Of a stretch of DNA of 64,000 bases, positions 1-64,000 are shown piece by piece. Both the position numbers and the translations under genes were made by a program. Source of the DNA: Pseudomonas sp. MWU16-30317 (GTDB taxonomy: Bacteria > Pseudomonadota > Gammaproteobacteria > Pseudomonadales > Pseudomonadaceae); the NCBI RefSeq assembly GCF_020515695.1, contig NZ_JAIWJA010000007.1, forward strand, positions 124,001 through 188,000, read 5' to 3'. The notes beneath the pieces were generated by a model, which saw only the letters and a list, made by a program, of their open reading frames with translations, made no database searches and had not been told where the DNA came from. Each line of letters opens with the position of its first letter. Within the stretch, counting starts at the first letter, position 1.

Positions 1-29
1 ACCTTGGGCGCAGACACACGGCTGGCGGG

Positions 30-49
30 GCTCCCGGCGTTGCGGGAGC
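30..49. terminator. Hairpin downstream of the KAS III gene
   Basis: A perfect 7-bp inverted repeat (gctcccg / cgggagc, loop of 6) lies just after the stop codon of the minus-strand ketoacyl synthase gene. There is no T-tract on the minus side, so it may be an mRNA-stabilising hairpin or part of a repeat rather than a true intrinsic terminator. Confidence 0.4.
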
Positions 50-58
50 GAGCGTGGC

Positions 59-988
59 TCAAGGCCGATAGATGATCGCCGAGCCCCACGACAGACCGAC
101 ACCGAAGCCGCTCAGGGCCACGCGCTTCCAGCTGGAGTCAAGCACGTGCTTTTCCAGCAGCAGCGGTACGCTGGAGGACACCGTGTTGCCGGTTTCGAGC
201 ATGTCCTTGACGAACTTCTCCGGCGGCGCAGCTTCGAACCGGCGAGCCACGGCGTCGACGATCGCGGCGCTGCCCTGGTGGATACAGAAGGCGTCGATAT
301 CGTCAGCACTGAAACCCGACTCATCGAGCAATTCGTGCAAATGCGCCGGCACTTTGAGCAGGGCGAAGTTGAACACCTGACGACCGTTCATGAAGAACAC
401 GCCATCGCTGACCTTCAGGTGCGGCGCGCCGGAGCCGTCGGTGCCGAATTTGGCCTTGCCCAACTGCCAGGGAGCATCTTCGCCCATCCAGGTGGCCGTA
501 GCGGCATCGCCGAACAGCATGGTGGTATTGCGGTCTTCAGGGTCGACGATTTTCGAATACGGGTCGGCGGTGATCAGCAGGCCGTTCTTCAGGCCTGCGG
601 CCTCCATGAAGCCTTTCATCGCGTAGAGGCCGTAGACATAACCCGAGCAGCCCAGGGAGATGTCGAACGCGGCGACGTGGGTCGGCAAGCCAAGCTTGTC
701 CTGGACGATCGCGGCCGTGTGCGGCAGGCCTTCTTCGTCGCCGTTCTGAGTGACGACGATCAGCGCGTCGATGGACTCGCGCTTGAGTTGCGGGTTGTTC
801 GCGAACAGGGCGTTGACGGCCTCGACGCACAGGTCGGAGGTTTCTTGCGTGGCGTCCTTGCGTGGCAGGAACGCCGAACCGATCTTGCCCAGGATGAAGT
901 CTTCGTCCTTGGCAAATTTGGCACCCTGCGCGTAGTTATCGACGCCGGCCTTCGGCACGTAACTCGCTATGCTTTTTATGCCAATCAT
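59..988 (-). CDS. 3-oxoacyl-ACP synthase III (FabH-like), flagellin-glycan locus
   Basis: This 309-residue thiolase-fold protein has the full FabH catalytic triad: Cys114 in DISLGCSGY, His237 in CIHQGS and Asn268 in ETGNTVSSS. It should condense an acyl-CoA with malonyl-ACP or malonyl-CoA. Homologues of this type sit between the flagellin glycosyltransferase genes and fliC in other pseudomonads. There they are thought to supply an acyl group for an N-acylated amino sugar of the flagellin glycan, not housekeeping fatty acids. It lies 310 bp from the aminotransferase gene and probably has its own promoter. The substrate cannot be read from the sequence. The family call is secure; the role is inferred from context. 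Confidence 0.88.
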   Translation of the reverse strand: MIGIKSIASYVPKAGVDNYAQGAKFAKDEDFILGKIGSAFLPRKDATQETSDLCVEAVNALFANNPQLKRESIDALIVVTQNGDEEGLPHTAAIVQDKLGLPTHVAAFDISLGCSGYVYGLYAMKGFMEAAGLKNGLLITADPYSKIVDPEDRNTTMLFGDAATATWMGEDAPWQLGKAKFGTDGSGAPHLKVSDGVFFMNGRQVFNFALLKVPAHLHELLDESGFSADDIDAFCIHQGSAAIVDAVARRFEAAPPEKFVKDMLETGNTVSSSVPLLLEKHVLDSSWKRVALSGFGVGLSWGSAIIYRP

Positions 989-1021
989 TCTGGCTTCCCA
1001 ATAATAAACCGCTGAATATCA

Positions 1022-1042
1022 CCCCTCGGATGGATCGAGGGG
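1022..1042. terminator. Stem-loop after the fdtB-like gene
   Basis: A 7-bp inverted repeat (cccctcg / cgagggg) with a 7-nt loop lies in the gap between the aminotransferase (ending 1299) and the ketoacyl synthase (starting 988). It has no clear T-tract. It could attenuate read-through from the sugar operon into the ketoacyl synthase gene. Confidence 0.3.
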
Positions 1043-1168
1043 CCGACAGATACCGGCGCCGTGCGGCTCACAAGGGGCAGCAACCGACGGTGCCAAGGCG
1101 CGAAGGGTCGGCCATTCGGCCACGCAGCTACTTCAACGCCCACAAAAACATGACAATGGGATGCACTT

Positions 1169-1217
1169 CGTGACCCATAGGTCACGCCAATATAACGTCT
1201 GTGTCGTATTTTGTGAC
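1169..1217 (-). promoter_or_regulatory. Possible promoter with an 18-bp dyad upstream of the KAS III gene
   Basis: The 310-bp gap 989-1298 holds no gene. On the minus strand it has a -10-like TATATT (plus 1189-1194) about 17 bp downstream of a weak -35-like GTCACA (1212-1217). Just past the predicted start is a perfect palindrome, CGTGACC-CATA-GGTCACG (1169-1186). This arrangement fits a promoter with an operator overlapping the transcript start, but no named regulator is recognised. The promoter call rests on eye inspection only. Confidence 0.3.
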
Positions 1218-1298
1218 ATTTTGCACGAAGGTTTAATGCACGAGGAGCAATTGCAGGCGGATGCCACGGCGCGGCAAGGCGAAGCCCACGAGGGGCCC

Positions 1299-2426
1299 CT
1301 ATCGATCGTTCATGAAGCGATTCAGAGTATCGATCAGTCGCGCCTGCGCCGCGTCGCCCAGCGTGTGGTACAGCGGAATCGACAGAATCTGCTGGTTCTG
1401 CGCGGCCTCTTGCGCCCGCGCCGGTATCTTCAATTGGCGGTATGGCGGGTGCTCGGCAATGGTCAGCGGGTAGTGAATGTTGGTCTGGATGCCGTGGCCG
1501 GTCAGGTATTCCTTCAGAGCATCACGGTAGCGGCAAGTGACCACGAACAGATGCCAGACATGGCCCTCACGGTCCGTGGCCTTGGGCACGTTGATCAGCG
1601 GATTGCGGATCTGCGCGCTGAAACGTTCGGCAATGACGCGACGGCGCTCGGTGTCGGCGTCCAGCCGGGCCAGCTTGACCCGCAACATAGCCGCCTGGAT
1701 TTCATCCAGACGGCTGTTCACCCCCGCGTACTCATGCTGGTATTTGATCCGCGAGCCGTAGTTGCCCAACGCCCGCACCAGCGTCGCCAGTGCCGCGTCG
1801 CCGCACACCACAGCCCCTGCGTCGCCCAAGGCACCGAGGTTCTTGCCCGGATAGAAACTGAACGCCCCGGCGTCACCCCAACTGCCCGCCTTGCGCCCCT
1901 GCAAACTGGCACCGTGAGCCTGGGCGCAATCTTCCAGCACCAACAGGCCATGCTGACGGGCCAGCGCCATTATCTCGGGCATCGGCGCCAGTTGTCCGTA
2001 CAGATGCACCGGCACAATCAAGCGGGTCTTGCCGGTAATGGCCGCCGCCACTGCACCGACGTCCAGGTTGAAAGTGGCCAGATCGGTATCCACCAGTACC
2101 GGCGTCAGGCCGTTTTCGGCGATGGCGGCAATGGTGGCGATAAAGGTGTTGTGCTGCACGATCACCTCATCACCGTCGCGCAGCCTGCCCTGCTCTTTCC
2201 AGGCACGAATCACCAGCGTCAGGGCATCGAGACCGTTGGCGACCCCCACTGCGTGGCTCACGCCGCAATAACCGGAAAAGTCGGCCTCGAAGCCAGCCAG
2301 TTCCTCGCCCATCAAGTACCAACCCGAATCGATGACCCGCGCACAGGCCGCCTTCAACTCATCCGCGTATTCGTGATTGATGGCCTGCAGGTCAAGGAAG
2401 GGAATCGTCGTTGCCGTTGTCGTCAC
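1299..2426 (-). CDS. fdtB: FdtB/QdtB-type dTDP-3-oxo-sugar aminotransferase
   Basis: This 375-residue PLP-dependent sugar aminotransferase belongs to the DegT/DnrJ/EryC1/StrS family. The Schiff-base lysine is Lys195 in [12 protein letters not shown], and Asp166 in [10 protein letters not shown] contacts the pyridine nitrogen. Its start overlaps the stop of the FdtA-like gene by 4 bp. That pairing is the usual signature of dTDP-3-amino-3,6-dideoxyhexose (Fuc3N or Qui3N) synthesis, where FdtA/QdtA makes the 3-oxo sugar and this enzyme aminates C3 with glutamate. Whether the product is galacto or gluco cannot be told by eye. The dTDP-glucose supply genes rmlA and rmlB are not in the window. Confidence 0.85.
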
Positions 2427-2821
2427 AGGTTCACCATGCTTTGGAACGTTGCATAATCGCGCACATAGTCGGCTTCGTCATAGAGGCTATCGGCGAGCAC
2501 CATCAGCACACAATCGGGGGAAAAGTCATACATCACTCGCCACAGGAATGACTCGATCAACAAGCCTTGGCAAGGGTTATCAAGACGGAAGTCGATTTTC
2601 TCCTTGCCGTCATCGAGCAGGAAACGGCACGAGCCGCGCACCGCGACCGCGACCTGTTTCAAGGACTTGTGCGCATGATGGCCGCGCTCGACCCCTTCCC
2701 CCGTTTCGAACATGTAGTACACACGCTTGACCTGAAAAGGAATGTTCTTGCCTTCTTCCAGAGCGATCAACGAGCCGCGGTCGTCACCGTGGGTCTGCAA
2801 CTGCAAAAACTGAATATTCAT
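2423..2821 (-). CDS. fdtA: FdtA/QdtA-type TDP-4-oxo-6-deoxyhexose 3,4-ketoisomerase
   Basis: This 132-residue single-domain cupin of the WxcM-like sugar ketoisomerase family carries the histidine motif RGHHAHK (His48, His49, His51) used for proton transfer between C3 and C4. It converts dTDP-4-oxo-6-deoxyglucose to the 3-oxo isomer for the neighbouring aminotransferase. It overlaps both neighbours by 4 bp (GT61 gene upstream, aminotransferase downstream), so the three are translationally coupled. FdtA and QdtA differ in product stereochemistry and the sequence alone does not settle which this is. No FdtC/QdtC-type N-acetyltransferase follows. Confidence 0.87.
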
Positions 2822-4380
2822 CGAGAGTGTCCAGGACGGGAATCGACTTCACCGATTGTCAGCCATCGCACCACGGCCTCGGCATCGATCGAATAGCCTT
2901 TGTAGTAAAGCTCGCGAGAAGCCACCGTATTCGCCTGATAGCGGATGTAGTTCATGTCGACCCCGACAATGTCAGCCAGGTTGGAATAGCACGACAGCGC
3001 GCCGATCTCTTCAGCCATCCAGCACAGCGCCCTGGCGCCTGGCGAGGCAAAGATGATATTGGTCCACGCCGCGCCCGTTGGCCCGACGATGATATCGGCG
3101 TTGGCCATGATTGCCACTTGATGGTGGATATCCTGCTCTTCCATGTAGACGCACTCGAACCCCAGTGGCTCGAGACATGCCAGGATTTCAGCCTGGTTGT
3201 AAGGCCGCAGAAACCCCTTGCGCCCCAGAAACACTCGTTTGGGCAGCGCCGTCCGGTCAATCTCGGCCGCCAGCGACAAGCCTTTTTCACGCAAGAAGCC
3301 GATGGATTCAGGCCGGGAAAAATTGTAGTTGGGCTGGCAATGCGCCGAGCCTTTGTAATTGAAGATGCCGTTATTCGGCGCACTGATCATCAACAGGTCC
3401 CCGACGCAGTACGAAGCGACGCTCTTGAGCAGCACTAACGGACGGGTAATGCCCATGGCGTCCAACATGGCCTTGATCGCGGGAATGCTCTGGCTATGTT
3501 CGGAAATCAACAGCGGATAAGCGTCATATTCGCCGGGCAGCTCGCGCACGAATTGTAGCTGGCTGAGGATCTCCAGCACCCAATGGTAGTAGTTGGTCTC
3601 GGTACCGCCGCTTACCAGCACCCCGCGCTCCAGGTACTCCGGGGCCGTCCCCACTCGCGCCAAGGCGAAAGCGTCGCCATGGAAGACCAGATGCCCGGTG
3701 CTGTAGTCGGCGCTGTCGATGATCGCGGTGGTGACGCGCTCATTGATCAGGCGTCCCGCAGGGAGGATGACCGTGCGCGAAATAGAACGGACCTGCCCAT
3801 CGGCAAAACGATACAACGCCACTTCAGGCACGGTGATGGCGGTGGCCGGCACTTCTCGCCCGACGTCATGTGGCCCCTGCACGCTGCCCGCCTGGGCCTT
3901 GCGAAACACATGGACCTTGTTCGCCTCGGCCTCATCGAGCCATTGCAGGGCAAAGCGTTTGACGTCGCTGTTTGCAGCAAACATATGCGTGTACAGCAGA
4001 TCGGAGACCCACCCCGGACGTCGACACAGCAACACGTAGCCAAACTGCTCGAGACGCGAGCGCAGGCGCTGGAATAAACCTGGCTTGGTCTGGTGATGAA
4101 AGAAAACGCTGACTTTATCTGCGCTGATCGCCAGTTCATTGACCAGTTGCGGATAAATCTCCTGGTAGTAATCGCTGGCGATGATGATCTGATCAAACAC
4201 CAGCTCGCTCAGGCGTGCAGGCGCGTAAATGACTTTACCGAACAGCGCCTGCCCCTGTTTTTCACGGTTGTTATCCACAAACCCGATCACGTCGAGGCTG
4301 CCACGGCTGTTGCGATAGAAATTGACCCCGCCGGCGCCGGTGCCAAAGATCAACGTTCGGTTTTTTTTATTTGCCATCAC
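2818..4380 (-). CDS. GT61 (DUF563) glycosyltransferase with N-terminal Rossmann-like domain
   Basis: This 520-residue protein has two parts. Residues about 6-90 resemble a nucleotide- or CoA-binding Rossmann segment (IFGTGAGGVNFYRN, then GFVDNN, then IIIASDYY), often found at the front of surface-sugar enzymes. Residues about 240-500 carry the GT61 signature: SGGTETNYYHWVLEIL, RVFLGRKG and VGPTGAAWTNIIF. It has no signal peptide or membrane segment, so it should act in the cytoplasm, as flagellin glycosyltransferases do. It lies between the PhyH-like gene (6-bp gap) and the FdtA gene (4-bp overlap), suggesting it transfers the 3-amino sugar. That acceptor and donor assignment is inference. 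Confidence 0.78.
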   Translation of the reverse strand: MMANKKNRTLIFGTGAGGVNFYRNSRGSLDVIGFVDNNREKQGQALFGKVIYAPARLSELVFDQIIIASDYYQEIYPQLVNELAISADKVSVFFHHQTKPGLFQRLRSRLEQFGYVLLCRRPGWVSDLLYTHMFAANSDVKRFALQWLDEAEANKVHVFRKAQAGSVQGPHDVGREVPATAITVPEVALYRFADGQVRSISRTVILPAGRLINERVTTAIIDSADYSTGHLVFHGDAFALARVGTAPEYLERGVLVSGGTETNYYHWVLEILSQLQFVRELPGEYDAYPLLISEHSQSIPAIKAMLDAMGITRPLVLLKSVASYCVGDLLMISAPNNGIFNYKGSAHCQPNYNFSRPESIGFLREKGLSLAAEIDRTALPKRVFLGRKGFLRPYNQAEILACLEPLGFECVYMEEQDIHHQVAIMANADIIVGPTGAAWTNIIFASPGARALCWMAEEIGALSCYSNLADIVGVDMNYIRYQANTVASRELYYKGYSIDAEAVVRWLTIGEVDSRPGHSR

Positions 4381-4386
4381 GCGCGC

Positions 4387-5316
4387 TCAACCCTTGTTGA
4401 TAATGTTGCCACGGATCTGCGCCACGCCTTTTTCATCCAGGTCGCGTCGTGTGCGGATCGGTGTCAGCTCGCCCTTGATCAGGCAATTGATGTCATCAAT
4501 AGCGGTCCTTTTGCTATTCCCGTTGGACTTGCCCAGCAAGTAGCGCAGCGACAGGCGAAACCGTTCCGACTCATGGGCCACCGGCCGAGTACCGTGCAGG
4601 ACGCAATTGTGCCAAAGCCCGACATAGCCGGGGCCGCCAATCAGCTTCTGGTCGCGGCATTGCAAGCTGTTGCCCTGCTCATCGCTGTACAGCCAGCGGT
4701 CGCCTTCCAGGTGTTGCAGCCGATGGGGGAACAGCGTGGCGCCTAGCCGGTGACTGCCGGGCATCAGGTGCAGAGGCGAATCATGTTCGGTGACGTCATG
4801 CAGATAGACATACAGCGTCATGAAGGTGGAAGGGTCCAGTTCCACTCGCCCTTGGGGCCAATCGATGATGTCCTGGTGGAAGTCGATGCCGCGAAAATAA
4901 GTGATGTCACGCATGGGCTTCTTGATATAAGGGCCCAGATTGGCCACGTTGACGTCACGGATTTTCTCCCGTATCCAGTCCGGCAGCCAGGCATCGGGTA
5001 CCCCGCACACGGCTTTCTTGACCACGACTTCGTAGTCATCGCCCAGCAGTTCATCGAGTACGGCGCTCAGGCGTGGATCCTGCTCGATGAATTGCAGCTG
5101 CGACTCGAACTGATTGAGGAAGTTGAACGTCCTGGTAGGGTTGGCGTTGAAATGGTTTTCTTGCGCCAGGTACTCGGCCTCGTCCATGAACAGGCTGGCG
5201 TCGAAAACCCGGGCCTTGATCATTGCCTGGTAAAGGGCCTGGGTGCGAGGCACGTCGAGGATTTCCCCGAACACGTGTGCGCCCTGCTCCATCAGGTTGT
5301 CGACGCAGGTTTGCAT
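4387..5316 (-). CDS. Phytanoyl-CoA dioxygenase (PhyH) family protein
   Basis: This 309-residue Fe(II)/2-oxoglutarate oxygenase-like protein has the HxD iron ligands in DFHQDIIDW (His147, Asp149), the distal His in CVLHGTRP (about residue 241) and an Arg a few residues later (ERFRLSLRYLL) that should bind 2-oxoglutarate. MPGSHR is also typical. It is therefore likely to be catalytically intact. It sits inside the flagellin-glycan operon between pseH and the GT61 gene, so it probably hydroxylates or oxidises a sugar or acyl substituent of the glycan. The substrate is unknown and that role is inferred from position. Confidence 0.8.
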   Translation of the reverse strand: MQTCVDNLMEQGAHVFGEILDVPRTQALYQAMIKARVFDASLFMDEAEYLAQENHFNANPTRTFNFLNQFESQLQFIEQDPRLSAVLDELLGDDYEVVVKKAVCGVPDAWLPDWIREKIRDVNVANLGPYIKKPMRDITYFRGIDFHQDIIDWPQGRVELDPSTFMTLYVYLHDVTEHDSPLHLMPGSHRLGATLFPHRLQHLEGDRWLYSDEQGNSLQCRDQKLIGGPGYVGLWHNCVLHGTRPVAHESERFRLSLRYLLGKSNGNSKRTAIDDINCLIKGELTPIRTRRDLDEKGVAQIRGNIINKG

Positions 5317-5448
5317 GCTCTCTATCGCCTACCGTTGCTGTTGATCTCGGTTATCTTATCGGCTTGCCAGGCGCGACATTGATAGCCACCGTGAAAATTT
5401 CCCGAGTGCAGGCGCGGGGTCGGCGAATCGCCGGAAACCGCAGTCGAC

Positions 5449-6009
5449 TCATGCCGACCTCTTGCCTTGCAAACGGTGAATCAGAGGCTCGAGCGACGGC
5501 CGCCTGGCTTGCCACTCATCCCGAGTGATACCCAGCATCACGACGTCAAGGCGCTTGCCGTCCTTGAGGATATTCTGGCGGCGGACCCCCTCCCGTACAA
5601 AGCCGAACTTCTCATGCATGCCGATGACCGCCGTATTGCTGTGCAGCACTTCGCAATTGAGTTTTTCGAGGCCCGCGCCATCGAAAGCATGATCGAGCAG
5701 CCAGAATTCCACGAGGCTGCCAAAGCCCTTGCCCTGCACCTGCGGGTCCAGGTAGAACGCCCAGTCGGCGGTCTTTTGCGTGGCACTGATAGCGTTCAGC
5801 GAGACGATGCCGATGGGCTGCTCGTCGAGCATGACCACAAACACCGACTGGCGCGCGTTGCCCCTCAATGAGTCGAGCCAGGCCTGATGTTCGACCTCGC
5901 CGATTTCATGGGAGGTGTACATGTACCTGCGCACGTCCGGCTGATTCCTCAACTGCCGCACACGCGCCTGAACGTCGGCGTCAGCGTCCAGCAAGGGTAA
6001 AAACTGCAT
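5449..6009 (-). CDS. pseH: PseH, UDP-4-amino-sugar N-acetyltransferase
   Basis: This 186-residue GNAT acetyltransferase has the acetyl-CoA pyrophosphate loop QGKGFGS near residue 95 and the common GNAT C-terminal segment HEKFGFVREG. In pseudaminic acid synthesis it acetylates the C4 amine made by PseC, using acetyl-CoA, before PseG removes UDP. It is 28 bp downstream of pseI in the same operon. Its presence completes the six-enzyme pathway in this window. It could also acetylate the 3-amino sugar of the neighbouring module, but nothing in the sequence shows that. Confidence 0.87.
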   Translation of the reverse strand: MQFLPLLDADADVQARVRQLRNQPDVRRYMYTSHEIGEVEHQAWLDSLRGNARQSVFVVMLDEQPIGIVSLNAISATQKTADWAFYLDPQVQGKGFGSLVEFWLLDHAFDGAGLEKLNCEVLHSNTAVIGMHEKFGFVREGVRRQNILKDGKRLDVVMLGITRDEWQARRPSLEPLIHRLQGKRSA

Positions 6010-6037
6010 GGGCTATCTCCCTGTATGGATGAGGCGG

Positions 6038-7090
6038 TCAGTCCACCATCGGCCAATCCAGCGCCGTACCGCGCTTGAGCGAATGGCGGGCGCGACGCCC
6101 CATCAGGCTGTCGAAGTGCTTGGGCGGCAGGCCAAGGCCCGGTCGAATGGCCCGCAGATTGTCGGCACTGAACGCCTCGCCAGCGGCCATATCGCGCACC
6201 ACATAGAGCGAACGGCGGTAAACCAGAGACTTCTGCTCGGCAGTCGTCGGGCCGTAATGCACCCGGCCCAACGCCTGCCACGCGCGCTCGGTTTCGACCA
6301 CCAGGCTGTGCATTTCGGCCGGTTCCAGCGAGAAGCTGGCATCGACGCCGCCGGCTGCTCGGCTCAGGGTGAAGTGTTTTTCTACCACCGTCGCGCCCAA
6401 CGCTACCGCAGCAACGGCCGCGCCCACGCCCATGGTGTGATCCGACAATCCGACCTCGCACCCAAACAGCTCGCGCAGATGGGGAATCGTGCGCAAGTGG
6501 GTATTGAGTGGCTGAGCCGGATAGGTGCTGGTGCACTTGAGCAGCAACAGATCACGACAGCCCGCTGCCCGCGCCGCACGCACGCTTTCATCCAGCTCGG
6601 CAACGCTGGCCATGCCGGTGGAGATGATCATCGGCTTGCCGGTCGCGGCCACCCTCCGGATCAGTGGCAAGTCGGTATTCTCGAAGCTGGCGATCTTGTA
6701 GGCAGGCACCTCGAGGCTTTCGAGGAAATCCACGGCGGTTTCATCGAACGGCGAGGAAAACGCCAACATGCCGTGGGACTTCGCGCGCGCGAAGATCGGC
6801 CCGTGCCATTCCCACGGGGTATGCGCCTGCTGGTACAGCGCGTACAGCGAGGTATCCGCCCACAGGCTGTCCGGGTCGCTGATGCGAAACTCACCTTCGT
6901 CCATGTCCAGGGTCATGGTATCGGCGGTGTAGGTCTGCAATTTGAGCGCATGGGCGCCCGCATGCGCGGCGGCATCGACAATCGCCAGCGCGGTGTCCAG
7001 CGACTGGTTATGGTTGCCGCTCATTTCGGCGATGATAAAAGGCGCTGACGCCAGGCCGATATCGCGCGAGCCGATCTTGAAACTGGTCAT
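6038..7090 (-). CDS. pseI: PseI, pseudaminic acid synthase
   Basis: This 350-residue protein is of the NeuB family. The N-terminal TIM barrel begins near residue 8 with the conserved FIIAEMSGNHNQSLD and binds phosphoenolpyruvate and the 6-deoxy-diacetamido-altrose substrate. The C-terminal antifreeze-like (SAF) domain covers about 285-350 (RRSLYVVRDMAAGE to the end). It condenses PEP with the PseG product to form pseudaminic acid. Flanking pseG and pseH separate it from sialic or legionaminic acid synthases. Confidence 0.94.
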   Translation of the reverse strand: MTSFKIGSRDIGLASAPFIIAEMSGNHNQSLDTALAIVDAAAHAGAHALKLQTYTADTMTLDMDEGEFRISDPDSLWADTSLYALYQQAHTPWEWHGPIFARAKSHGMLAFSSPFDETAVDFLESLEVPAYKIASFENTDLPLIRRVAATGKPMIISTGMASVAELDESVRAARAAGCRDLLLLKCTSTYPAQPLNTHLRTIPHLRELFGCEVGLSDHTMGVGAAVAAVALGATVVEKHFTLSRAAGGVDASFSLEPAEMHSLVVETERAWQALGRVHYGPTTAEQKSLVYRRSLYVVRDMAAGEAFSADNLRAIRPGLGLPPKHFDSLMGRRARHSLKRGTALDWPMVD

Positions 7091-7158
7091 GGCCGCTCCT
7101 TGAATACACAGGTTTTAACTATAAGCCTTGAGGGTAAATGGTTACCCGACCGAGGCGT

Positions 7159-8244
7159 TCAACTGCCAGGCAGCCCGCCCAAGGCGGCGGCGACCCGCCT
7201 TGCGCCTCGACCGTCGACCAGTTGCCGCGAAAGCCGGGCATAGCGCTGGCGCGCTTCAACGTTAGCCAGCAGTTCTCCAATCGCCTCGGCCAATGCCGCT
7301 ACCGACACCTGCGCGCAGGGCCCCAGATAACGATGCACGCCGGCCGCGGCAAGCGCTTGGGCGTTGTCTTGCTGATTGGCGGCGACGGCCATGCACAGGG
7401 TCGGCAAGCCCAGCGCGGCGCGCTCCCAAGTGGTCCCGCCCGCCGCACCGATGAACAGATCGGCAGCGGCCATCAACTGGCCGAAATCGGCGCTGTAGGC
7501 CAGCAACTGCCACTGCGGCCGTTGCTCGACCAAGGCCTGCAACTCAGCCCAATGGGGGTTGCTCAGTCCGGCCACAAATGTCACCTGCGTCACCTGCTGC
7601 CCTGCGAGCCCCATCAACGCCTGAAGCGCCTTGAGCGTCTGGCCGGCGGCGTCCATACCGCCGAAGTTGACCACCACCCGCTCCACCACTTGGCGCACAG
7701 GCCGCGCATCACGTTCGAACTCCTCTCGCAAAAGGGCATACTCCGGCCCCAGCAACGTGCGACAGCGCCCTTCGAGCCAGGGCGCATAACGCTGCGTGCT
7801 GGCGTTGAAGTTCTGGTCCAGCAGCAGGTCGACCTCGTGCGCGCGATTGGCAAGGTCGTCGATTGCCATGATCTGCGCCGCCCACGGCCGCGCCGCCACT
7901 TCCCAGTGCCGATCGAGGCCGTAATGGTCGACCACGATCCAGTCGAAACACGTGCCCGGCGGCAGCTGCCCGGCCAGCGCGGCGATGTCCGGCTGCCAAG
8001 GCAGCAAGGCTTCGATGTTCGCCGCGTTTCGCGCTTGAGCTCCATCGTCAGGCGCCTCCACCGCCAACCGGTAAACCGGCCAGCCCTGCGCGGCGATCTG
8101 CGCGCTCAGGTCACCGGCCAGGCGGCGGCAGGCAAAGCTCACCTGCGCGCCCAAGCCTTGCAGGGCCTTGGCCAGTGTCAGGCAGCGCGCCACATGGCCA
8201 CTGCCGATGAGCGTCGAGGCGTCGACCCGCATCAACACGTTCAC
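7159..8244 (-). CDS. pseG: PseG, UDP-diacetamido-trideoxy-altrose hydrolase
   Basis: This 361-residue nucleotide-sugar hydrolase of the MurG-like GT-B fold removes UDP before PseI acts. Visible motifs are IGSGHVARCLTLA at the N-terminus, VVVNFGGMDAAG in the middle and IGAAGGTTWERAALG, the UDP-binding region. I chose the GTG at 8244, which overlaps the pseF stop as GTGA and gives the family N-terminus NVLMRVDAS. A longer reading frame to 8646 would run deep into pseF and is not real. An ATG at 8232 is the alternative start. Confidence 0.9.
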   Translation of the reverse strand: MNVLMRVDASTLIGSGHVARCLTLAKALQGLGAQVSFACRRLAGDLSAQIAAQGWPVYRLAVEAPDDGAQARNAANIEALLPWQPDIAALAGQLPPGTCFDWIVVDHYGLDRHWEVAARPWAAQIMAIDDLANRAHEVDLLLDQNFNASTQRYAPWLEGRCRTLLGPEYALLREEFERDARPVRQVVERVVVNFGGMDAAGQTLKALQALMGLAGQQVTQVTFVAGLSNPHWAELQALVEQRPQWQLLAYSADFGQLMAAADLFIGAAGGTTWERAALGLPTLCMAVAANQQDNAQALAAAGVHRYLGPCAQVSVAALAEAIGELLANVEARQRYARLSRQLVDGRGARRVAAALGGLPGS

Positions 8245-8947
8245 GGCTGCAGTTCGCCATTGGCCTGCAGGGCCGCGTAGAGATACTCGGCACGGGTCCA
8301 GTCTTCGACGGTATCGATATCCTGGACGAAATGCCGGGGCAAAATCAGTGGCAGGCTGAGGTCGGAGAACACCACATCGCCACGCAGCCAGGCCTCGCTG
8401 CGGCCCCAGTAGAACTGCCCGGCGTCCTGATAGGCCGGCGCCAGATCCTGCGAACGCACCTGACCAAACTCGGGGTACAACGCGGTCAACCGGCCAAGCG
8501 GATCGAGGGTCAAGGCGCGCTGCACCGGGAACGGGAAAGTGCACACCGAAAACACATAGGACGCCCGGGCATTGGCCTGCAACAGCGCCAGCCCGTCGCG
8601 CAGAAACCGGCCCTGCAACAACGGCGCGGTGGCATAGATGCAACACGCCAGATCGTGATCATGGCCGCTGTCGCGCAGTGCCCGCAGGGCGTGTTCGATG
8701 ACTGCCGAGGTACCGGTGAAATGATCGGCCAGCGCCGCCGGACGCCTGAACGGCACCTCGGCCCCCCAGGCGCGGGCAACCTCGGCGATTTCGGCGTCAT
8801 CGGTACTGACCACCACCTGGTCGAACAGGCCGCTGGCCCTTGCCGTACGAATCGAATGGGCGATCATCGGTTCGCCATTGAACAGCTTGATGTTCTTGCG
8901 CGGGATACGCTGACTACCACCGCGCGCCGGAATGATCGCCACCGTGC

Positions 8948-8951
<4 letters not shown>
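8241..8951 (-). CDS. pseF: PseF, pseudaminic acid cytidylyltransferase
   Basis: This 236-residue CMP-sugar synthetase has the N-terminal CTP-binding signature AIIPARGGSQRIPRKNIK, followed by FNGEPMIAHSI. It activates pseudaminic acid as CMP-Pse, the donor for flagellin glycosylation. It overlaps pseC by 4 bp and pseG by about 4 bp, so pseB-C-F-G are translationally coupled. Its length fits the family. Confidence 0.93.
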
Positions 8952-14066
<5,115 letters not shown>

Positions 14067-14235
14067 GACCTTTCCTTAGACGGGCAGACGGCTGTGACGG
14101 GACAAAGAGGATTCGACGACTGCCAGTGATACGTCGCGGTCGGGAACCACTGCATCGCAAAGAGCGGATTTATGACGCTATCGGGGGGATTTGCATGAAG
14201 CATGCCAGCCACGGCGACGCGTGGCCTGCATGCCG

Positions 14236-14254
14236 CAAGGGGCTTGCCCCCTTA
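14236..14254. terminator. Hairpin downstream of the giant glycosyltransferase gene
   Basis: The repeat aaggggcttgcccccttac forms a 6-bp stem (14237-14242 with 14248-14253) in the 203-bp gap between the two large transferase genes. No T-tract follows. It resembles the short GC-rich hairpins common in pseudomonad intergenic DNA. The rest of the gap shows nothing recognisable. Confidence 0.35.
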
Positions 14255-14269
14255 CGGGCCGTCTAGCGG

Positions 14270-17200
14270 TCAGTCACCCAGCCATGCCGACGCCCAATGC
14301 TGGACGTTATCGGCGCGCAGCATGTAGTCGCGCATCACCGTGCGCTTGAGCTCGTCGCCCATGCGGTAGCTGGCCTCGGGATCGGCGAGGTGCATGCGAA
14401 TCGCCTCCAGCCATTCTGCGGTGGAGTTGGTCAGCACTCGCGTGCACGGCAGATAACCGCCATAGGCCGCGGTGTTGCTGCAGATCACCGGGTAGCCACA
14501 GGCGCCGTATTCCAGCAGGCGCAAGTTGCTCTTGCAGTCGTTGAACGGGTGAAACTCCAGCGGTGCCAGGGCCAGGTCCAGGTTGAGACTGGCGAGTTTG
14601 GCCGGATAGACGCTCAGACCGATCACGCCATGGAATTCATGCACGTAGGGACGCAGGATATCCGGGCACATGCCAAAGAATACCCATTCGACTTCGTCCG
14701 CCAGCAGACGCACGACATCGGCAATCAACTCCAGGTCGCCGCGGTGGCTGGTGCCGCCGCCCCAACCCACCCGAGGCTTGCGCGAAGTGCGCCGCTTGCT
14801 GTGCAGATTGCTCCACAGCTCGGTCGCCAACATGTTCGGCACCACGCGGATATCCTGATGCATCCCCGCCAGCGCGTCGGCCAGTGGCTCGGTCGACACC
14901 ACGACCCGGTCACACAGGGCGATCACTTTCTGGATGCTGTCGGCCACCGTGGGCGGCAGGTCTCGCGCATGGTCGTTCTTTTTCGGAACGTTGGTGACCA
15001 GGTCATCGAGTTCGAAGATCAACCGGCTGTTGAAGTAGCGCTTGAGATCGACAGCCTCGCGAATGGCGTTCTCGAAATACCGGCCCTGCAGGATCACCAC
15101 ATCCGGACGCGACCGTTCGATTTGCACCAGCGTCGGGGTTTCATAGGCTACGCGGCTGACGATACGCCCTGCCGCTTCCAATTCCTCGAGCGGCTGCACC
15201 ACCCGGTAGTGGGCGACGGCCGTGGTGTTTATCGGTAGCCCCAGCACGGTCGGCAATGGCCGATGGGTGAAGGGGTACCAGTCGTTACGTTTGCCGGGTT
15301 CAAGGACGAAACTGGCGCCGTCCAGGCTCAGGCTGGGGTTGTAGGCCGGGTCCCGGGCGATAGACGGCAGCCAGCGGTCAAGCAGGTGGCTACCGGCCAA
15401 TTGCTGAGCCTCGGCCGTGTCGTTGAACGCCTTGCGGGCGCCGATCGCCAGCTGCGCATAAGGCGTCCAGACGGTCAGCAGGCCCTGCTCGGCGATGCGC
15501 AGGCACAGGTCCACGTCGTGCCCCAGACTGGCGAAATGGGTGGTATTGAACCCATCCAGCTCATCGAATATCGATTTGCTCACCATCAGGCAGTCGATGC
15601 CCACAGCGCTGTAGTTCTGGGTGATCTGCAAACGCTGCATGTACCCCGGCGCGTCGGCCGCAACCGAGAAAAACGGCGTGCCCCAGCCGCCTTTCATCCC
15701 CAGCACCAGGCCCGCCTGTTCAATGGCGCCATCCGGGCGAACCAGGCGGGGGCCGACAATGGCCACCTCCGGGCGCTGCGCCAGTTGCACCATCTGCTCA
15801 AGCCAGTCCTGCTGGGTCGCCACCAGGTACGGGCTGTAAAACAACACGAACTCACCACGGGCCTGCGCTGCGCCCGCATTGAAGGCTGCCGCAGGGGTCA
15901 GGGTCGATGCACAATCGAGCACGCGCAGCTTGTCGCCACCCAATTGCGCCATGCCCGCAAACCAGGCCCGAGCATCGGCCGAGACGCTGGCGTTATTGAC
16001 CAGCACCACCTCGAAGTGGCCGTAACCGGTATTGCCGAGCAGGCATTCGACACAGCGCTGCACCAACGCGAGCTGATCCTTGCTGACGATCACGATCGAC
16101 ACCAACGGGCGGGTCGGATGCAGGTATTCGATATGGGTAAGCAACACGCCGGCCCCCGACTGCAGCCGATAATCGATGCCCAGGCGCTGCAGGTGGGCTT
16201 CGACCACCGGGGCGTTCTGCTCGACTACCTGCGGCACGGCCAGCCACTGCGCCAGGGAATATTGCGACTCTACCAGCACCTCGGCGACATGCCCGATCGC
16301 CAGGCTGCCGGACGACTCGAACAAGCGCCACAACACGTCGATGCCCGCCAGTTCGCCAAAGCGCGACTGCAGACCACCGCACGCCAGCACGGCCTGGCGC
16401 TGAAACACCAGGTTGCGCCCGACGTAGGGATAGCTGCGCAACATGTCCAGGTTGAAGTCGGGCTTGAACACCGGGTCCCGGGATTCGCCATCGCGCAGCG
16501 CACCTTCATCGCTATAGAGGCACTGCAAGTCAGCACTTTGGCTGATGCGTTGAGCGAGCAGAAACAACGCCGGCGCGGTCAAGCGATCGCCGCTGCGCAG
16601 CAGGTAGATCCAGTCGGCGCCGTCCAGCTGCGGCAGCAATTGGTTGATCTGGGCGTTGACGTCGTCCTGCAACGGCAGGGTAAAGACTTTTTCCTCCAAC
16701 TGCGGCGCGACACAGTCGGCGCTCAGCACCAGAATCAGCTCAGGCGGGTAATGTTGTTCGGCCAGGCTGCGCAGGCTGATCTCGACCCCGGCACTGTTAC
16801 CCAGGGAGTTGACGATCACCGGCACGATGCGCGGGCGCTGCGGCCAACTGGCGACCACATCCGGCAACAGCTCCAGGTGCGCCGGGCTCAGTGTCCTGCA
16901 GCCGAGCCAATCCTGGTAGAGCTCGGCAAAACTTTCGCTGGCCAAGCCGACATGGAAGGCCTGTTGCCCGACTTTGCGGATCAGCGCATGGTTGAGGCCC
17001 AACTCCTCCCATTCACGGGGCGACTGCTCGGCCTGTTCCAGCGGCACATAGCGCACATAGCCTTTTTGCGGCGGCTCGCTGCTGCGCTCTTTGAGCATCT
17101 GACCCAACCAGCCACGCTCGCGCTCCATTCCATCAATGATCGATTGGCGCCGACTCAAGCGCTGCGGGTGCAGGCGTTCAACCGTGAGGATATCGTTGAT

Positions 17201-17839
17201 ATACACCATGTTGCCGCGGCCCAGCAGGCAAGCGAACAACGCCAGATCCAGCAATGCCTCGAAACAATGCCCTGGCTGGGTGAGCGCGGGCAGCAATGCC
17301 TGCAAATCGACACGACGGAACAACGCGCTGCTGAAGCAACCGAGAAAGTTGGCCGGATACGTATCGAGCATGCCGAGCATGTCCGATCCCAGGAACAGTG
17401 CGGTAGTCGGAGCAATGCCCACATTGGCCATGCGTGCGGGCAGGCGGATCTCATCGCGATCGCAGAAATAACGCTGCGCGAGCACCAGGTTGACGTCGGT
17501 GTTGTCCAGCATGGCGGCAGCCTGACGGCGCACGCACTCGGTGTACAGACGGTCGTCATCGCAGAGGAACTTGACCAGCTCGCCCTGCGCGTCATCCAGC
17601 CCGCGCTGCAGATTGCCCGCCAGGCCCAGGGGTTGCGGGTTGCGGTGGTAGCGGATCGGCACCTGGCTGTTGAGCCCTTGAGCTTCGCAAGCGGCCTGGA
17701 TTTCACTGCCGCGCGAATCGTCGCAGACGATCACTTCCAGATGGGGGTAGGTCTGCGCCAGCGCATCCTGCAACGCCATCGCGAAGAAATCCGGATTGGA
17801 AGCGGGAATGACGATGCTGATCAGCGGGACTGAAGACAC
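14270..17839 (-). CDS. Giant three-module flagellin glycosyltransferase (Fgt1-like)
   Basis: About 1189 residues with four parts: an N-terminal GT2 domain (about 3-220: LISIVIPASN, VIVCDD, FLCDDDRLY); a second GT2-like segment with FKPDFNLDML near 456; a third GT2 domain (about 580-800) where the expected DSD is replaced by SPY in GEFVLFYSPYLVA (about 667); and a C-terminal GT4-like domain (about 900-1189: RVGWGGGTSHRGD, LRLLEYGACGYPVICS). It is the first gene after flgL, as Fgt1 is in P. syringae. I prefer the GTG at 17839, preceded by GAGAG at 8 nt and giving SSVPLISIVIP; a TTG 36 bp upstream is possible. Role in flagellin glycosylation is inferred from architecture and context. Confidence 0.78.
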   Translation of the reverse strand: MSSVPLISIVIPASNPDFFAMALQDALAQTYPHLEVIVCDDSRGSEIQAACEAQGLNSQVPIRYHRNPQPLGLAGNLQRGLDDAQGELVKFLCDDDRLYTECVRRQAAAMLDNTDVNLVLAQRYFCDRDEIRLPARMANVGIAPTTALFLGSDMLGMLDTYPANFLGCFSSALFRRVDLQALLPALTQPGHCFEALLDLALFACLLGRGNMVYINDILTVERLHPQRLSRRQSIIDGMERERGWLGQMLKERSSEPPQKGYVRYVPLEQAEQSPREWEELGLNHALIRKVGQQAFHVGLASESFAELYQDWLGCRTLSPAHLELLPDVVASWPQRPRIVPVIVNSLGNSAGVEISLRSLAEQHYPPELILVLSADCVAPQLEEKVFTLPLQDDVNAQINQLLPQLDGADWIYLLRSGDRLTAPALFLLAQRISQSADLQCLYSDEGALRDGESRDPVFKPDFNLDMLRSYPYVGRNLVFQRQAVLACGGLQSRFGELAGIDVLWRLFESSGSLAIGHVAEVLVESQYSLAQWLAVPQVVEQNAPVVEAHLQRLGIDYRLQSGAGVLLTHIEYLHPTRPLVSIVIVSKDQLALVQRCVECLLGNTGYGHFEVVLVNNASVSADARAWFAGMAQLGGDKLRVLDCASTLTPAAAFNAGAAQARGEFVLFYSPYLVATQQDWLEQMVQLAQRPEVAIVGPRLVRPDGAIEQAGLVLGMKGGWGTPFFSVAADAPGYMQRLQITQNYSAVGIDCLMVSKSIFDELDGFNTTHFASLGHDVDLCLRIAEQGLLTVWTPYAQLAIGARKAFNDTAEAQQLAGSHLLDRWLPSIARDPAYNPSLSLDGASFVLEPGKRNDWYPFTHRPLPTVLGLPINTTAVAHYRVVQPLEELEAAGRIVSRVAYETPTLVQIERSRPDVVILQGRYFENAIREAVDLKRYFNSRLIFELDDLVTNVPKKNDHARDLPPTVADSIQKVIALCDRVVVSTEPLADALAGMHQDIRVVPNMLATELWSNLHSKRRTSRKPRVGWGGGTSHRGDLELIADVVRLLADEVEWVFFGMCPDILRPYVHEFHGVIGLSVYPAKLASLNLDLALAPLEFHPFNDCKSNLRLLEYGACGYPVICSNTAAYGGYLPCTRVLTNSTAEWLEAIRMHLADPEASYRMGDELKRTVMRDYMLRADNVQHWASAWLGD

Positions 17840-17906
17840 TATGAACGCTCTCACGCGGCAGGCGTCCGGCGACAACGTGACAAGCGCGGACGCTACAGAA
17901 GGGATG

Positions 17907-17930
17907 ACCGCGGGGCACCTGCCCCGCGGT
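17907..17930 (-). terminator. Terminator-like hairpin after flgL
   Basis: A 10-bp GC-rich stem (accgcggggc / gccccgcggt, loop of 4) begins 20 bp after the flgL stop codon on the minus strand. No T-tract follows. It separates the flagellar operon from the glycosylation genes. Confidence 0.55.
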
Positions 17931-17949
17931 TACAGGTAGCGAGTGTAGC

Positions 17950-19554
17950 TTAGAGCTTGTTGAACAGGCCAAGCTGCGAGATACGGCTGAACGCCAGTTG
18001 CGCCGCCGAGAGCATGGTCTGCTGCAAGGTCAAGCGGGTCATGACTTCGGCCGGATCGGAATTGCGGATGGCCGACTGGTTGGTGTCGTTGTTGGTGGTC
18101 AGCGTGGTGTTGGTGGTCGATTGTGCATCCACCGCCTGGCCCCGAGCACCAATCGAGCTGAGCGCCGTACTGACCTGATCGCTCCCGGAAGCCAGGTTGC
18201 CGATGGCCGATTGCAGCTGAGCGTTGAGCTTCTGGGTCGCCACGGCGTCGCCGTCAGTCGGCGTCATCAGCGCAGTTCTCAGATCGTTCAAGGTGTTGAG
18301 AATGTTCTGATTGGTATGGGTATTGGACTGCACCGTGAACTGATCGCCGGTGGCCGGCGTACCGCTGATACTGAACTTGACGCCGGCGAGGGTCACCGAG
18401 CCACCCGTGAGTGTCTGGCTGTCGATCGGCTGACTGTTGGCAGTCAAAGGCGACGCATACAACGCCACGGTAGTCGTCGGCGTGGTGCCGGTGACCTTCA
18501 CCACCGCACCGCTCGCAGGGAACTTGCTGGTGTAGGCAACCGCATCGGCCGCCTGGGTGGCCGCGGACGCAGTCGAATCGGAAGCGCCAGTGATGGCGGA
18601 GGTAATCTGCGACGTTGAGGTGTTGGTGCTGACCCGTGCGGTGTTGAAGGTGTCCGGCGTGGCCGCAAAAGTGAAGCTGCGACCGGTCAACACAGTCGAG
18701 GCGTCATCACCGGTGGCAAGGTTGACGTTGAGGGTCAGGTCGACACCGCGAAAACTGACGGTCTGATCCGCTGCGGTACTGGCCGACACCACGCCATTGG
18801 CCGTCAGTTCCGAGGTCCTGTCTGTACCGGTGTTGTCGGTGATTTTCAGCTGCGTGGCGCTGGTGTAGCTGATGGTATAGGGCGCGCCGCTGGTGAACGA
18901 AGAGCTGTAGGTAGCGCTGTTCGAGACGATACCGCCCGAGAGCGTGACCTTGCCGTCACTGACGCTCGGCGTGGTGCTGGTACGGGTGGTATTGGTCGCC
19001 TGCTCGAAAGCATCCCAACCGGTGGTGTTGGTGGCGATCGACAAGCCTTGACCGATAGCGACGTTCGTCGAGGTCTGATCGCCGTTATAGCTGTACGAAC
19101 CATCGGCGTTCACGGTGTAGGGCGGCGTCGATGATTTGGAACCCGAGAACAGATAGTTACCGCTTGCATCCTGGCTGTTCATCAAGCCAAGCACTTGAGA
19201 CTGGATCTGCGACAGCTCCTCGGCGTTGGCCTGGCGGTCAGCGTCGGTATAGGTGGCGTTGCTGGCCGATAGCGCCAGTTCGCGGGCGCGCTGCAGTGCA
19301 TTGGTAATACTGGTGAGCGCAGTTTCCGAAGCCGTCATGGTGGTCGTGGCGGCGGTCATGTTGCTCTTGTACTGCGTCAGCATGGAGCTCTGCTGGCCCA
19401 GTTGCAGCAGGCGCGCGGCACCGACCGGATCATCGGCGGCGGTATTGACCTTGATGCCGCTGCTGGCCTCTTCGCCGGATGCAACCACGTTGCCGTAGGT
19501 GCGGGAATAGTTGGCAGCGCTGGTTTCGTAGTATTGACTGGTGGAAATACGCAT
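17950..19554 (-). CDS. flgL: FlgL, hook-filament junction protein 3
   Basis: This 534-residue flagellin-like junction protein forms the layer that connects FlgK to the filament. The N-terminal helical D0/D1 region (about 1-190) has MRISTSQYYETS and NTAADDPVGAARL. The C-terminal helices (about 430-534) end in TMLSAAQLAFSRISQLGLFNKL, the flagellin-family C-terminus. The centre is Ser/Thr/Ala-rich. It is longer than the enterobacterial protein (a little over 300 residues) because of this central insertion. It is last in flgFGHIJKL, 13 bp after flgK. Confidence 0.95.
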   Translation of the reverse strand: MRISTSQYYETSAANYSRTYGNVVASGEEASSGIKVNTAADDPVGAARLLQLGQQSSMLTQYKSNMTAATTTMTASETALTSITNALQRARELALSASNATYTDADRQANAEELSQIQSQVLGLMNSQDASGNYLFSGSKSSTPPYTVNADGSYSYNGDQTSTNVAIGQGLSIATNTTGWDAFEQATNTTRTSTTPSVSDGKVTLSGGIVSNSATYSSSFTSGAPYTISYTSATQLKITDNTGTDRTSELTANGVVSASTAADQTVSFRGVDLTLNVNLATGDDASTVLTGRSFTFAATPDTFNTARVSTNTSTSQITSAITGASDSTASAATQAADAVAYTSKFPASGAVVKVTGTTPTTTVALYASPLTANSQPIDSQTLTGGSVTLAGVKFSISGTPATGDQFTVQSNTHTNQNILNTLNDLRTALMTPTDGDAVATQKLNAQLQSAIGNLASGSDQVSTALSSIGARGQAVDAQSTTNTTLTTNNDTNQSAIRNSDPAEVMTRLTLQQTMLSAAQLAFSRISQLGLFNKL

Positions 19555-19567
19555 ACGTCAGCGCTCC

Positions 19568-21583
19568 TTAAAGATTGTTGATCAAGGTATCGAACATGGT
19601 CTGGGCCGCCTTGATGATCTGCGACGAGGCGGTGTAGTACTGCTGATACTTGACCAGGTTGGCGGTTTCTTCGTCGAGGTTGACCCCCGATACCGAATCC
19701 CGCGAAGTGGTGGCCTGAGTCAATACCGCGGTGGTCGCGGTCACGTCGCTGGTGCCCTGGGCCGCCTTGGCACCGACACTGGATACCAAGGATGCGTTGG
19801 CATCGGACAGGCTCACGCCGTTGCCGTCGGCGGTACCGATGGTGGCCTTGGTCTGCAGCGCCAGGGTGGTGATGGCGTTGCGGTTGTCCGAGGAGCCGGC
19901 GGCGGTCATCGACACGGTGTAGGTATCGTTGCTGGCTGGGGTACCCGACACGGTCATCGCAAAGCTGTAGCTCTTGCCGGCAATGGCGGCGCCGCTCGAG
20001 TCCAGCAGCGGGATGGTGATGCTCAATGCGTTGTTCTGGCCAGGCACGATGCTGCCAGCGGCGCTGGTGATCTCGGTGCCTGCGGCGGTGTAGACCTTGT
20101 AGCTTTGCGTACCGTCAGTGGCCGTCGCCCCGAACACCAGCTTGACCGGCGAGGAATTCTTGATGCCGGCCTGCAGGTCGGCGCTCGAACCGTCGTCGAG
20201 CACCGAGCTCAGGGCCGGCTGGGTGACCGAGCCGGACCCGCTGTTGCTGGCCCCGGCATTGACGGTCAAGGCACCCGCGGCAGCGAGCGTCTTGGAGTCG
20301 GTCATGACCGTGGTAATGGCCGTGGCCGCTGAGCGCGTCGGGGTGATCTTGAAGGTGTCACCGGCCTGCACGCTGGTACCGTTGAGCGACAGCTGAAAGC
20401 CGTCGATCTCGGGTTTGTCGGCGGTGCTGTAGCTGCCCATGGCGGTGCCGTCCGGCAGTTTGCTGACGGAGTAGTGGGTCGCGTCGGTGAAGGTCACCTG
20501 GTAGTCGTTGGCCGTCAGTTTGCTGGTGTCGCTGATGCTGACGTTGAAGTTGCTGGAACCCTTGTTCGTCGTGGCGCCGATACTGCGCTGGGTCACTTGC
20601 GCATCGCTGTTGATGTCACTGTAAAGGGCGCTGCCGAAGTTGCCGTAGCTGTCGACGCCTTGTGCCAGTTGGCTATTGACCGTGTCGGCCATGGTCAGGG
20701 CGATACGCCCCAGCTCGTTGGTGGCAGGCGTCAGCACGTCAGAACGATAACGCAGCAGACCGCCGATGCTGCCGCCGCTGATCACCGAGGTGACGTCGGT
20801 GCTGTATTGCGAATAGTTGAGCTGCAGGCTCATCTGCGTCGCATCGGTGGTGCTCGGTACGGTCGTCAACGTGTTGACCGTGCTGCCGCTGACCAGGGTC
20901 TGGCCATTGCCGATGTAGACATCGTAGCTGCCGTTGTTGTCGATGACCTTGGCGCCCACCAGCTCGTTGAGCTGGCGCACGGCTTCGTTGCGCGAGTCGA
21001 GCAGGCTGTTGGGGCTGCCGCCGTTGTTCGCCTGAGTGATCTGGGTGTTGAGCTTGGCGATGCTGGCCGCGAGGTCGTTGACCTTGCTGGCGGTGCTGGC
21101 GAGCTGGCTGTTGACGTCGGTGTTCTGAGCAGCCAATTGCGAGGCGACCGAGTTGAACCGAGCCGTCAACGCTTTCGCGGAGGTCAGCAACGAGGCACGC
21201 GACGAGGCATCGTTGGCAGTGGTCGACACGGCCTGCAACTGAGTAAAGAACGACGCCATGGTGGTGGAAATGCCGGTGCTGTCATCCGACAGCAGGGCGT
21301 CGGTGCTCGACGCCTGGGTCGAGTACGCAGTGGCATCGGCCGCCAGGGCGGTAGTGGTCTGCACCTGGGTATCGAGGAAGCTGTTGTAGATGCGACGAAC
21401 ATCGGACAGCGTCGTACCAGTACCAATGTAGCCCACGCCGATATTCTGCAGGGCGGACGACGTGGTCACCGTTTGTTGGCGCGAATAGCCGTCGGTATCA
21501 ACGTTGGCAATGTTGTTACTGATGGTGTTCAGCGCTGCGGTGTTGGCATTGAGCGACGAGAGCCCGATGTTGATCAGCGACAT
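19568..21583 (-). CDS. flgK: FlgK, hook-associated protein 1
   Basis: This 671-residue hook-filament junction protein has the N-terminal rod/hook signature SLINIGLSSLNANTAALNTISNNIANVDTDGYSRQ and the matching C-terminal helix NLVKYQQYYTASSQIIKAAQTMFDTLINNL. The long Ser/Thr/Gly-rich centre forms the exposed domains. It is exported by the flagellar type III system, so it has no Sec signal. It lies between flgJ (10-bp gap) and flgL. Confidence 0.96.
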   Translation of the reverse strand: MSLINIGLSSLNANTAALNTISNNIANVDTDGYSRQQTVTTSSALQNIGVGYIGTGTTLSDVRRIYNSFLDTQVQTTTALAADATAYSTQASSTDALLSDDSTGISTTMASFFTQLQAVSTTANDASSRASLLTSAKALTARFNSVASQLAAQNTDVNSQLASTASKVNDLAASIAKLNTQITQANNGGSPNSLLDSRNEAVRQLNELVGAKVIDNNGSYDVYIGNGQTLVSGSTVNTLTTVPSTTDATQMSLQLNYSQYSTDVTSVISGGSIGGLLRYRSDVLTPATNELGRIALTMADTVNSQLAQGVDSYGNFGSALYSDINSDAQVTQRSIGATTNKGSSNFNVSISDTSKLTANDYQVTFTDATHYSVSKLPDGTAMGSYSTADKPEIDGFQLSLNGTSVQAGDTFKITPTRSAATAITTVMTDSKTLAAAGALTVNAGASNSGSGSVTQPALSSVLDDGSSADLQAGIKNSSPVKLVFGATATDGTQSYKVYTAAGTEITSAAGSIVPGQNNALSITIPLLDSSGAAIAGKSYSFAMTVSGTPASNDTYTVSMTAAGSSDNRNAITTLALQTKATIGTADGNGVSLSDANASLVSSVGAKAAQGTSDVTATTAVLTQATTSRDSVSGVNLDEETANLVKYQQYYTASSQIIKAAQTMFDTLINNL

Positions 21584-21593
21584 GGTTCAGCCC

Positions 21594-22868
21594 TTATAAA
21601 GTCGTGGAAGAACTACCCATTGCGTAGTTCTGGTAGCTCTTCATCTGCTTGGCAATCTGGGAAATCTTCGAGGCATAGTCCGGGTCGGTGGCGTAGCCGG
21701 CTTTCTGCAGCTCTTTTACAAACTGTTCCGGGTTATCGGCCGCATTCACCACACCTTTATAGCGATCGTTGTTCTGCAACAGGCTGACCAAATCGTGGAA
21801 ACTGTCGGCATACGAGGAGTACGAGCGGAACTGCGCCGTCTCCTTGACCATCGCGCCATTGCGGAACTCGCTGGTGATCGCCCGCGCTTGCTCGCCCTGC
21901 CAGTTGCCGGACGCCTTGATGCCGAACAGGTTGTGGCTGCTGGTGCCGTCTTCGGCACGCATCACCGATTTGCCGAAGCCGGTTTCCAGCGCGGCTTGGG
22001 CCACCAGAATCTTGGGATCGACGCCGATACGTGCTGCGGCTTCTTGCGCCATCGGCAGCATGGTGTCGATAAATTCGTCACGCGAGGCGAACGCACTTTT
22101 GCCAGGCGCCAACGGAATCTGCACGCGGCGGGTTTCCTGCGCCTTGATGATCGGCAAGGTCGGATCCTGGGTCCAGTCGCCGTTGCCGCCATCGGTGCCG
22201 GTGGCGTCGCTGGTGCTGGCGACTGCAGCGGTGGCCGTGGCGACCTGGCTCCGGCCCGCCAGCAGGACGTTGGAATGCGCCGTGCCTTCAGGGTGCAAGC
22301 GATTACGGCTGGCGTCGGTGGTGCCATCGCCGGAAGCCGACGGGACGATGCCCGCCAGCAGACGATCGGACAGTTTGCTCGGCAACGACAGGCGCCGCTC
22401 GTTGAGCTTGGCCATGAGGTTGGCGCCGCTGACCGCGGTGCTGGCAGTGCTGTCGGCGGCGCTGTTGTGCACCGCCCCCAGGGGTGTGCCGTTGCTGCCA
22501 GGACGCTGGAACGGGTTGTTGCCAGCGCTGTGGCCCACGTCCTTGGTCTTCGACAATTGCCGCATCAGCACGTCCTGCAGACCAATACCGCCCTGGTGCG
22601 ACATGGTCACGGCGAGCTGCTGGTCGTACATGGACTGGTACTGCTTGACGGTCTCGGTGTTGAGCGGGTTGTCCTTGGCCAGCACATCGTTGGCGGAACG
22701 CATGGACTTGAGCATCTCGCCGACGAACAGCGACTCGAATTCCTGAGCGACCTTCTTGAGGTTGGCGTCGCTGTCGCGATCGCCAATCTTGAGGTTGTTC
22801 AGACGATTGAGGTCGGTGTAGGCGCCGCTGTCGGCAGGGGCGGAAACTCCCCCTTTAGGCATGTCCAT
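21594..22868 (-). CDS. flgJ: FlgJ, rod cap and peptidoglycan hydrolase
   Basis: This 424-residue dual-domain protein has an N-terminal rod-capping domain (about 25-110: FESLFVGEMLKSMR, MSHQGGIGLQDVL). A Ser/Ala/Thr-rich linker follows, then a C-terminal glucosaminidase domain (about 255-415) with the catalytic glutamate in AQAALETGFGKS. It opens the murein layer so the rod can cross the periplasm. It is 11 bp downstream of flgI. The length is greater than in enterobacteria because of the linker. Confidence 0.95.
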   Translation of the reverse strand: MDMPKGGVSAPADSGAYTDLNRLNNLKIGDRDSDANLKKVAQEFESLFVGEMLKSMRSANDVLAKDNPLNTETVKQYQSMYDQQLAVTMSHQGGIGLQDVLMRQLSKTKDVGHSAGNNPFQRPGSNGTPLGAVHNSAADSTASTAVSGANLMAKLNERRLSLPSKLSDRLLAGIVPSASGDGTTDASRNRLHPEGTAHSNVLLAGRSQVATATAAVASTSDATGTDGGNGDWTQDPTLPIIKAQETRRVQIPLAPGKSAFASRDEFIDTMLPMAQEAAARIGVDPKILVAQAALETGFGKSVMRAEDGTSSHNLFGIKASGNWQGEQARAITSEFRNGAMVKETAQFRSYSSYADSFHDLVSLLQNNDRYKGVVNAADNPEQFVKELQKAGYATDPDYASKISQIAKQMKSYQNYAMGSSSTTL

Positions 22869-22879
22869 GGTCGCTTACC

Positions 22880-23989
22880 TCAAATGACGATCAGGTCGGC
22901 CTGCAAGGCGCCGGCCTGTTTCAAGGCTTCAAGAATGGCCATCAGGTCGCTGGGCGCTGCGCCCACCTGATTCACCGCCCGTACGATCTCGTCCAGGGTC
23001 GTGCCCGGGCCGAACTTGAACATCGGTTTGGCTTCCTGCTGGGCATTGACCTTGGAGCGCGGCACGACAGCCGTGGTGCCGTTGGACAAGGCGCCAGGCT
23101 GGCTGACGATCGGGTCTTCGGTGATGGTCACGGTCAGGCTGCCGTGCGTGACCGCAGCGGGCGAAACCTTGACGTTCTGGCCGATCACGATAGTACCGGT
23201 ACGCGAGTTGATGATGACTTTGGCGACCGCCTGACCAGGATCGATCTCGAGGTTCTCGAGCACCGACAGGTAGTCGACCCGCTGGTTGGGATCGAGCGGC
23301 GCAGTGACGCGCACCGAACCGCCATCGATGGCCTGAGCCACGCCAGGGCCGAGCATGTTGTTGATGGTGTCAACGATATGCTTGGCGGTGGTGAAGTCGG
23401 AGCGGTTGAGGTTCAAGGTCAGGCTGTTGCCCTGGTTGAAACCGCTCGGTACCGAACGCTCGACCGTGGCACCGCCAGGAATCCGCCCCGACGACGGCAC
23501 GTTGACGGTGATCTTCGAACCATCGCGGCCTTCGGCGTCGAAGCCGCCCACCACCAGGTTGCCCTGAGCGACGGCGTAGACGTTGCCGTCGATACCCTTG
23601 AGCGGGGTCATCAGCAGGCTGCCGCCGCGCAGGCTCTTGGAGTTACCGATGGACGACACGGTAATGTCGATGGCCTGACCGGGTTTGGAGAACGCCGGCA
23701 GATCGGCAAAGATCGACACCGCCGCGACGTTTTTCAGCTGCACGGTGCCCGAGCCCGACGGCACCTTGATGCCGAACTGGGCGAGCATGTTGTTGAACGT
23801 CTGCAAGGTGAACGGCGTTTGCGTGGTCTGGTCACCCGTACCATCGAGCCCCACCACCAGACCGTAGCCGATCAACTGGTTGGTACGTACGCCCGAAATG
23901 CTGGCGATGTCCTTCAGACGTTCGGCTTGAACGCTGAAGGCCATGGACAACAACATCGTCGCCGCAATCAGGTGTTTGAGTTTGAACAT
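22880..23989 (-). CDS. flgI: FlgI, flagellar P-ring protein
   Basis: A 369-residue periplasmic protein whose signal peptide ([22 protein letters not shown]) is cleaved before [13 protein letters not shown]. The family motif [19 protein letters not shown] follows. It forms the P ring around the rod in the peptidoglycan layer. I chose the ATG at 23989, which begins the signal peptide; a GTG at 24001 abutting the flgH stop would add four residues. Confidence 0.95.
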
Positions 23990-24001
23990 GGTCAGGCGCA
24001 C

Positions 24002-24682
24002 TCAGAAGGGCCAATACGGGCTAAGGAAGAAGCGATCCAGCCATCCAGTCTGGCTCGCGTCGGCAAAGGAGCCGGTTCCCGAGTACGTGATCCGCGCATC
24101 GGCTACCCGATTCGACGACACTGTATTGTCGGTTGCTATGTCATCTGCACGGATCATGCCAGCGATCCGCACGAGTTCTTCACCGGTGTTCAGCGTCATC
24201 CATTTCTCGCCGCGCACGGCCAGGATGCCGTTGGGCAAGACGTCGGCAACGGTCACCGTGACCGACCCGGTCAGGCTGTTGCCCTGCGCTGCCTGGCTGT
24301 TGCCGTTGGTGGCGCGGTCGCCGCTGTAGCCGGCATTGAGGTTGGCGTCGCCCGAATGCACACCGCTGCCGAACAGCGAAGTGATGCCCATGGTGGTGGC
24401 GCTGGTCTTGGCGATCTTGGAGTTCGCCGTTTTACTGGCGGCGGTCTTTTCGTTCAGGGTGATGGTGATGATGTCACCGATCCGGAACGCCTTGCGGTCG
24501 CCGTACATGTTCTGCTCGAACCCGGCCTGGTAGATCGAGCCGTTGTTGGCCGCTGCCGGCAATGGTGTGCGTGGCAACACCGGGGCGTAGTACGGGTCGT
24601 TTGGCTTGGGCTGAGGGCCCATGCAGCCAGCGAGCAAAGTGATTCCACTCAAGGCGATGACGGTAACGAACAAACGACTCAT
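24002..24682 (-). CDS. flgH: FlgH, flagellar L-ring lipoprotein
   Basis: This 226-residue outer-membrane lipoprotein has a lipobox near residue 20 (SGITLLAGC). It forms the L ring. Typical segments are [19 protein letters not shown] and the C-terminal [25 protein letters not shown] chose the ATG at 24682, preceded by GAGGT at about 8 nt; an in-frame GTG at 24697 is less likely. Confidence 0.95.
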
Positions 24683-24758
24683 GACTTTCGACCTCACGGT
24701 GTAACAGGCGCCTGGGCGCCAACAGACGGACAGTGGTTTGAACAGATTGACTAACGCC

Positions 24759-25544
24759 TTACAGGTTCTGCGTGACGTACTGCAGCATGGAGTCGGCGGT
24801 GGAGATCACTTTGGAGTTCATCTCGTAGGCACGTTGGGTGGTGATCATGTTCACCAGTTCTTCCACGGTGCTGACGTTGGAGTTTTCCAGGGTGTTCTGC
24901 AGCGTCGTGCCCAGGCCATTGAGGCCAGGCGTACCGGCTTGCGGTGCACCACTGGAAGCGGTTTCCAGGTACAAGTTGCTCCCCATGGACTGCAAGCCGC
25001 CCGGGTTGACGAAGTCGGCGATCTGCAGGTTGCCGATCACCTGAGCGGCGGCGCTGCCAGGCACGGTGATCGACACGGTGCCGTCGGTGCCGACGGTGAA
25101 GGTCTGGGCGTTGCTCGGCACGACGATGGCAGGGTTCAACGCCATGCCGCTGGAAGTGACGATCTGGCCAGTGGAATCCAGGTGGAATGTACCGTCGCGG
25201 GTGTAGGCGATGGTGCCGTCCGGCTGGGTGATCTGGAAGAAACCGTGACCGTTGACGGCCAGGTCCAGCGGCTGATCGGTGGTCTGCAGGGAACCTGCGG
25301 TAAAGTTCTTCTGGGTGCCGACGATGCGCACACCGGTACCGACCTGCAGGCCCGATGGCAGCTCGGTGTCTGCGGTGGACTGAGCGCCTGGCTGGCGTTT
25401 GATCTGGTACAGCAGATCCTGGAATTCGGCGCGATCACGTTTGAAGCCCGTGGTCGATACGTTGGCCAGGTTGTTGGAAATGGTAGTGAGGTTCAAGTCC
25501 TGGGCTTGAAGGCCGGTCTTGCTGACCCAAAGTGCTGGAAGCAT
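24759..25544 (-). CDS. flgG: FlgG, distal rod protein
   Basis: This 261-residue rod protein carries the axial-family N-terminal motif [31 protein letters not shown] and the C-terminal motif [21 protein letters not shown]. It is exported by the flagellar type III apparatus and forms the distal rod. Its length equals that of the enterobacterial protein. It lies 51 bp downstream of flgF. Confidence 0.96.
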
Positions 25545-25595
25545 GGTATTCGTCTCCTCGGGCGCCGGTTCGTCGGCGCGGGTTACAGATAATTC

Positions 25596-26342
25596 TTAAG
25601 ATTGCAAAACGCGGGCCATGGCCTGGTCATCTTCCTTGGCCGTGGACATCATTTTGATGTGCATTTCAAATTGCTTCGAAAGCTCCAGCACCGACGTCAT
25701 CTCTTCCACGGCGTTGACGTTGCTCGCCTCCAGAAAGCCGGACGTCACTTGCACGTCGGCATTCACCGGGGCAGCCTTGCCGTCAGCGGTATGGATCAGG
25801 CCGTCGACACCCTTGGTCATGTTCTTGAGGTCGGGTTTGACCAGCTTGATGCGGTCGACCTGCGCCAAGGCCTGAGGCGACTGCCCCATGCCGCGGACGC
25901 TGATGGTGCCGTCGCTGCCAATCTCGATCTTCTCGTCCGGCGGCACTGCAATCGGCCCGCCGTTGCCCATGACCGGCAAGCCGCTGCCGGTGCGCAACAC
26001 GCCCAGGGCATCGATGTTGAGGCTCGCCGAGCGGGTATAGGCTTCTTTGCCATCCGGGGTCTGCACCGCGATCCAGCCATCCCCGCCACTGCCGCTGACG
26101 GCAATGTCGAGGTCACGGCCTGTTTCGATCATGGCGCCGGGCTGAAAATCGGTCGCCGGGCGCTCGGTCATGGCATAGGCGCGCGAGGGAAAGGTGTCGC
26201 CGAATACCGGCATCGAACGCGCCTGCTCCAGATCGCGCTGGAAGCCATTGGTGGAAACGTTGGCCAGGTTGTTGGCGTGCACCTTCTGCGCGAGCGCGTT
26301 CTGGCTGGCGCCGGTCATGGCTACATAAAGTAATTTGTCCAC
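25596..26342 (-). CDS. flgF: FlgF, proximal rod protein
   Basis: This 248-residue rod protein begins MDKLLYVAMTGASQNALAQ and has the axial motif [14 protein letters not shown]; the C-terminus has VNAVEEMTSVLELSKQFEMHIKMM. It is the first gene of flgFGHIJKL and is preceded by a sigma-54 promoter at 26397-26412. Confidence 0.95.
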   Translation of the reverse strand: MDKLLYVAMTGASQNALAQKVHANNLANVSTNGFQRDLEQARSMPVFGDTFPSRAYAMTERPATDFQPGAMIETGRDLDIAVSGSGGDGWIAVQTPDGKEAYTRSASLNIDALGVLRTGSGLPVMGNGGPIAVPPDEKIEIGSDGTISVRGMGQSPQALAQVDRIKLVKPDLKNMTKGVDGLIHTADGKAAPVNADVQVTSGFLEASNVNAVEEMTSVLELSKQFEMHIKMMSTAKEDDQAMARVLQS

Positions 26343-26396
26343 ACTGTATCTCCGGTGACGGGCGACTGCCGGTTAGCGAATCGATAACAGTGCTAG

Positions 26397-26412
26397 AGCA
26401 ATTAGTGGGCCA
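26397..26412 (-). promoter_or_regulatory. Sigma-54 promoter of flgF operon
   Basis: On the minus strand TGGCCC-ACTAA-TTGCT matches the -24/-12 consensus, with the GG and GC dinucleotides in correct spacing. The expected transcript start is near 26386, giving a leader of about 44 nt to the flgF ATG. Sigma-54 plus FleQ/FleR control of this operon is known in Pseudomonas. The 281-bp flgE-flgF gap holds only this promoter and the flgE hairpin. Confidence 0.8.
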
Positions 26413-26575
26413 ACTTTGAAAAGACCGCTACAAGCCTTGATTTAGAAGGATTGCGCATTGGAGCGAGGGAATGGTGAGCTGTATCAAGACGGAAATACGG
26501 CGCCCTGTTGCCAGGAGCGGCAAACTACCGCCGTCGGTTTTTTTGACGCGTTATACGAGGCAGTGCAAATCCCAT

Positions 26576-26603
26576 TGCGGGAGCGACCGGGGTCGCTCCC
26601 GCA
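26576..26603 (-). terminator. Terminator-like hairpin after flgE
   Basis: A perfect 13-bp stem (left arm 26576-26588, right arm 26591-26603, tgcgggagcgacc and its complement) begins about 20 bp beyond the flgE stop. It marks the end of the flgBCDE transcript. The core resembles the GCGGGAGCGA-type repeats scattered in pseudomonads. Confidence 0.6.
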
Positions 26604-26623
26604 GGGTTTTCAGAGCGGGTCGA

Positions 26624-27952
26624 TTACACCGACTGGATCAGCGTCTGCATGATGGTGCTTTGAGTCGAGATAGTCTTGGCGTTCGCCTGATAGTTGCTTT
26701 GTTCCTTGATCAGGTTGACCAGTTCCGAGGTCAGGTCGACGTTGGAGTCTTCCAGCGCGTTGGACTGGATGCTGCCCAAGGTCCCGGTTTCCGGTGTACC
26801 GATGACCGGCACACCCGACGCGTACGACTCTTTCCACTTGGTGCCGCCGATCGGCGTCAGGCCCTGGACGTTGGCGAAGTTGGCGATTGCCACCTGGCCG
26901 ATGGTCTTGCTCTGGCCGTTGGTGAAGGTGGCGAACAGCGACCCGGAGGAGTCCACGCTCAGGCTCGACAGCTCGCCGGTGGCGTAGCCGTCTTGCGTCT
27001 TGGCGGTAACGGCCGACGTCGCGTTGTACTGGGTGACGGAGGTCATGTCCAGGGTGATAGCCGCTGACGCGGTCGAACCGTTGCTGACCCAAGTGCCGGC
27101 GGCATTCTGCGTGGCAGGGCTCCAGTTAGCCAGGCTGAACACACCGTTGACCACGCTCAGGCCAGCCGCGGCAGGCGAAACCGGCGTGGTGATGTTGGCG
27201 GTATCCAACGCACCCGAGGACGTGAAGCTGATCGGGTTGACCAACGGATCGGTACCGGTGGTGGTATTGGTCGGGTCGGTCGGGTTGCGACCATCGACCG
27301 TGGTGTACATGGTCCAGTTGTTGCTGGAATCCTTGGCGAAATACTGGTTCAGCTGGTGCGAGTTGCCCTGGCTGTCGAAGATTTCGGTGTTGTAGGTAAA
27401 GTTGTAGCTGTTGACGTTAGTGGCGTCGAACGGGGTCACGGTCGGCGTCGTCGCGCTGGAATTGAGGTTCAGCGTCTCGGACATGGTCGACGTCGGCTTG
27501 GGGCTGAGGTTCGAGGTGTCAATCTTCAGATTGCTGAGCACACCCGTCTGCAGGGTGCCGTTGGCATCCACCGAGTAGCCTTGCAGGTTGGCGCCCGAGC
27601 TGTCGACGATGTAGCCCGACTTGTCGCTGGAGAACGCACCGGCACGGGTGTAGACCTTGGTGCCGTTGTCGCTCATGGTAAAGAAGCCGTCACCGTTGAT
27701 GGCCAGGTCGAGGCTCTGGTCGGTGGTGCTGATGTTGCCCTGGTTGAACAACTGCGCTACTGACTGGGTCTGCACGCCGCTGCCGACGGTGGTGCTACCT
27801 GCCGTGGCCTTGATCGAGGCCGCATACTGGTCGGCGAATTCCGTGCGCGACGCCTTGAAGCCAGTGGTGGCGACGTTGGCGATGTTGTTGCCTGTTACAT
27901 CCAGCGCTTTGTTGGCTGCCGCCAGACCGCTGAGACCGATATTGAAAGACAT
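26624..27952 (-). CDS. flgE: FlgE, flagellar hook protein
   Basis: This 442-residue hook subunit begins MSFNIGLSGLAAANKALDVTGNNIANVATTGFKASR and ends with the axial-family motif VDLTSELVNLIKEQSNYQANAKTISTQSTIMQTLIQ. The Ser/Thr-rich middle forms the exposed domains. It lies 30 bp downstream of flgD and is last in flgBCDE. Confidence 0.96.
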   Translation of the reverse strand: MSFNIGLSGLAAANKALDVTGNNIANVATTGFKASRTEFADQYAASIKATAGSTTVGSGVQTQSVAQLFNQGNISTTDQSLDLAINGDGFFTMSDNGTKVYTRAGAFSSDKSGYIVDSSGANLQGYSVDANGTLQTGVLSNLKIDTSNLSPKPTSTMSETLNLNSSATTPTVTPFDATNVNSYNFTYNTEIFDSQGNSHQLNQYFAKDSSNNWTMYTTVDGRNPTDPTNTTTGTDPLVNPISFTSSGALDTANITTPVSPAAAGLSVVNGVFSLANWSPATQNAAGTWVSNGSTASAAITLDMTSVTQYNATSAVTAKTQDGYATGELSSLSVDSSGSLFATFTNGQSKTIGQVAIANFANVQGLTPIGGTKWKESYASGVPVIGTPETGTLGSIQSNALEDSNVDLTSELVNLIKEQSNYQANAKTISTQSTIMQTLIQSV

Positions 27953-27982
27953 GCTGCTACTCCTGCGGCGGTGAGCCGGCCG

Positions 27983-28684
27983 TTAATTGGCGATCGTCTG
28001 GACTTTCGAGAGGGCCACGCTGCTGCCCCCAGCGAGATTAAGGGTCATTTCACCACCACTGGTGGTTGCCATGGTCACACTGCTGACCGTGGCAGGCAGG
28101 TACGTCGTTGCAGCCGTAGCGACACCATCGAGGGTCGTCGTGGCCTTGAAGCTGTAGTTACCGGCAGGCTCGGCAACACCCGAGGAGTTGAGGCCATCCC
28201 AAGTAAAGGCGGAGTTGCCGGTGGACTGGACACCCAGATCGATGGTATCGACCAGGCTGCCGGTGCTGTCGTACACACCCACGGTCGTCGCGGTGCTGGC
28301 ACCGGTGACGGCCACCGTACCGGTGATGCCCTTGGTGGGATCGAGCACGGCCGTGTCGCTTGCCACGACCACCGAGCGACCGACCAGCGAGGAGGCTTGC
28401 AGCGCCTGCGACGACTGGTAGGTGGTGGCCAGGCTGTCAACCGTGGTGTTGAGGTTCTGCATGCTTTCGAGGCTGCTGAACTGGGCCATCTGCGAAACGA
28501 ACTGAGTGTTGTCCGTAGGGCTGAGCGGGTCCTGATTCTTGAGCTGGGTGACCAGCAATTGCAGGAACGCATCTTTGCCCAACGCGCTGCCGGCGGTGCC
28601 GGTAGACGAGTCGGTGGTGCTGGTAGTCGCTTGGTACTGGGCCAGTGCGGCGGCGCCAGTTGCCGTGGTTGAAGTCGTCGTCAT
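27983..28684 (-). CDS. flgD: FlgD, hook cap / hook assembly protein
   Basis: This 233-residue hook-capping protein carries the family motif LGKDAFLQLLVTQLKNQDPLSP, then FVSQMAQFSSLESMQNLN. The FlgD Ig-like and Tudor-like domains occupy the C-terminal half. It directs hook polymerisation and is exported before FlgE. It lies 15 bp after flgC. Confidence 0.95.
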   Translation of the reverse strand: MTTTSTTATGAAALAQYQATTSTTDSSTGTAGSALGKDAFLQLLVTQLKNQDPLSPTDNTQFVSQMAQFSSLESMQNLNTTVDSLATTYQSSQALQASSLVGRSVVVASDTAVLDPTKGITGTVAVTGASTATTVGVYDSTGSLVDTIDLGVQSTGNSAFTWDGLNSSGVAEPAGNYSFKATTTLDGVATAATTYLPATVSSVTMATTSGGEMTLNLAGGSSVALSKVQTIAN

Positions 28685-28699
28685 GCTTTTGCGCCCCTA

Positions 28700-29146
28700 T
28701 CACTGACCGAGGGTCAGGACCTTCTGCATCATGGTTTTCGCGGTGTTCATAATGTCCGCATTGGTCTGGAAGGAGCGGCTGGCGGAAATCATGTCCGCCA
28801 TCTCTTCAACCACGTTCACGTTCGGGTAATACACATAGCCATCCTTGTTGGCGGCCGGCGAGCTGGGCTCGTAGCGCGCTTCCAGGTTGCTCTGATCTTC
28901 GACCACACCCGATACCTGCACACCGGCGCCCGACGAGTCGGAGTCGGAGAACAGCGAACCGCTGTCGCCGTTGCCCTGAGCGTTCTGGAACATGGTGGCG
29001 AATACGGGGTGGCGCGCACGGTAGGTCTTGTCGATGCTCGACGAGACGGTCTCGGCGTTGGCGATGTTACTGGCGACGGTATTCAGGCGAGTGGTCTGAG
29101 CACTCATGCCAGTACCGGCAATGTTGAAAACGCTGGCTAGAGACAT
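28700..29146 (-). CDS. flgC: FlgC, proximal rod protein
   Basis: This 148-residue rod protein has N-terminal SLASVFNIAGTGMSAQTTRLNTVASNIANAET and C-terminal NVVEEMADMISASRSFQTNADIMNTAK. It is 3 bp from flgB, so the two are probably co-translated. Its length is typical. Confidence 0.96.
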   Translation of the reverse strand: MSLASVFNIAGTGMSAQTTRLNTVASNIANAETVSSSIDKTYRARHPVFATMFQNAQGNGDSGSLFSDSDSSGAGVQVSGVVEDQSNLEARYEPSSPAANKDGYVYYPNVNVVEEMADMISASRSFQTNADIMNTAKTMMQKVLTLGQ

Positions 29147-29149
29147 GGC

Positions 29150-29560
29150 TTAATCCCCGCGCAGGGCCGAGATCAGCCCTTTGAATTTACTGTTTAACAA
29201 AGTGAAGCTGGCCTGAAAGTCCACCGAGTTCTGCGCGTAGTTCGATTGCTCGATCTGCGAGTCGACGGTGTTCTGGTCCAGCGACGGTTGAGTCGAAATG
29301 CGGTACATCAGCGCCGGATCGCCACCACTGTTGACGCCGGAAGCGTCGATATGACGGGCGTCGGTGGTTTCCAGGCTGAAGGCGCCATTGCTGGTGGTAT
29401 CGCTCTGCTGCTTGAGGACAGCGGCGAAGTCCAGATCCCGAGCCTTGTAGTTCGGGGTATCGGCGTTGGCGATGTTGTTGGCCAGGACCTCGGCGCGCTG
29501 GGCCCTGAACTTCAATGCCTGTTCGCTGATGCCGAGCGCTTTGTCGAAACTGATGCTCAT
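29150..29560 (-). CDS. flgB: FlgB, proximal rod protein
   Basis: This 136-residue rod protein begins MSISFDKALGISEQALKFRAQRAEVLANNIANADTPNYKARD. The ATG at 29560 is preceded by GAAGGG about 9 nt upstream and fits the family start; the open frame extends further upstream to 29695 but has no support there. It is the first gene of flgBCDE, 35 nt after the predicted transcript start of a sigma-54 promoter. Confidence 0.95.
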   Translation of the reverse strand: MSISFDKALGISEQALKFRAQRAEVLANNIANADTPNYKARDLDFAAVLKQQSDTTSNGAFSLETTDARHIDASGVNSGGDPALMYRISTQPSLDQNTVDSQIEQSNYAQNSVDFQASFTLLNSKFKGLISALRGD

Positions 29561-29605
29561 GTCTGAAACCCTTCGCGGCAGAGCTGATTCTCTTGTCAGA
29601 GATAT

Positions 29606-29621
29606 AGCAATGCCTGTGCCA
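29606..29621 (-). promoter_or_regulatory. Sigma-54 promoter of flgBCDE
   Basis: The minus strand reads TGGCAC-AGGCA-TTGCT, a perfect match to the -24/-12 consensus. The predicted start is near 29595, 35 nt before the flgB ATG. This is the strongest promoter signal in the window. Confidence 0.9.
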
Positions 29622-29791
29622 ACTTTCATAAAGTCTGGAAAGGCTTGGTTTAGAGGGGTTAGAGCAGATCGCCAGTACGGCAATGAGGGCGGCAATGCCA
29701 GAAAAGCGGCAATCCGATTCCGCCACGTGGCGGCAAAGCGGCAATGCCCGCGTCAGTTTTGACGCCATTTTTACTGCTACCTGAAAACATT

Positions 29792-29867
29792 TGTGGGAGC
29801 CCGATTGCGCGTCAGGCGGCGAAGCCTCTAACAGCTTCGCCGCCTGACGCGCAATCGGGCTCCCACA
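29792..29867. repeat. 34-bp perfect inverted repeat between cheR and flgB
   Basis: The arms 29792-29825 and 29834-29867 are perfect reverse complements (34 bp) around an 8-nt loop (ctctaaca). The outer ends are the familiar tgtgggagc / gctcccaca of pseudomonad intergenic hairpins. It begins 19 bp after the cheR stop codon and is a plausible cheR terminator. The rest of the 29561-29885 gap holds the flgB promoter and short GGCAAT-rich repeats around 29690-29745 (gcggcaatg-like units). Confidence 0.8.
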
Positions 29868-29885
29868 GGGGGTTGATGCGGTGGG

Positions 29886-30713
29886 TCATTTCGCCTGGTA
29901 GATGATCCCGGGACTGCACTGGACCATCTGGTAATGATCCGGCAAGCCATTGAGCGCCTCGCTGGCCCCCAGGAACAGATAGCCGCCCGGCTTGAGAGTG
30001 CCATGGATGCGCATGAGGATGTCCTTTTTCACCTGCGCAGAAAAATAGATCAGCACGTTGCGGCAAAAGACGATATCGAACTTGCCCAGGCTGGCATAAC
30101 TGTCCAGCAGGTTGAACGAGCGAAACTCCACGCGACTGCGAATCGGCGCCTTGATCGCGTAGCGACCACCGCCCTTGGGATCGAAGTAGCGCTGCAGACG
30201 ATCCGGCGACAAGCCGCGCCCCAGTGCCAGGCTGTCGTACTCACCGCTCTTGCAGTTGGTGAGCATCGTGCCCGACAGATCGGTGGCGACGATCTGCGCG
30301 CCCATTTTCAACTGGCCTGGATTGCTGCGCTCGAATTCATCGAAAGTCATCGACAGCGAATAGGGTTCCTGCCCCGACGAACACGCCGCCGACCAGACCC
30401 GCAAGCGTGCCCCCGGCGCAGCCTTGATGGCCTCCGGAATCACCTTGTTCTTCATCACTTCAAAAGGATAGGTATCGCGAAACCACAGGGTTTCGTTGGT
30501 GGTCATGGCATCCACCACCAACTCGCGCAGACCGCTGCGTGGCTGCGCAGTGATGCGCTGCACCAACTCGGTCAGCGTCTTGATGCCCTGCTGTTCCATG
30601 AGCTTGTTGAGACGGCTGGAGACCAGATACTGCTTGTTGTCACCCAACAGAATGCCACAGGCTTTCTCCAGGAATACTCGGAACTGATCAAAATCCGCAT
30701 TAGCCGTCGACAC
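29886..30713 (-). CDS. cheR: CheR, chemotaxis protein methyltransferase
   Basis: This 275-residue protein has the N-terminal CheR helical domain (about 5-70), then the SAM-binding methyltransferase domain with RVWSAACSSGQEPYSL and NVLIYFSAQVKKDIL. It methylates glutamates of chemoreceptors with S-adenosylmethionine, setting adaptation. In pseudomonads this copy lies with cheV at flagellar cluster I rather than in the main che operon. It is 63 bp after cheV. Confidence 0.94.
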   Translation of the reverse strand: MSTANADFDQFRVFLEKACGILLGDNKQYLVSSRLNKLMEQQGIKTLTELVQRITAQPRSGLRELVVDAMTTNETLWFRDTYPFEVMKNKVIPEAIKAAPGARLRVWSAACSSGQEPYSLSMTFDEFERSNPGQLKMGAQIVATDLSGTMLTNCKSGEYDSLALGRGLSPDRLQRYFDPKGGGRYAIKAPIRSRVEFRSFNLLDSYASLGKFDIVFCRNVLIYFSAQVKKDILMRIHGTLKPGGYLFLGASEALNGLPDHYQMVQCSPGIIYQAK

Positions 30714-30740
30714 AAGTACCGCCTCTTTAAATCGTTTATT

Positions 30741-30763
30741 CGGCCGGGGCGAACCCCGGGCCG
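30741..30763 (-). terminator. GC-rich hairpin between cheV and cheR
   Basis: An inverted repeat (cggccgggg ... cccc(g)ggccg) with one bulged base sits in the 63-bp gap between the two chemotaxis genes. No T-tract is present. It may attenuate read-through or protect the mRNA. Confidence 0.35.
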
Positions 30764-30776
30764 TTATTCGTGGACA

Positions 30777-31703
30777 TTATTCGTGAAGCTTGATGCGTTC
30801 CACGACTCGGGATGCCAGATCGTCAGGCCGGAACTTGGCCAGGAAATCGTCGGCACCGACCTTCTTGACCATAGCCTGATTAAACACACCCGACAGGGAA
30901 GTATGCAGGACGATGTGCAGTTTCTGCATGCGCGAATCCGCGCGGACTTCGGCTGTGAGGGTGTAGCCGTCCATTTCCGGCATTTCGATGTCGGAAATCA
31001 TCATCAGGAACTCTTCTTCAGGCTTCTTGCCCTCGTCCACCAGCTTGCGCAAGTAGTCGAGCGCCTGCCGACCGTCGTTCAGAGCGACCACCTCCACGCC
31101 CACCGTCTGCAGGCAACGAGTGACCTGCTTGCGCGCCACCGACGAATCGTCGACCGTCAGCACGCGCAGCGTAGTGGCCTTGACCTGGGTCGCGGCATCC
31201 ACCACGCCGACGGAAATCGACTCGGACATCGGCGCCACCTCGGCGAGGATCTTCTCCACGTCGATGATTTCCACCAGCTTGTTGTCGACCCGCGTCACGG
31301 CCGTCAGGTAATGGTCGCGACCGGTACCCTTGGGTGGCGGATGGATCTCTTCCCAGTTCATGTTGACGATGCGTTCGACCGAGTGCACCAGGAACCCCTG
31401 AATCTTCAGGTTGTACTCGGTGATGATCACGAACGGATTGGCCACGCCTTCCAGACTCTTGCCGCCCGTGGCCAAGGCCAGGTCGAGAATCGGGATGGTC
31501 GCACCGCGAATATTGGCGACCCCGCGCACCACTGGATTGGACCTCGGCATCAAGGTGAGCTTGGGGCATTGCAGCACCTCGCGCACCTTGAAGACGTTGA
31601 TCCCGTAAAGCTGGTCACCGTTGAGCCGGAACAACAGCAGCTCGAGACGATTCTGCCCTACCAGTTGGGTGCGCTGGTTCACTGAATCCATTACACCAGC
31701 CAT
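30777..31703 (-). CDS. cheV: CheV, CheW-receiver coupling protein
   Basis: This 308-residue protein has an N-terminal CheW-like domain (about 15-160: LELLLFRLNGDQLYGINVFKVREVL) and a C-terminal receiver domain (about 178-305). The receiver begins LTVDDSSVARKQ and has its phospho-acceptor Asp in MISDIEMPEMDGYTL, near 238. It couples receptors to CheA and is thought to take part in adaptation by phosphorylation. The ATG at 31703 is preceded by AAGGAG at 8 nt. It diverges from flgA across a 62-bp gap. Confidence 0.93.
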   Translation of the reverse strand: MAGVMDSVNQRTQLVGQNRLELLLFRLNGDQLYGINVFKVREVLQCPKLTLMPRSNPVVRGVANIRGATIPILDLALATGGKSLEGVANPFVIITEYNLKIQGFLVHSVERIVNMNWEEIHPPPKGTGRDHYLTAVTRVDNKLVEIIDVEKILAEVAPMSESISVGVVDAATQVKATTLRVLTVDDSSVARKQVTRCLQTVGVEVVALNDGRQALDYLRKLVDEGKKPEEEFLMMISDIEMPEMDGYTLTAEVRADSRMQKLHIVLHTSLSGVFNQAMVKKVGADDFLAKFRPDDLASRVVERIKLHE

Positions 31704-31738
31704 TGTTCAGACTCCTTCACGCTCGTTCGACACGAAGT

Positions 31739-31754
31739 CGGCACGCGCCTTGCT
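31739..31754 (+). promoter_or_regulatory. Sigma-54 promoter before flgA
   Basis: CGGCAC-GCGCC-TTGCT has the conserved GG and GC in correct -24/-12 spacing. The predicted start is near 31765, one base before the ATG at 31766. So either the flgA message is leaderless or translation starts at the ATG at 31796. Confidence 0.7.
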
Positions 31755-31765
31755 ATTAACCTTAC

Positions 31766-32515
31766 ATGAATGCCATTACGACATATTCCCGACGCATGAT
31801 ACGCAGCTTGCCAGTGATCCTGGCAGCGACTTGTTCACTCGCACTTTGCAACGTCAATGCCGAAGAATTTACGTCACCTGAAGAGCTTATCGGTGCAACA
31901 CAAGGTTTTCTTGAGTTCACGGTAGAAGATTATCTGGCCACGGCACAAACCGAAGGTCGTTATGAGGTGACGGTCAACGATATCGACCCCCGGCTACGGA
32001 TGCCCAAGTGCGCCGAACAATTGACGGCAACCATGGCCAGCCCAGGCGCGCCACTGGGTCGCGTCAGTGTGCGGGTACGCTGCGACACCGCTACGCCCTG
32101 GACGGTTTTCGTGCCGGCACAGGTGAAATTGTTCAGGGATGTGGTGATGACCACCCGTCCCCTGACGCGCGATACGGTACTGGGCGCTCCGGACCTTGTC
32201 ATGCGTGAACGCGATGTCGGCCTGCTGACTCAAGGCTATCTGACAGCGCTGGATCAGGCGGTAGGCTACAAGTTGACCCGACAGACGGTAGCCGACCAGG
32301 TGTTATCGGCGGTAATGATCGAACAGCCGGAGGTGGTGAACAAAGGTGACCATGTGGTGATCATCGCCAGAACCGGTGCCTTGGCGGTGCGCATGCCCGG
32401 CGAGGCGCTGGCCAAGGGTGCCATGAGCCAGCAGATCCCGGTGCGCAACTTGAACTCGCAACGGGTCATCAAGGCCAGGATCACCGGCCCGGGCGAGGTT
32501 GAAGTCTCGATGTAG
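31766..32515 (+). CDS. flgA: FlgA, P-ring assembly chaperone
   Basis: This 249-residue periplasmic protein has a signal peptide (about residues 10-33: MIRSLPVILAATCSLALCNVNA then EEF) and a C-terminal SAF/ChapFlgA domain (about 125-245: VVMTTRPLTRDTVLGAPDLVM, KGDHVVIIARTG). It helps FlgI assemble the P ring. The first ATG is at 31766. A second in-frame ATG at 31796 gives a cleaner signal peptide and a 30-nt leader from the predicted sigma-54 start; neither ATG has a strong Shine-Dalgarno. Confidence 0.93.
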   Translation: MNAITTYSRRMIRSLPVILAATCSLALCNVNAEEFTSPEELIGATQGFLEFTVEDYLATAQTEGRYEVTVNDIDPRLRMPKCAEQLTATMASPGAPLGRVSVRVRCDTATPWTVFVPAQVKLFRDVVMTTRPLTRDTVLGAPDLVMRERDVGLLTQGYLTALDQAVGYKLTRQTVADQVLSAVMIEQPEVVNKGDHVVIIARTGALAVRMPGEALAKGAMSQQIPVRNLNSQRVIKARITGPGEVEVSM

Positions 32516-32613
32516 ACGCTGGCGGTACGGAGCAGCTTTTCTTACACTGTGTGTCCTACACCGTGGAGAACAGACTCCGCAGCGGGCCTTGTGCTTTTTT
32601 TCAGTATTTACCC

Positions 32614-32640
32614 TAAAGTTATTCGTACAGGGGTCGAAAA
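32614..32640 (+). promoter_or_regulatory. Sigma-28 (FliA) promoter before flgM
   Basis: TAAAGTTA, 11 nt, then GTCGAAAA (32633-32640) matches the FliA consensus TAAAGTTT-N11-GCCGATAA at 7/8 and 6/8 positions. It lies 36 nt before the flgM start. Sigma-28 control of its own anti-sigma factor is the expected feedback. Confidence 0.72.
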
Positions 32641-32676
32641 CAAGGCAAGCGCCCACATACCAACGAGGTTTACCCC

Positions 32677-32982
32677 ATGGCGATCGACCTGAGCCGACTG
32701 AACGGCAACTCACCGGTGCAAAGCACGACACGCACCAGTGGCACCAAGGAAACCACCGCAGTTGACGCAACGACTGCAGTGAGCAAGACCACTGCGACGA
32801 GCGGCGAAGCTGTTCATCTCAGTGACGAGGCTCAAAAATTGCAACAGATCAGCGATAGCCTGCGCGATCAACCCACTGTCAACAGTGCCCGCGTAGCGGA
32901 GCTGAAGTCAGCCATTGCCGACGGCAGCTACCAGGTCGACAGCAAGCGCGTAGCCAGCAAACTGCTGAATTTCGAAGCTTAA
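32677..32982 (+). CDS. flgM: FlgM, anti-sigma-28 factor
   Basis: This 101-residue protein begins MAIDLSRLNG, has a Thr/Ser-rich disordered N-terminal half, and a C-terminal FliA-binding region (about 44-100: VHLSDEAQKLQQISDSL, VAELKSAIADGSYQVDSKRVASKLL). It holds FliA inactive until exported through the finished hook. The start is preceded by GAGG at 8 nt. Confidence 0.95.
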   Translation: MAIDLSRLNGNSPVQSTTRTSGTKETTAVDATTAVSKTTATSGEAVHLSDEAQKLQQISDSLRDQPTVNSARVAELKSAIADGSYQVDSKRVASKLLNFEA

Positions 32983-33039
32983 GGCCAGGCCGACCGACCT
33001 CGCCAGGCTTCAGGACGTTATCTCACTCCAGAGCCAGCC

Positions 33040-33507
33040 ATGCACGACACGACCTTGCTGCAATTGATCGAAGACGACATCGCCCCGGCAACCCAGCTGC
33101 TCGAGCTGTTGCGGGTCGAATCCAACGCCCTGTTCGGGCGGGACATGCAGTTGCTGGAAACCATCCTGGCGAAGAAGCAGTCTTTGGTCGTCCAGCTCGA
33201 GCAGCGCGGACGCAAGCGCAGTCAGGTATTGGCCGCCATGGGTTTCGCGGCTGATCGCGAAGGCCTGAAGAACTACGCTGACAGCTCCCCCCAAGGCGCT
33301 CATCTGCTGCAACGCAGCGATTTGCTGAGCAGCCTGCTGCTCGACTGCCAGTCGATCAACGACCTCAATGGCCGCTCGATCACGCACCAGCAGAACACCA
33401 CCGCCACGCAGATTCGTATCCTCATGGGCGGCGAAGCCCCCTCGTTGTACGATGCCCGCGGATCGACCTCCCGGCTGGCCAAGCAACGACCGCTCAGCCA
33501 GGCGTAA
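33040..33507 (+). CDS. flgN: FlgN, FlgK/FlgL export chaperone
   Basis: This 155-residue helical cytoplasmic chaperone binds the C-termini of FlgK and FlgL before export. The sequence is predicted to be almost all helix ([55 protein letters not shown]). It is 57 bp downstream of flgM, the conserved order. Confidence 0.93.
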
Positions 33508-33586
33508 GCACCCTCTATCAAGAGGCGCAACAAGCTGGCAGAATGCCAGCCACTGGATGTCGATTTTGCCTGGAGATACAAGCACC

Positions 33587-34342
33587 GTGTTCAACGTCTC
33601 AAACGCCGAAGACGCTCCGCAGCCGCCGAAGGTGCTCACCACACCACTGGAAATTGCGTCGAATCTGCGCGCCCTGGAAAAATCCCACGATCCGTTGATC
33701 ATCACCTTTGCCGATCGTGCCCAGCGCTTCCAGACTTTTCTGGTCGACGTCGATCATAAAAATTCCACCATGGCCCTGGACGAAATGATCCCGCGCGATG
33801 GCGAAAAGTACCTGCAGGCGGGCGAACCGTTCCGGGTTGAAGGCTTCCATGACGGGATACGTATCGCCTGGGAATGCCACGGCATGATGACCGTGGTCGA
33901 CAGCGCAGATAACGGCCGCAGCTACCGCGGCGACATGCCCTGCGAAGTCCTCTATCACCAGCGCCGCAACGCCTTTCGTGCAGCCCTCAAGCTGACTGCC
34001 CTGGTGGACGTCGAACTCGCCGGCGACAAGCTCAAGAATTCGCTCAGGGGCAAGCTGCTGGATATCTCCGCGACCGGCTGCAAGCTGCGTTTCGACGGCG
34101 ACCACAGCGAAGCGCTGCAACTGGGCCAGATCTACGAGCGCTACACCGCGCACCTGCCCACGCCATACACCAGGCTCACCACTGCGGTGGAACTGCGGCA
34201 CTTGCATTACGAGGAAAGCCTGGGCATCACCTTCGCCGGTGTACGCTTTCACAACATTTCTGCGGCGACCCTGCGCAATGTCGAGAACTTCGTCTTCCAG
34301 CTGCAGCGCGAAGCGCGACGGTTCGACAAAGACGATTTCTGA
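33587..34342 (+). CDS. flgZ: FlgZ/YcgR-type PilZ c-di-GMP flagellar brake protein
   Basis: This 251-residue protein has an N-terminal YcgR domain (about 10-115: [21 protein letters not shown]) and a C-terminal PilZ domain (about 125-245). The PilZ part has both c-di-GMP-binding elements, RRNAFR (RxxxR) and DISATG (DxSxxG). When bound to c-di-GMP it slows the flagellar motor. I chose the GTG at 33587, with GGAG 11 nt upstream and the family N-terminus [13 protein letters not shown]; an ATG at 33557 is possible. It follows flgMN as in other pseudomonads. Confidence 0.9.
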
Positions 34343-34350
34343 GACGCACC

Positions 34351-34444
34351 TGTAGCGAGGGGGCTCGCCCCTTCCCCCCGGAAAAACTGCACCAGGCCCC
34401 TTGTCAGGGCCTGATACATCTTTCGCGGGCAAGCCCCCTCGCGA
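34351..34444. terminator. Bidirectional terminator repeats between flgZ and MFS gene
   Basis: A widely spaced inverted repeat (34351-34371 with 34427-34444; tgtagcgagggggctcgcccc and near complement) flanks a second hairpin, caggccc/gggcctg (34393-34413). The two genes converge here, so it probably ends both transcripts. The same tagcgaggggg sequence recurs at 52011. Confidence 0.6.
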
Positions 34445-34449
34445 CGTCA

Positions 34450-35727
34450 TCACGTCTTGGCTGGTTCATCCTGCATCTGATCCTGCACCACCTGCTCATC
34501 GACCCGCGGATCCAATGCCGCCACCAAAGGCGAGCTGGTCATGTTGTCCGGCATGGCCACGTGATGCAGAGGCGCGTCGTCCACCACGTGCAGATTGGTG
34601 ACCGCCTTGGGTCGTATCAGGACCACCAGCAACAGGGCAAAAAAGCCGAAGAACACGTAAAGCATCTGACTGCCGAAGTAGTTCATCAGCACCCCCGCCA
34701 GCAGCGGCCCGATACAGGCGCCGACACCGTAGGTCACCAGCAGCATGGCGGTGAGTGAAACCCGCCGCTCGCCCTCGACATGGTCGTTGGCGAATGCCAC
34801 CGCCAACGGATACAGGCAGAACTGCAGCAAGGACACGACAAAGCCTGCAACAAACATCACTTCTACCGGCGCCCTCCCCCACACGGCCAATGGCACCGAG
34901 GCCAGCACGACCCCCACTGCCATGCAGCGAATCAACAGCGGTCGATCATAGCGATCCGACAGCCAGCCCAGCGGCCACTGCACAACCAGCCCGGCGAAAA
35001 TGCAACTCCCCATGAACAGCCCGACCTGCTCGGTACTCATGCCTTGCTGCGTGGCGTACAGCGGTGCCAGACCATAGAACGAACCAATGATCAGGCCCGC
35101 CGTCAGCACCGTGGTCAGCGACTGCGGCACCCGCTGCATGAAGAACCGCGGCTCCATGGGCGCCGGATGCAGCGGTGAAGGGTGAATGCCGCGGATCAGC
35201 GCCACCGGCACCAGGCACAGGGTGAAGCACAGCGCCACCAGCATCAGCAGTTCGTTGCCCAGCCCCGGGTGGATCACCAGGATCAACTGCCCCAGCGTCA
35301 AACCCAGGTAGGAGGCGATCATGTAGCCGCTGAACACCAGCCCACGCTGGCGCGCTTCGGCCTGCTCATTGAGCCAGCTCTCGATGACCATGTACTGGCA
35401 CATCATGCCGAGGCCGACGATCACCCGCAGAATGATCCAGGCCGGCAGATAATCCACCAGCCCGTGGCCCAATACCGCTGCGGCGACGATGCCCGCGCAG
35501 GCGGCGTAGGCACGAATATGCCCGACCCGGGCAATCAGCCGGTGACCGATCTTGCCCCCCAGAGCCAAGCCGAAATAGTTGGCCGCCATCAAGGCGCCCA
35601 CCCATATACCGTCGACATGCTCGGCCGCCAGGCGCAAGCCCAGGTAAGTGCTGAGCAGGCCCGAACCGATCAACATCATCAGGGCGGCGAAATACAGCGC
35701 GCGAAAATTTTTCCAGATCTGGCGCAT
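34450..35727 (-). CDS. MFS transporter, YcaD-like
   Basis: This 425-residue inner-membrane carrier is predicted to have 12 membrane helices. The first begins at FRALYFAALMMLIGSGLLSTYLGL, followed by GWLSDRYDRPLLI in the second half. It resembles the YcaD subfamily of unknown substrate. I chose the ATG at 35727 (MRQIWKNFRALYF); an in-frame extension of the open frame to 35853 is charged and non-conserved in character. The cytosolic tail is long (about 60 residues after the last helix). Confidence 0.8.
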   Translation of the reverse strand: MRQIWKNFRALYFAALMMLIGSGLLSTYLGLRLAAEHVDGIWVGALMAANYFGLALGGKIGHRLIARVGHIRAYAACAGIVAAAVLGHGLVDYLPAWIILRVIVGLGMMCQYMVIESWLNEQAEARQRGLVFSGYMIASYLGLTLGQLILVIHPGLGNELLMLVALCFTLCLVPVALIRGIHPSPLHPAPMEPRFFMQRVPQSLTTVLTAGLIIGSFYGLAPLYATQQGMSTEQVGLFMGSCIFAGLVVQWPLGWLSDRYDRPLLIRCMAVGVVLASVPLAVWGRAPVEVMFVAGFVVSLLQFCLYPLAVAFANDHVEGERRVSLTAMLLVTYGVGACIGPLLAGVLMNYFGSQMLYVFFGFFALLLVVLIRPKAVTNLHVVDDAPLHHVAMPDNMTSSPLVAALDPRVDEQVVQDQMQDEPAKT

Positions 35728-35830
35728 CGGCGTTCCGAGCGGCTCCTTGAGGTGATGGAAACAACAAAAGACCGGATGCTCGCCAACACGAACACCGGTC
35801 AAACCGCTAAAGCCGCGACATCCCCTCCTG

Positions 35831-37174
35831 CTAAGCGTGGGCCGCCAGTACACGGCGCTCCCAGGGGGTAATCTCGTTGAAAAAGCTGATCAGTTCGAGC
35901 TGCTTGCTCGCACCAAAGCCTTCGATGAACTCCTTGCCGAACAGTTCCTTGGCAAGCTCGCTGCGTGTCAGACGCTCCAATGCAGCGTGCAAGGTACAAG
36001 GCAGCAACAAATTATCCGGCACAGTCATTTCGCCCTGCACCGGCGCACTCGGCTCCAGCCTGCGCTCGATGCCATGCAAGCCGGCCGCCAGACTCGCGGC
36101 AATGGCCAGGTAGGGATTGGCATCGGCGCCAGGCAGACGGTTCTCGACCCGCCGCGCCGCCGGCGAACTGGCCGGAATACGCAGGCCCGCCGCGCGATTG
36201 TCCAGCGACCAGCACGCGTTGTTCGGCGAGGCGTATGGATGAATGAAGCGGTGGTAGGAGTTGACATTCGGCGCCAGCAACGCAGTGAAGTCAGCCATAG
36301 CCGCCTGTTGGCCGCCGATGAAGTGACGAAACATCGCCGTCGGCTCCCCAGCCGTATCACTGAACACGTTGCGACCGCTGTCCAGGGCGATCAGGCTCTG
36401 GTGAATATGCATCGAACTGCCCGCGGTATGCGCCAACGGCTTGGCCATGCACACCACCATCAAGCCGTGCTTGAGGCCGACCTCCTTGAGCAGGTGCTTG
36501 AACAGCAACGTCTGATCGGCCAGCAGCAACGGGTCGCCGTGCAGCAGATTGATCTCGAACTGGCTGACACCCATCTCGTGCATGAAGGTATCGCGTGGCA
36601 GGCCCAAGGCCGCCATGCAGCGATAGACCTCACTGAAAAACGGCCTCAGGCCATTGTTGGAGCTGACACTGAAGGCGCTGGCACCGTCTTCGCGACGCCC
36701 GTCCAGCCCCTTGGGCGGCAAGAAGGGCTGCTGGGGATCGCGATGCCGATCGAACACGTAGAACTCGAGCTCGGTGGCCACCACCGGCGCCAATCCCAGG
36801 GACGCATAGCGGGCGATCACGGCCTTGAGCTGGCCGCGTGTGGACAAGCACGAGGGCTCGCCATCGAGCTCTTCGGCATCGCAGATCACCAGCGCACGCG
36901 GCTGATCGCTCCAGGGCAGTCGATAGAGCTGGGTCAGATCAGGCACCAGAGCCAGGTCGCCATCATCCGCGCCGTAGAATTCGGCGGCCGGGTAGCCGCC
37001 CATGATGCATTGCAGGAGTACCCCTCGCGCCAATTGCAGGCGGCGCCCTTGCTCAAAGCCCTCGGCGGTCATGACCTTGCCGCGGGGCACGCCATTGAGA
37101 TCGGGGGTGATACATTCGATTTCATCAATGCCCGTCAGGCGCTCGGCGAGGGAGCGCGGGCAAGCGGTCGTCAT
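35831..37174 (-). CDS. Glutamine synthetase family protein (gamma-glutamylpolyamine synthetase-like)
   Basis: This 447-residue protein has the glutamine synthetase beta-grasp N-terminal domain (DLNGVPRGK) and catalytic domain. The metal-binding ATELEFYVFD and GSSMHIHQSL segments are intact, as are NRAAGLRIP and RVENRLPGADANPYLAIAA. This resembles the PuuA/Pau/Spu enzymes that ligate glutamate to putrescine or other amines rather than the true GlnA, which is longer and has an adenylylation loop. The ATG at 37174 is preceded by AAGGA at 7 nt. No other polyamine gene is adjacent. Confidence 0.85.
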   Translation of the reverse strand: MTTACPRSLAERLTGIDEIECITPDLNGVPRGKVMTAEGFEQGRRLQLARGVLLQCIMGGYPAAEFYGADDGDLALVPDLTQLYRLPWSDQPRALVICDAEELDGEPSCLSTRGQLKAVIARYASLGLAPVVATELEFYVFDRHRDPQQPFLPPKGLDGRREDGASAFSVSSNNGLRPFFSEVYRCMAALGLPRDTFMHEMGVSQFEINLLHGDPLLLADQTLLFKHLLKEVGLKHGLMVVCMAKPLAHTAGSSMHIHQSLIALDSGRNVFSDTAGEPTAMFRHFIGGQQAAMADFTALLAPNVNSYHRFIHPYASPNNACWSLDNRAAGLRIPASSPAARRVENRLPGADANPYLAIAASLAAGLHGIERRLEPSAPVQGEMTVPDNLLLPCTLHAALERLTRSELAKELFGKEFIEGFGASKQLELISFFNEITPWERRVLAAHA

Positions 37175-37632
37175 GACTCGATCCTTGTGAGAAAACGCCG
37201 GGATGGCTGCCTCGACAAAATCGCATTGCACTGGACAAAGATCAAGCGGCGCGCCGACATCGCCAGGCTTCGCGATTGGCGCGGCAGGACCGACCTCTTC
37301 GGCGGCGACGGGGGCCCGCAGCACCACCGCTCACACCCAGGACCCAGAGCGATTGTTACACTCCACGCAAGAGCCTGTTACCGAATGCCTGGCGCGAATA
37401 CGTCAAAATATGTCTAAGCTGAAAACCGGGCAGTCATATAGATGACTTATCTTGCACGCGCCTAATTATTTCACGAAACAAACCCAACGCGCGCGCTACC
37501 AAAAGTCGCACCTGCCCCCCAAGCAGCACTTCGCCTTGCGTAGACAAGGTACAACCGTGATCACCACGCAACAGGCCTCACTGCGCGCATCCATTGCGGA
37601 TCGCTCGCTGACGTCTGCTGCAGGAGCCCTGC
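37175..37632. other. 458-bp divergent intergenic region, nothing recognised
   Basis: The region lies between divergent genes (glutamine synthetase homologue on the minus strand, dehydrogenase subunit on the plus strand). It should carry both promoters. I see no clear consensus promoter, RNA structure or small gene. The middle (37410-37480) is AT-richer than its surroundings. Confidence 0.5.
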
Positions 37633-38382
37633 ATGACCGACAAGCCCAACAAGGGAGTGACCCGCAGGCAACTGCTGTTTACCTCCGCCACCACCGTCGC
37701 CGTGGGCGCCGCGGCCAGCGCCAAGGCCGCGACCCTGGTCGGCGTACCGCAATGGATCCCCTTCGACCACAACGGCCCTCAGCACTACGACACTCCAGGC
37801 TGGCAATTCTTCAGCGCTGAGCAGGGCCGAGAAGTCGAAGCCATCGTCGAACGCCTGATCCCGGCCGACGACCTCAGCGTCAGCGGCAAGGACGCCGGTT
37901 GCGCGGTGTTCATCGACCGCCAGCTGGCCGGCGAATACGGCACTTTTGCCCGCTTGTACCGCGAAGGTCCGTTCGAAAAAGGCACGCCGACCCAAGGCGA
38001 CCAGTCGCCGCTCAACCCGCGCGAGCGCTACAACCTGGGCCTCGCCGCGCTGGGTAAATATTGCCAGGCGCAGTTCCAGAAACCCTTCAGCGGCCTGTCC
38101 GCCGAACAGCGCGATCAGGTCCTGGCCGCATTGGAGAACGGCACGGCGCAATTCGATGGCGTCGACAGCAAGCTGTTTTTCCAGCAAGTGCTCGGCAACA
38201 CCATGGAAGGCTTTTTCGCCGACCCGATCTACGGCGGCAACCGCGAAATGGTGTCCTGGAAGATGATCGGCTTTCCCGGTGCCCGCTACGACTACCGCGA
38301 TTACATCGGCCAGCACAACCAGAAACTCGATCTGGTGCCGCTCTCCATCATCGGCAGCTCCGCCTGGAACAAGAAGGGTTAA
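37633..38382 (+). CDS. Gluconate 2-dehydrogenase subunit 3 (gamma)-like protein, Tat-exported
   Basis: This 249-residue small subunit has a twin-arginine signal at residues 10-32 (TRRQLLF then a hydrophobic stretch, cleaved near AKAATL). The mature part has the subunit-3 motif VEAIVERLIPADD. It should carry the flavoprotein subunit through the Tat system in complex. AGGAG lies 6 nt before the ATG. The next gene is 5 bp downstream. Confidence 0.85.
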   Translation: MTDKPNKGVTRRQLLFTSATTVAVGAAASAKAATLVGVPQWIPFDHNGPQHYDTPGWQFFSAEQGREVEAIVERLIPADDLSVSGKDAGCAVFIDRQLAGEYGTFARLYREGPFEKGTPTQGDQSPLNPRERYNLGLAALGKYCQAQFQKPFSGLSAEQRDQVLAALENGTAQFDGVDSKLFFQQVLGNTMEGFFADPIYGGNREMVSWKMIGFPGARYDYRDYIGQHNQKLDLVPLSIIGSSAWNKKG

Positions 38383-38387
38383 TCCGC

Positions 38388-40151
38388 ATGGCCAAGAAAC
38401 TACCTTCCACTGACATCGTGGTTGTCGGGCTCGGCTGGGCCGGATCCATCATCGCCAACGAACTGGCCGACACCGGCCTGAACGTCATCGGCTTCGAACG
38501 CGGCCCCTGGCGCGATACCGCCAGCGACTTCAACCTTGCCTCGGCGGCCGACGAACTGCGCTACAACCGCCGCCAGGAGTTGATGCTGCGCACCAAGCAG
38601 AACACCTGCACGATGCGTAACAGCGCCAGCGAAACCGCCTTGCCGATGCGCACCTGGGGCTCGTTCCACCCCGGCAACGGTACCGGCGGTGCCGGCAACC
38701 ACTGGGCCGGCATCGCCTTTCGCTTCCAGCCCCACGAATTTCGCCTGCACAGCCACCTCACCGAGCGTTACGGCAAGGAGCTGCCAACCGAATTGACCCT
38801 GCAGGACTGGGGCACCGATTGGGAAGAAATGGAGCCCTACTACGCCGCGTTCGACCGCCTGGCTGGCGTGTCCGGCAAGGCCGGCAATATCAAGGGCCAG
38901 ATCATCGAGGGCGGCAACACCTTCGAAGGCGCCCGCTCGGCCGAATACCCTAATCCGCCCACCCTGCAGACCTACGCCCCGACCCTGTTCGCCGAGGCGG
39001 CCCGCAACATGGGCTACAAGCCGTTCCCGGTGCCCTCGGCGCTGGTCTCGCAGCCTTACACCAACTCCCTTGGCGTGAAGATGGGGCCATGCACCTATTG
39101 CGGCTTCTGCACCAACTACGGCTGCGCCAACTACTCCAAGGCCAGCGCCATTACCACGGTGTTGCCCGCACTGATCCGCAAGCCCAACTTCACCGCGGTG
39201 ACCAACGCCGAAGTGCTCAAGGTGGTGATGGACAGCACGGGCACCAAGGCCACCGGGATCATCTATGTGGATGCCAATGGCGATGAATTCGAGCAGCCGG
39301 CGGACCTGGTGGTGATCTCGGCGTTCATCTTCGAAAACGTGCGGCTGATGTTGCTGTCCGGGGTCGGCAAGCCCTACGATCCGGTCAGCAACACCGGCAC
39401 CACCGGGCGCAACTACGCGTACCAGACCGCCAACAGCGTGCAGATGTTCTTCGATGACAAGAACTTCAACCCCTTCATCGGTGGTGGCGCCATTGGTATG
39501 GGCATCGACGAGTTCAACAACGACAACTTCGACCACTCCGGCCTCGGCTTCATGGGTGGCGGCAGTACCCGCGTGACACCGATCGGCGCCGCGCCCATCG
39601 ACTCGCGACCGGTTCCGCCAGGCACCCCGGCCTGGGGCGCGAAATGGAAGCAGGCCACGGTCAAGAACTACCTCAGCACCATGTCCATCGGTTGCGAGGC
39701 CAGCAGTTACTCGGTGCGCACCAACTACCTGTCGCTGGACCCGAACTACGCCGACCCCCATGGCCGTCCGCTGCTGCGCATCACCTTCGACTTCCCGGAA
39801 AACGATCGCAAGATGGCCAAATACTGCATCGGCAAGGTCGCGGAAATCGCCAAGAGCATGAATCCGCGCGAAATGGTCGTGAAAAGCCAGCAAGGCCATT
39901 GGGACAGCGCGCCGTATCAGTCCTCGCACATCGTCGGCGGTTTCATCATGGGCGCCGATCCGGCCACCAGCTCGGTGAACAAGCACCTGCAGGTGTGGGG
40001 GGTGCCGAATCTGTTCGTGGTGGGCTCATCGGCCTTCCCGCAGAACCCCGGCTACAACCCGACCGGCACCGTGTGCGCCCTGGCGTTCAAGGCGGCGGAT
40101 GCCATCCGCAGCCGCTACCTCAAACGTCCTGGGGAGATGATCAGCGTATGA
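38388..40151 (+). CDS. GMC-type FAD dehydrogenase, large subunit (gluconate 2-dehydrogenase-like)
   Basis: This 587-residue flavoprotein has the FAD-binding Rossmann motif DIVVVGLGWAGSIIANELADTG at residues about 8-30 and the C-terminal GMC region with NPGYNPTGTVCALAFKAADAI. A cysteine-rich stretch (CTYCGFCTNYGCANY) near 240 is typical of gluconate and 2-ketogluconate dehydrogenase large subunits. It has no signal of its own and is exported with the Tat subunit. It overlaps the cytochrome gene by 4 bp. Its substrate (gluconate, 2-ketogluconate or another polyol acid) cannot be set by eye. Confidence 0.85.
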   Translation: MAKKLPSTDIVVVGLGWAGSIIANELADTGLNVIGFERGPWRDTASDFNLASAADELRYNRRQELMLRTKQNTCTMRNSASETALPMRTWGSFHPGNGTGGAGNHWAGIAFRFQPHEFRLHSHLTERYGKELPTELTLQDWGTDWEEMEPYYAAFDRLAGVSGKAGNIKGQIIEGGNTFEGARSAEYPNPPTLQTYAPTLFAEAARNMGYKPFPVPSALVSQPYTNSLGVKMGPCTYCGFCTNYGCANYSKASAITTVLPALIRKPNFTAVTNAEVLKVVMDSTGTKATGIIYVDANGDEFEQPADLVVISAFIFENVRLMLLSGVGKPYDPVSNTGTTGRNYAYQTANSVQMFFDDKNFNPFIGGGAIGMGIDEFNNDNFDHSGLGFMGGGSTRVTPIGAAPIDSRPVPPGTPAWGAKWKQATVKNYLSTMSIGCEASSYSVRTNYLSLDPNYADPHGRPLLRITFDFPENDRKMAKYCIGKVAEIAKSMNPREMVVKSQQGHWDSAPYQSSHIVGGFIMGADPATSSVNKHLQVWGVPNLFVVGSSAFPQNPGYNPTGTVCALAFKAADAIRSRYLKRPGEMISV

Positions 40152-41374
40152 AAACCTCCCTTTCGTTGTGCGCCGGCCTGCTGGGCCTGGCGGTCGGTTA
40201 CGCCCATGCTGGCACCGGCGGCGACTCTTACAACCTGGTGGAAAAGGGCCGCTACCTGGCGACCCTGGGTGACTGCACCGCGTGCCATACCTTGCCGAAC
40301 AAGCCGTTGTTTTCTGGCGGGGTGATACTCGATACGCCGTTCGGCAAGCTGCTGGGCGCCAACATCACGCCGGACCCGGTCCACGGTATCGGCCGCTGGA
40401 CGTTCGAGGACTTCCAGAAGGTCATGTCCGAGGGCCATAGCCCAGGCAACAAGCGCCTCTATGGGGCCATGCCGTTTACCGCGTACACCAAGGTGGCGCG
40501 CGAAGACAACATGGCGATCTGGGCCTACCTGCAAACCGTGCAGCCGTCGGACAATCCGGTGGAAACCAACCAGCTGCCCTTCCCTTTCAACATTCGCACC
40601 AGCCTGATCGGCTGGAACCTGCTGAACTTCACCCAAGGCGAGTTCAAGGCCAACCCGCAAAAATCCGCGCAATGGAACCGCGGTGCATATCTGGTCGAAG
40701 GGCTGGGGCACTGCGGCACCTGCCATACGCCCAAGAGCATTATCGGCGGTGACGACAACGATCACTTCCTGGGCGGCAACAATCTGCAGGGCTGGGTAGC
40801 GCCGGACATCACCGCCAATCCCCACTCTGGCATCGGTGGCTGGAGCGCCGAGGACATCGTCCAGTACCTGAAGACCGGCGCCAACCGCTTCGATATCGCC
40901 TCAGGCCCCATGGCTGAAGAGGTCGAGCATTCTTCGCAGCACTGGAAGGACGAAGACCTGATGGCGGTGGCGGTCTACCTCAAGGATGACCCCAAGACCG
41001 CCGAGGCGCCGAAGGCGTTGGCCGCCAACGATCCGACCATGGTCGCCGGCAAGGCGATCTATGCCGATCGCTGCTCGGCGTGTCACGTCGGCAAGGGTGA
41101 AGGTGTCGAGGGCCTGTTCCCGAAACTGGCAGGCGCGCCGCTGGTCAATGGCAGCGATCCGGCGTCGATGATCCGCGTGGTGCTGTCCGGCAGTCGCGCT
41201 GGCTCCACCGACGCCGCACCGACAGCGCCGGCAATGCCGGCGTTCGGCTGGAACCTGTCGGATGATAACGTCGCGGCGGTGTTGACCTATGTACGCAACA
41301 GCTGGGGCAATGCTGCGCCAGCGGTGTCGAGCGGGGATGTGAAGGACCTGCGCGAGGCGTTGCGGACTAAATAG
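40148..41374 (+). CDS. Membrane-associated triheme cytochrome c subunit
   Basis: This 408-residue protein has a Sec signal peptide (MKTSLSLCAGLLGLAVGYAHA) and three CxxCH heme sites: CTACH at 43-47, CGTCH near 189 and CSACH near 309. It takes electrons from the dehydrogenase subunit to the ubiquinone or oxidase chain. Three hemes is the normal number for gluconate dehydrogenase and alcohol dehydrogenase cytochrome subunits. It overlaps the large-subunit gene by 4 bp. Confidence 0.88.
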   Translation: MKTSLSLCAGLLGLAVGYAHAGTGGDSYNLVEKGRYLATLGDCTACHTLPNKPLFSGGVILDTPFGKLLGANITPDPVHGIGRWTFEDFQKVMSEGHSPGNKRLYGAMPFTAYTKVAREDNMAIWAYLQTVQPSDNPVETNQLPFPFNIRTSLIGWNLLNFTQGEFKANPQKSAQWNRGAYLVEGLGHCGTCHTPKSIIGGDDNDHFLGGNNLQGWVAPDITANPHSGIGGWSAEDIVQYLKTGANRFDIASGPMAEEVEHSSQHWKDEDLMAVAVYLKDDPKTAEAPKALAANDPTMVAGKAIYADRCSACHVGKGEGVEGLFPKLAGAPLVNGSDPASMIRVVLSGSRAGSTDAAPTAPAMPAFGWNLSDDNVAAVLTYVRNSWGNAAPAVSSGDVKDLREALRTK

Positions 41375-41397
41375 TCGGTCGGCTTGCCGGCCCCTTC

Positions 41398-41495
41398 GCG
41401 GGCAAGCCTTGCTCCCACACGAGTGAGCCTCACATTTGTGGTAGCAAGACTCCCACACGAGTGAGCCGTATATTGTGGGAGCAAGGCTTGCCCGC
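41398..41495. repeat. 22-bp inverted repeat with internal direct repeats
   Basis: Arms 41398-41419 and 41474-41495 are perfect reverse complements. Inside is an 18-bp direct repeat, ctcccacacgagtgagcc, at 41412-41429 and 41450-41467. It lies between the convergent cytochrome and efflux pump genes and is probably a bidirectional terminator of the GTGGGAGCAAGGCTTGC repeat class. Confidence 0.65.
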
Positions 41496-41521
41496 AAAGA
41501 GGCCCGCAAGATCGCCAACCA

Positions 41522-42763
41522 CTACGGCCGGGCAGCCAGATTATCCGCAGCCCGGTCCTTGCGCTCGTTCCGCACCCCCACCCAAAACCCCGTCAAGCCC
41601 AACACCGCTGCAATGCTGAGCACCGTCGCGGCCGCTAATGCCGGGTCATGGCCCAGGCCCACCGCGCTGGTCGACAGCACCCCCACCAGCATCTGCGCGA
41701 AGCCATAGAACCCCGCCGCCGACCCCACCAAATGGGCGTCCACACTCAAGGCCTTGGTCATCGCCGCCGGGCTCGCCAGCCCCGCCCCAAGTGTCAACAG
41801 ACAGATCGGGATCATCACCGTGAGCACACTCACCGCCCCGAGCAACACCACCGCCAGCAAGGTCAGCGCGCTGCCCAGGCCGATCAGGTTACCCACCAGC
41901 AGCAACCTCTCCAGGCGCACGACGCGAATCAGCCGCCGTGTCAGGGCATTGCCGACGAACATCCCGACGATCAACATCCCCAGGTACAAGCCCACCTCCT
42001 GCAATGGCCGATGCAACTCATCGACGAAGATGAACGGCGCCGCCGCGATAAAACCGTACATCGACGTCGTGGTGCAGCCACCGCCCAGTGCGTAGCCGAC
42101 AAACGAGGGCAAACGCAACAGCCGCGAATAATCGCGCAGCAATGCCCTGAGGCTGACCTCACCGGACGGCCGACTGGTCTCTGGCAAGTGCCGCCAGCTG
42201 AAGAGCAAGGTCACCAGCCCCATGCCGCCCAGCACCACGAAGATCGAACGCCAGCCGAAATGCACCGACAGCAGCGAGCCCACCAGCGGCGCCAGGCCAG
42301 GCCCGGCCATGACCATCAGATTGAGCAATGCCAGGTCGCGGACCGAGTCATCGATGGTCGAAGTATCGCGTACCATGGCGCGCCCGAGCGCCAGCCCCGC
42401 GCAGCCGCCCAAGGCCTGCAGCAGACGGGCCGCGATCAGGGTATGAACATCACTGGCCAGCGACGCGAGAAGACTGCCTGCGGTATACAGCCCCAGCCCG
42501 AACAGCAACATGGGTCGGCGCCCCAGGCCATCGGACAGCGGGCCGTACACCAGCTGGCCGGCTGCCAGGCCGAGGATATAGACGCTGATGGTCATCTGCA
42601 TCGCCGCCGGGCTGACATCGAAAGCCCGCGCCGCAGCCGGCAGCGCTGGAACGAACATGTGCATGGCGAGTGTGCCGCTGATGGTAATCATGACCAGCAG
42701 CCAGAGGGGAGGTTTGACGATGGGTGATGCAACGGGGATTGCCGCAGGGCGAACGTCGGACAT
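41522..42763 (-). CDS. Bcr/CflA family MFS drug efflux transporter
   Basis: This 413-residue inner-membrane protein has 12 predicted helices. The Bcr/CflA signatures are visible: ISVYILGLAAGQLVYGPLSDGLGRRPML (motif A, split by TM2-3) and ALGRAMVRDTS. It probably exports drugs or metabolites by proton antiport. The substrate is unknown. It diverges from the arn operon. Confidence 0.88.
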   Translation of the reverse strand: MSDVRPAAIPVASPIVKPPLWLLVMITISGTLAMHMFVPALPAAARAFDVSPAAMQMTISVYILGLAAGQLVYGPLSDGLGRRPMLLFGLGLYTAGSLLASLASDVHTLIAARLLQALGGCAGLALGRAMVRDTSTIDDSVRDLALLNLMVMAGPGLAPLVGSLLSVHFGWRSIFVVLGGMGLVTLLFSWRHLPETSRPSGEVSLRALLRDYSRLLRLPSFVGYALGGGCTTTSMYGFIAAAPFIFVDELHRPLQEVGLYLGMLIVGMFVGNALTRRLIRVVRLERLLLVGNLIGLGSALTLLAVVLLGAVSVLTVMIPICLLTLGAGLASPAAMTKALSVDAHLVGSAAGFYGFAQMLVGVLSTSAVGLGHDPALAAATVLSIAAVLGLTGFWVGVRNERKDRAADNLAARP

Positions 42764-43191
42764 GAACGGACTCGCTTGAGTGCCTGTCCGAGCGGGCCAG
42801 CAGGCATATTATTTAGATAGCGAGACAATTATAAGCAATGCAACGAATTAACATAGCCCCGCCTGATACAAACTTCATTATGATTCAAAATGTGTCGACA
42901 TATTTTTGACAAGCGCTTCACCGCAAACGTACCGCCGTGGCCCTAGATTGCGCCCAACATGAACGGTGGCTGAACAACTTCAAAACTCAGCACAAGGTTT
43001 ATTTCCCCTCGTGGCAGAGCGAGCTACCATCGCGTCAACAGCCGGACTGTCGGCTATCGAATTATCCGGTAACCGGTCTGGAATCGGACCTGGCCTAGAC
43101 TTACAGACACATACCGCTACGCTTTACATGGGCATGGAGCCTGCTGCGAATGGGCGATAGTTGCCTGCAAAACCTAGCCTGAAGGAATGTC
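42764..43191. other. 428-bp divergent region upstream of arnB
   Basis: The gap should carry the arn promoter and the efflux-pump promoter. The AT-rich stretch 42806-42900 and a TTGACA at 42908 are visible, but no good paired -10 follows, and I found no clear PmrA or PhoP box (repeated TTAAK or TGTTTA) by eye. A 64-codon GTG-started frame (42966-43160) has no support. Confidence 0.45.
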
Positions 43192-44340
43192 ATGAGCCAA
43201 AGTTTTCTGCCCTTCTCGCGTCCCAGCATGGGCGATGAGGAAATCGCCGCCGTCGAGCAAGTATTACGCTCCGGCTGGATAACCACTGGGCCCAAGGCCC
43301 AGGAACTCGAACAACAGTTTGCCGAATACGTCGGCGCCCAACATGCCGTGGCCTTGTCCTCGGCCACCGGCGGCATGCACATCGCGCTGCTGGCGCTCGG
43401 CATCGGCCCGGGTGATGAAGTCATCACCCCGTCGCAGACCTGGGTGTCCACCGCCAACATGATCTGCCTGCTGGGCGCCACGCCAGTGTTCATCGATGTC
43501 GACCGCGATACATTGATGAGCGACGTCAGCGCCTTCGAGGCCGCCATCACGCCGCGCACCAAAGCCATGATTCCGGTGCATTACGCGGGCGCGGCGTTCG
43601 ACCTCGACCCGCTCTATGCGCTGGCCGATCGCCATGGCCTCAAGGTCATTGAAGACGCGGCCCACGCGGCCGGTACCCAGTACCGCGGTCGCCGCATCGG
43701 TCAGCAAGGCACGGCGATCTTCTCCTTCCACGCCATCAAGAACATGACCTGTGCCGAAGGCGCGATGTTCGTCAGCGACGATCAAGCCTTCGCCGATCGC
43801 GTGCGCATGCTCAAGTTCCATGGCCTGGGCGTCGACGCCTACGACCGCATGACCCATGGCCGCAAGCCTCAGGCGCAGGTCATGGAGCCAGGCTTCAAAT
43901 ACAACCTGGCCGATATCAACGCCGCCATTGCCCTGGTGCAGCTCAAACGTCTGGACGACATCAACGCTCAGCGCGCCAGGCTTGCCGGCGCCTACCAGCA
44001 GCGCCTGGCAGACCTGCCGATCGAATCGTTGCAGTTGCCCAGCTATCCCCAGCAGCATGCCTGGCACCTGTACATCGTGCGCGTCGATCCCGAGCGCTGC
44101 GGCATCGACCGCGAGGCCTTCATGAAGGGTCTGCAGGAGCAAGGCATCGGCACCGGCATCCATTTCATCGCCACGCACCTGCACACCTGGTATCGCGAGC
44201 GCTTCCCTGATGTGAAGCTGCCCGCCACCGAATGGAACTCCGCACGCCTGTGCTCGATTCCACTGTTCCCCGACATGACCCTCGACGATGTCGAACGTGT
44301 CGCCTGCGCCATTGAAACAACCCTCGGACGTCGCCCGTGA
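43192..44340 (+). CDS. arnB: ArnB, UDP-Ara4O aminotransferase
   Basis: This 382-residue PLP enzyme has Lys183 in [14 protein letters not shown] and the [10 protein letters not shown] motif. It aminates UDP-4-keto-pentose (from ArnA) to UDP-4-amino-4-deoxy-L-arabinose. The ATG is preceded by AAGGA at 6 nt. First gene of the operon and coupled to arnC by a 4-bp overlap. Confidence 0.96.
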
Positions 44341-45350
44341 GACCTTACCCAATCAATAGCGTTTCGATCGTCATCCCGGTCTATAACGAAGAACAAAGCC
44401 TGCCTGAACTGTTGCGCCGCACCGAGGCCGCCTGCACGCAACTCGACTGCGAGTACGAGATCGTGCTGGTCGACGATGGCAGCCGCGACGAATCTGCCGA
44501 AATGCTCCTGCGCGCCGCCGCGCGCGAAGGCAGCCAGGTGGTCGCTGTGATCCTCAACCGCAACTACGGTCAGCACGCCGCCATCATGGCCGGTTTCGAA
44601 GAGTCCAAGGGCGACCTGGTGATCACCCTCGACGCCGACCTGCAGAACCCGCCCGAAGAGATCCCGCGCCTGCTCGAACAGGCCCGCCTGGGCTACGACG
44701 TGGTCGCCACCGTGCGCAACAACCGCCAGGACTCGGCCCTGCGCCGCTGGCCGTCGAAGCTGATCAACAAGGCCGTGCAGCGCTCCACCGGCGTGGCCAT
44801 GAGCGATTACGGCTGCATGTTGCGCGCCTACCGCCGCTCGGTGGTCGACGCCATGCTGTCGTGCCGCGAGCGCAGTACCTTCATCCCGATCCTGGCCAAC
44901 AGCTTCGCCCGCCATACCACCGAGGTGCTGGTGCAGCACGCCGAGCGCGAGCACGGCGACTCCAAGTACAGCCCGATGCGCCTGGTCAACCTGATGTTCG
45001 ACCTGGTCACCTGCATGACCACCACGCCGCTGCGCATGCTCAGTATCGTCGGCTTCATCATGGCGTTCCTGGGTGTGCTGTTTGCTTTCATCCTGATCGC
45101 CCTGCGGCTGATGTTCGGTGCCCATTGGGCCGGTGAAGGCAGCTTCGTGCTGTTCGCCGTGCTGTTCGTGTTCACCGGTGGCCAGTTCATCGGCATGGGC
45201 TTGCTGGGTGAATACCTGGGGCGCATGTACAGCGATGTGCGCGCGCGCCCACGCTTCTTTATCGAACGCGTGCTGCGCAATCCTGCCAAGACACCTGAGC
45301 GCGACACCCAACCTTCTTCTGCCAACTCCACCACCAAGGCTGCGTCATGA
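44337..45350 (+). CDS. arnC: ArnC, undecaprenyl-phosphate Ara4FN transferase
   Basis: This 337-residue GT2 enzyme has [17 protein letters not shown] and the DXD-type [14 protein letters not shown]. Two C-terminal membrane helices (about 230-300) anchor it. It moves Ara4-formyl-N from UDP to undecaprenyl phosphate on the cytoplasmic side. Confidence 0.96.
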
Positions 45351-47338
45351 CTTTGAAAGCCGTTGTTTTTGCCTATCACGATATCGGCTGTGCCGGGATT
45401 CAAGCCTTGCTGGACGCCGGCTACGACATCGCGGCAGTGTTCACCCACGCCGATGACCCGAAGGAAAACGCCTTCTATGGTTCGGTCGCACAACTGTGCG
45501 CCGTCAAAGGCATCGCCGTGCACGCGCCGGAAGACGTCAACCACCCGATCTGGATCGAGCGTATCCGCAAGCTGGGCGCCGACATCGGTTTTTCGTTCTA
45601 CTACCGCAACCTGCTCAATGATGACGTGCTGAGCTCATTCGCGCGTGGCGCCTACAACCTGCATGGCTCGCTGCTGCCCCACTACCGTGGTCGCGCACCG
45701 GCCAACTGGGTGCTGGTCAACGGCGAAACCGAAACCGGCGTGACCCTGCACCGCATGGTCAAGCGCGCCGATGCCGGCGACATCGCCGCGCAACAGCGCG
45801 TCGCCATCGAGCGCACCGACAACGCCCTGACCCTGCATGGCAAGCTGCGCGAAGCCGCGGCTGCCCTGCTCAAGGATGCCCTGCCACAACTGGCGGCCGG
45901 CACCCTCAAGGAAACCCCGCAAGACATCAGCAAGGGCAGCTACTACGGTCGCCGTACCGCCGCTGATGGCCTGATCGACTGGAACCAGCCCGCCGAGAAG
46001 CTGTTCAACCTCGTGCGCGCGGTGACCCAGCCGTACCCGGGCGCCTTCTGCGCCGTGGGCGAAAACAAACTGATCGTGTGGAACGCCCAGGTCGTGGCCG
46101 GCAACGAAGGTACTGCGCCTGGCCAGGTCATCAGCGTCAACCCGCTGCGCATCGCTTGCGGCCAGGACTCGCTGGTAATCACCGCTGGCCAGCGTGGCGA
46201 CGCCGGGCTGTTCCTCAGTGGCGCCCAGTTGGCCAACGAACTGGGCCTGGTCGAAGGCTCGTGCCTGATCAGCACCCAGAATCGCCGTCCGACCCGCCTG
46301 ACCCGCGTGCTGATCCTGGGCGTCAACGGTTTCATCGGCAACCACTTGTCCGAGCGTCTGCTGCAGGACGAACGCTATGAAGTGTTTGGCCTGGACATCG
46401 GCTCCGACGCCATCGAGCGCCTGCGCAGCCACCCACGGTTCCACTTCGTGGAAGGCGACATCAGCATCCACTCCGAGTGGATCGAATACCACATCAAGAA
46501 GTGCGACGTGGTGCTGCCGCTGGTGGCCATCGCCACGCCGATCGAATACACCCGCAACCCGCTGCGCGTGTTCGAGCTGGACTTCGAAGAAAACCTCAAG
46601 ATCGTTCGCTACTGCGTCAAGTACAACAAGCGCGTGATCTTCCCGTCGACCTCTGAAGTGTATGGCATGTGCCAGGACCAGAACTTCGACGAAGACACCT
46701 CCAACCTGATCGTCGGCCCGATCAACAAGCAGCGCTGGATCTACTCGGTCTCCAAGCAGCTGCTGGACCGGGTCATCTGGGCCTACGGCGACAAGGGCCT
46801 GAAGTTCACTCTGTTCCGCCCGTTCAACTGGATGGGCCCGCGTCTCGATCGCCTGGATTCGGCCCGTATCGGCAGCTCGCGTGCCATTACCCAGCTGATT
46901 CTGCATCTGGTCGAAGGAACACCGATCCGCTTGGTCGATGGCGGTGCGCAAAAACGCTGCTTCACCGACGTGGCCGACGGCATCGAGGCGCTGGCGCGGA
47001 TCATCGACAACCAGAACGGCGTGTGCAACAACCAGATCATCAACATCGGCAACCCGGACAACGAAGCCAGCATTCGCCAACTGGGTGAAGAGCTGCTGCG
47101 TCAGTTCGAAGCCCACCCGCTGCGCGGCAACTTCCCGCCGTTCGCCGGCTTCCGTGAAGTCGAAAGCAAGACCTTCTACGGCAACGGCTACCAGGACGTG
47201 TCGCACCGCAAGCCGAGCATCGACAACGCCCGCCGCCTGCTGAACTGGGCACCCACGGTGGAGCTGAGCGAAACCATCGGCAAGACCCTGGACTTCTTCC
47301 TGCGCGAAGCCATGCTGGAACGAGAAGGCAAACGTTGA
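45347..47338 (+). CDS. arnA: ArnA, bifunctional UDP-glucuronate decarboxylase / UDP-Ara4N formyltransferase
   Basis: This 663-residue fusion has an N-terminal formyltransferase (about 1-300) with [16 protein letters not shown], and a C-terminal NAD-dependent UDP-GlcA decarboxylase (about 315-660). The second domain has [18 protein letters not shown] and the catalytic Tyr-Lys pair in YSVSKQLLD. Its length is that of the enterobacterial protein. Both ends overlap neighbours by 4 bp. Confidence 0.97.
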
Positions 47339-48222
47339 TGCAGGCAGGTTTGCGCATTGATGTCGATACCTACCGAGGCACCCGTGAAGGGGTGCCGCGA
47401 CTGCTCGACATGCTCGCCGAGGCCCAGGTCAAGGCGACATTCTTTTTCAGTGTCGGCCCGGACAACATGGGCCGGCATCTGTGGCGGCTGATCAAACCGC
47501 AGTTCCTGTGGAAGATGCTGCGCTCCAATGCCGCCGGGCTGTACGGCTGGGATATTCTCCTGGCCGGCACCGCCTGGCCCGGCAAACCGATCGGTCGCGA
47601 CCTGGGGCATTTGATGCGCCAGGCTCAGGACGCCGGTCACGAAGTCGGCTTGCACGCCTGGGACCACCATGGCTGGCAGGCCAATGCCGGGCGCTGGAGC
47701 GATGCCCAGTTGCACGAGCAGATTCGCCTCGGGGTCGATACCCTCAGCGATATTCTCGGCCGCGCTGTCGATTGCTCGGCGACCGCCGGCTGGCGCAGCG
47801 ACGAGCGTGTCGTGCAAGCCAAACAGGCCTTCGACTTTCGCTACAACAGCGACTGCCGCGGGACCTCGATCTTTCGTCCGCAGTTGGCCGATGGCCAGCC
47901 GGGCACCGTACAGATACCCGTCGATCTGCCGACCTTCGATGAGGTGGTCGGGCCGCAAGTCAGCAGCGAGGCCTTCAACGCCTGGATCCTGCAACGCTTC
48001 CAGCCTAACGCGCTGAACCTCTACACCATCCACGCCGAAGTCGAAGGCATCTTGTACGCTGACGCCTTTCGCCAGTTGCTGGCGCAGGCAAAACGCCAGG
48101 ACATCCACTTCACGGCCCTGGGCGACATGTTGCCGGACGCGGCAGCATCGATTCCCGTAGGCCACCTGCGCCGCGGCCATCTGGATGGCCGCGAAGGCTG
48201 GCTGGGAGTGCAACAACCATGA
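47335..48222 (+). CDS. arnD: ArnD, undecaprenyl-phosphate Ara4FN deformylase
   Basis: This 295-residue polysaccharide-deacetylase-type protein has the metal-binding Asp in RIDVDTYRG and the His motif [14 protein letters not shown]. It removes the formyl group before ArnF/E-mediated flipping. It is cytoplasmic-side membrane associated, without a signal peptide. Confidence 0.94.
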
Positions 48223-49868
48223 CCCGACAACGGGCCGTTCTCTCCTTGATGTTCGTGTGCGCTCTGTTTTACCTGATCCCCCTGTCGTTCCACGGGCTGT
48301 GGGCACCCGATGAAACCCGTTATGCCCAGGCCAGCCAGGAAATGCTCCTGACCGGCCACTGGGCGGCGCCGCACTTCATGGGCCTGCGCTATTTTGAAAA
48401 GCCAGTGGTCGGCTATTGGATGATCGCCGCCGGGCAAGCCGTGTTCGGCCAGAACCTGTTCGGCGTGCGCGTGGCCTCGGCATTCAGCCTGGGCCTCAGC
48501 GTGCTGCTGACCTACCTCATGGCCCAGCGCCTGTGGCGTGACCCGCGCCGCAGCCTGGCCTGCGCCGTGCTGTACATGAGCTTTGGCCTGATCGTAGGCC
48601 TGGCCGGTTATACCAATATCGATCCGCCCTTTACCCTGTGGGTCAACCTGAGCTTCATGGCCCTATGGTGGGCGTTCGACAGTCACAGCCGCCGCACGCG
48701 CCTGTGGGCCTGGGCAGCGGTGGGCCTGACCTGCGGCATCGGCGTGATGACCAAAGGCTTCCTGGCCCTGGCCCTGCCGGTGCTGGTAGGCGTGCCCTAC
48801 ATGATCTGGCAGAAGCGCTTCGGCGAACTGCTGCGCTACGGCTGGGTCGCCGTGCTGGTCGCGGTGCTGCTCTGCCTGCCTTGGGCAATCACCGTGCATC
48901 TGCAGGAGCCGGACTTCTGGCATTTTTTCTTCTGGCACGAACACATCCAGCGCTTTGCTGGCGATGACGCCCAGCATAACGAACCGATGTGGTTCTACCT
49001 GCCGTTGCTGGTGCTGTCGAGCCTGCCGTGGGCAGCTCTACTGCCGATGACACTGGAGCACAGCTGGCGCCAGCGCGTGCAGCCGCACATTGTCTTTCTG
49101 GCGCTGTGGCTACTGCTGCCGCTGGCCTTTCTGAGCCTGGCAAAAGGCAAGCTGCCCACCTATATCCTGCCGTGCATGCTGCCGCTGGCGCTGTTGATGG
49201 GGCATAGCCTGATCACGGCACTCGAAGCCGGTCGCCACCGCGCCTTGCGGGTCAACTCGGGACTCAACGCGGTACTTGGTATCGTCTGCCTGGGCATGCT
49301 GGCGGCCGTGCAGCACAGGCGGCCGATCTACATCGACGAGCCCTGGCATGTGGCGCTGATCTGCGCCGTCCTACTGGCGTGGATAGCCGCCAACCTGGTC
49401 AGCAGCTTCAAGCCTGCTCGCTGCTGGATGGCACCCGGGTTGGCCATGGGGCTGCTGGTGGCGGTGCTCCCGGCGGTACTGCCCGCTGTGGTGGTCAATC
49501 GCAAGACACCGGATGCCTTTATCGCGAGGCACAGTGCCGAGCTCAAACAGATGCACACTCTGATGTCCAACGAACTGGGGGCTGCAGCGGCCGTGTCGTG
49601 GCATACCGCCAAGCCGCAGATCTTCCTCTACAACACCGAGGGCGAGGCCAACTACGGGCTCAACTACCCCGACGCCCAGTACCGGCGCGTTACCCTCGAC
49701 AACGTCGGCCAATGGATCATCGATGCGCGCAAGGCCGGTTCCGTAGGCGTGATCATGCGCGTCAAGGGCGAGGGTGAAGACCATGAACTCGACCGCCTGC
49801 CCAGCGATGCCAAGCGCTATGAACAAGGCGGCCTGGTGATCCTTGTCTATGCTCAGACGCCGTCATGA
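48219..49868 (+). CDS. arnT: ArnT, lipid A Ara4N transferase
   Basis: This 549-residue GT83 integral membrane protein has many membrane helices (the first at about 5-25). The acidic N-terminal motif [16 protein letters not shown] carries the catalytic aspartate and glutamate of the family. It transfers L-Ara4N from undecaprenyl phosphate to lipid A in the periplasmic leaflet, lowering polymyxin binding. Confidence 0.95.
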
Positions 49869-50215
49869 TTTTCGTCCTGCTGCTGGTCGCCTGCCTGCTC
49901 ACCTGCCTGGGCCAGATCGCCCAGAAACATGCCGTCGAGAGCTGGCGCGGCGCCCATGCCAAGCCCGGCCTGCTGGGCAAATTGAGCAGCGGTTGGCTGT
50001 GGTTGGCGCTCGCCAGCCTGGGCTTCGGGCTGCTGCTCTGGCTGCTGGTTCTGCAGCATTTGGAAGTGAGCATCGCCTACCCGATGCTGAGCTTGAACTT
50101 CGTGCTGATTACCCTGGCTGCACGCTTCCTGTTCAAGGAGAACATCGACCGGCGTCATTGGCTGGGCGTGGGCCTGATCATGCTCGGCGTATTGTGTCTG
50201 GGGTGGCAGGTATGA
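49865..50215 (+). CDS. arnE: ArnE, undecaprenyl-phosphate Ara4N flippase subunit
   Basis: This 116-residue protein of the small multidrug resistance-like fold has four predicted membrane helices, with [12 protein letters not shown] early and [24 protein letters not shown] as the third. It forms the flippase with ArnF. It overlaps arnT and arnF by 4 bp each. Confidence 0.92.
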
Positions 50216-50613
50216 GCCTGCAGCGCGGGTTGAGCTTTGCCATGGGCAGCGTATTGCTGGTCAGCAGTGCCCAGTTGGGGATGCGCTGGAGCATGGCGCG
50301 GCTGCCGTCGCCCAGCCAGTGGCTACAGGCGTTCAGCCAGAGCGCCCTGTCGTATCAGGACCTGGCCATCGTCGCCGGCGCCATATTCGCCTACGCGCTC
50401 TCCATGGGCTGCTGGCTGATGGCACTGCGGGACCTGCCGCTGGGACGCGCCTATTCCCTGCTGAGCATCAGCTACGCGCTGGTCTATCTGCTGGCAGCCA
50501 GTGTTCCGGCGTTCCACGAAGACTTTTCCGCTTTCAAAACCCTGGGAGTGACCTTGGTCATCCTCGGCGTCATGACCATCAACTCAAGACGCACACCCCG
50601 CATCGAGCCTTAG
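50212..50613 (+). CDS. arnF: ArnF, undecaprenyl-phosphate Ara4N flippase subunit
   Basis: This 133-residue protein is predicted to have four membrane helices. It has the paired flippase motifs [11 protein letters not shown] near the start and [20 protein letters not shown] in the second half. It begins at the ATG at 50212, overlapping arnE by 4 bp, and ends 9 bp before ugd. The open frame extends upstream but that part lies within arnE. Confidence 0.91.
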
Positions 50614-50622
50614 GATCCGCGC

Positions 50623-51999
50623 ATGAAAATCAGTGTAATCGGTAGTGGCTATGTCGGCCTCGTACAAGCCACCGTTCTGGCCGAAGTCGGCCATGACGTG
50701 CTCTGCATGGATGTCGATGAAGCCAAGGTCAAGCTGCTCGAACAGGGCCAGGTGAGCATCTTCGAGCCGGGCCTTGCCGAACTGGTCAAAGACAACCTGG
50801 CAAACAAGCGCCTGCGTTTCACCACCGATGAAAAACTCGCGGCCGAGCACGGTCGGGTGTTGTTCATCGCCGTGGGCACGCCGTCGGGCGACGACGGCTC
50901 CGCCGATCTCAAATACGTCTTTTCGGTGGGCGATGCCATTGCCCGGCACCGTACCGAGCCGTTGATCGTGGTCGAGAAATCCACCGTGCCTGTGGGCACC
51001 GGCGACGCCCTGCGCGCGCACATCGACAAGGCGCTGGCGGCCAGTGGTCGCCGCCTGGACTTCGATATCGTCTCCAATCCGGAATTCCTCAAGGAAGGCT
51101 CGGCCGTCAACGACTGCCGCCGCCCGGACCGCATCGTCATCGGCTGCGAGCGCGAAGAAGTGCGCGAGGTGATGCGCGAACTGTACGCGCCGTTCAACCG
51201 CAACCACGATCGCATCATGTTCATGGACCTGCGCAGCGCCGAGCTGACCAAGTACGCTGCCAACTGCATGCTCGCCACCAAGATCAGCTTCATCAACCAG
51301 ATCGCCGAACTGGCCGAGCACCTGGGCGCCGACATCGAGTCGGTACGCCAGGGCATCGGTGCCGACTCGCGCATCGGCTACGACTTCATATACGCTGGCT
51401 GCGGCTATGGCGGCTCATGCTTTCCCAAGGACATGCGCGCGCTGATCCACAGCGCCGAAGCGGCCAATTGCTCGAGCGACCTGCTGCAGGCCGTCGAAGC
51501 CATCAACCAGCGCCAGAAACACAAGCTGTTCGAACGGGTCAACGCCTATTACCAGGGCGACCTGAAGGGCAAGACCTTCGCCCTCTGGGGCCTGGCGTTC
51601 AAGCCCAACACCGACGACATGCGCGACGCCCCGAGCCGGGAGCTGATGGAAGCGTTGTTCGAGGCCGGCGCCCATGTCCGCGCCTTCGACCCTGAAGCCA
51701 TGCACCAGACCCAACTGATCTACGGCGAGCACCCTCAATTGCACTTGATGGGCACGCCGGAAGCCGCCTTGAGCGGGGCAGATGCGCTGATCATCTGTAC
51801 CGAATGGCAACAGTTCAAGGCACCTGACTTCGAGATGATCCAGAAGCGCCTGAAAGCACCACTGATTTTCGACGGTCGCAACCTGTACGACGCCGAGCGC
51901 ATGAAGCTCAAGGGCTTTACTTACTATCCGATTGGCCGTGGCGAGTCGCACGAGTTGCCGATTCCCCATGGCAAGTGGAAGGGCCAGGCTTCGGTCTGA
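50623..51999 (+). CDS. ugd: Ugd, UDP-glucose 6-dehydrogenase
   Basis: This 458-residue NAD-dependent dehydrogenase has KISVIGSGYVGLVQA at the N-terminus and the catalytic Cys266 in GYGGSCFPKD. It oxidises UDP-glucose to UDP-glucuronate, the substrate of ArnA. Its position as last gene of the operon makes the supply local to the Ara4N pathway. Confidence 0.95.
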   Translation: MKISVIGSGYVGLVQATVLAEVGHDVLCMDVDEAKVKLLEQGQVSIFEPGLAELVKDNLANKRLRFTTDEKLAAEHGRVLFIAVGTPSGDDGSADLKYVFSVGDAIARHRTEPLIVVEKSTVPVGTGDALRAHIDKALAASGRRLDFDIVSNPEFLKEGSAVNDCRRPDRIVIGCEREEVREVMRELYAPFNRNHDRIMFMDLRSAELTKYAANCMLATKISFINQIAELAEHLGADIESVRQGIGADSRIGYDFIYAGCGYGGSCFPKDMRALIHSAEAANCSSDLLQAVEAINQRQKHKLFERVNAYYQGDLKGKTFALWGLAFKPNTDDMRDAPSRELMEALFEAGAHVRAFDPEAMHQTQLIYGEHPQLHLMGTPEAALSGADALIICTEWQQFKAPDFEMIQKRLKAPLIFDGRNLYDAERMKLKGFTYYPIGRGESHELPIPHGKWKGQASV

Positions 52000-52010
52000 T
52001 TTCGGCTTCA

Positions 52011-52040
52011 TGTAGCGAGGGAGCTTGCCCCCTCGCTACA
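52011..52040. terminator. Bidirectional terminator between ugd and the GT39-like gene
   Basis: A perfect 11-bp stem, tgtagcgaggg / ccctcgctaca, with an 8-nt loop (agcttgcc) lies 12 bp after the ugd stop and 2 bp before the stop of the convergent gene. It should work in both directions. The stem matches the outer arms at 34351. Confidence 0.7.
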
Positions 52041-52041
52041 T

Positions 52042-53652
52042 TCACTGCGCCAAGTGCATCAACAGGTAAGGCTGCTTGTCGAACTGGCCCTGCAGCACCT
52101 GTTCGAATCGCCCGGTAACGTCGGCCGGCAACGCCTGCCAATCGTCCTGACTGACCACGACGTAAGCCGGGCCCTGCAGCGCCTGCAACTGATCGGCGCT
52201 GCTGCTGAAGGTCGCTGGCAGGTCGGCATCGATATTGACCATGAACTTGATTGCCTTGCCGTCCTTGGTCAGCCCCTGCAGCACCAGCGGCGCCGGGGCA
52301 TTCTGGATTGTGCGATAGACCGCCTCACTGAACTCACGGGTGTCGTACTGCGCGTGCTGCAGCGGCTCGACCACACCGACATACGCGAGCCACACCGCCA
52401 ACACCGCGCAACCGCCCAGTCCGGCGCTGCGCCAATGCGGGCGCGACAGCACCACCACGGCCAGTATCTGCAGCACGGCCAGCAATACCGAGATCCAGAT
52501 CAACGAAGCGACGGGCTCGCCCAGCTTGCGCTGCGCCAGCCATAATCCGACGATCAACGCCCCCGGCAAGATCAGCCAGAGCGCCTGAATCGACACGCGC
52601 AATACTGCAAGCGCCCGCCCGCCCAGTGCTTGAAACGAGTATCCGGCCACCACGGCAGCCATCGGCAACATCGGCAGCACGTAGCGGGCTTTTTTCGCCA
52701 ACGGGATCGACAAGCCCACCAGCACGATCAGCCCCGCTACTGAGCACGCCGCCACCAAACGCAGCGCCTGGCTGTTGCGCGCTTTGCGACTGCACGCCAA
52801 CACGGCCAGCGTCAGCAACGCCAAGGGATAGGTTGGCGCGTAGTTACCCAGCGAGCTGCTGAAATAATAGAACGGGCCGCTGGCGCCTTCGGAACCGTCG
52901 ATGCGGCCCACCACCTGCATGCGGATCACGTCCTGGACGAAAGCATCGCCGCCACTGAGCCGCGCTAGCCACAGCGTCAGCGCGATACCGATCGCCAGCA
53001 GCCCCAGGGCGGCAAAGCCGACGGTGAACAGCCGGCGCCATTGCCCGCCGACCAGGTAATAGCCGCACAACATGCCGGTGGGGATCACCAGGCCGATCGG
53101 TCCGCGAATGGCGAAGCCCAGCGCCAGCAGCACCAACACCCAGCCCAGGCGCCGGGGGGCAGCGAAGTGATCGGCGGCATAGGCCAGATAGAACACTGCA
53201 AAGGCCACCGCCGCGAGCATCTGGTCGAGCGATACTGCGCGGGTCTCGCTGATGAACATCAGGCTCATCACCATCAGCGTCAGGCTGGCCAGCGCCCAGC
53301 GTTGCGAATAAGGCGCCAGCAGCCGATACATCAGCACCACCACCGTGGCGCTGGCGATCGCCGAGGGCAGCCAAGCGGTGAGGCTGTTGACCTGGCCGAA
53401 GGGCCACGACAGCAGATAGACGAAAAACGTCGACGTGGCGGAGTAGTCCGGGTAGGGCTGCCCGTAGGTGGTGGGGAAGAAGCTGGGGCCGTTGCGCAGC
53501 ATCTCCTGGGCGAACATGACGAACCGCGAATCGAAACCGATGGCCGTCTGATGAACATTGCCGACAACGAACAACAGCAGCGCCAACAGGCCCAGCCACA
53601 GTGATTGGCGGCGCTGCGCCGGGGATGGCCGCACGGCCAGACTGGATGACAT
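52042..53652 (-). CDS. ArnT/PMT-like (GT39/GT83 superfamily) membrane glycosyltransferase
   Basis: This 536-residue polytopic membrane protein starts with a charged segment, then a helix (about 17-36: LWLGLLALLLFVVGNVHQTA). The first periplasmic loop has a conserved acidic position region, DSRFVMFAQEMLRNGPSF, resembling the ArnT/PMT loop. It should use a polyprenyl-phosphate sugar. The convergent placement after ugd suggests a cell-envelope sugar role, but donor and acceptor are unknown. Confidence 0.72.
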   Translation of the reverse strand: MSSSLAVRPSPAQRRQSLWLGLLALLLFVVGNVHQTAIGFDSRFVMFAQEMLRNGPSFFPTTYGQPYPDYSATSTFFVYLLSWPFGQVNSLTAWLPSAIASATVVVLMYRLLAPYSQRWALASLTLMVMSLMFISETRAVSLDQMLAAVAFAVFYLAYAADHFAAPRRLGWVLVLLALGFAIRGPIGLVIPTGMLCGYYLVGGQWRRLFTVGFAALGLLAIGIALTLWLARLSGGDAFVQDVIRMQVVGRIDGSEGASGPFYYFSSSLGNYAPTYPLALLTLAVLACSRKARNSQALRLVAACSVAGLIVLVGLSIPLAKKARYVLPMLPMAAVVAGYSFQALGGRALAVLRVSIQALWLILPGALIVGLWLAQRKLGEPVASLIWISVLLAVLQILAVVVLSRPHWRSAGLGGCAVLAVWLAYVGVVEPLQHAQYDTREFSEAVYRTIQNAPAPLVLQGLTKDGKAIKFMVNIDADLPATFSSSADQLQALQGPAYVVVSQDDWQALPADVTGRFEQVLQGQFDKQPYLLMHLAQ

Positions 53653-53795
53653 CGGTAGCTGCCTTGCAAGAAAAGGGACGGGGAATTATTTCGTGGGCAA
53701 ACTGAACGGCAGCTGTCCGGGTTATGGATAAACCAGGCAGTTACAAATCTTGAATCAATAAACCAGGGGCCGGTGTTGAAGCCGATGGCCCCTTT

Positions 53796-53869
53796 GCGGA
53801 CAAGGCTTGCTCCCACGGCAGTACGAACCCAGGTCCACCAGCGAACTGTGGAAGCAAGGCTCGCCCGCC
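53796..53869. repeat. Imperfect inverted repeat in the 323-bp gap after the pirin gene
   Basis: The gap 53653-53975 holds no gene. Two arms (53796-53816 and 53848-53869, around gcttgctcccac and gtggaagcaagg) form an imperfect inverted repeat of the GTGGGAGCAAGGC class. The rest, next to the glycosyltransferase start, shows no clear promoter. Confidence 0.5.
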
Positions 53870-53975
53870 AAGAGGCCCCCACTGTCGAACGACGGCATTG
53901 TGGTTGCCGCCACGTCAAATCCCGGTGAACGGGAAATCAACTAATTGCCAAAGGCGTGCCGAGCCGCCTGTGCCC

Positions 53976-54842
53976 TTAGTGCGCCCCCGGAATTGCCCCG
54001 AACAGCCCCTGCTGATAGTCGCTGATCGCCTGATTGATCTCGGCCCGGGTATTCATCACGAACGGCCCATGGGAGACCACCGGTTCATTGATCGGCGTGG
54101 CATGCCCGAACAGCAGCGTAGCCACCGATTGCGCCTGCACGGTCACGGTATCCGGGCCGTCGTTCAGCTCGATCAGATGATGCAAGCGCGCGACCTCGCC
54201 TTCCACCTGCACCTCACCTTTGACGGTATAGAAGAACACCGTCTGCCCCGGCGGCGTCGGCAGCTGGACCTCGGCGCCCGGCTGCAAGTGCACGGTCATC
54301 ATGGTCACCTGGGTCAGTGACTCGATCGGCCCGCGCTGGCCGGCGAACTCGCCAGAAATCAGATTGACCACCCCGCGCCCACCGTCCACTTCAATGGCCG
54401 GTATCTGCTCGCGCTGCAAACCGGTATAGGCCGGCGCGACCATTTTCAGGCGGCCCGGCAGATTGACCCACAGCTGCAGGATTTCCAGCGGCCCGCCGCT
54501 GCGCTTGAACGCCTCGGGGGACAGTTCGGCGTGAATCAGGCCAGCACCGGCCGTCATCCATTGCACGCCGCCGGCCATGATGATGCTTTCATGGCCGCCG
54601 CTGTCGAGGTGCGAAAGCTCGCCGTCGAGGATGAAGGTCACCGTTTCGAAGCCACGGTGCGGATGCGGCCCAAACGGCAGGCCGTTGTTGTTGGGCCGGT
54701 AGATCTGCGGGCCGTGATGGTTGAGGAACAGGAACGGGTCGAGCTGGTCGATCCCAGGGCCCGGCACCGGACGGATAGTGCTCAGGTCGGCGATGTCATC
54801 GCGATAGGCAGGGTGTTGCTTGAAGATACGCAGGGTCGACAT
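53976..54842 (-). CDS. Pirin family protein
   Basis: This 288-residue bicupin has the N-terminal metal site GPHPHRGFETVTF (His60, His62) and GLIHAELSPE (His104, Glu106). Pirins are iron-binding; some oxidise quercetin or redirect pyruvate metabolism. It follows the tetronate genes but a 21-bp-arm hairpin separates them, so co-regulation is uncertain. Confidence 0.88.
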   Translation of the reverse strand: MSTLRIFKQHPAYRDDIADLSTIRPVPGPGIDQLDPFLFLNHHGPQIYRPNNNGLPFGPHPHRGFETVTFILDGELSHLDSGGHESIIMAGGVQWMTAGAGLIHAELSPEAFKRSGGPLEILQLWVNLPGRLKMVAPAYTGLQREQIPAIEVDGGRGVVNLISGEFAGQRGPIESLTQVTMMTVHLQPGAEVQLPTPPGQTVFFYTVKGEVQVEGEVARLHHLIELNDGPDTVTVQAQSVATLLFGHATPINEPVVSHGPFVMNTRAEINQAISDYQQGLFGAIPGAH

Positions 54843-54889
54843 GGGGGCCTCGGCGATGGTAGATCAGGCAGGTATGCGGTGCACCGGCC

Positions 54890-54961
54890 GGTCTTTTAGA
54901 CGGCAAGCCGTGCTCCCACAGATGTAAACCTGTGGGAGCACGGCTTGCCGGCGAAAAGACC
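54890..54961. repeat. Long hairpin between otnI and the pirin gene
   Basis: Perfect 21-bp arms (54901-54921 and 54930-54950) with an 8-nt loop, extended by imperfect outer arms ggtcttttagac / aaaagacc. It is a GTGGGAGC-type repeat and probably ends the otn transcript at the 54843-55046 gap. Confidence 0.7.
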
Positions 54962-55046
54962 GGCACAAACACCATCATGCTTAGGGAAATAGCACATCCC
55001 CGAACCCTACCCATTGCCACCGAGGATTGAAAGTGAAACGCGTCGA

Positions 55047-55841
55047 TCACGCCTGCCCGCTGCGCTCGCGCCAGGCCCGCAGCCAGCCCAGGCCTGCGCT
55101 GGTGTTGCCCTTGGGGCGGTATTCGCAACCGATCCAGCCTTTATAGCCCAACTGGTCGATCAACTCGAACAGCTGTGGATAATTCAGCTCGCCCAAGTCC
55201 GGTTCATGCCGATCCGGCACCCCGGCGATCTGGATATGGCCTATGCCAGCCATGTCCCGACGCAGCTTGACGCTCAGTTCGCCTTCCATGATCTGGCAGT
55301 GATAGCAGTCGAACTGCACCTTGATGTTGTCCGCGCCGATCTCGGCGCAAATACCCTGCGCCTGAGCCTGGTAATTGAGGAAAAAACCCGGCATGTCCCG
55401 GGTGTTGATCGGCTCCAGCACCACGGTGACGCCGACCTTGGCGGCCTGCGCCGCCGCGCAGCGCAGGTTGTCGACGTACACCGCCTGATGGCGGGCACGC
55501 ATTGACTCGTCCGGCAGCAGGCCTGCCATCACGTGGATCCGGTCATTGCCCAGCACCGCCGCATACTCCAGCGCGCGCCGGAAACCGTCACGAAACTCCT
55601 GCTCGCGGCCCGGCAGCGAGGCGATGCCCCTCTCCCCTGCCGCCCAGTCACCGGGCGGCGCGTTGAACAGGGCCTGCTCCAGGCCATTCTCGAGCAACAG
55701 CTGTTTGAGCGTCTGCGCACTGTAGTCGTAGGGAAACAGGAACTCGACCGCCTTGAAACCATCCGCTGCAGCAGCCGCGAAACGCTCGAGGAAATCGTGT
55801 TCGGTGTACAGCATGCTGAGGTTGGCAGCGAAACGAGGCAT
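55047..55841 (-). CDS. otnI: OtnI, 2-oxo-tetronate isomerase (HYI family)
   Basis: This 264-residue TIM-barrel protein resembles hydroxypyruvate isomerase: [18 protein letters not shown] at the start, [12 protein letters not shown] in the middle and [13 protein letters not shown] near the metal site. In this gene context it should convert 2-oxo-tetronate to 3-oxo-tetronate for OtnK. It follows the GntP-type permease by 21 bp. Confidence 0.88.
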
Positions 55842-55862
55842 GGTATCTCCGTGATTGCAGAA

Positions 55863-57320
55863 TCAGACAAAAGGCCAGAGCAGCAGGGTCACCAAAAAGC
55901 CCAGGGTACCCAGGAGGGTCACCAGCAGGGTCCAGGTGCGCAAGCCGTCACCGACGTTCAGACCCGCCAGTTTAGTGAACATCCAGTAACCGGCATCGTT
56001 GATATGGGACATCGCCAGGCCGCCACCGCCCATGGCCAGGCACAGCAGCGCCAGGTGGTTGGGGCTCAGGTTGAGCGTCGCGATCAGGGGGCTGAGGATC
56101 CCGGCGGTGGTCACCAGCGCCACCGTGGTCGAACCCTGCACGGCACGCAACAGCAAGGTCAACAGGAACCCCAACGCCAGCACGGGCAAGCCGGTGGAGC
56201 GCAGCGCTTCGGACACTACCGCACCGATGCCGGTGTCCACCAGCACCTTGCCGAACACGCCGCCGGCACCGGCAATGAGGATTACCATGGCCACACCCGG
56301 CAGTGCCGAGCCGATCACATCCGAGACCTGGCTGCGGCTCCAGCCACGGCGCGAGCCAAGCAACCAGGCGCACAACAGGGTGTCGAGCAACAACGCCACC
56401 AAGGGCGCGCCCAATACCGTCAACACATCACGCAGACCGGAACCGGCCGGCAGCAGGGTCGTCGCCAGCGTCCCGAGCAGGATCAGGATGATCGGCAGCA
56501 AAATCAGGGCAATGATCAAACCGAAGCCGGGCGCTGGCGCCGGTGGCAGTTTGCTTTTCAGGCTGCTGGCGCTTTCTTCGAGGCCCAGGGTCTTGGCATG
56601 CGCGGCTTCGCTGGTGTGCGAGTAGTCGTCGTTGGCCCAGGCCACCAGGTCTTCGTTGGTGATGTGCGGACCGTAGACTTCGCTGCGGATATCGTCGGTC
56701 ATCGGGTAGGTCTTGCGGGTCATGCGCCCGGCGATGAAGTAGCCGACGATGCACAGGAGCGCGACGATCGGAAGGCCCAGCATCAGCACCCGGCCCAGGT
56801 CCGCGCCCAGTTGCCCGGCAGCGGCGACCGCACCCGGGTGTGGCGGCAGGAAGGCGTGAACGCTGAGCAGCGCCGCGCACATCGGCAGGGCGAAGATCAG
56901 CAGCGGTTTGCGTGCAGCGCGAGCGACACCGTAGGCCAGCGGCATGAGGATGATCACCCCCACTTCGAAGAACACCGGGATGCCGACCATGAAGCCCGCA
57001 ACCGTCAGTGCCAGCGGCGTGCGCTTGTTGCCGAAGCGTGCGATCAGCGTTTTCGCCAGCGCCTCGGCGCCGCCGGACAGCTCGATGATTCGCCCGATCA
57101 TGGCGCCCAGGGCGATGATGATGGCGATGTGGCCAAGGGTCTTGCCCATGCCGCCTTCGATGGTCGCTACCAGATCGGCAGGTTTAACACCGGCCACCAG
57201 CGCCACCAGGATGCTGACCAGCATCAGGGCCACGAATGGCTGGAACTTGTACTTGAGCACCAGGAACAGCAGCAACGCGATGCCGACACCGGCGATGGTC
57301 ATCAACAGGATCGGGCTCAT
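55863..57320 (-). CDS. GntP family acid-sugar permease
   Basis: This 485-residue membrane protein of the gluconate:H+ symporter family has about 12-14 predicted helices. Recognisable segments are GGMGKTLGHIAIIIALGAMIGRIIELSGG and HAFLPPHPGAVAAAGQLGADLG, with a long cytosolic loop (about 220-260). Within the operon the likely substrate is L-threonate or another tetronate, not gluconate. It lies 210 bp downstream of otnC. Confidence 0.9.
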   Translation of the reverse strand: MSPILLMTIAGVGIALLLFLVLKYKFQPFVALMLVSILVALVAGVKPADLVATIEGGMGKTLGHIAIIIALGAMIGRIIELSGGAEALAKTLIARFGNKRTPLALTVAGFMVGIPVFFEVGVIILMPLAYGVARAARKPLLIFALPMCAALLSVHAFLPPHPGAVAAAGQLGADLGRVLMLGLPIVALLCIVGYFIAGRMTRKTYPMTDDIRSEVYGPHITNEDLVAWANDDYSHTSEAAHAKTLGLEESASSLKSKLPPAPAPGFGLIIALILLPIILILLGTLATTLLPAGSGLRDVLTVLGAPLVALLLDTLLCAWLLGSRRGWSRSQVSDVIGSALPGVAMVILIAGAGGVFGKVLVDTGIGAVVSEALRSTGLPVLALGFLLTLLLRAVQGSTTVALVTTAGILSPLIATLNLSPNHLALLCLAMGGGGLAMSHINDAGYWMFTKLAGLNVGDGLRTWTLLVTLLGTLGFLVTLLLWPFV

Positions 57321-57432
57321 GCGCGGGCTCCTGTTGTGCAGGGACGTGATACGGATATGCGATGAAGGTAAGTCATGCTCTATGTCCTGTTGTTATTGTC
57401 TGGGTGAAACCGCTGAACGCACCGCTATACCC

Positions 57433-57508
57433 TGTGGGAGCGAGCCAGGCTCGCGAAGAGGCTGGCCCATGCGCCCCAAAAGCATCGCGGGAAGAGCCCG
57501 CTCCCACA
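57433..57508. repeat. GTGGGAGC-type inverted repeat before the permease gene
   Basis: Arms tgtgggagcg (57433-57442) and cgctcccaca (57499-57508) flank a GC-rich middle. It lies between otnC and the permease gene, so partial termination or RNA processing could lower permease expression. Confidence 0.5.
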
Positions 57509-57530
57509 TAAGCAGATGTCGCAAAAACTG

Positions 57531-58169
57531 TTACCACTTGGCGCCGAAGGTATCGCGCAACTCGTCCAGCGCCGCGCCGTCCAGCGGCACTGGCCGTGGC
57601 TGGGTCATGAGCCACAGGCGCGCGGTCTCCTCCAGCTCCTCGAGGGCGTAGCAGGCCTTGGCCACCGAACTCTCCCAGACCACCGGCCCCAGGCGCTCGA
57701 GCATCACTCCGCGAACACTGTTGGCCAGTTCGGCGACACGCTCGGCCACTTTGGGCGAACCTGGCCGGGCGTAAGGCACCAGCGGAATATGGCCGACCTT
57801 CATCACTTGATACGGTGTGATCGGCGGCAGAATGTCGTCGACATGCCACACACCCGCCAGCGTCAGCGCCACCAGATGCGTGGAGTGGGTATGCACCACC
57901 CCGCCCACGCCTGGATTGCGGTCGTAGACCTGACGATGCAGGGCCAGGGTCTTGGAGGGCTTATCCCCCGAGACCCATTCCCCGGCCAGGTTGACCTTGG
58001 CGATGGCTGCCGGCTCCAGGCGCCCGAGACAGGCGTCGGTGGGCGTGATCAACCAGCCGTCGTCCAGCCGCGCGCTGATGTTGCCGGCACTGCCGACGGT
58101 GTAGCCGCGCCCGTAGAGCAGGCGCCCCACGGTGCAGATTTCTTCACGTACGGCGCTTTCGTCGATCAT
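57531..58169 (-). CDS. otnC: OtnC, 3-oxo-tetronate 4-phosphate decarboxylase
   Basis: This 212-residue class II aldolase/adducin-family protein has NISARLDDGWLITPTD and the metal-binding HTHSTHLVAL. It decarboxylates 3-oxo-tetronate 4-phosphate to dihydroxyacetone phosphate and CO2. It overlaps otnK by 4 bp. Confidence 0.92.
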   Translation of the reverse strand: MIDESAVREEICTVGRLLYGRGYTVGSAGNISARLDDGWLITPTDACLGRLEPAAIAKVNLAGEWVSGDKPSKTLALHRQVYDRNPGVGGVVHTHSTHLVALTLAGVWHVDDILPPITPYQVMKVGHIPLVPYARPGSPKVAERVAELANSVRGVMLERLGPVVWESSVAKACYALEELEETARLWLMTQPRPVPLDGAALDELRDTFGAKW

Positions 58170-59452
58170 TGCGCACCCCCGGCCAGTTGCTTGAGAGCCT
58201 TGGCGAAAAAGTCGCGGCCGCCAAAATTGCCGGACTTGAGCGCCAGCGCCAGCGGCTCGGCGGTAGTGCTGAGGGTGGCCGGCACGCCCGGGTCGATCTG
58301 CGCGCCGATCTGCAACAGTTGCACGCCCAAGGCCTGGACCACCGCGCCGGAGGTTTCGCCACCGGCCACCACGAAGCGTCGCACGCCAGCCTTACGCAGG
58401 CCGCTGGCGATCTCGCCCAGCGCCTCCTCGACCATGGCGCCGGCACGCTCGACGCCCAACTGCTGCTGCACGGCCTTGACTTCATCCGGCGCGCTGGTGG
58501 CGTAGATCAGTACCGTCTGCGCCGCGTCCCGAGCAAATGCCAAGGCCTCGGCCACTATCGGTTTACCAGCCGCCAGTGCCAACGGATCGATGCGATAAGC
58601 CGGACGTCCCGCTTCCAACCAAGCGGCGACTTGCCCGTTGGTGGCGACCGAAGCGCTACCGGCCAGCACCACTTCACCGCCGGCCACTTGCGGCAGCTCG
58701 CTGACATCGAAGTCGCGCAGTTTGCCCGCACGGCGGAAGTTGTCCGGCAGACCCAAGGCCAGGCCCGAGCCACCGGTGAGCAACGCCAAGCCCGCGCACG
58801 CAGTGCCCAGGGTGTAGAGATCAGCATCGGACAATGCATCCGCCACCGCCATGCCGACGCCCTCGGCGCGCAGCTCGGCAATACGTGTTTGCACCGCCTC
58901 GACACCGCCGGATACCGCGTCATAGCGCAACAGTCCGACCTTGCGGGTGGTCTGCGATTGCAGCACGCGCACCAGGTTGGCATCGGTCATGGGCGTCAAT
59001 GGGTGGTGCTGCATGCCCGACTCGCTGAGCAGTTGATCCTGCACGAACAAGTGTCCGCGAAAGATCGTCCGGCCGTTTTCCGGAAACGCCGGGCAGGCCA
59101 GGGTGAAATCACTGCCGAGCTTGCCGAGCAGCGCTTCGCTGACCTGACCGATATTGCCCGCGGCGGTGGAGTCGAACGTCGAGCAGTACTTGAAGAAGAT
59201 CTGCTCGCAACCGCGCGCTTGCAACCATTCAAGGGCAGCCAACGATTCGGCAACCGCGTCGCTAGCCGGCGTGGTGCGCGACTTGAGGGCGATGACGATG
59301 GCGTCGGCATCCAGCCCGGCAGCCACTTCGGCGCTGGGGATACCGATGCTTTGCACCGTGCGCATGCCGCCGCGCACCAGCATGTTGGCCAGGTCCGTGG
59401 CACCGGTGAAGTCGTCGGCGATGCAGCCCAGCAAGGGTTTAGTGTTGCTCAT
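58166..59452 (-). CDS. otnK: OtnK, 3-oxo-tetronate kinase (DUF1537 family)
   Basis: This 428-residue acid-sugar kinase has the N-terminal substrate-binding LGCIADDFTGATDLANML and the C-terminal nucleotide-binding GGETSGAVVQALGV. It phosphorylates 3-oxo-tetronate with ATP. It is 10 bp from ltnD and overlaps otnC by 4 bp. Confidence 0.94.
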   Translation of the reverse strand: MSNTKPLLGCIADDFTGATDLANMLVRGGMRTVQSIGIPSAEVAAGLDADAIVIALKSRTTPASDAVAESLAALEWLQARGCEQIFFKYCSTFDSTAAGNIGQVSEALLGKLGSDFTLACPAFPENGRTIFRGHLFVQDQLLSESGMQHHPLTPMTDANLVRVLQSQTTRKVGLLRYDAVSGGVEAVQTRIAELRAEGVGMAVADALSDADLYTLGTACAGLALLTGGSGLALGLPDNFRRAGKLRDFDVSELPQVAGGEVVLAGSASVATNGQVAAWLEAGRPAYRIDPLALAAGKPIVAEALAFARDAAQTVLIYATSAPDEVKAVQQQLGVERAGAMVEEALGEIASGLRKAGVRRFVVAGGETSGAVVQALGVQLLQIGAQIDPGVPATLSTTAEPLALALKSGNFGGRDFFAKALKQLAGGAQ

Positions 59453-59462
59453 GCCAGGCTCC

Positions 59463-60365
59463 TCAAACGTCTTTTTTGCCGGTGGGCAGGGTGATGCCCG
59501 GGAAGATCTTGATCACGGCGGAGTCATCTTCGCGGCCGAATCCGGCACTCGAGGCCTGCATGAACATCTGGTGCGCGGTGGCCGACAGCGGCAGCGGGAA
59601 TTTGCTGGTACGGGCGGTATCGAGCACCAGGCCCAGGTCCTTGACGAAGATATCCACAGCCGACAGCGGCGTGTAATCGGCGTTGAGGATGTGCGGCACG
59701 CGGTTCTCGAACATCCACGAGTTGCCGGCGCTGTGGGTGATGACTTCGTACAGCGCGTCGGCATCGACCCCTTCACGCAGGCCAAGGGCCATGGCCTCGG
59801 CACTGGCAGCGATGTGCACGCCGGCCAGCAACTGGTTGATGATCTTGACCTTCGACCCGAGGCCGTGGACATCGCCCAGGCGGTAGACCTTGCCGGCCAT
59901 GCCGCTGAGGATCGCATCGGCCTTGGCGTAGGAATCGGCCGGGCCGCTGGTCATCATGGTCATCTCGCCTGCAGCGGCCTTGGCGGCGCCACCGGAGATC
60001 GGCGCGTCGAGATATAACAGATTCTGTTCACCCAGGCGTTTGCCCAGTTCGACGGCGAAGGTCGGCGCGACGGTGGCGCAGCCGATGATCAGGCTGCCAG
60101 GGCGCAGGGCAGCGACTGCACCGTTGTCGCCATAGAGCACGGTTTCGGTCTGTTCGGCGTTGACTACCACGGTGATGATCACTTCGCACTGCGCGGCCAT
60201 GGCGGCAGGCGTGTCGCAGGCGACACCGCCCTCGGCGGCAAATTGCTCGGTCACGGTGCTGCGCACGTCACAGGCATGCACATTGAAGCCCGAGCGCAGC
60301 AGCGAGCGAGCGATGCCCAAGCCCATTGCGCCTAGACCGATCACACCAACGTTTTTGTTATTCAT
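59463..60365 (-). CDS. ltnD: LtnD, L-threonate dehydrogenase
   Basis: This 300-residue beta-hydroxyacid dehydrogenase has NAD-binding NVGVIGLGAMGLGIARSLL and the substrate-binding DAPISGGAAKAAAGEMTMM. It oxidises L-threonate to 2-oxo-tetronate. The ATG at 60365 is preceded by GAGGAG at 7 nt, ruling out longer frames to 60452. It is the first catabolic gene after the putative operator. Confidence 0.9.
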   Translation of the reverse strand: MNNKNVGVIGLGAMGLGIARSLLRSGFNVHACDVRSTVTEQFAAEGGVACDTPAAMAAQCEVIITVVVNAEQTETVLYGDNGAVAALRPGSLIIGCATVAPTFAVELGKRLGEQNLLYLDAPISGGAAKAAAGEMTMMTSGPADSYAKADAILSGMAGKVYRLGDVHGLGSKVKIINQLLAGVHIAASAEAMALGLREGVDADALYEVITHSAGNSWMFENRVPHILNADYTPLSAVDIFVKDLGLVLDTARTSKFPLPLSATAHQMFMQASSAGFGREDDSAVIKIFPGITLPTGKKDV

Positions 60366-60435
60366 GAAAAAGCTCCTCGGAGGGTGAAATGGATACTGAA
60401 CCAATGATCCGATCTTGTGAAGATATTTTTTCAAA

Positions 60436-60460
60436 TTAACAAATATTAACACTGGTTAAC
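60436..60460 (-). promoter_or_regulatory. Triple 10-bp-phased GTTAA repeat, candidate operator
   Basis: On the minus strand GTTAA occurs three times at an exact 10-bp spacing (plus TTAAC at 60436, 60446 and 60456). It lies between the terminator of the DeoR-type gene and ltnD, 71 bp or more upstream of the ltnD ATG. Same-face repeats suit a DeoR-family protein. No clear -35/-10 pair was seen nearby. Confidence 0.5.
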
Positions 60461-60466
60461 AGGGCG

Positions 60467-60487
60467 AAAAAAAAGCCCCTAAGGGCT
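60467..60487 (-). terminator. Intrinsic terminator of the DeoR-type regulator
   Basis: On the minus strand AGCCC-TTAG-GGGCT is followed by a run of T (plus A-tract 60467-60474). This is the clearest intrinsic terminator in the window. It lies 130 bp after the regulator stop codon. Confidence 0.85.
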
Positions 60488-60507
60488 GGGATGTGACGGA
60501 TGTCCGC

Positions 60508-60598
60508 TGTGGGAGCGGGCTCAGTCGGCGAAGGCGTCTCTGCGCACAACCGTGCATTCGATTCGCGAGCTCGTTCACGGGCAGAGCCCGCTCCCCCA
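60508..60598. repeat. GTGGGAGCGGGCT-type inverted repeat
   Basis: Arms 60508-60521 and 60585-60598 (tgtgggagcgggct with its near-complete complement, one mismatch) flank a 63-nt middle. It lies just before the terminator in the downstream region of the regulator gene and belongs to the same repeat class as at 57433 and 54901. Confidence 0.55.
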
Positions 60599-60620
60599 GA
60601 GTCAGGGCGATACGGATCCC

Positions 60621-61436
60621 CTATGCCAGCATCAACTCCACACCCTGCTTGCGAATCCCGTCCGCCGCCGCCTCGGCCAGCGCCGCATCGGTGATGATCA
60701 CGTCGAACTGCGCCAACGCCGCGATCTTGTACATGCCAAAGGTGCCGTACTTGGAGCTTGTCGCCACCAGCACGGTCTGCGAGGCCGCTTGCATGGCCAC
60801 CTGCTTGACCTCGACCTTGAGCGGCGAAGGCGTGGTGGTCCCCCGCTGCAGGTCCCAGGAACTGGTAGACATGAAGGCCACGTCGGTGGCGATCTGCCGC
60901 AAGGTACTGGCCGCCAGGCCGCCCACGCACGAACGATTGGGGTGATCGAGCAGGCCGCCGGTATGGATCACGTCGACATGCAGGACATCAGCCAAGGCCT
61001 CGACGATACCGAAGTCGTTGGTGACCACCGTCATGCCGGTAAGCGCCGTGATGTAGGGCACGATCTCCAGCGTGGAAGTGCCGGCATCCAGGTAGACGGT
61101 CATGTCGGCATGCAGCAGCGACGACGCCAGTTTGGCCATGGCCTCTTTCTGCGTCTGCTCGACCACTGCCTTGGACTGGTGGCTCGGCTCGCTGTGCACC
61201 TGGCTGGCGATGCGCACGCCGCCGGTCACCGAATAGGCCCGCCCCTCTTGCTCGAGCAGCGCGATATCACGGCGCACGGTCATGTGCGAGCAATCGAACA
61301 TCTCCATGATCTGGTGCACGCTGAGGACCTGCTGCTTGCGCAACTGGCGCAGGATCTGCTCGCGGCGCTGGGCGGGAATGATCGGCGTGCTGGCGTTGGG
61401 GGCGGCATTGCTTGCCGTGTCCTCTGGGGCTGACAT
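60621..61436 (-). CDS. DeoR/GlpR family transcriptional regulator of the otn genes
   Basis: This 271-residue protein has the N-terminal DeoR helix-turn-helix (about 20-75: RREQILRQLRKQQVLSVHQIMEMFDCSHMTVRRDIALLEQEG) and the C-terminal DeoRC sugar-phosphate sensor domain (about 95-260: YLDAGTSTLEIVP, ATSSKYGTFGMYK). It probably represses the downstream operon until a phosphorylated or oxo sugar binds. I chose the ATG at 61436, with AGGA upstream. Confidence 0.88.
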   Translation of the reverse strand: MSAPEDTASNAAPNASTPIIPAQRREQILRQLRKQQVLSVHQIMEMFDCSHMTVRRDIALLEQEGRAYSVTGGVRIASQVHSEPSHQSKAVVEQTQKEAMAKLASSLLHADMTVYLDAGTSTLEIVPYITALTGMTVVTNDFGIVEALADVLHVDVIHTGGLLDHPNRSCVGGLAASTLRQIATDVAFMSTSSWDLQRGTTTPSPLKVEVKQVAMQAASQTVLVATSSKYGTFGMYKIAALAQFDVIITDAALAEAAADGIRKQGVELMLA

Positions 61437-61655
61437 GGGGGGTCCTGACTGGCGGGCGAATGTGCGCATACTAGCTGCGCAACCGCGCTAAATGCACGCA
61501 GGCAGTTGCGCGCGATCACTCGCCCCCCTCGTCCGATGCCGCGCCGATCCAGCTGAACTTTCAAAATCGCCCTGGCCTCCGATCTATAACGCGTCAGTCT
61601 TTTACAGGGCTGCGCGACCTGTTTCCTCATCAGCACCGAAAACGGAGTCCACACC

Positions 61656-62219
61656 ATGAGCAACCGACTCAGCGGCAAGAAGATCCTCATCATCACCTCC
61701 AACACCGGTATCGAACGCGATGAACTGGTCAAGCCGATGGAGGCCCTGCGGGCGCTGGGCGCAGCGGTGACGCACGGTTCGAGTGATGGCGGCACCACCC
61801 AGACCTTCGTGCAGGACACCGAAAAGGATCGCACCTACGAATCGCAAGCGGCCCTCGCCGGGCTGCACGCCTCGGAGTTCGATGCACTGGTGATTCCGGG
61901 CGGTACAGTCAACGCCGACACCCTGCGTCTGGACGAAAACGCCCAGCGCCTGGTCAATGAATTCGCCGATGCGGGCAAGACGGTAGCCGCGATTTGCCAC
62001 GGGCCGTGGCTGCTGGTCAATGCAGGCGTGATCGCGGGCAAGACACTGACCTCCTACCCAAGCATCAAGACTGACTTGGTCAATGCCGACGCGGCAGGGT
62101 GGGTCGATGAAGAGGTCAAACAGTGCCCGGCCAATGGCTGGACACTGATCACCTCGCGCACCCCCAAGGATATCCCGGCATTCAACGAAGCCATCGCCGC
62201 CGCCCTCGAGGCTGCTTGA
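61656..62219 (+). CDS. PfpI/DJ-1 family protein (type 1 glutamine amidotransferase-like)
   Basis: This 187-residue protein has the nucleophile elbow VAAICHGPWLL (Cys114, His115) and the conserved Glu20 in TGIERDEL, with the ALVIPGGTVNADTLR region. Family members are deglycases or stress proteases of uncertain substrate. The ATG follows GGAG at 8 nt. It diverges from the DeoR-type gene. Confidence 0.9.
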   Translation: MSNRLSGKKILIITSNTGIERDELVKPMEALRALGAAVTHGSSDGGTTQTFVQDTEKDRTYESQAALAGLHASEFDALVIPGGTVNADTLRLDENAQRLVNEFADAGKTVAAICHGPWLLVNAGVIAGKTLTSYPSIKTDLVNADAAGWVDEEVKQCPANGWTLITSRTPKDIPAFNEAIAAALEAA

Positions 62220-62224
62220 AGCCG

Positions 62225-63145
62225 TCAGCCTGGCAGGCGTTGTTGATAGACCTGCAGGTTGACATACGCCGCTGACAACAGCGGCGCGTCGACACCCGCC
62301 TCCTGACCGCGACGCAGTAGATCGCCTACGATCTGCTGCGCCTCGATGGGCGCACCGGCGCAAAGATCCCGGTACATAGACGATGTTTGTCGGGAGTCCT
62401 TCTGCGTCAGCACCTCACGAGCCTGCGCCAGTCCCGCAGGATCCGGCGTTGCACCGACCGCCGAGACAATCGCCACCACTTCATCGATCAATCGTCGGGC
62501 AAACGCCTGCCCGCCGTCCGCTATTGCGACCTCACCGATAGTGCCGCGTGTCAGCGCATTGATGCTCCCCAGCGACGCCAGCAGCACCCACTTGTCCCAC
62601 AGTGCCTGTTTGATCGTCGTGCTCAAGGTGGTGTCGAAACCCGCGTCACTGAGCAATTCGTGCAGGCGCGCCGTGCGCTCGGAAGGCTGACCGTCCAGTT
62701 CGCCATAAGCCAGATGATTGATGGCCCCCCGCTGGATGATTCGCCCCTCGCTATCGACCTCGGCGATGATCTTGCACACCCCGCCGATCAAAACGCCAGC
62801 ACCGAAGCGCTCGGTAATAACGTCGATATGACGCATGCCGTTGAGCAGCGGCATCACCAGTGTCTGCGGGCCTACCGCTGGCGCCATGTCGGCCAGCGCA
62901 CTGTCGAGGGCATAAGCCTTGACGGCGAGGATGATCACATCAAAGGGCTGATCGAGCCGATCCGCCGTCAACCACTGCGGGGAGATGCGGGTATCACCCG
63001 ATGGGCTGAGCACCTGCAGGCCGTGCTCGGCTAGCTGTGCTGCGCGTTTGGGGCGAACGAGGAAGGTCACGTCACGGCCGGCTTGGGCCAGACGAGAACC
63101 GAAGAAGCCACCGGTGGCACCGGCGCCAATGATCAAAATGCGCAT
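62225..63145 (-). CDS. 2-dehydropantoate 2-reductase (PanE) family protein
   Basis: This 306-residue NADP-dependent reductase has ILIIGAGATGGFFGSRLAQAG at the N-terminus and the catalytic Lys/Glu region VKAYAL and IKQALWDKWVLLASLGSINAL. It may make pantoate from ketopantoate, or reduce another 2-oxo acid; pseudomonads carry several paralogues. Confidence 0.82.
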   Translation of the reverse strand: MRILIIGAGATGGFFGSRLAQAGRDVTFLVRPKRAAQLAEHGLQVLSPSGDTRISPQWLTADRLDQPFDVIILAVKAYALDSALADMAPAVGPQTLVMPLLNGMRHIDVITERFGAGVLIGGVCKIIAEVDSEGRIIQRGAINHLAYGELDGQPSERTARLHELLSDAGFDTTLSTTIKQALWDKWVLLASLGSINALTRGTIGEVAIADGGQAFARRLIDEVVAIVSAVGATPDPAGLAQAREVLTQKDSRQTSSMYRDLCAGAPIEAQQIVGDLLRRGQEAGVDAPLLSAAYVNLQVYQQRLPG

Positions 63146-63277
63146 CGAGAGAGATCCTTGTTGCGAAATGACAAAAAGCCACGTCGCCTGCTTTTAGGGG
63201 CATATGCACGCAAGACACTGTAGAAGCTGCTGCCCCATATCGCAAGAATCCGCTCATTGTGCGGGATCAGCAGCCTT

Positions 63278-63553
63278 CTACAGGCGCTGACTCTGTGCCG
63301 GACGCTGGGCCTGCCGGGCCGAGTCAGCAGTCTCGGTTTGGGTCATATGTGCGTCGAGCACATCGCTGAGGAAGCGAAACTGATCGTGGAAACCGACCAC
63401 ACCATTGCTGAAATGTCTCTCAGCTGCAGGAATCAGAAACACATCGAAACGATCGTCCTCGATCAGGGGTGCGCGGCTACGCATCACTACGTTCTGGGCA
63501 AAGTAATTTCTGCCGAACTCAGGGAACGAAACACTCAGAGTCACGTTGGTCAT
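63278..63553 (-). CDS. Uncharacterised 91-residue protein
   Basis: I do not recognise this family. The start ATG at 63553 has GGAG at 7 nt, giving MTNVTLSVSFPEF. There is a charged, aromatic centre (LIEDDRFDVFLIPAAERHF) and a Gln/Thr-rich tail. No signal peptide, membrane helix or catalytic motif is visible. The coding character and good ribosome-binding site argue it is a real gene. Confidence 0.6.
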   Translation of the reverse strand: MTNVTLSVSFPEFGRNYFAQNVVMRSRAPLIEDDRFDVFLIPAAERHFSNGVVGFHDQFRFLSDVLDAHMTQTETADSARQAQRPAQSQRL

Positions 63554-63826
63554 CACAAGGCTCCCTACGCCGAAGTATTCAAGGTTGTGACCAGCGTACG
63601 CCCGGGAGGTGCAAAGAATCATGAGATTTGCATGAATTACAGGTATCGATGGCAGTGATGATGGGCCACCTTTTTACAGCTTGACGTGGGATTGCACTTC
63701 CTCGCTCGGGGCAATTATCAGCGCAATCGATAATCGTCATCATCGGCGTTCGTTTTGATTGGCAGGCGTGCGCGGGCATCATTGCCTTCACTCAACCCCT
63801 TCCCGCAAAACCGCAAGGAGGCCGCT

Positions 63827-63940
63827 ATGGCTATCTCTCTTTTGTTAATGGCCCTGCAAGATGCATGGCTCAATATCGGCAAGGCTGCCGCGCAGATGCC
63901 GACCACCGAAAATCAGACTCCAAAACAGCAACCGCGCTGA
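63827..63940 (+). CDS. 37-residue small ORF with strong ribosome-binding site
   Basis: The ATG follows AAGGAGG at 6 nt, a near-ideal Shine-Dalgarno. The product is MAISLLLMALQDAWLNIG followed by a polar Gln/Pro tail. The N-terminal half is hydrophobic and could be a short amphipathic or membrane helix. No family is recognised. An in-frame upstream start at 63755 lacks a ribosome-binding site. Confidence 0.5.
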   Translation: MAISLLLMALQDAWLNIGKAAAQMPTTENQTPKQQPR

Positions 63941-64000
63941 TTGCCGGCACCGCCACTGCATCGGCTACGGACACTCGCAGGCGTCCCGCGCGCTGCTCAA

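Follow-up and report, generated by a model that had tools for sequence, protein, structure and literature searches.

A probable flagellin-glycosylation island of Pseudomonas sp. MWU16-30317 with a pseudaminic acid route and a candidate exchangeable dTDP-3-amino-sugar cassette

Introduction

Flagellin glycans bear on how plant and animal immune systems, and also phages, recognize bacteria. Mosaic glycosylation islands have been described in Aeromonas, Enterobacteriaceae and Geobacillus, the last with pse as well as fdt genes according to the accessible parts of these reports (PMC7874193, PMC4875605, PMC5109656). In Aeromonas, Maf-1 is reported to transfer pseudaminic acid (Pse) to flagellin, as stated in the portions available to us (PMC7874193, PMC4065374, PMC3426422). 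The literature within reach of our search, which most subscription journals lay outside, held no account of Pse-Maf islands in Pseudomonas.

Here, the island of Pseudomonas sp. MWU16-30317 (called home below; genome of 6.58 Mb in 31 contigs) is analyzed. The window is the whole stretch of 64,000 nucleotides at C29:124001-188000; L-numbers denote the loci and G-numbers the genomes compared. The reading that we consider reasonably probable is that of a flagellin O-glycosylation island at a variable fliC-flgL site, in which Pse would be attached by Maf and a dTDP-3-amino-sugar cassette would have been swapped in.

Gene Content and Boundaries

Between flgL and fliC a single minus-strand run carries, in this order, GTa, GTb, pseB, pseC, pseF, pseG, pseI, pseH, PhyH, GT61, fdtA, fdtB and KAS III (17875 to 59 in the window). 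The features are given below with profile scores as score/cut-off.

59..988, minus strand: KAS III (FabH-like), 309 aa; Pfam KAS III domains 79/27 and 75/24
1299..2426, minus strand: fdtB-like DegT/DnrJ aminotransferase, 375 aa; DegT/DnrJ Pfam 339/20
2423..2821, minus strand: FdtA, sugar 3,4-ketoisomerase, 132 aa; PF05523, 165/23
2818..4380, minus strand: GT61 glycosyltransferase, 520 aa; PF04577, 67/27
4387..5316, minus strand: PhyH-type Fe(II)/2OG oxygenase, 309 aa; Pfam PhyH 33/22
5449..6009, minus strand: pseH, GNAT N-acetyltransferase; TIGR03585, NCBIfam 141/93
6038..7090, minus strand: pseI, pseudaminic acid synthase; NCBIfam 499/340
7159..8244, minus strand: pseG, UDP-sugar hydrolase; NCBIfam 286/154; start set by the pseF overlap
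8241..8951, minus strand: pseF, CMP-pseudaminic acid synthetase; NCBIfam 319/206
8948..10114, minus strand: pseC, aminotransferase; NCBIfam 568/424
10111..11112, minus strand: pseB, inverting 4,6-dehydratase; NCBIfam 566/408
11139..14066, minus strand: giant GT2 protein GTb, 975 aa; TIGR04440 over cut-off, and GT2
14270..17875, minus strand: giant GT2 protein GTa, up to 1201 aa; two GT2 stretches and a C-terminal GT1-like match below cut-off
17950..19554, minus strand: flgL, the right island boundary; profile match

Beyond flgL the gene order in the window continues with flgK, flgJ and flgI. The left boundary lies outside the window (C29:121323-123957) and is formed by a Maf-like gene (C29:122668-123957), left of KAS III, and by fliC (C29:121323-122174), which is followed by flaG and fliD. 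The preliminary description had placed fliC near the left edge, and it is indeed found about 1.8 kb to the left, with the Maf-like gene in between. The profile matches of the island genes are far above chance. All six Pse proteins (PseB, PseC, PseF, PseG, PseI and PseH) exceed their NCBIfam cut-offs, and the profiles likewise confirm what had been read from the letters, namely that FdtA, the FdtB-like protein, GT61, PhyH, the FabH-like KAS III and two giant GT2 proteins share one minus-strand cluster.

Pseudaminic Acid Route and the Maf-Like Protein

The island was compared with its counterparts in the genus. The locus sample comprises 97 KAS III loci, that is, home and 96 others (G103 was dropped, its gene being near a contig end). 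The stretches span up to 20 kb, some are cut by contig ends, and 6 of the 97 are without fliC; locus genes come from a simple ORF finder, and the names of gene clusters rest on representatives.

The Maf-like protein, whose gene adjoins fliC, matches PF01973 (MptE-like) at 113 bits (cut-off 34.6). It is short (429 aa), and its match to the NCBIfam PseD model is partial, with 44.6 bits, far below the cut-off of 670; both points count against the favored reading. A search of solved structures gave two MptE-type sequences and nothing else. Of the 97 loci, 39 have both maf and pseI, 3 have maf without pseI, 1 has pseI without maf and 54 have neither; the corresponding Fisher p of 2e-22 overstates the association, since the loci are related by descent. 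Because of this co-occurrence, flagellin very probably carries pseudaminic acid. The earlier assignment to a flagellin-glycosylation island with Pse on flagellin is thus supported, and is strengthened by the Maf-like gene beside fliC. The Ser/Thr fraction of the flagellin middle region fails to separate the classes of loci, being 0.242 in 38 pse-type loci, 0.260 in 25 with the giants only and 0.228 in 29 with neither. The flagellins are longer in the 29 loci with neither pse nor giants.

The role of pseH can be judged from PseG. A length of 455–501 aa, found in 31 of 40 sampled PseG proteins, suggests a PseH-like C-terminal domain, and the extra part matches PseH below the cut-off (35 of 93 bits, one representative). 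The remaining nine, home included, have at most 362 aa and are classed as unfused, of which L028 may be a frameshift. In a search of 17 genomes, stand-alone PseH over the cut-off was present in 11/11 genomes with unfused PseG and in 0/3 with fused PseG-PseH (three chosen of the 31); the unfused state of G336 and of P. fuscovaginae (G398) was read from L108 and L131, respectively. G071, G351 and G361 also have stand-alone PseH, with their PseG left unclassed. Since home PseG is unfused and matches this pattern, pseH is assigned to the Pse route, which it would most simply complete. The 3-amino sugar is then left without an acyltransferase in the island. The protein itself is named by the NCBIfam model, because a comparison with solved structures leaves its identity ambiguous: spermidine acetyltransferases (best 6.9e-10) score slightly above the PseH structure 4xpk. 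The alternative that PseH is an FdhC-like acyltransferase for the 3-amino sugar loses likelihood in view of how PseG fusion is distributed and of the weak similarity to FdhC (E 0.0018, vs. 1.2e-9 for 4xpk). In P. fuscovaginae the only PseH over the cut-off, a 69% relative, adjoins fdtB, with no other home-like pse gene within the 20 kb stretch; for this reason PseH may serve the 3-amino sugar as well.

Modules of the fliC-flgL Site in Pseudomonas

Forty loci carry pseI, pseF and pseC, and 33 of them also pseG and pseB. Pseudomonad islands had been expected usually to carry one amino-sugar route, but 36 of the 40 pse-bearing loci carry a second nucleotide-sugar route, a CDP-glucose module, and 10 of these 36 also a second DegT aminotransferase. 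In the L020 representative, glucose-1-phosphate cytidylyltransferase and CDP-glucose 4,6-dehydratase are over their cut-offs; the methyltransferases and the epimerase of the module were assigned by eye. The pse loci without this module are home, L032, L033 and L077, and L032 and L033 have other genes in its place. GTb is present in 59/97 loci and GTa in at least 44/97, since many stretches stop short of GTa.

Within stretches of up to 20 kb, home alone among the pse loci has fdtA, GT61 and PhyH, and these three genes have no match in any of the other 96 loci around KAS III. Weak matches occur to an fdtB-like gene in L033 (30%, opposite strand) and to a pseH-like gene in L011 (29%). As flgL is reached in just 2 of the 40 pse loci, those of home and L077, a cassette near flgL could be missed elsewhere. 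A search with GT61 found relatives in 7/398 genus genomes, own included, two of them, to the extent checked, at the flagellar site. The GT61 of G336 has the same contig position as that of L108 (CAJCIO010000039.1, Gammaproteobacteria bacterium isolate BOG_genome_mining.2), a locus with the whole island in the same gene order and 88–100% protein identity to home. A search of related genomes had been proposed to see whether the gene set is conserved: the whole island recurs in this one relative, and fdtA, GT61 and PhyH have no match in the stretches of the other 96 loci.

The cassette of home is rare and the kind of island is not, and home is best described as having an exchangeable sugar cassette of unusual kind in an otherwise common pse-type island. 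The region beside fliC in Pseudomonas can be viewed as a site of cassette exchange: KAS III is conserved there, the Maf-Pse unit and the giants are optional, and the second-sugar modules are swappable. On this view, glycan types can be predicted from genome sequences.

The fdtB-fdtA-GT61-PhyH Cassette and Its Sugar

The cassette adjoins pseH. Its four genes are read as one unit because, in the ORF list, fdtB/fdtA/GT61 overlap by 4 bases each and PhyH lies 6 bases from GT61. The GC content is lower in fdtA, GT61 and PhyH (0.54–0.58) than in the pse genes (0.60–0.68), which speaks for the swapped-in reading, though fdtB has 0.62.

FdtA reaches 140 bits to the isomerase 2pa7, which we take to be the Aneurinibacillus FdtA, and 95–99 bits to QdtA. 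Of the two positions that presumably decide between FdtA and QdtA, one agrees with 2pa7 in the same alignment and one does not. The FdtB-like protein reaches no NCBIfam cut-off; its identity rests on its nearest solved relatives, 7n63 and 5u1z (both annotated as putative aminotransferase) and then QdtB 3frk, a comparison that does not set Qui3N-type enzymes apart. From these similarities, Fuc3N appears more likely than Qui3N as the cassette product. RmlB is encoded elsewhere in the genome (C24:466912, 506 bits against a cut-off of 365) and could supply dTDP-4-keto-6-deoxyglucose. A second, dTDP-3-amino-3,6-dideoxyhexose route had been suggested from the FdtA/FdtB pair, and it is supported by FdtA and the FdtB-like protein in the island and RmlB outside it.

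The PhyH Oxygenase

His147, Asp149, His241, Arg254 and Arg258 of PhyH are invariant in 20 aligned sequences; they include the HxD...H facial triad and are presumably ligands. The AlphaFold model (pLDDT 86) has Fe/2OG oxygenases as its best solved folds, with TM of about 0.4–0.6 and rmsd of 7–18 A, a fold-level match only. The enzymes matched have many different substrates and include KanJ and AviO1, which, we assume, act on sugar-bearing antibiotics. Hydroxylation by PhyH is plausible.

Relatives of PhyH were found at 20 named loci. The ten Pseudomonas-named ones (L109, L110, L112–L118 and L123) all have PhyH with fdtA, and nine also have an fdtB match. Eight loci lie outside Pseudomonas (L119–L122 and L124–L127), a count that leaves aside the unassigned gammaproteobacteria L108 and L111. 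A class-wide PhyH search returned the own genome only (1/369 at E ≤ 1e-25), so the linkage of PhyH to pse genes rests on the 20 loci and has no background control.

The substrate of PhyH may be sought in either route. PhyH might serve the Pse route and make a hydroxylated nonulosonic acid, with the 3-amino sugar as a separate residue. This is rather improbable: PhyH does adjoin pseH at home, 6 of the 8 non-Pseudomonas loci have a pse-like gene in the stretch, and one of the 8 (L119) has fliC, but several of these pse-like matches are only 25–35% identical, and the 10/10 Pseudomonas-named loci with fdtA include none with a pseI, pseG, pseF or pseB match. A wider proposal is that the PhyH family comprises oxygenases that act on amino sugars or nonulosonic acids of the bacterial surface and whose linkage to Pse, flagellin or Fdt genes recurs across Gamma- and Alphaproteobacteria; this would give the home flagellin a glycan of pseudaminic acid and a hydroxylated 3-amino-3,6-dideoxyhexose. 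It is offered tentatively and is doubtful as a whole. In the literature as far as our search had access to it, no glycan combining these two sugars was found.

Origin of the Cassette and a Possible Role in Lipopolysaccharide

It may be asked whether the cassette serves flagellin at all. The product of the fdt genes could go to LPS or to some other surface polymer, with the cassette at the flagellar site by chance insertion and only the pse part modifying flagellin. The surroundings of the cassette elsewhere speak for this. None of the 10 Pseudomonas-named loci has a home-like fliC, flgL, maf or KAS III within its stretch of 10 kb. In 5 of the 20 PhyH loci (L112, L113, L116, L117 and L118) the cassette adjoins an APS-kinase-like and PPDK/PEP-type set, which we take to resemble the Campylobacter phosphoramidate genes Cj1415–Cj1418 and thus a phosphoglycan context; four of the five also have peptidase-C26 and nucleotidyltransferase genes, and the L112 stretch ends earlier. 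The own genome, moreover, has a polysaccharide-like locus on contig 27 with dehydratase-like matches and rfbF/rfbG-like genes. Against this, the cassette sits inside the one-strand run from flgL to fliC and has the same place in L108, the island is without the second-sugar module of most of its relatives, and its genes give no Pfam match to a Wzx flippase, Wzy polymerase, WaaL-type protein or ABC exporter. On balance a role in LPS or another surface polymer is improbable.

In G071 and G068, GT61 lies on another contig than KAS III, and in G080 it is more than 300 kb from KAS III. In the PhyH tree, home and L108 fall among non-flagellar Pseudomonas sequences (node support 0.25–0.98). Parsimony favors a move of the cassette to the flagellar site in an ancestor of home and L108.

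KAS III and the Question of Acylation

KAS III was matched in 98/119 genus genomes, home included, with the 97 others 79–94% identical. Of the 97 loci, 50 have fliC and 41 have maf next to KAS III on one flank; the gene on the opposite flank is pseI in 39 loci, flgL in 30 and GTb in 12, and fdtB directly follows KAS III only at home. The set of 30 loci with KAS III beside flgL and the set of 30 without GTa, GTb or pseI share 29 loci. KAS III, as judged from these neighborhoods, is part of the core of the flagellar site and lies outside the cassette. Being core to the genus and directly beside flgL in 30/97 loci, it does not indicate an acyl sugar, as had been proposed, and its wide presence also rules it out as the marker of a special acyl-sugar island.

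The "acylated" 3-amino sugar of the preliminary description is unproven, as the island encodes a single GNAT, PseH, whose presence the unfused PseG explains. A Pfam/NCBIfam scan of the island found no dedicated N-acyl- or N-formyltransferase for the 3-amino sugar besides PseH. An ankyrin-type formyltransferase, presumably QdtF-like, adjoins the cassette in 5 of the 20 PhyH loci (L112–L115 and L123). With the L113 protein as query, 5 of the 8 genomes searched (E ≤ 1e-20) gave a match, which in G080 lies about 34 kb from GT61 and has an internal stop; home, G336 and G071 gave none.

An acyl chain provided by KAS III to the 3-amino sugar is very unlikely: home KAS III keeps the motifs GCSG (Cys114), HQG (His237) and GNTV (Asn268), which we take to be catalytic, but, besides its distribution, acp, reductase and LbH acetyltransferase genes are missing from the scanned island genes, and inspection of the island gaps by eye gave no small ORF resembling acp. 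The model follows P. syringae, where VioS may act in this way; in the accessible part of the report, vioS (KAS III) is listed in the viosamine island and the sugar bears a 3-hydroxybutyryl group (PMC3927599).

Proposed Mechanism

Under the favored reading of a flagellin island with a swapped-in cassette, PseB, PseC, PseH, PseG, PseI and PseF would make CMP-pseudaminic acid, and the Maf-like protein would transfer pseudaminic acid to flagellin in the cytosol. Extension or decoration of the glycan may fall to GT61 and the two giant GT2 proteins. RmlB, FdtA and the FdtB-like protein would make a dTDP-3-amino-3,6-dideoxyhexose, probably Fuc3N, with an ambiguous C4 configuration. GT61, which often travels with fdt genes, is the likely transferase of this sugar. 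PhyH probably hydroxylates the 3-amino sugar or a neighboring sugar, which is the weakest step. The cassette would have moved in from a non-flagellar Pseudomonas locus, replacing the CDP-glucose module of most pse-type islands.

Comparison with Known Systems

The Geobacillus flagellin islands resemble home in having Pse genes in types II–IV; strain PSS1 has FdtA/FdtB without FdtC, and FdtB/FdtC occur in two type II (pse-bearing) strains (PMC5109656). Geobacillus, however, is Gram-positive, and the available part of the report mentions no GT61/PhyH cassette among its islands (PMC5109656).

In the Group II polar-flagellin islands of Aeromonas, pse genes are likewise split by a variable block of glycosyltransferase and biosynthetic genes, and Maf is near flagellin; there Pse is the linking sugar of a heteroglycan (PMC7874193, as far as accessible), as it may be at home. 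Home differs from what is described there in its two giant GT2 proteins, Fdt pathway, GT61, PhyH and Pseudomonas fliC-flgL site. Unlike Aeromonas Group II as portrayed in that source, the home island has no luxC/luxE/acp set that could be found.

Within Pseudomonas, the CDP-glucose module (rfbF/rfbG, methyltransferases, epimerase) is alike in being a second nucleotide-sugar route beside fliC. It sits after GTb, on the flgL side, whereas the dTDP route of home sits between KAS III and the pse genes. Fgt1 and Fgt2 of P. syringae are, we assume, giant proteins, and their likeness to GTa and GTb is one of position. The available text places fgt1/fgt2 upstream of fliC, the position taken by GTa/GTb, and describes a dTDP-amino sugar as well as a KAS III in the viosamine island (PMC3927599). 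Viosamine, however, carries its amino group at position 4 and is formed by VioA/VioB together with acp and a reductase (PMC3927599), and the sugar at home would be a 3-amino sugar made by FdtA and the FdtB-like protein; the scan of the home island genes gave no VioA/VioB/acp/VioR set. In distinction from P. syringae, as far as that report could be consulted, home has a complete Pse route and a Maf-like protein.

The FabH-like KAS III and the pse genes

FabH-like KAS III, window 59-988, with counterparts in loci L005-L100 of other genomes of the genus

In a tally of the neighbours of the FabH-like KAS III gene, fliC or maf was found to adjoin it in 91 of the 97 loci. At 30 of the 97, KAS III is kept at the flagellar site even with no called gene before flgL. 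A long PseG carrying a PseH-like C-terminal domain appears in 31 of the 40 pse-type loci (L020, L016 and L041 among them), the class being judged by length, and a stand-alone PseH is present in all 11 searched genomes with a short PseG.

GT61, PhyH and the fdtA cassette

Residues 1-60 of the GT61 protein (window 2818-4380) contain a glycine-rich, Rossmann-like motif conserved across 10 aligned relatives; the home enzyme may therefore be a two-domain protein.

PhyH relative and flagellin gene region of a Cellvibrionaceae genome, L119 7918-20313
Polysaccharide-like locus of the home genome, L136 13068-14708 (G000:C27, about 461 kb)

In the Cellvibrionaceae locus, the flagellin gene adjoins the PhyH relative (63%), and the region, which also encodes sulfotransferase, TylF-type, LicD, CDP-glycerol-transferase-like and GT2 proteins, is perhaps another flagellin-modification island.

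In five loci of other Pseudomonas (L112, L113, L116, L117 and L118), the PhyH-fdtA cassette adjoins APS-kinase-like, PPDK/PEP and CDP-glycerol-transferase-like genes and, in all but L112, whose stretch ends earlier, also peptidase C26 and nucleotidyltransferase genes. The home contig 27 locus has CDP-glycerol-transferase-like and APS-kinase-like genes with 31-33% identity to their L113 counterparts, as well as rfbF/rfbG-like genes. The gene set beside the cassettes in the five loci resembles a Campylobacter-type phosphoramidate pathway.
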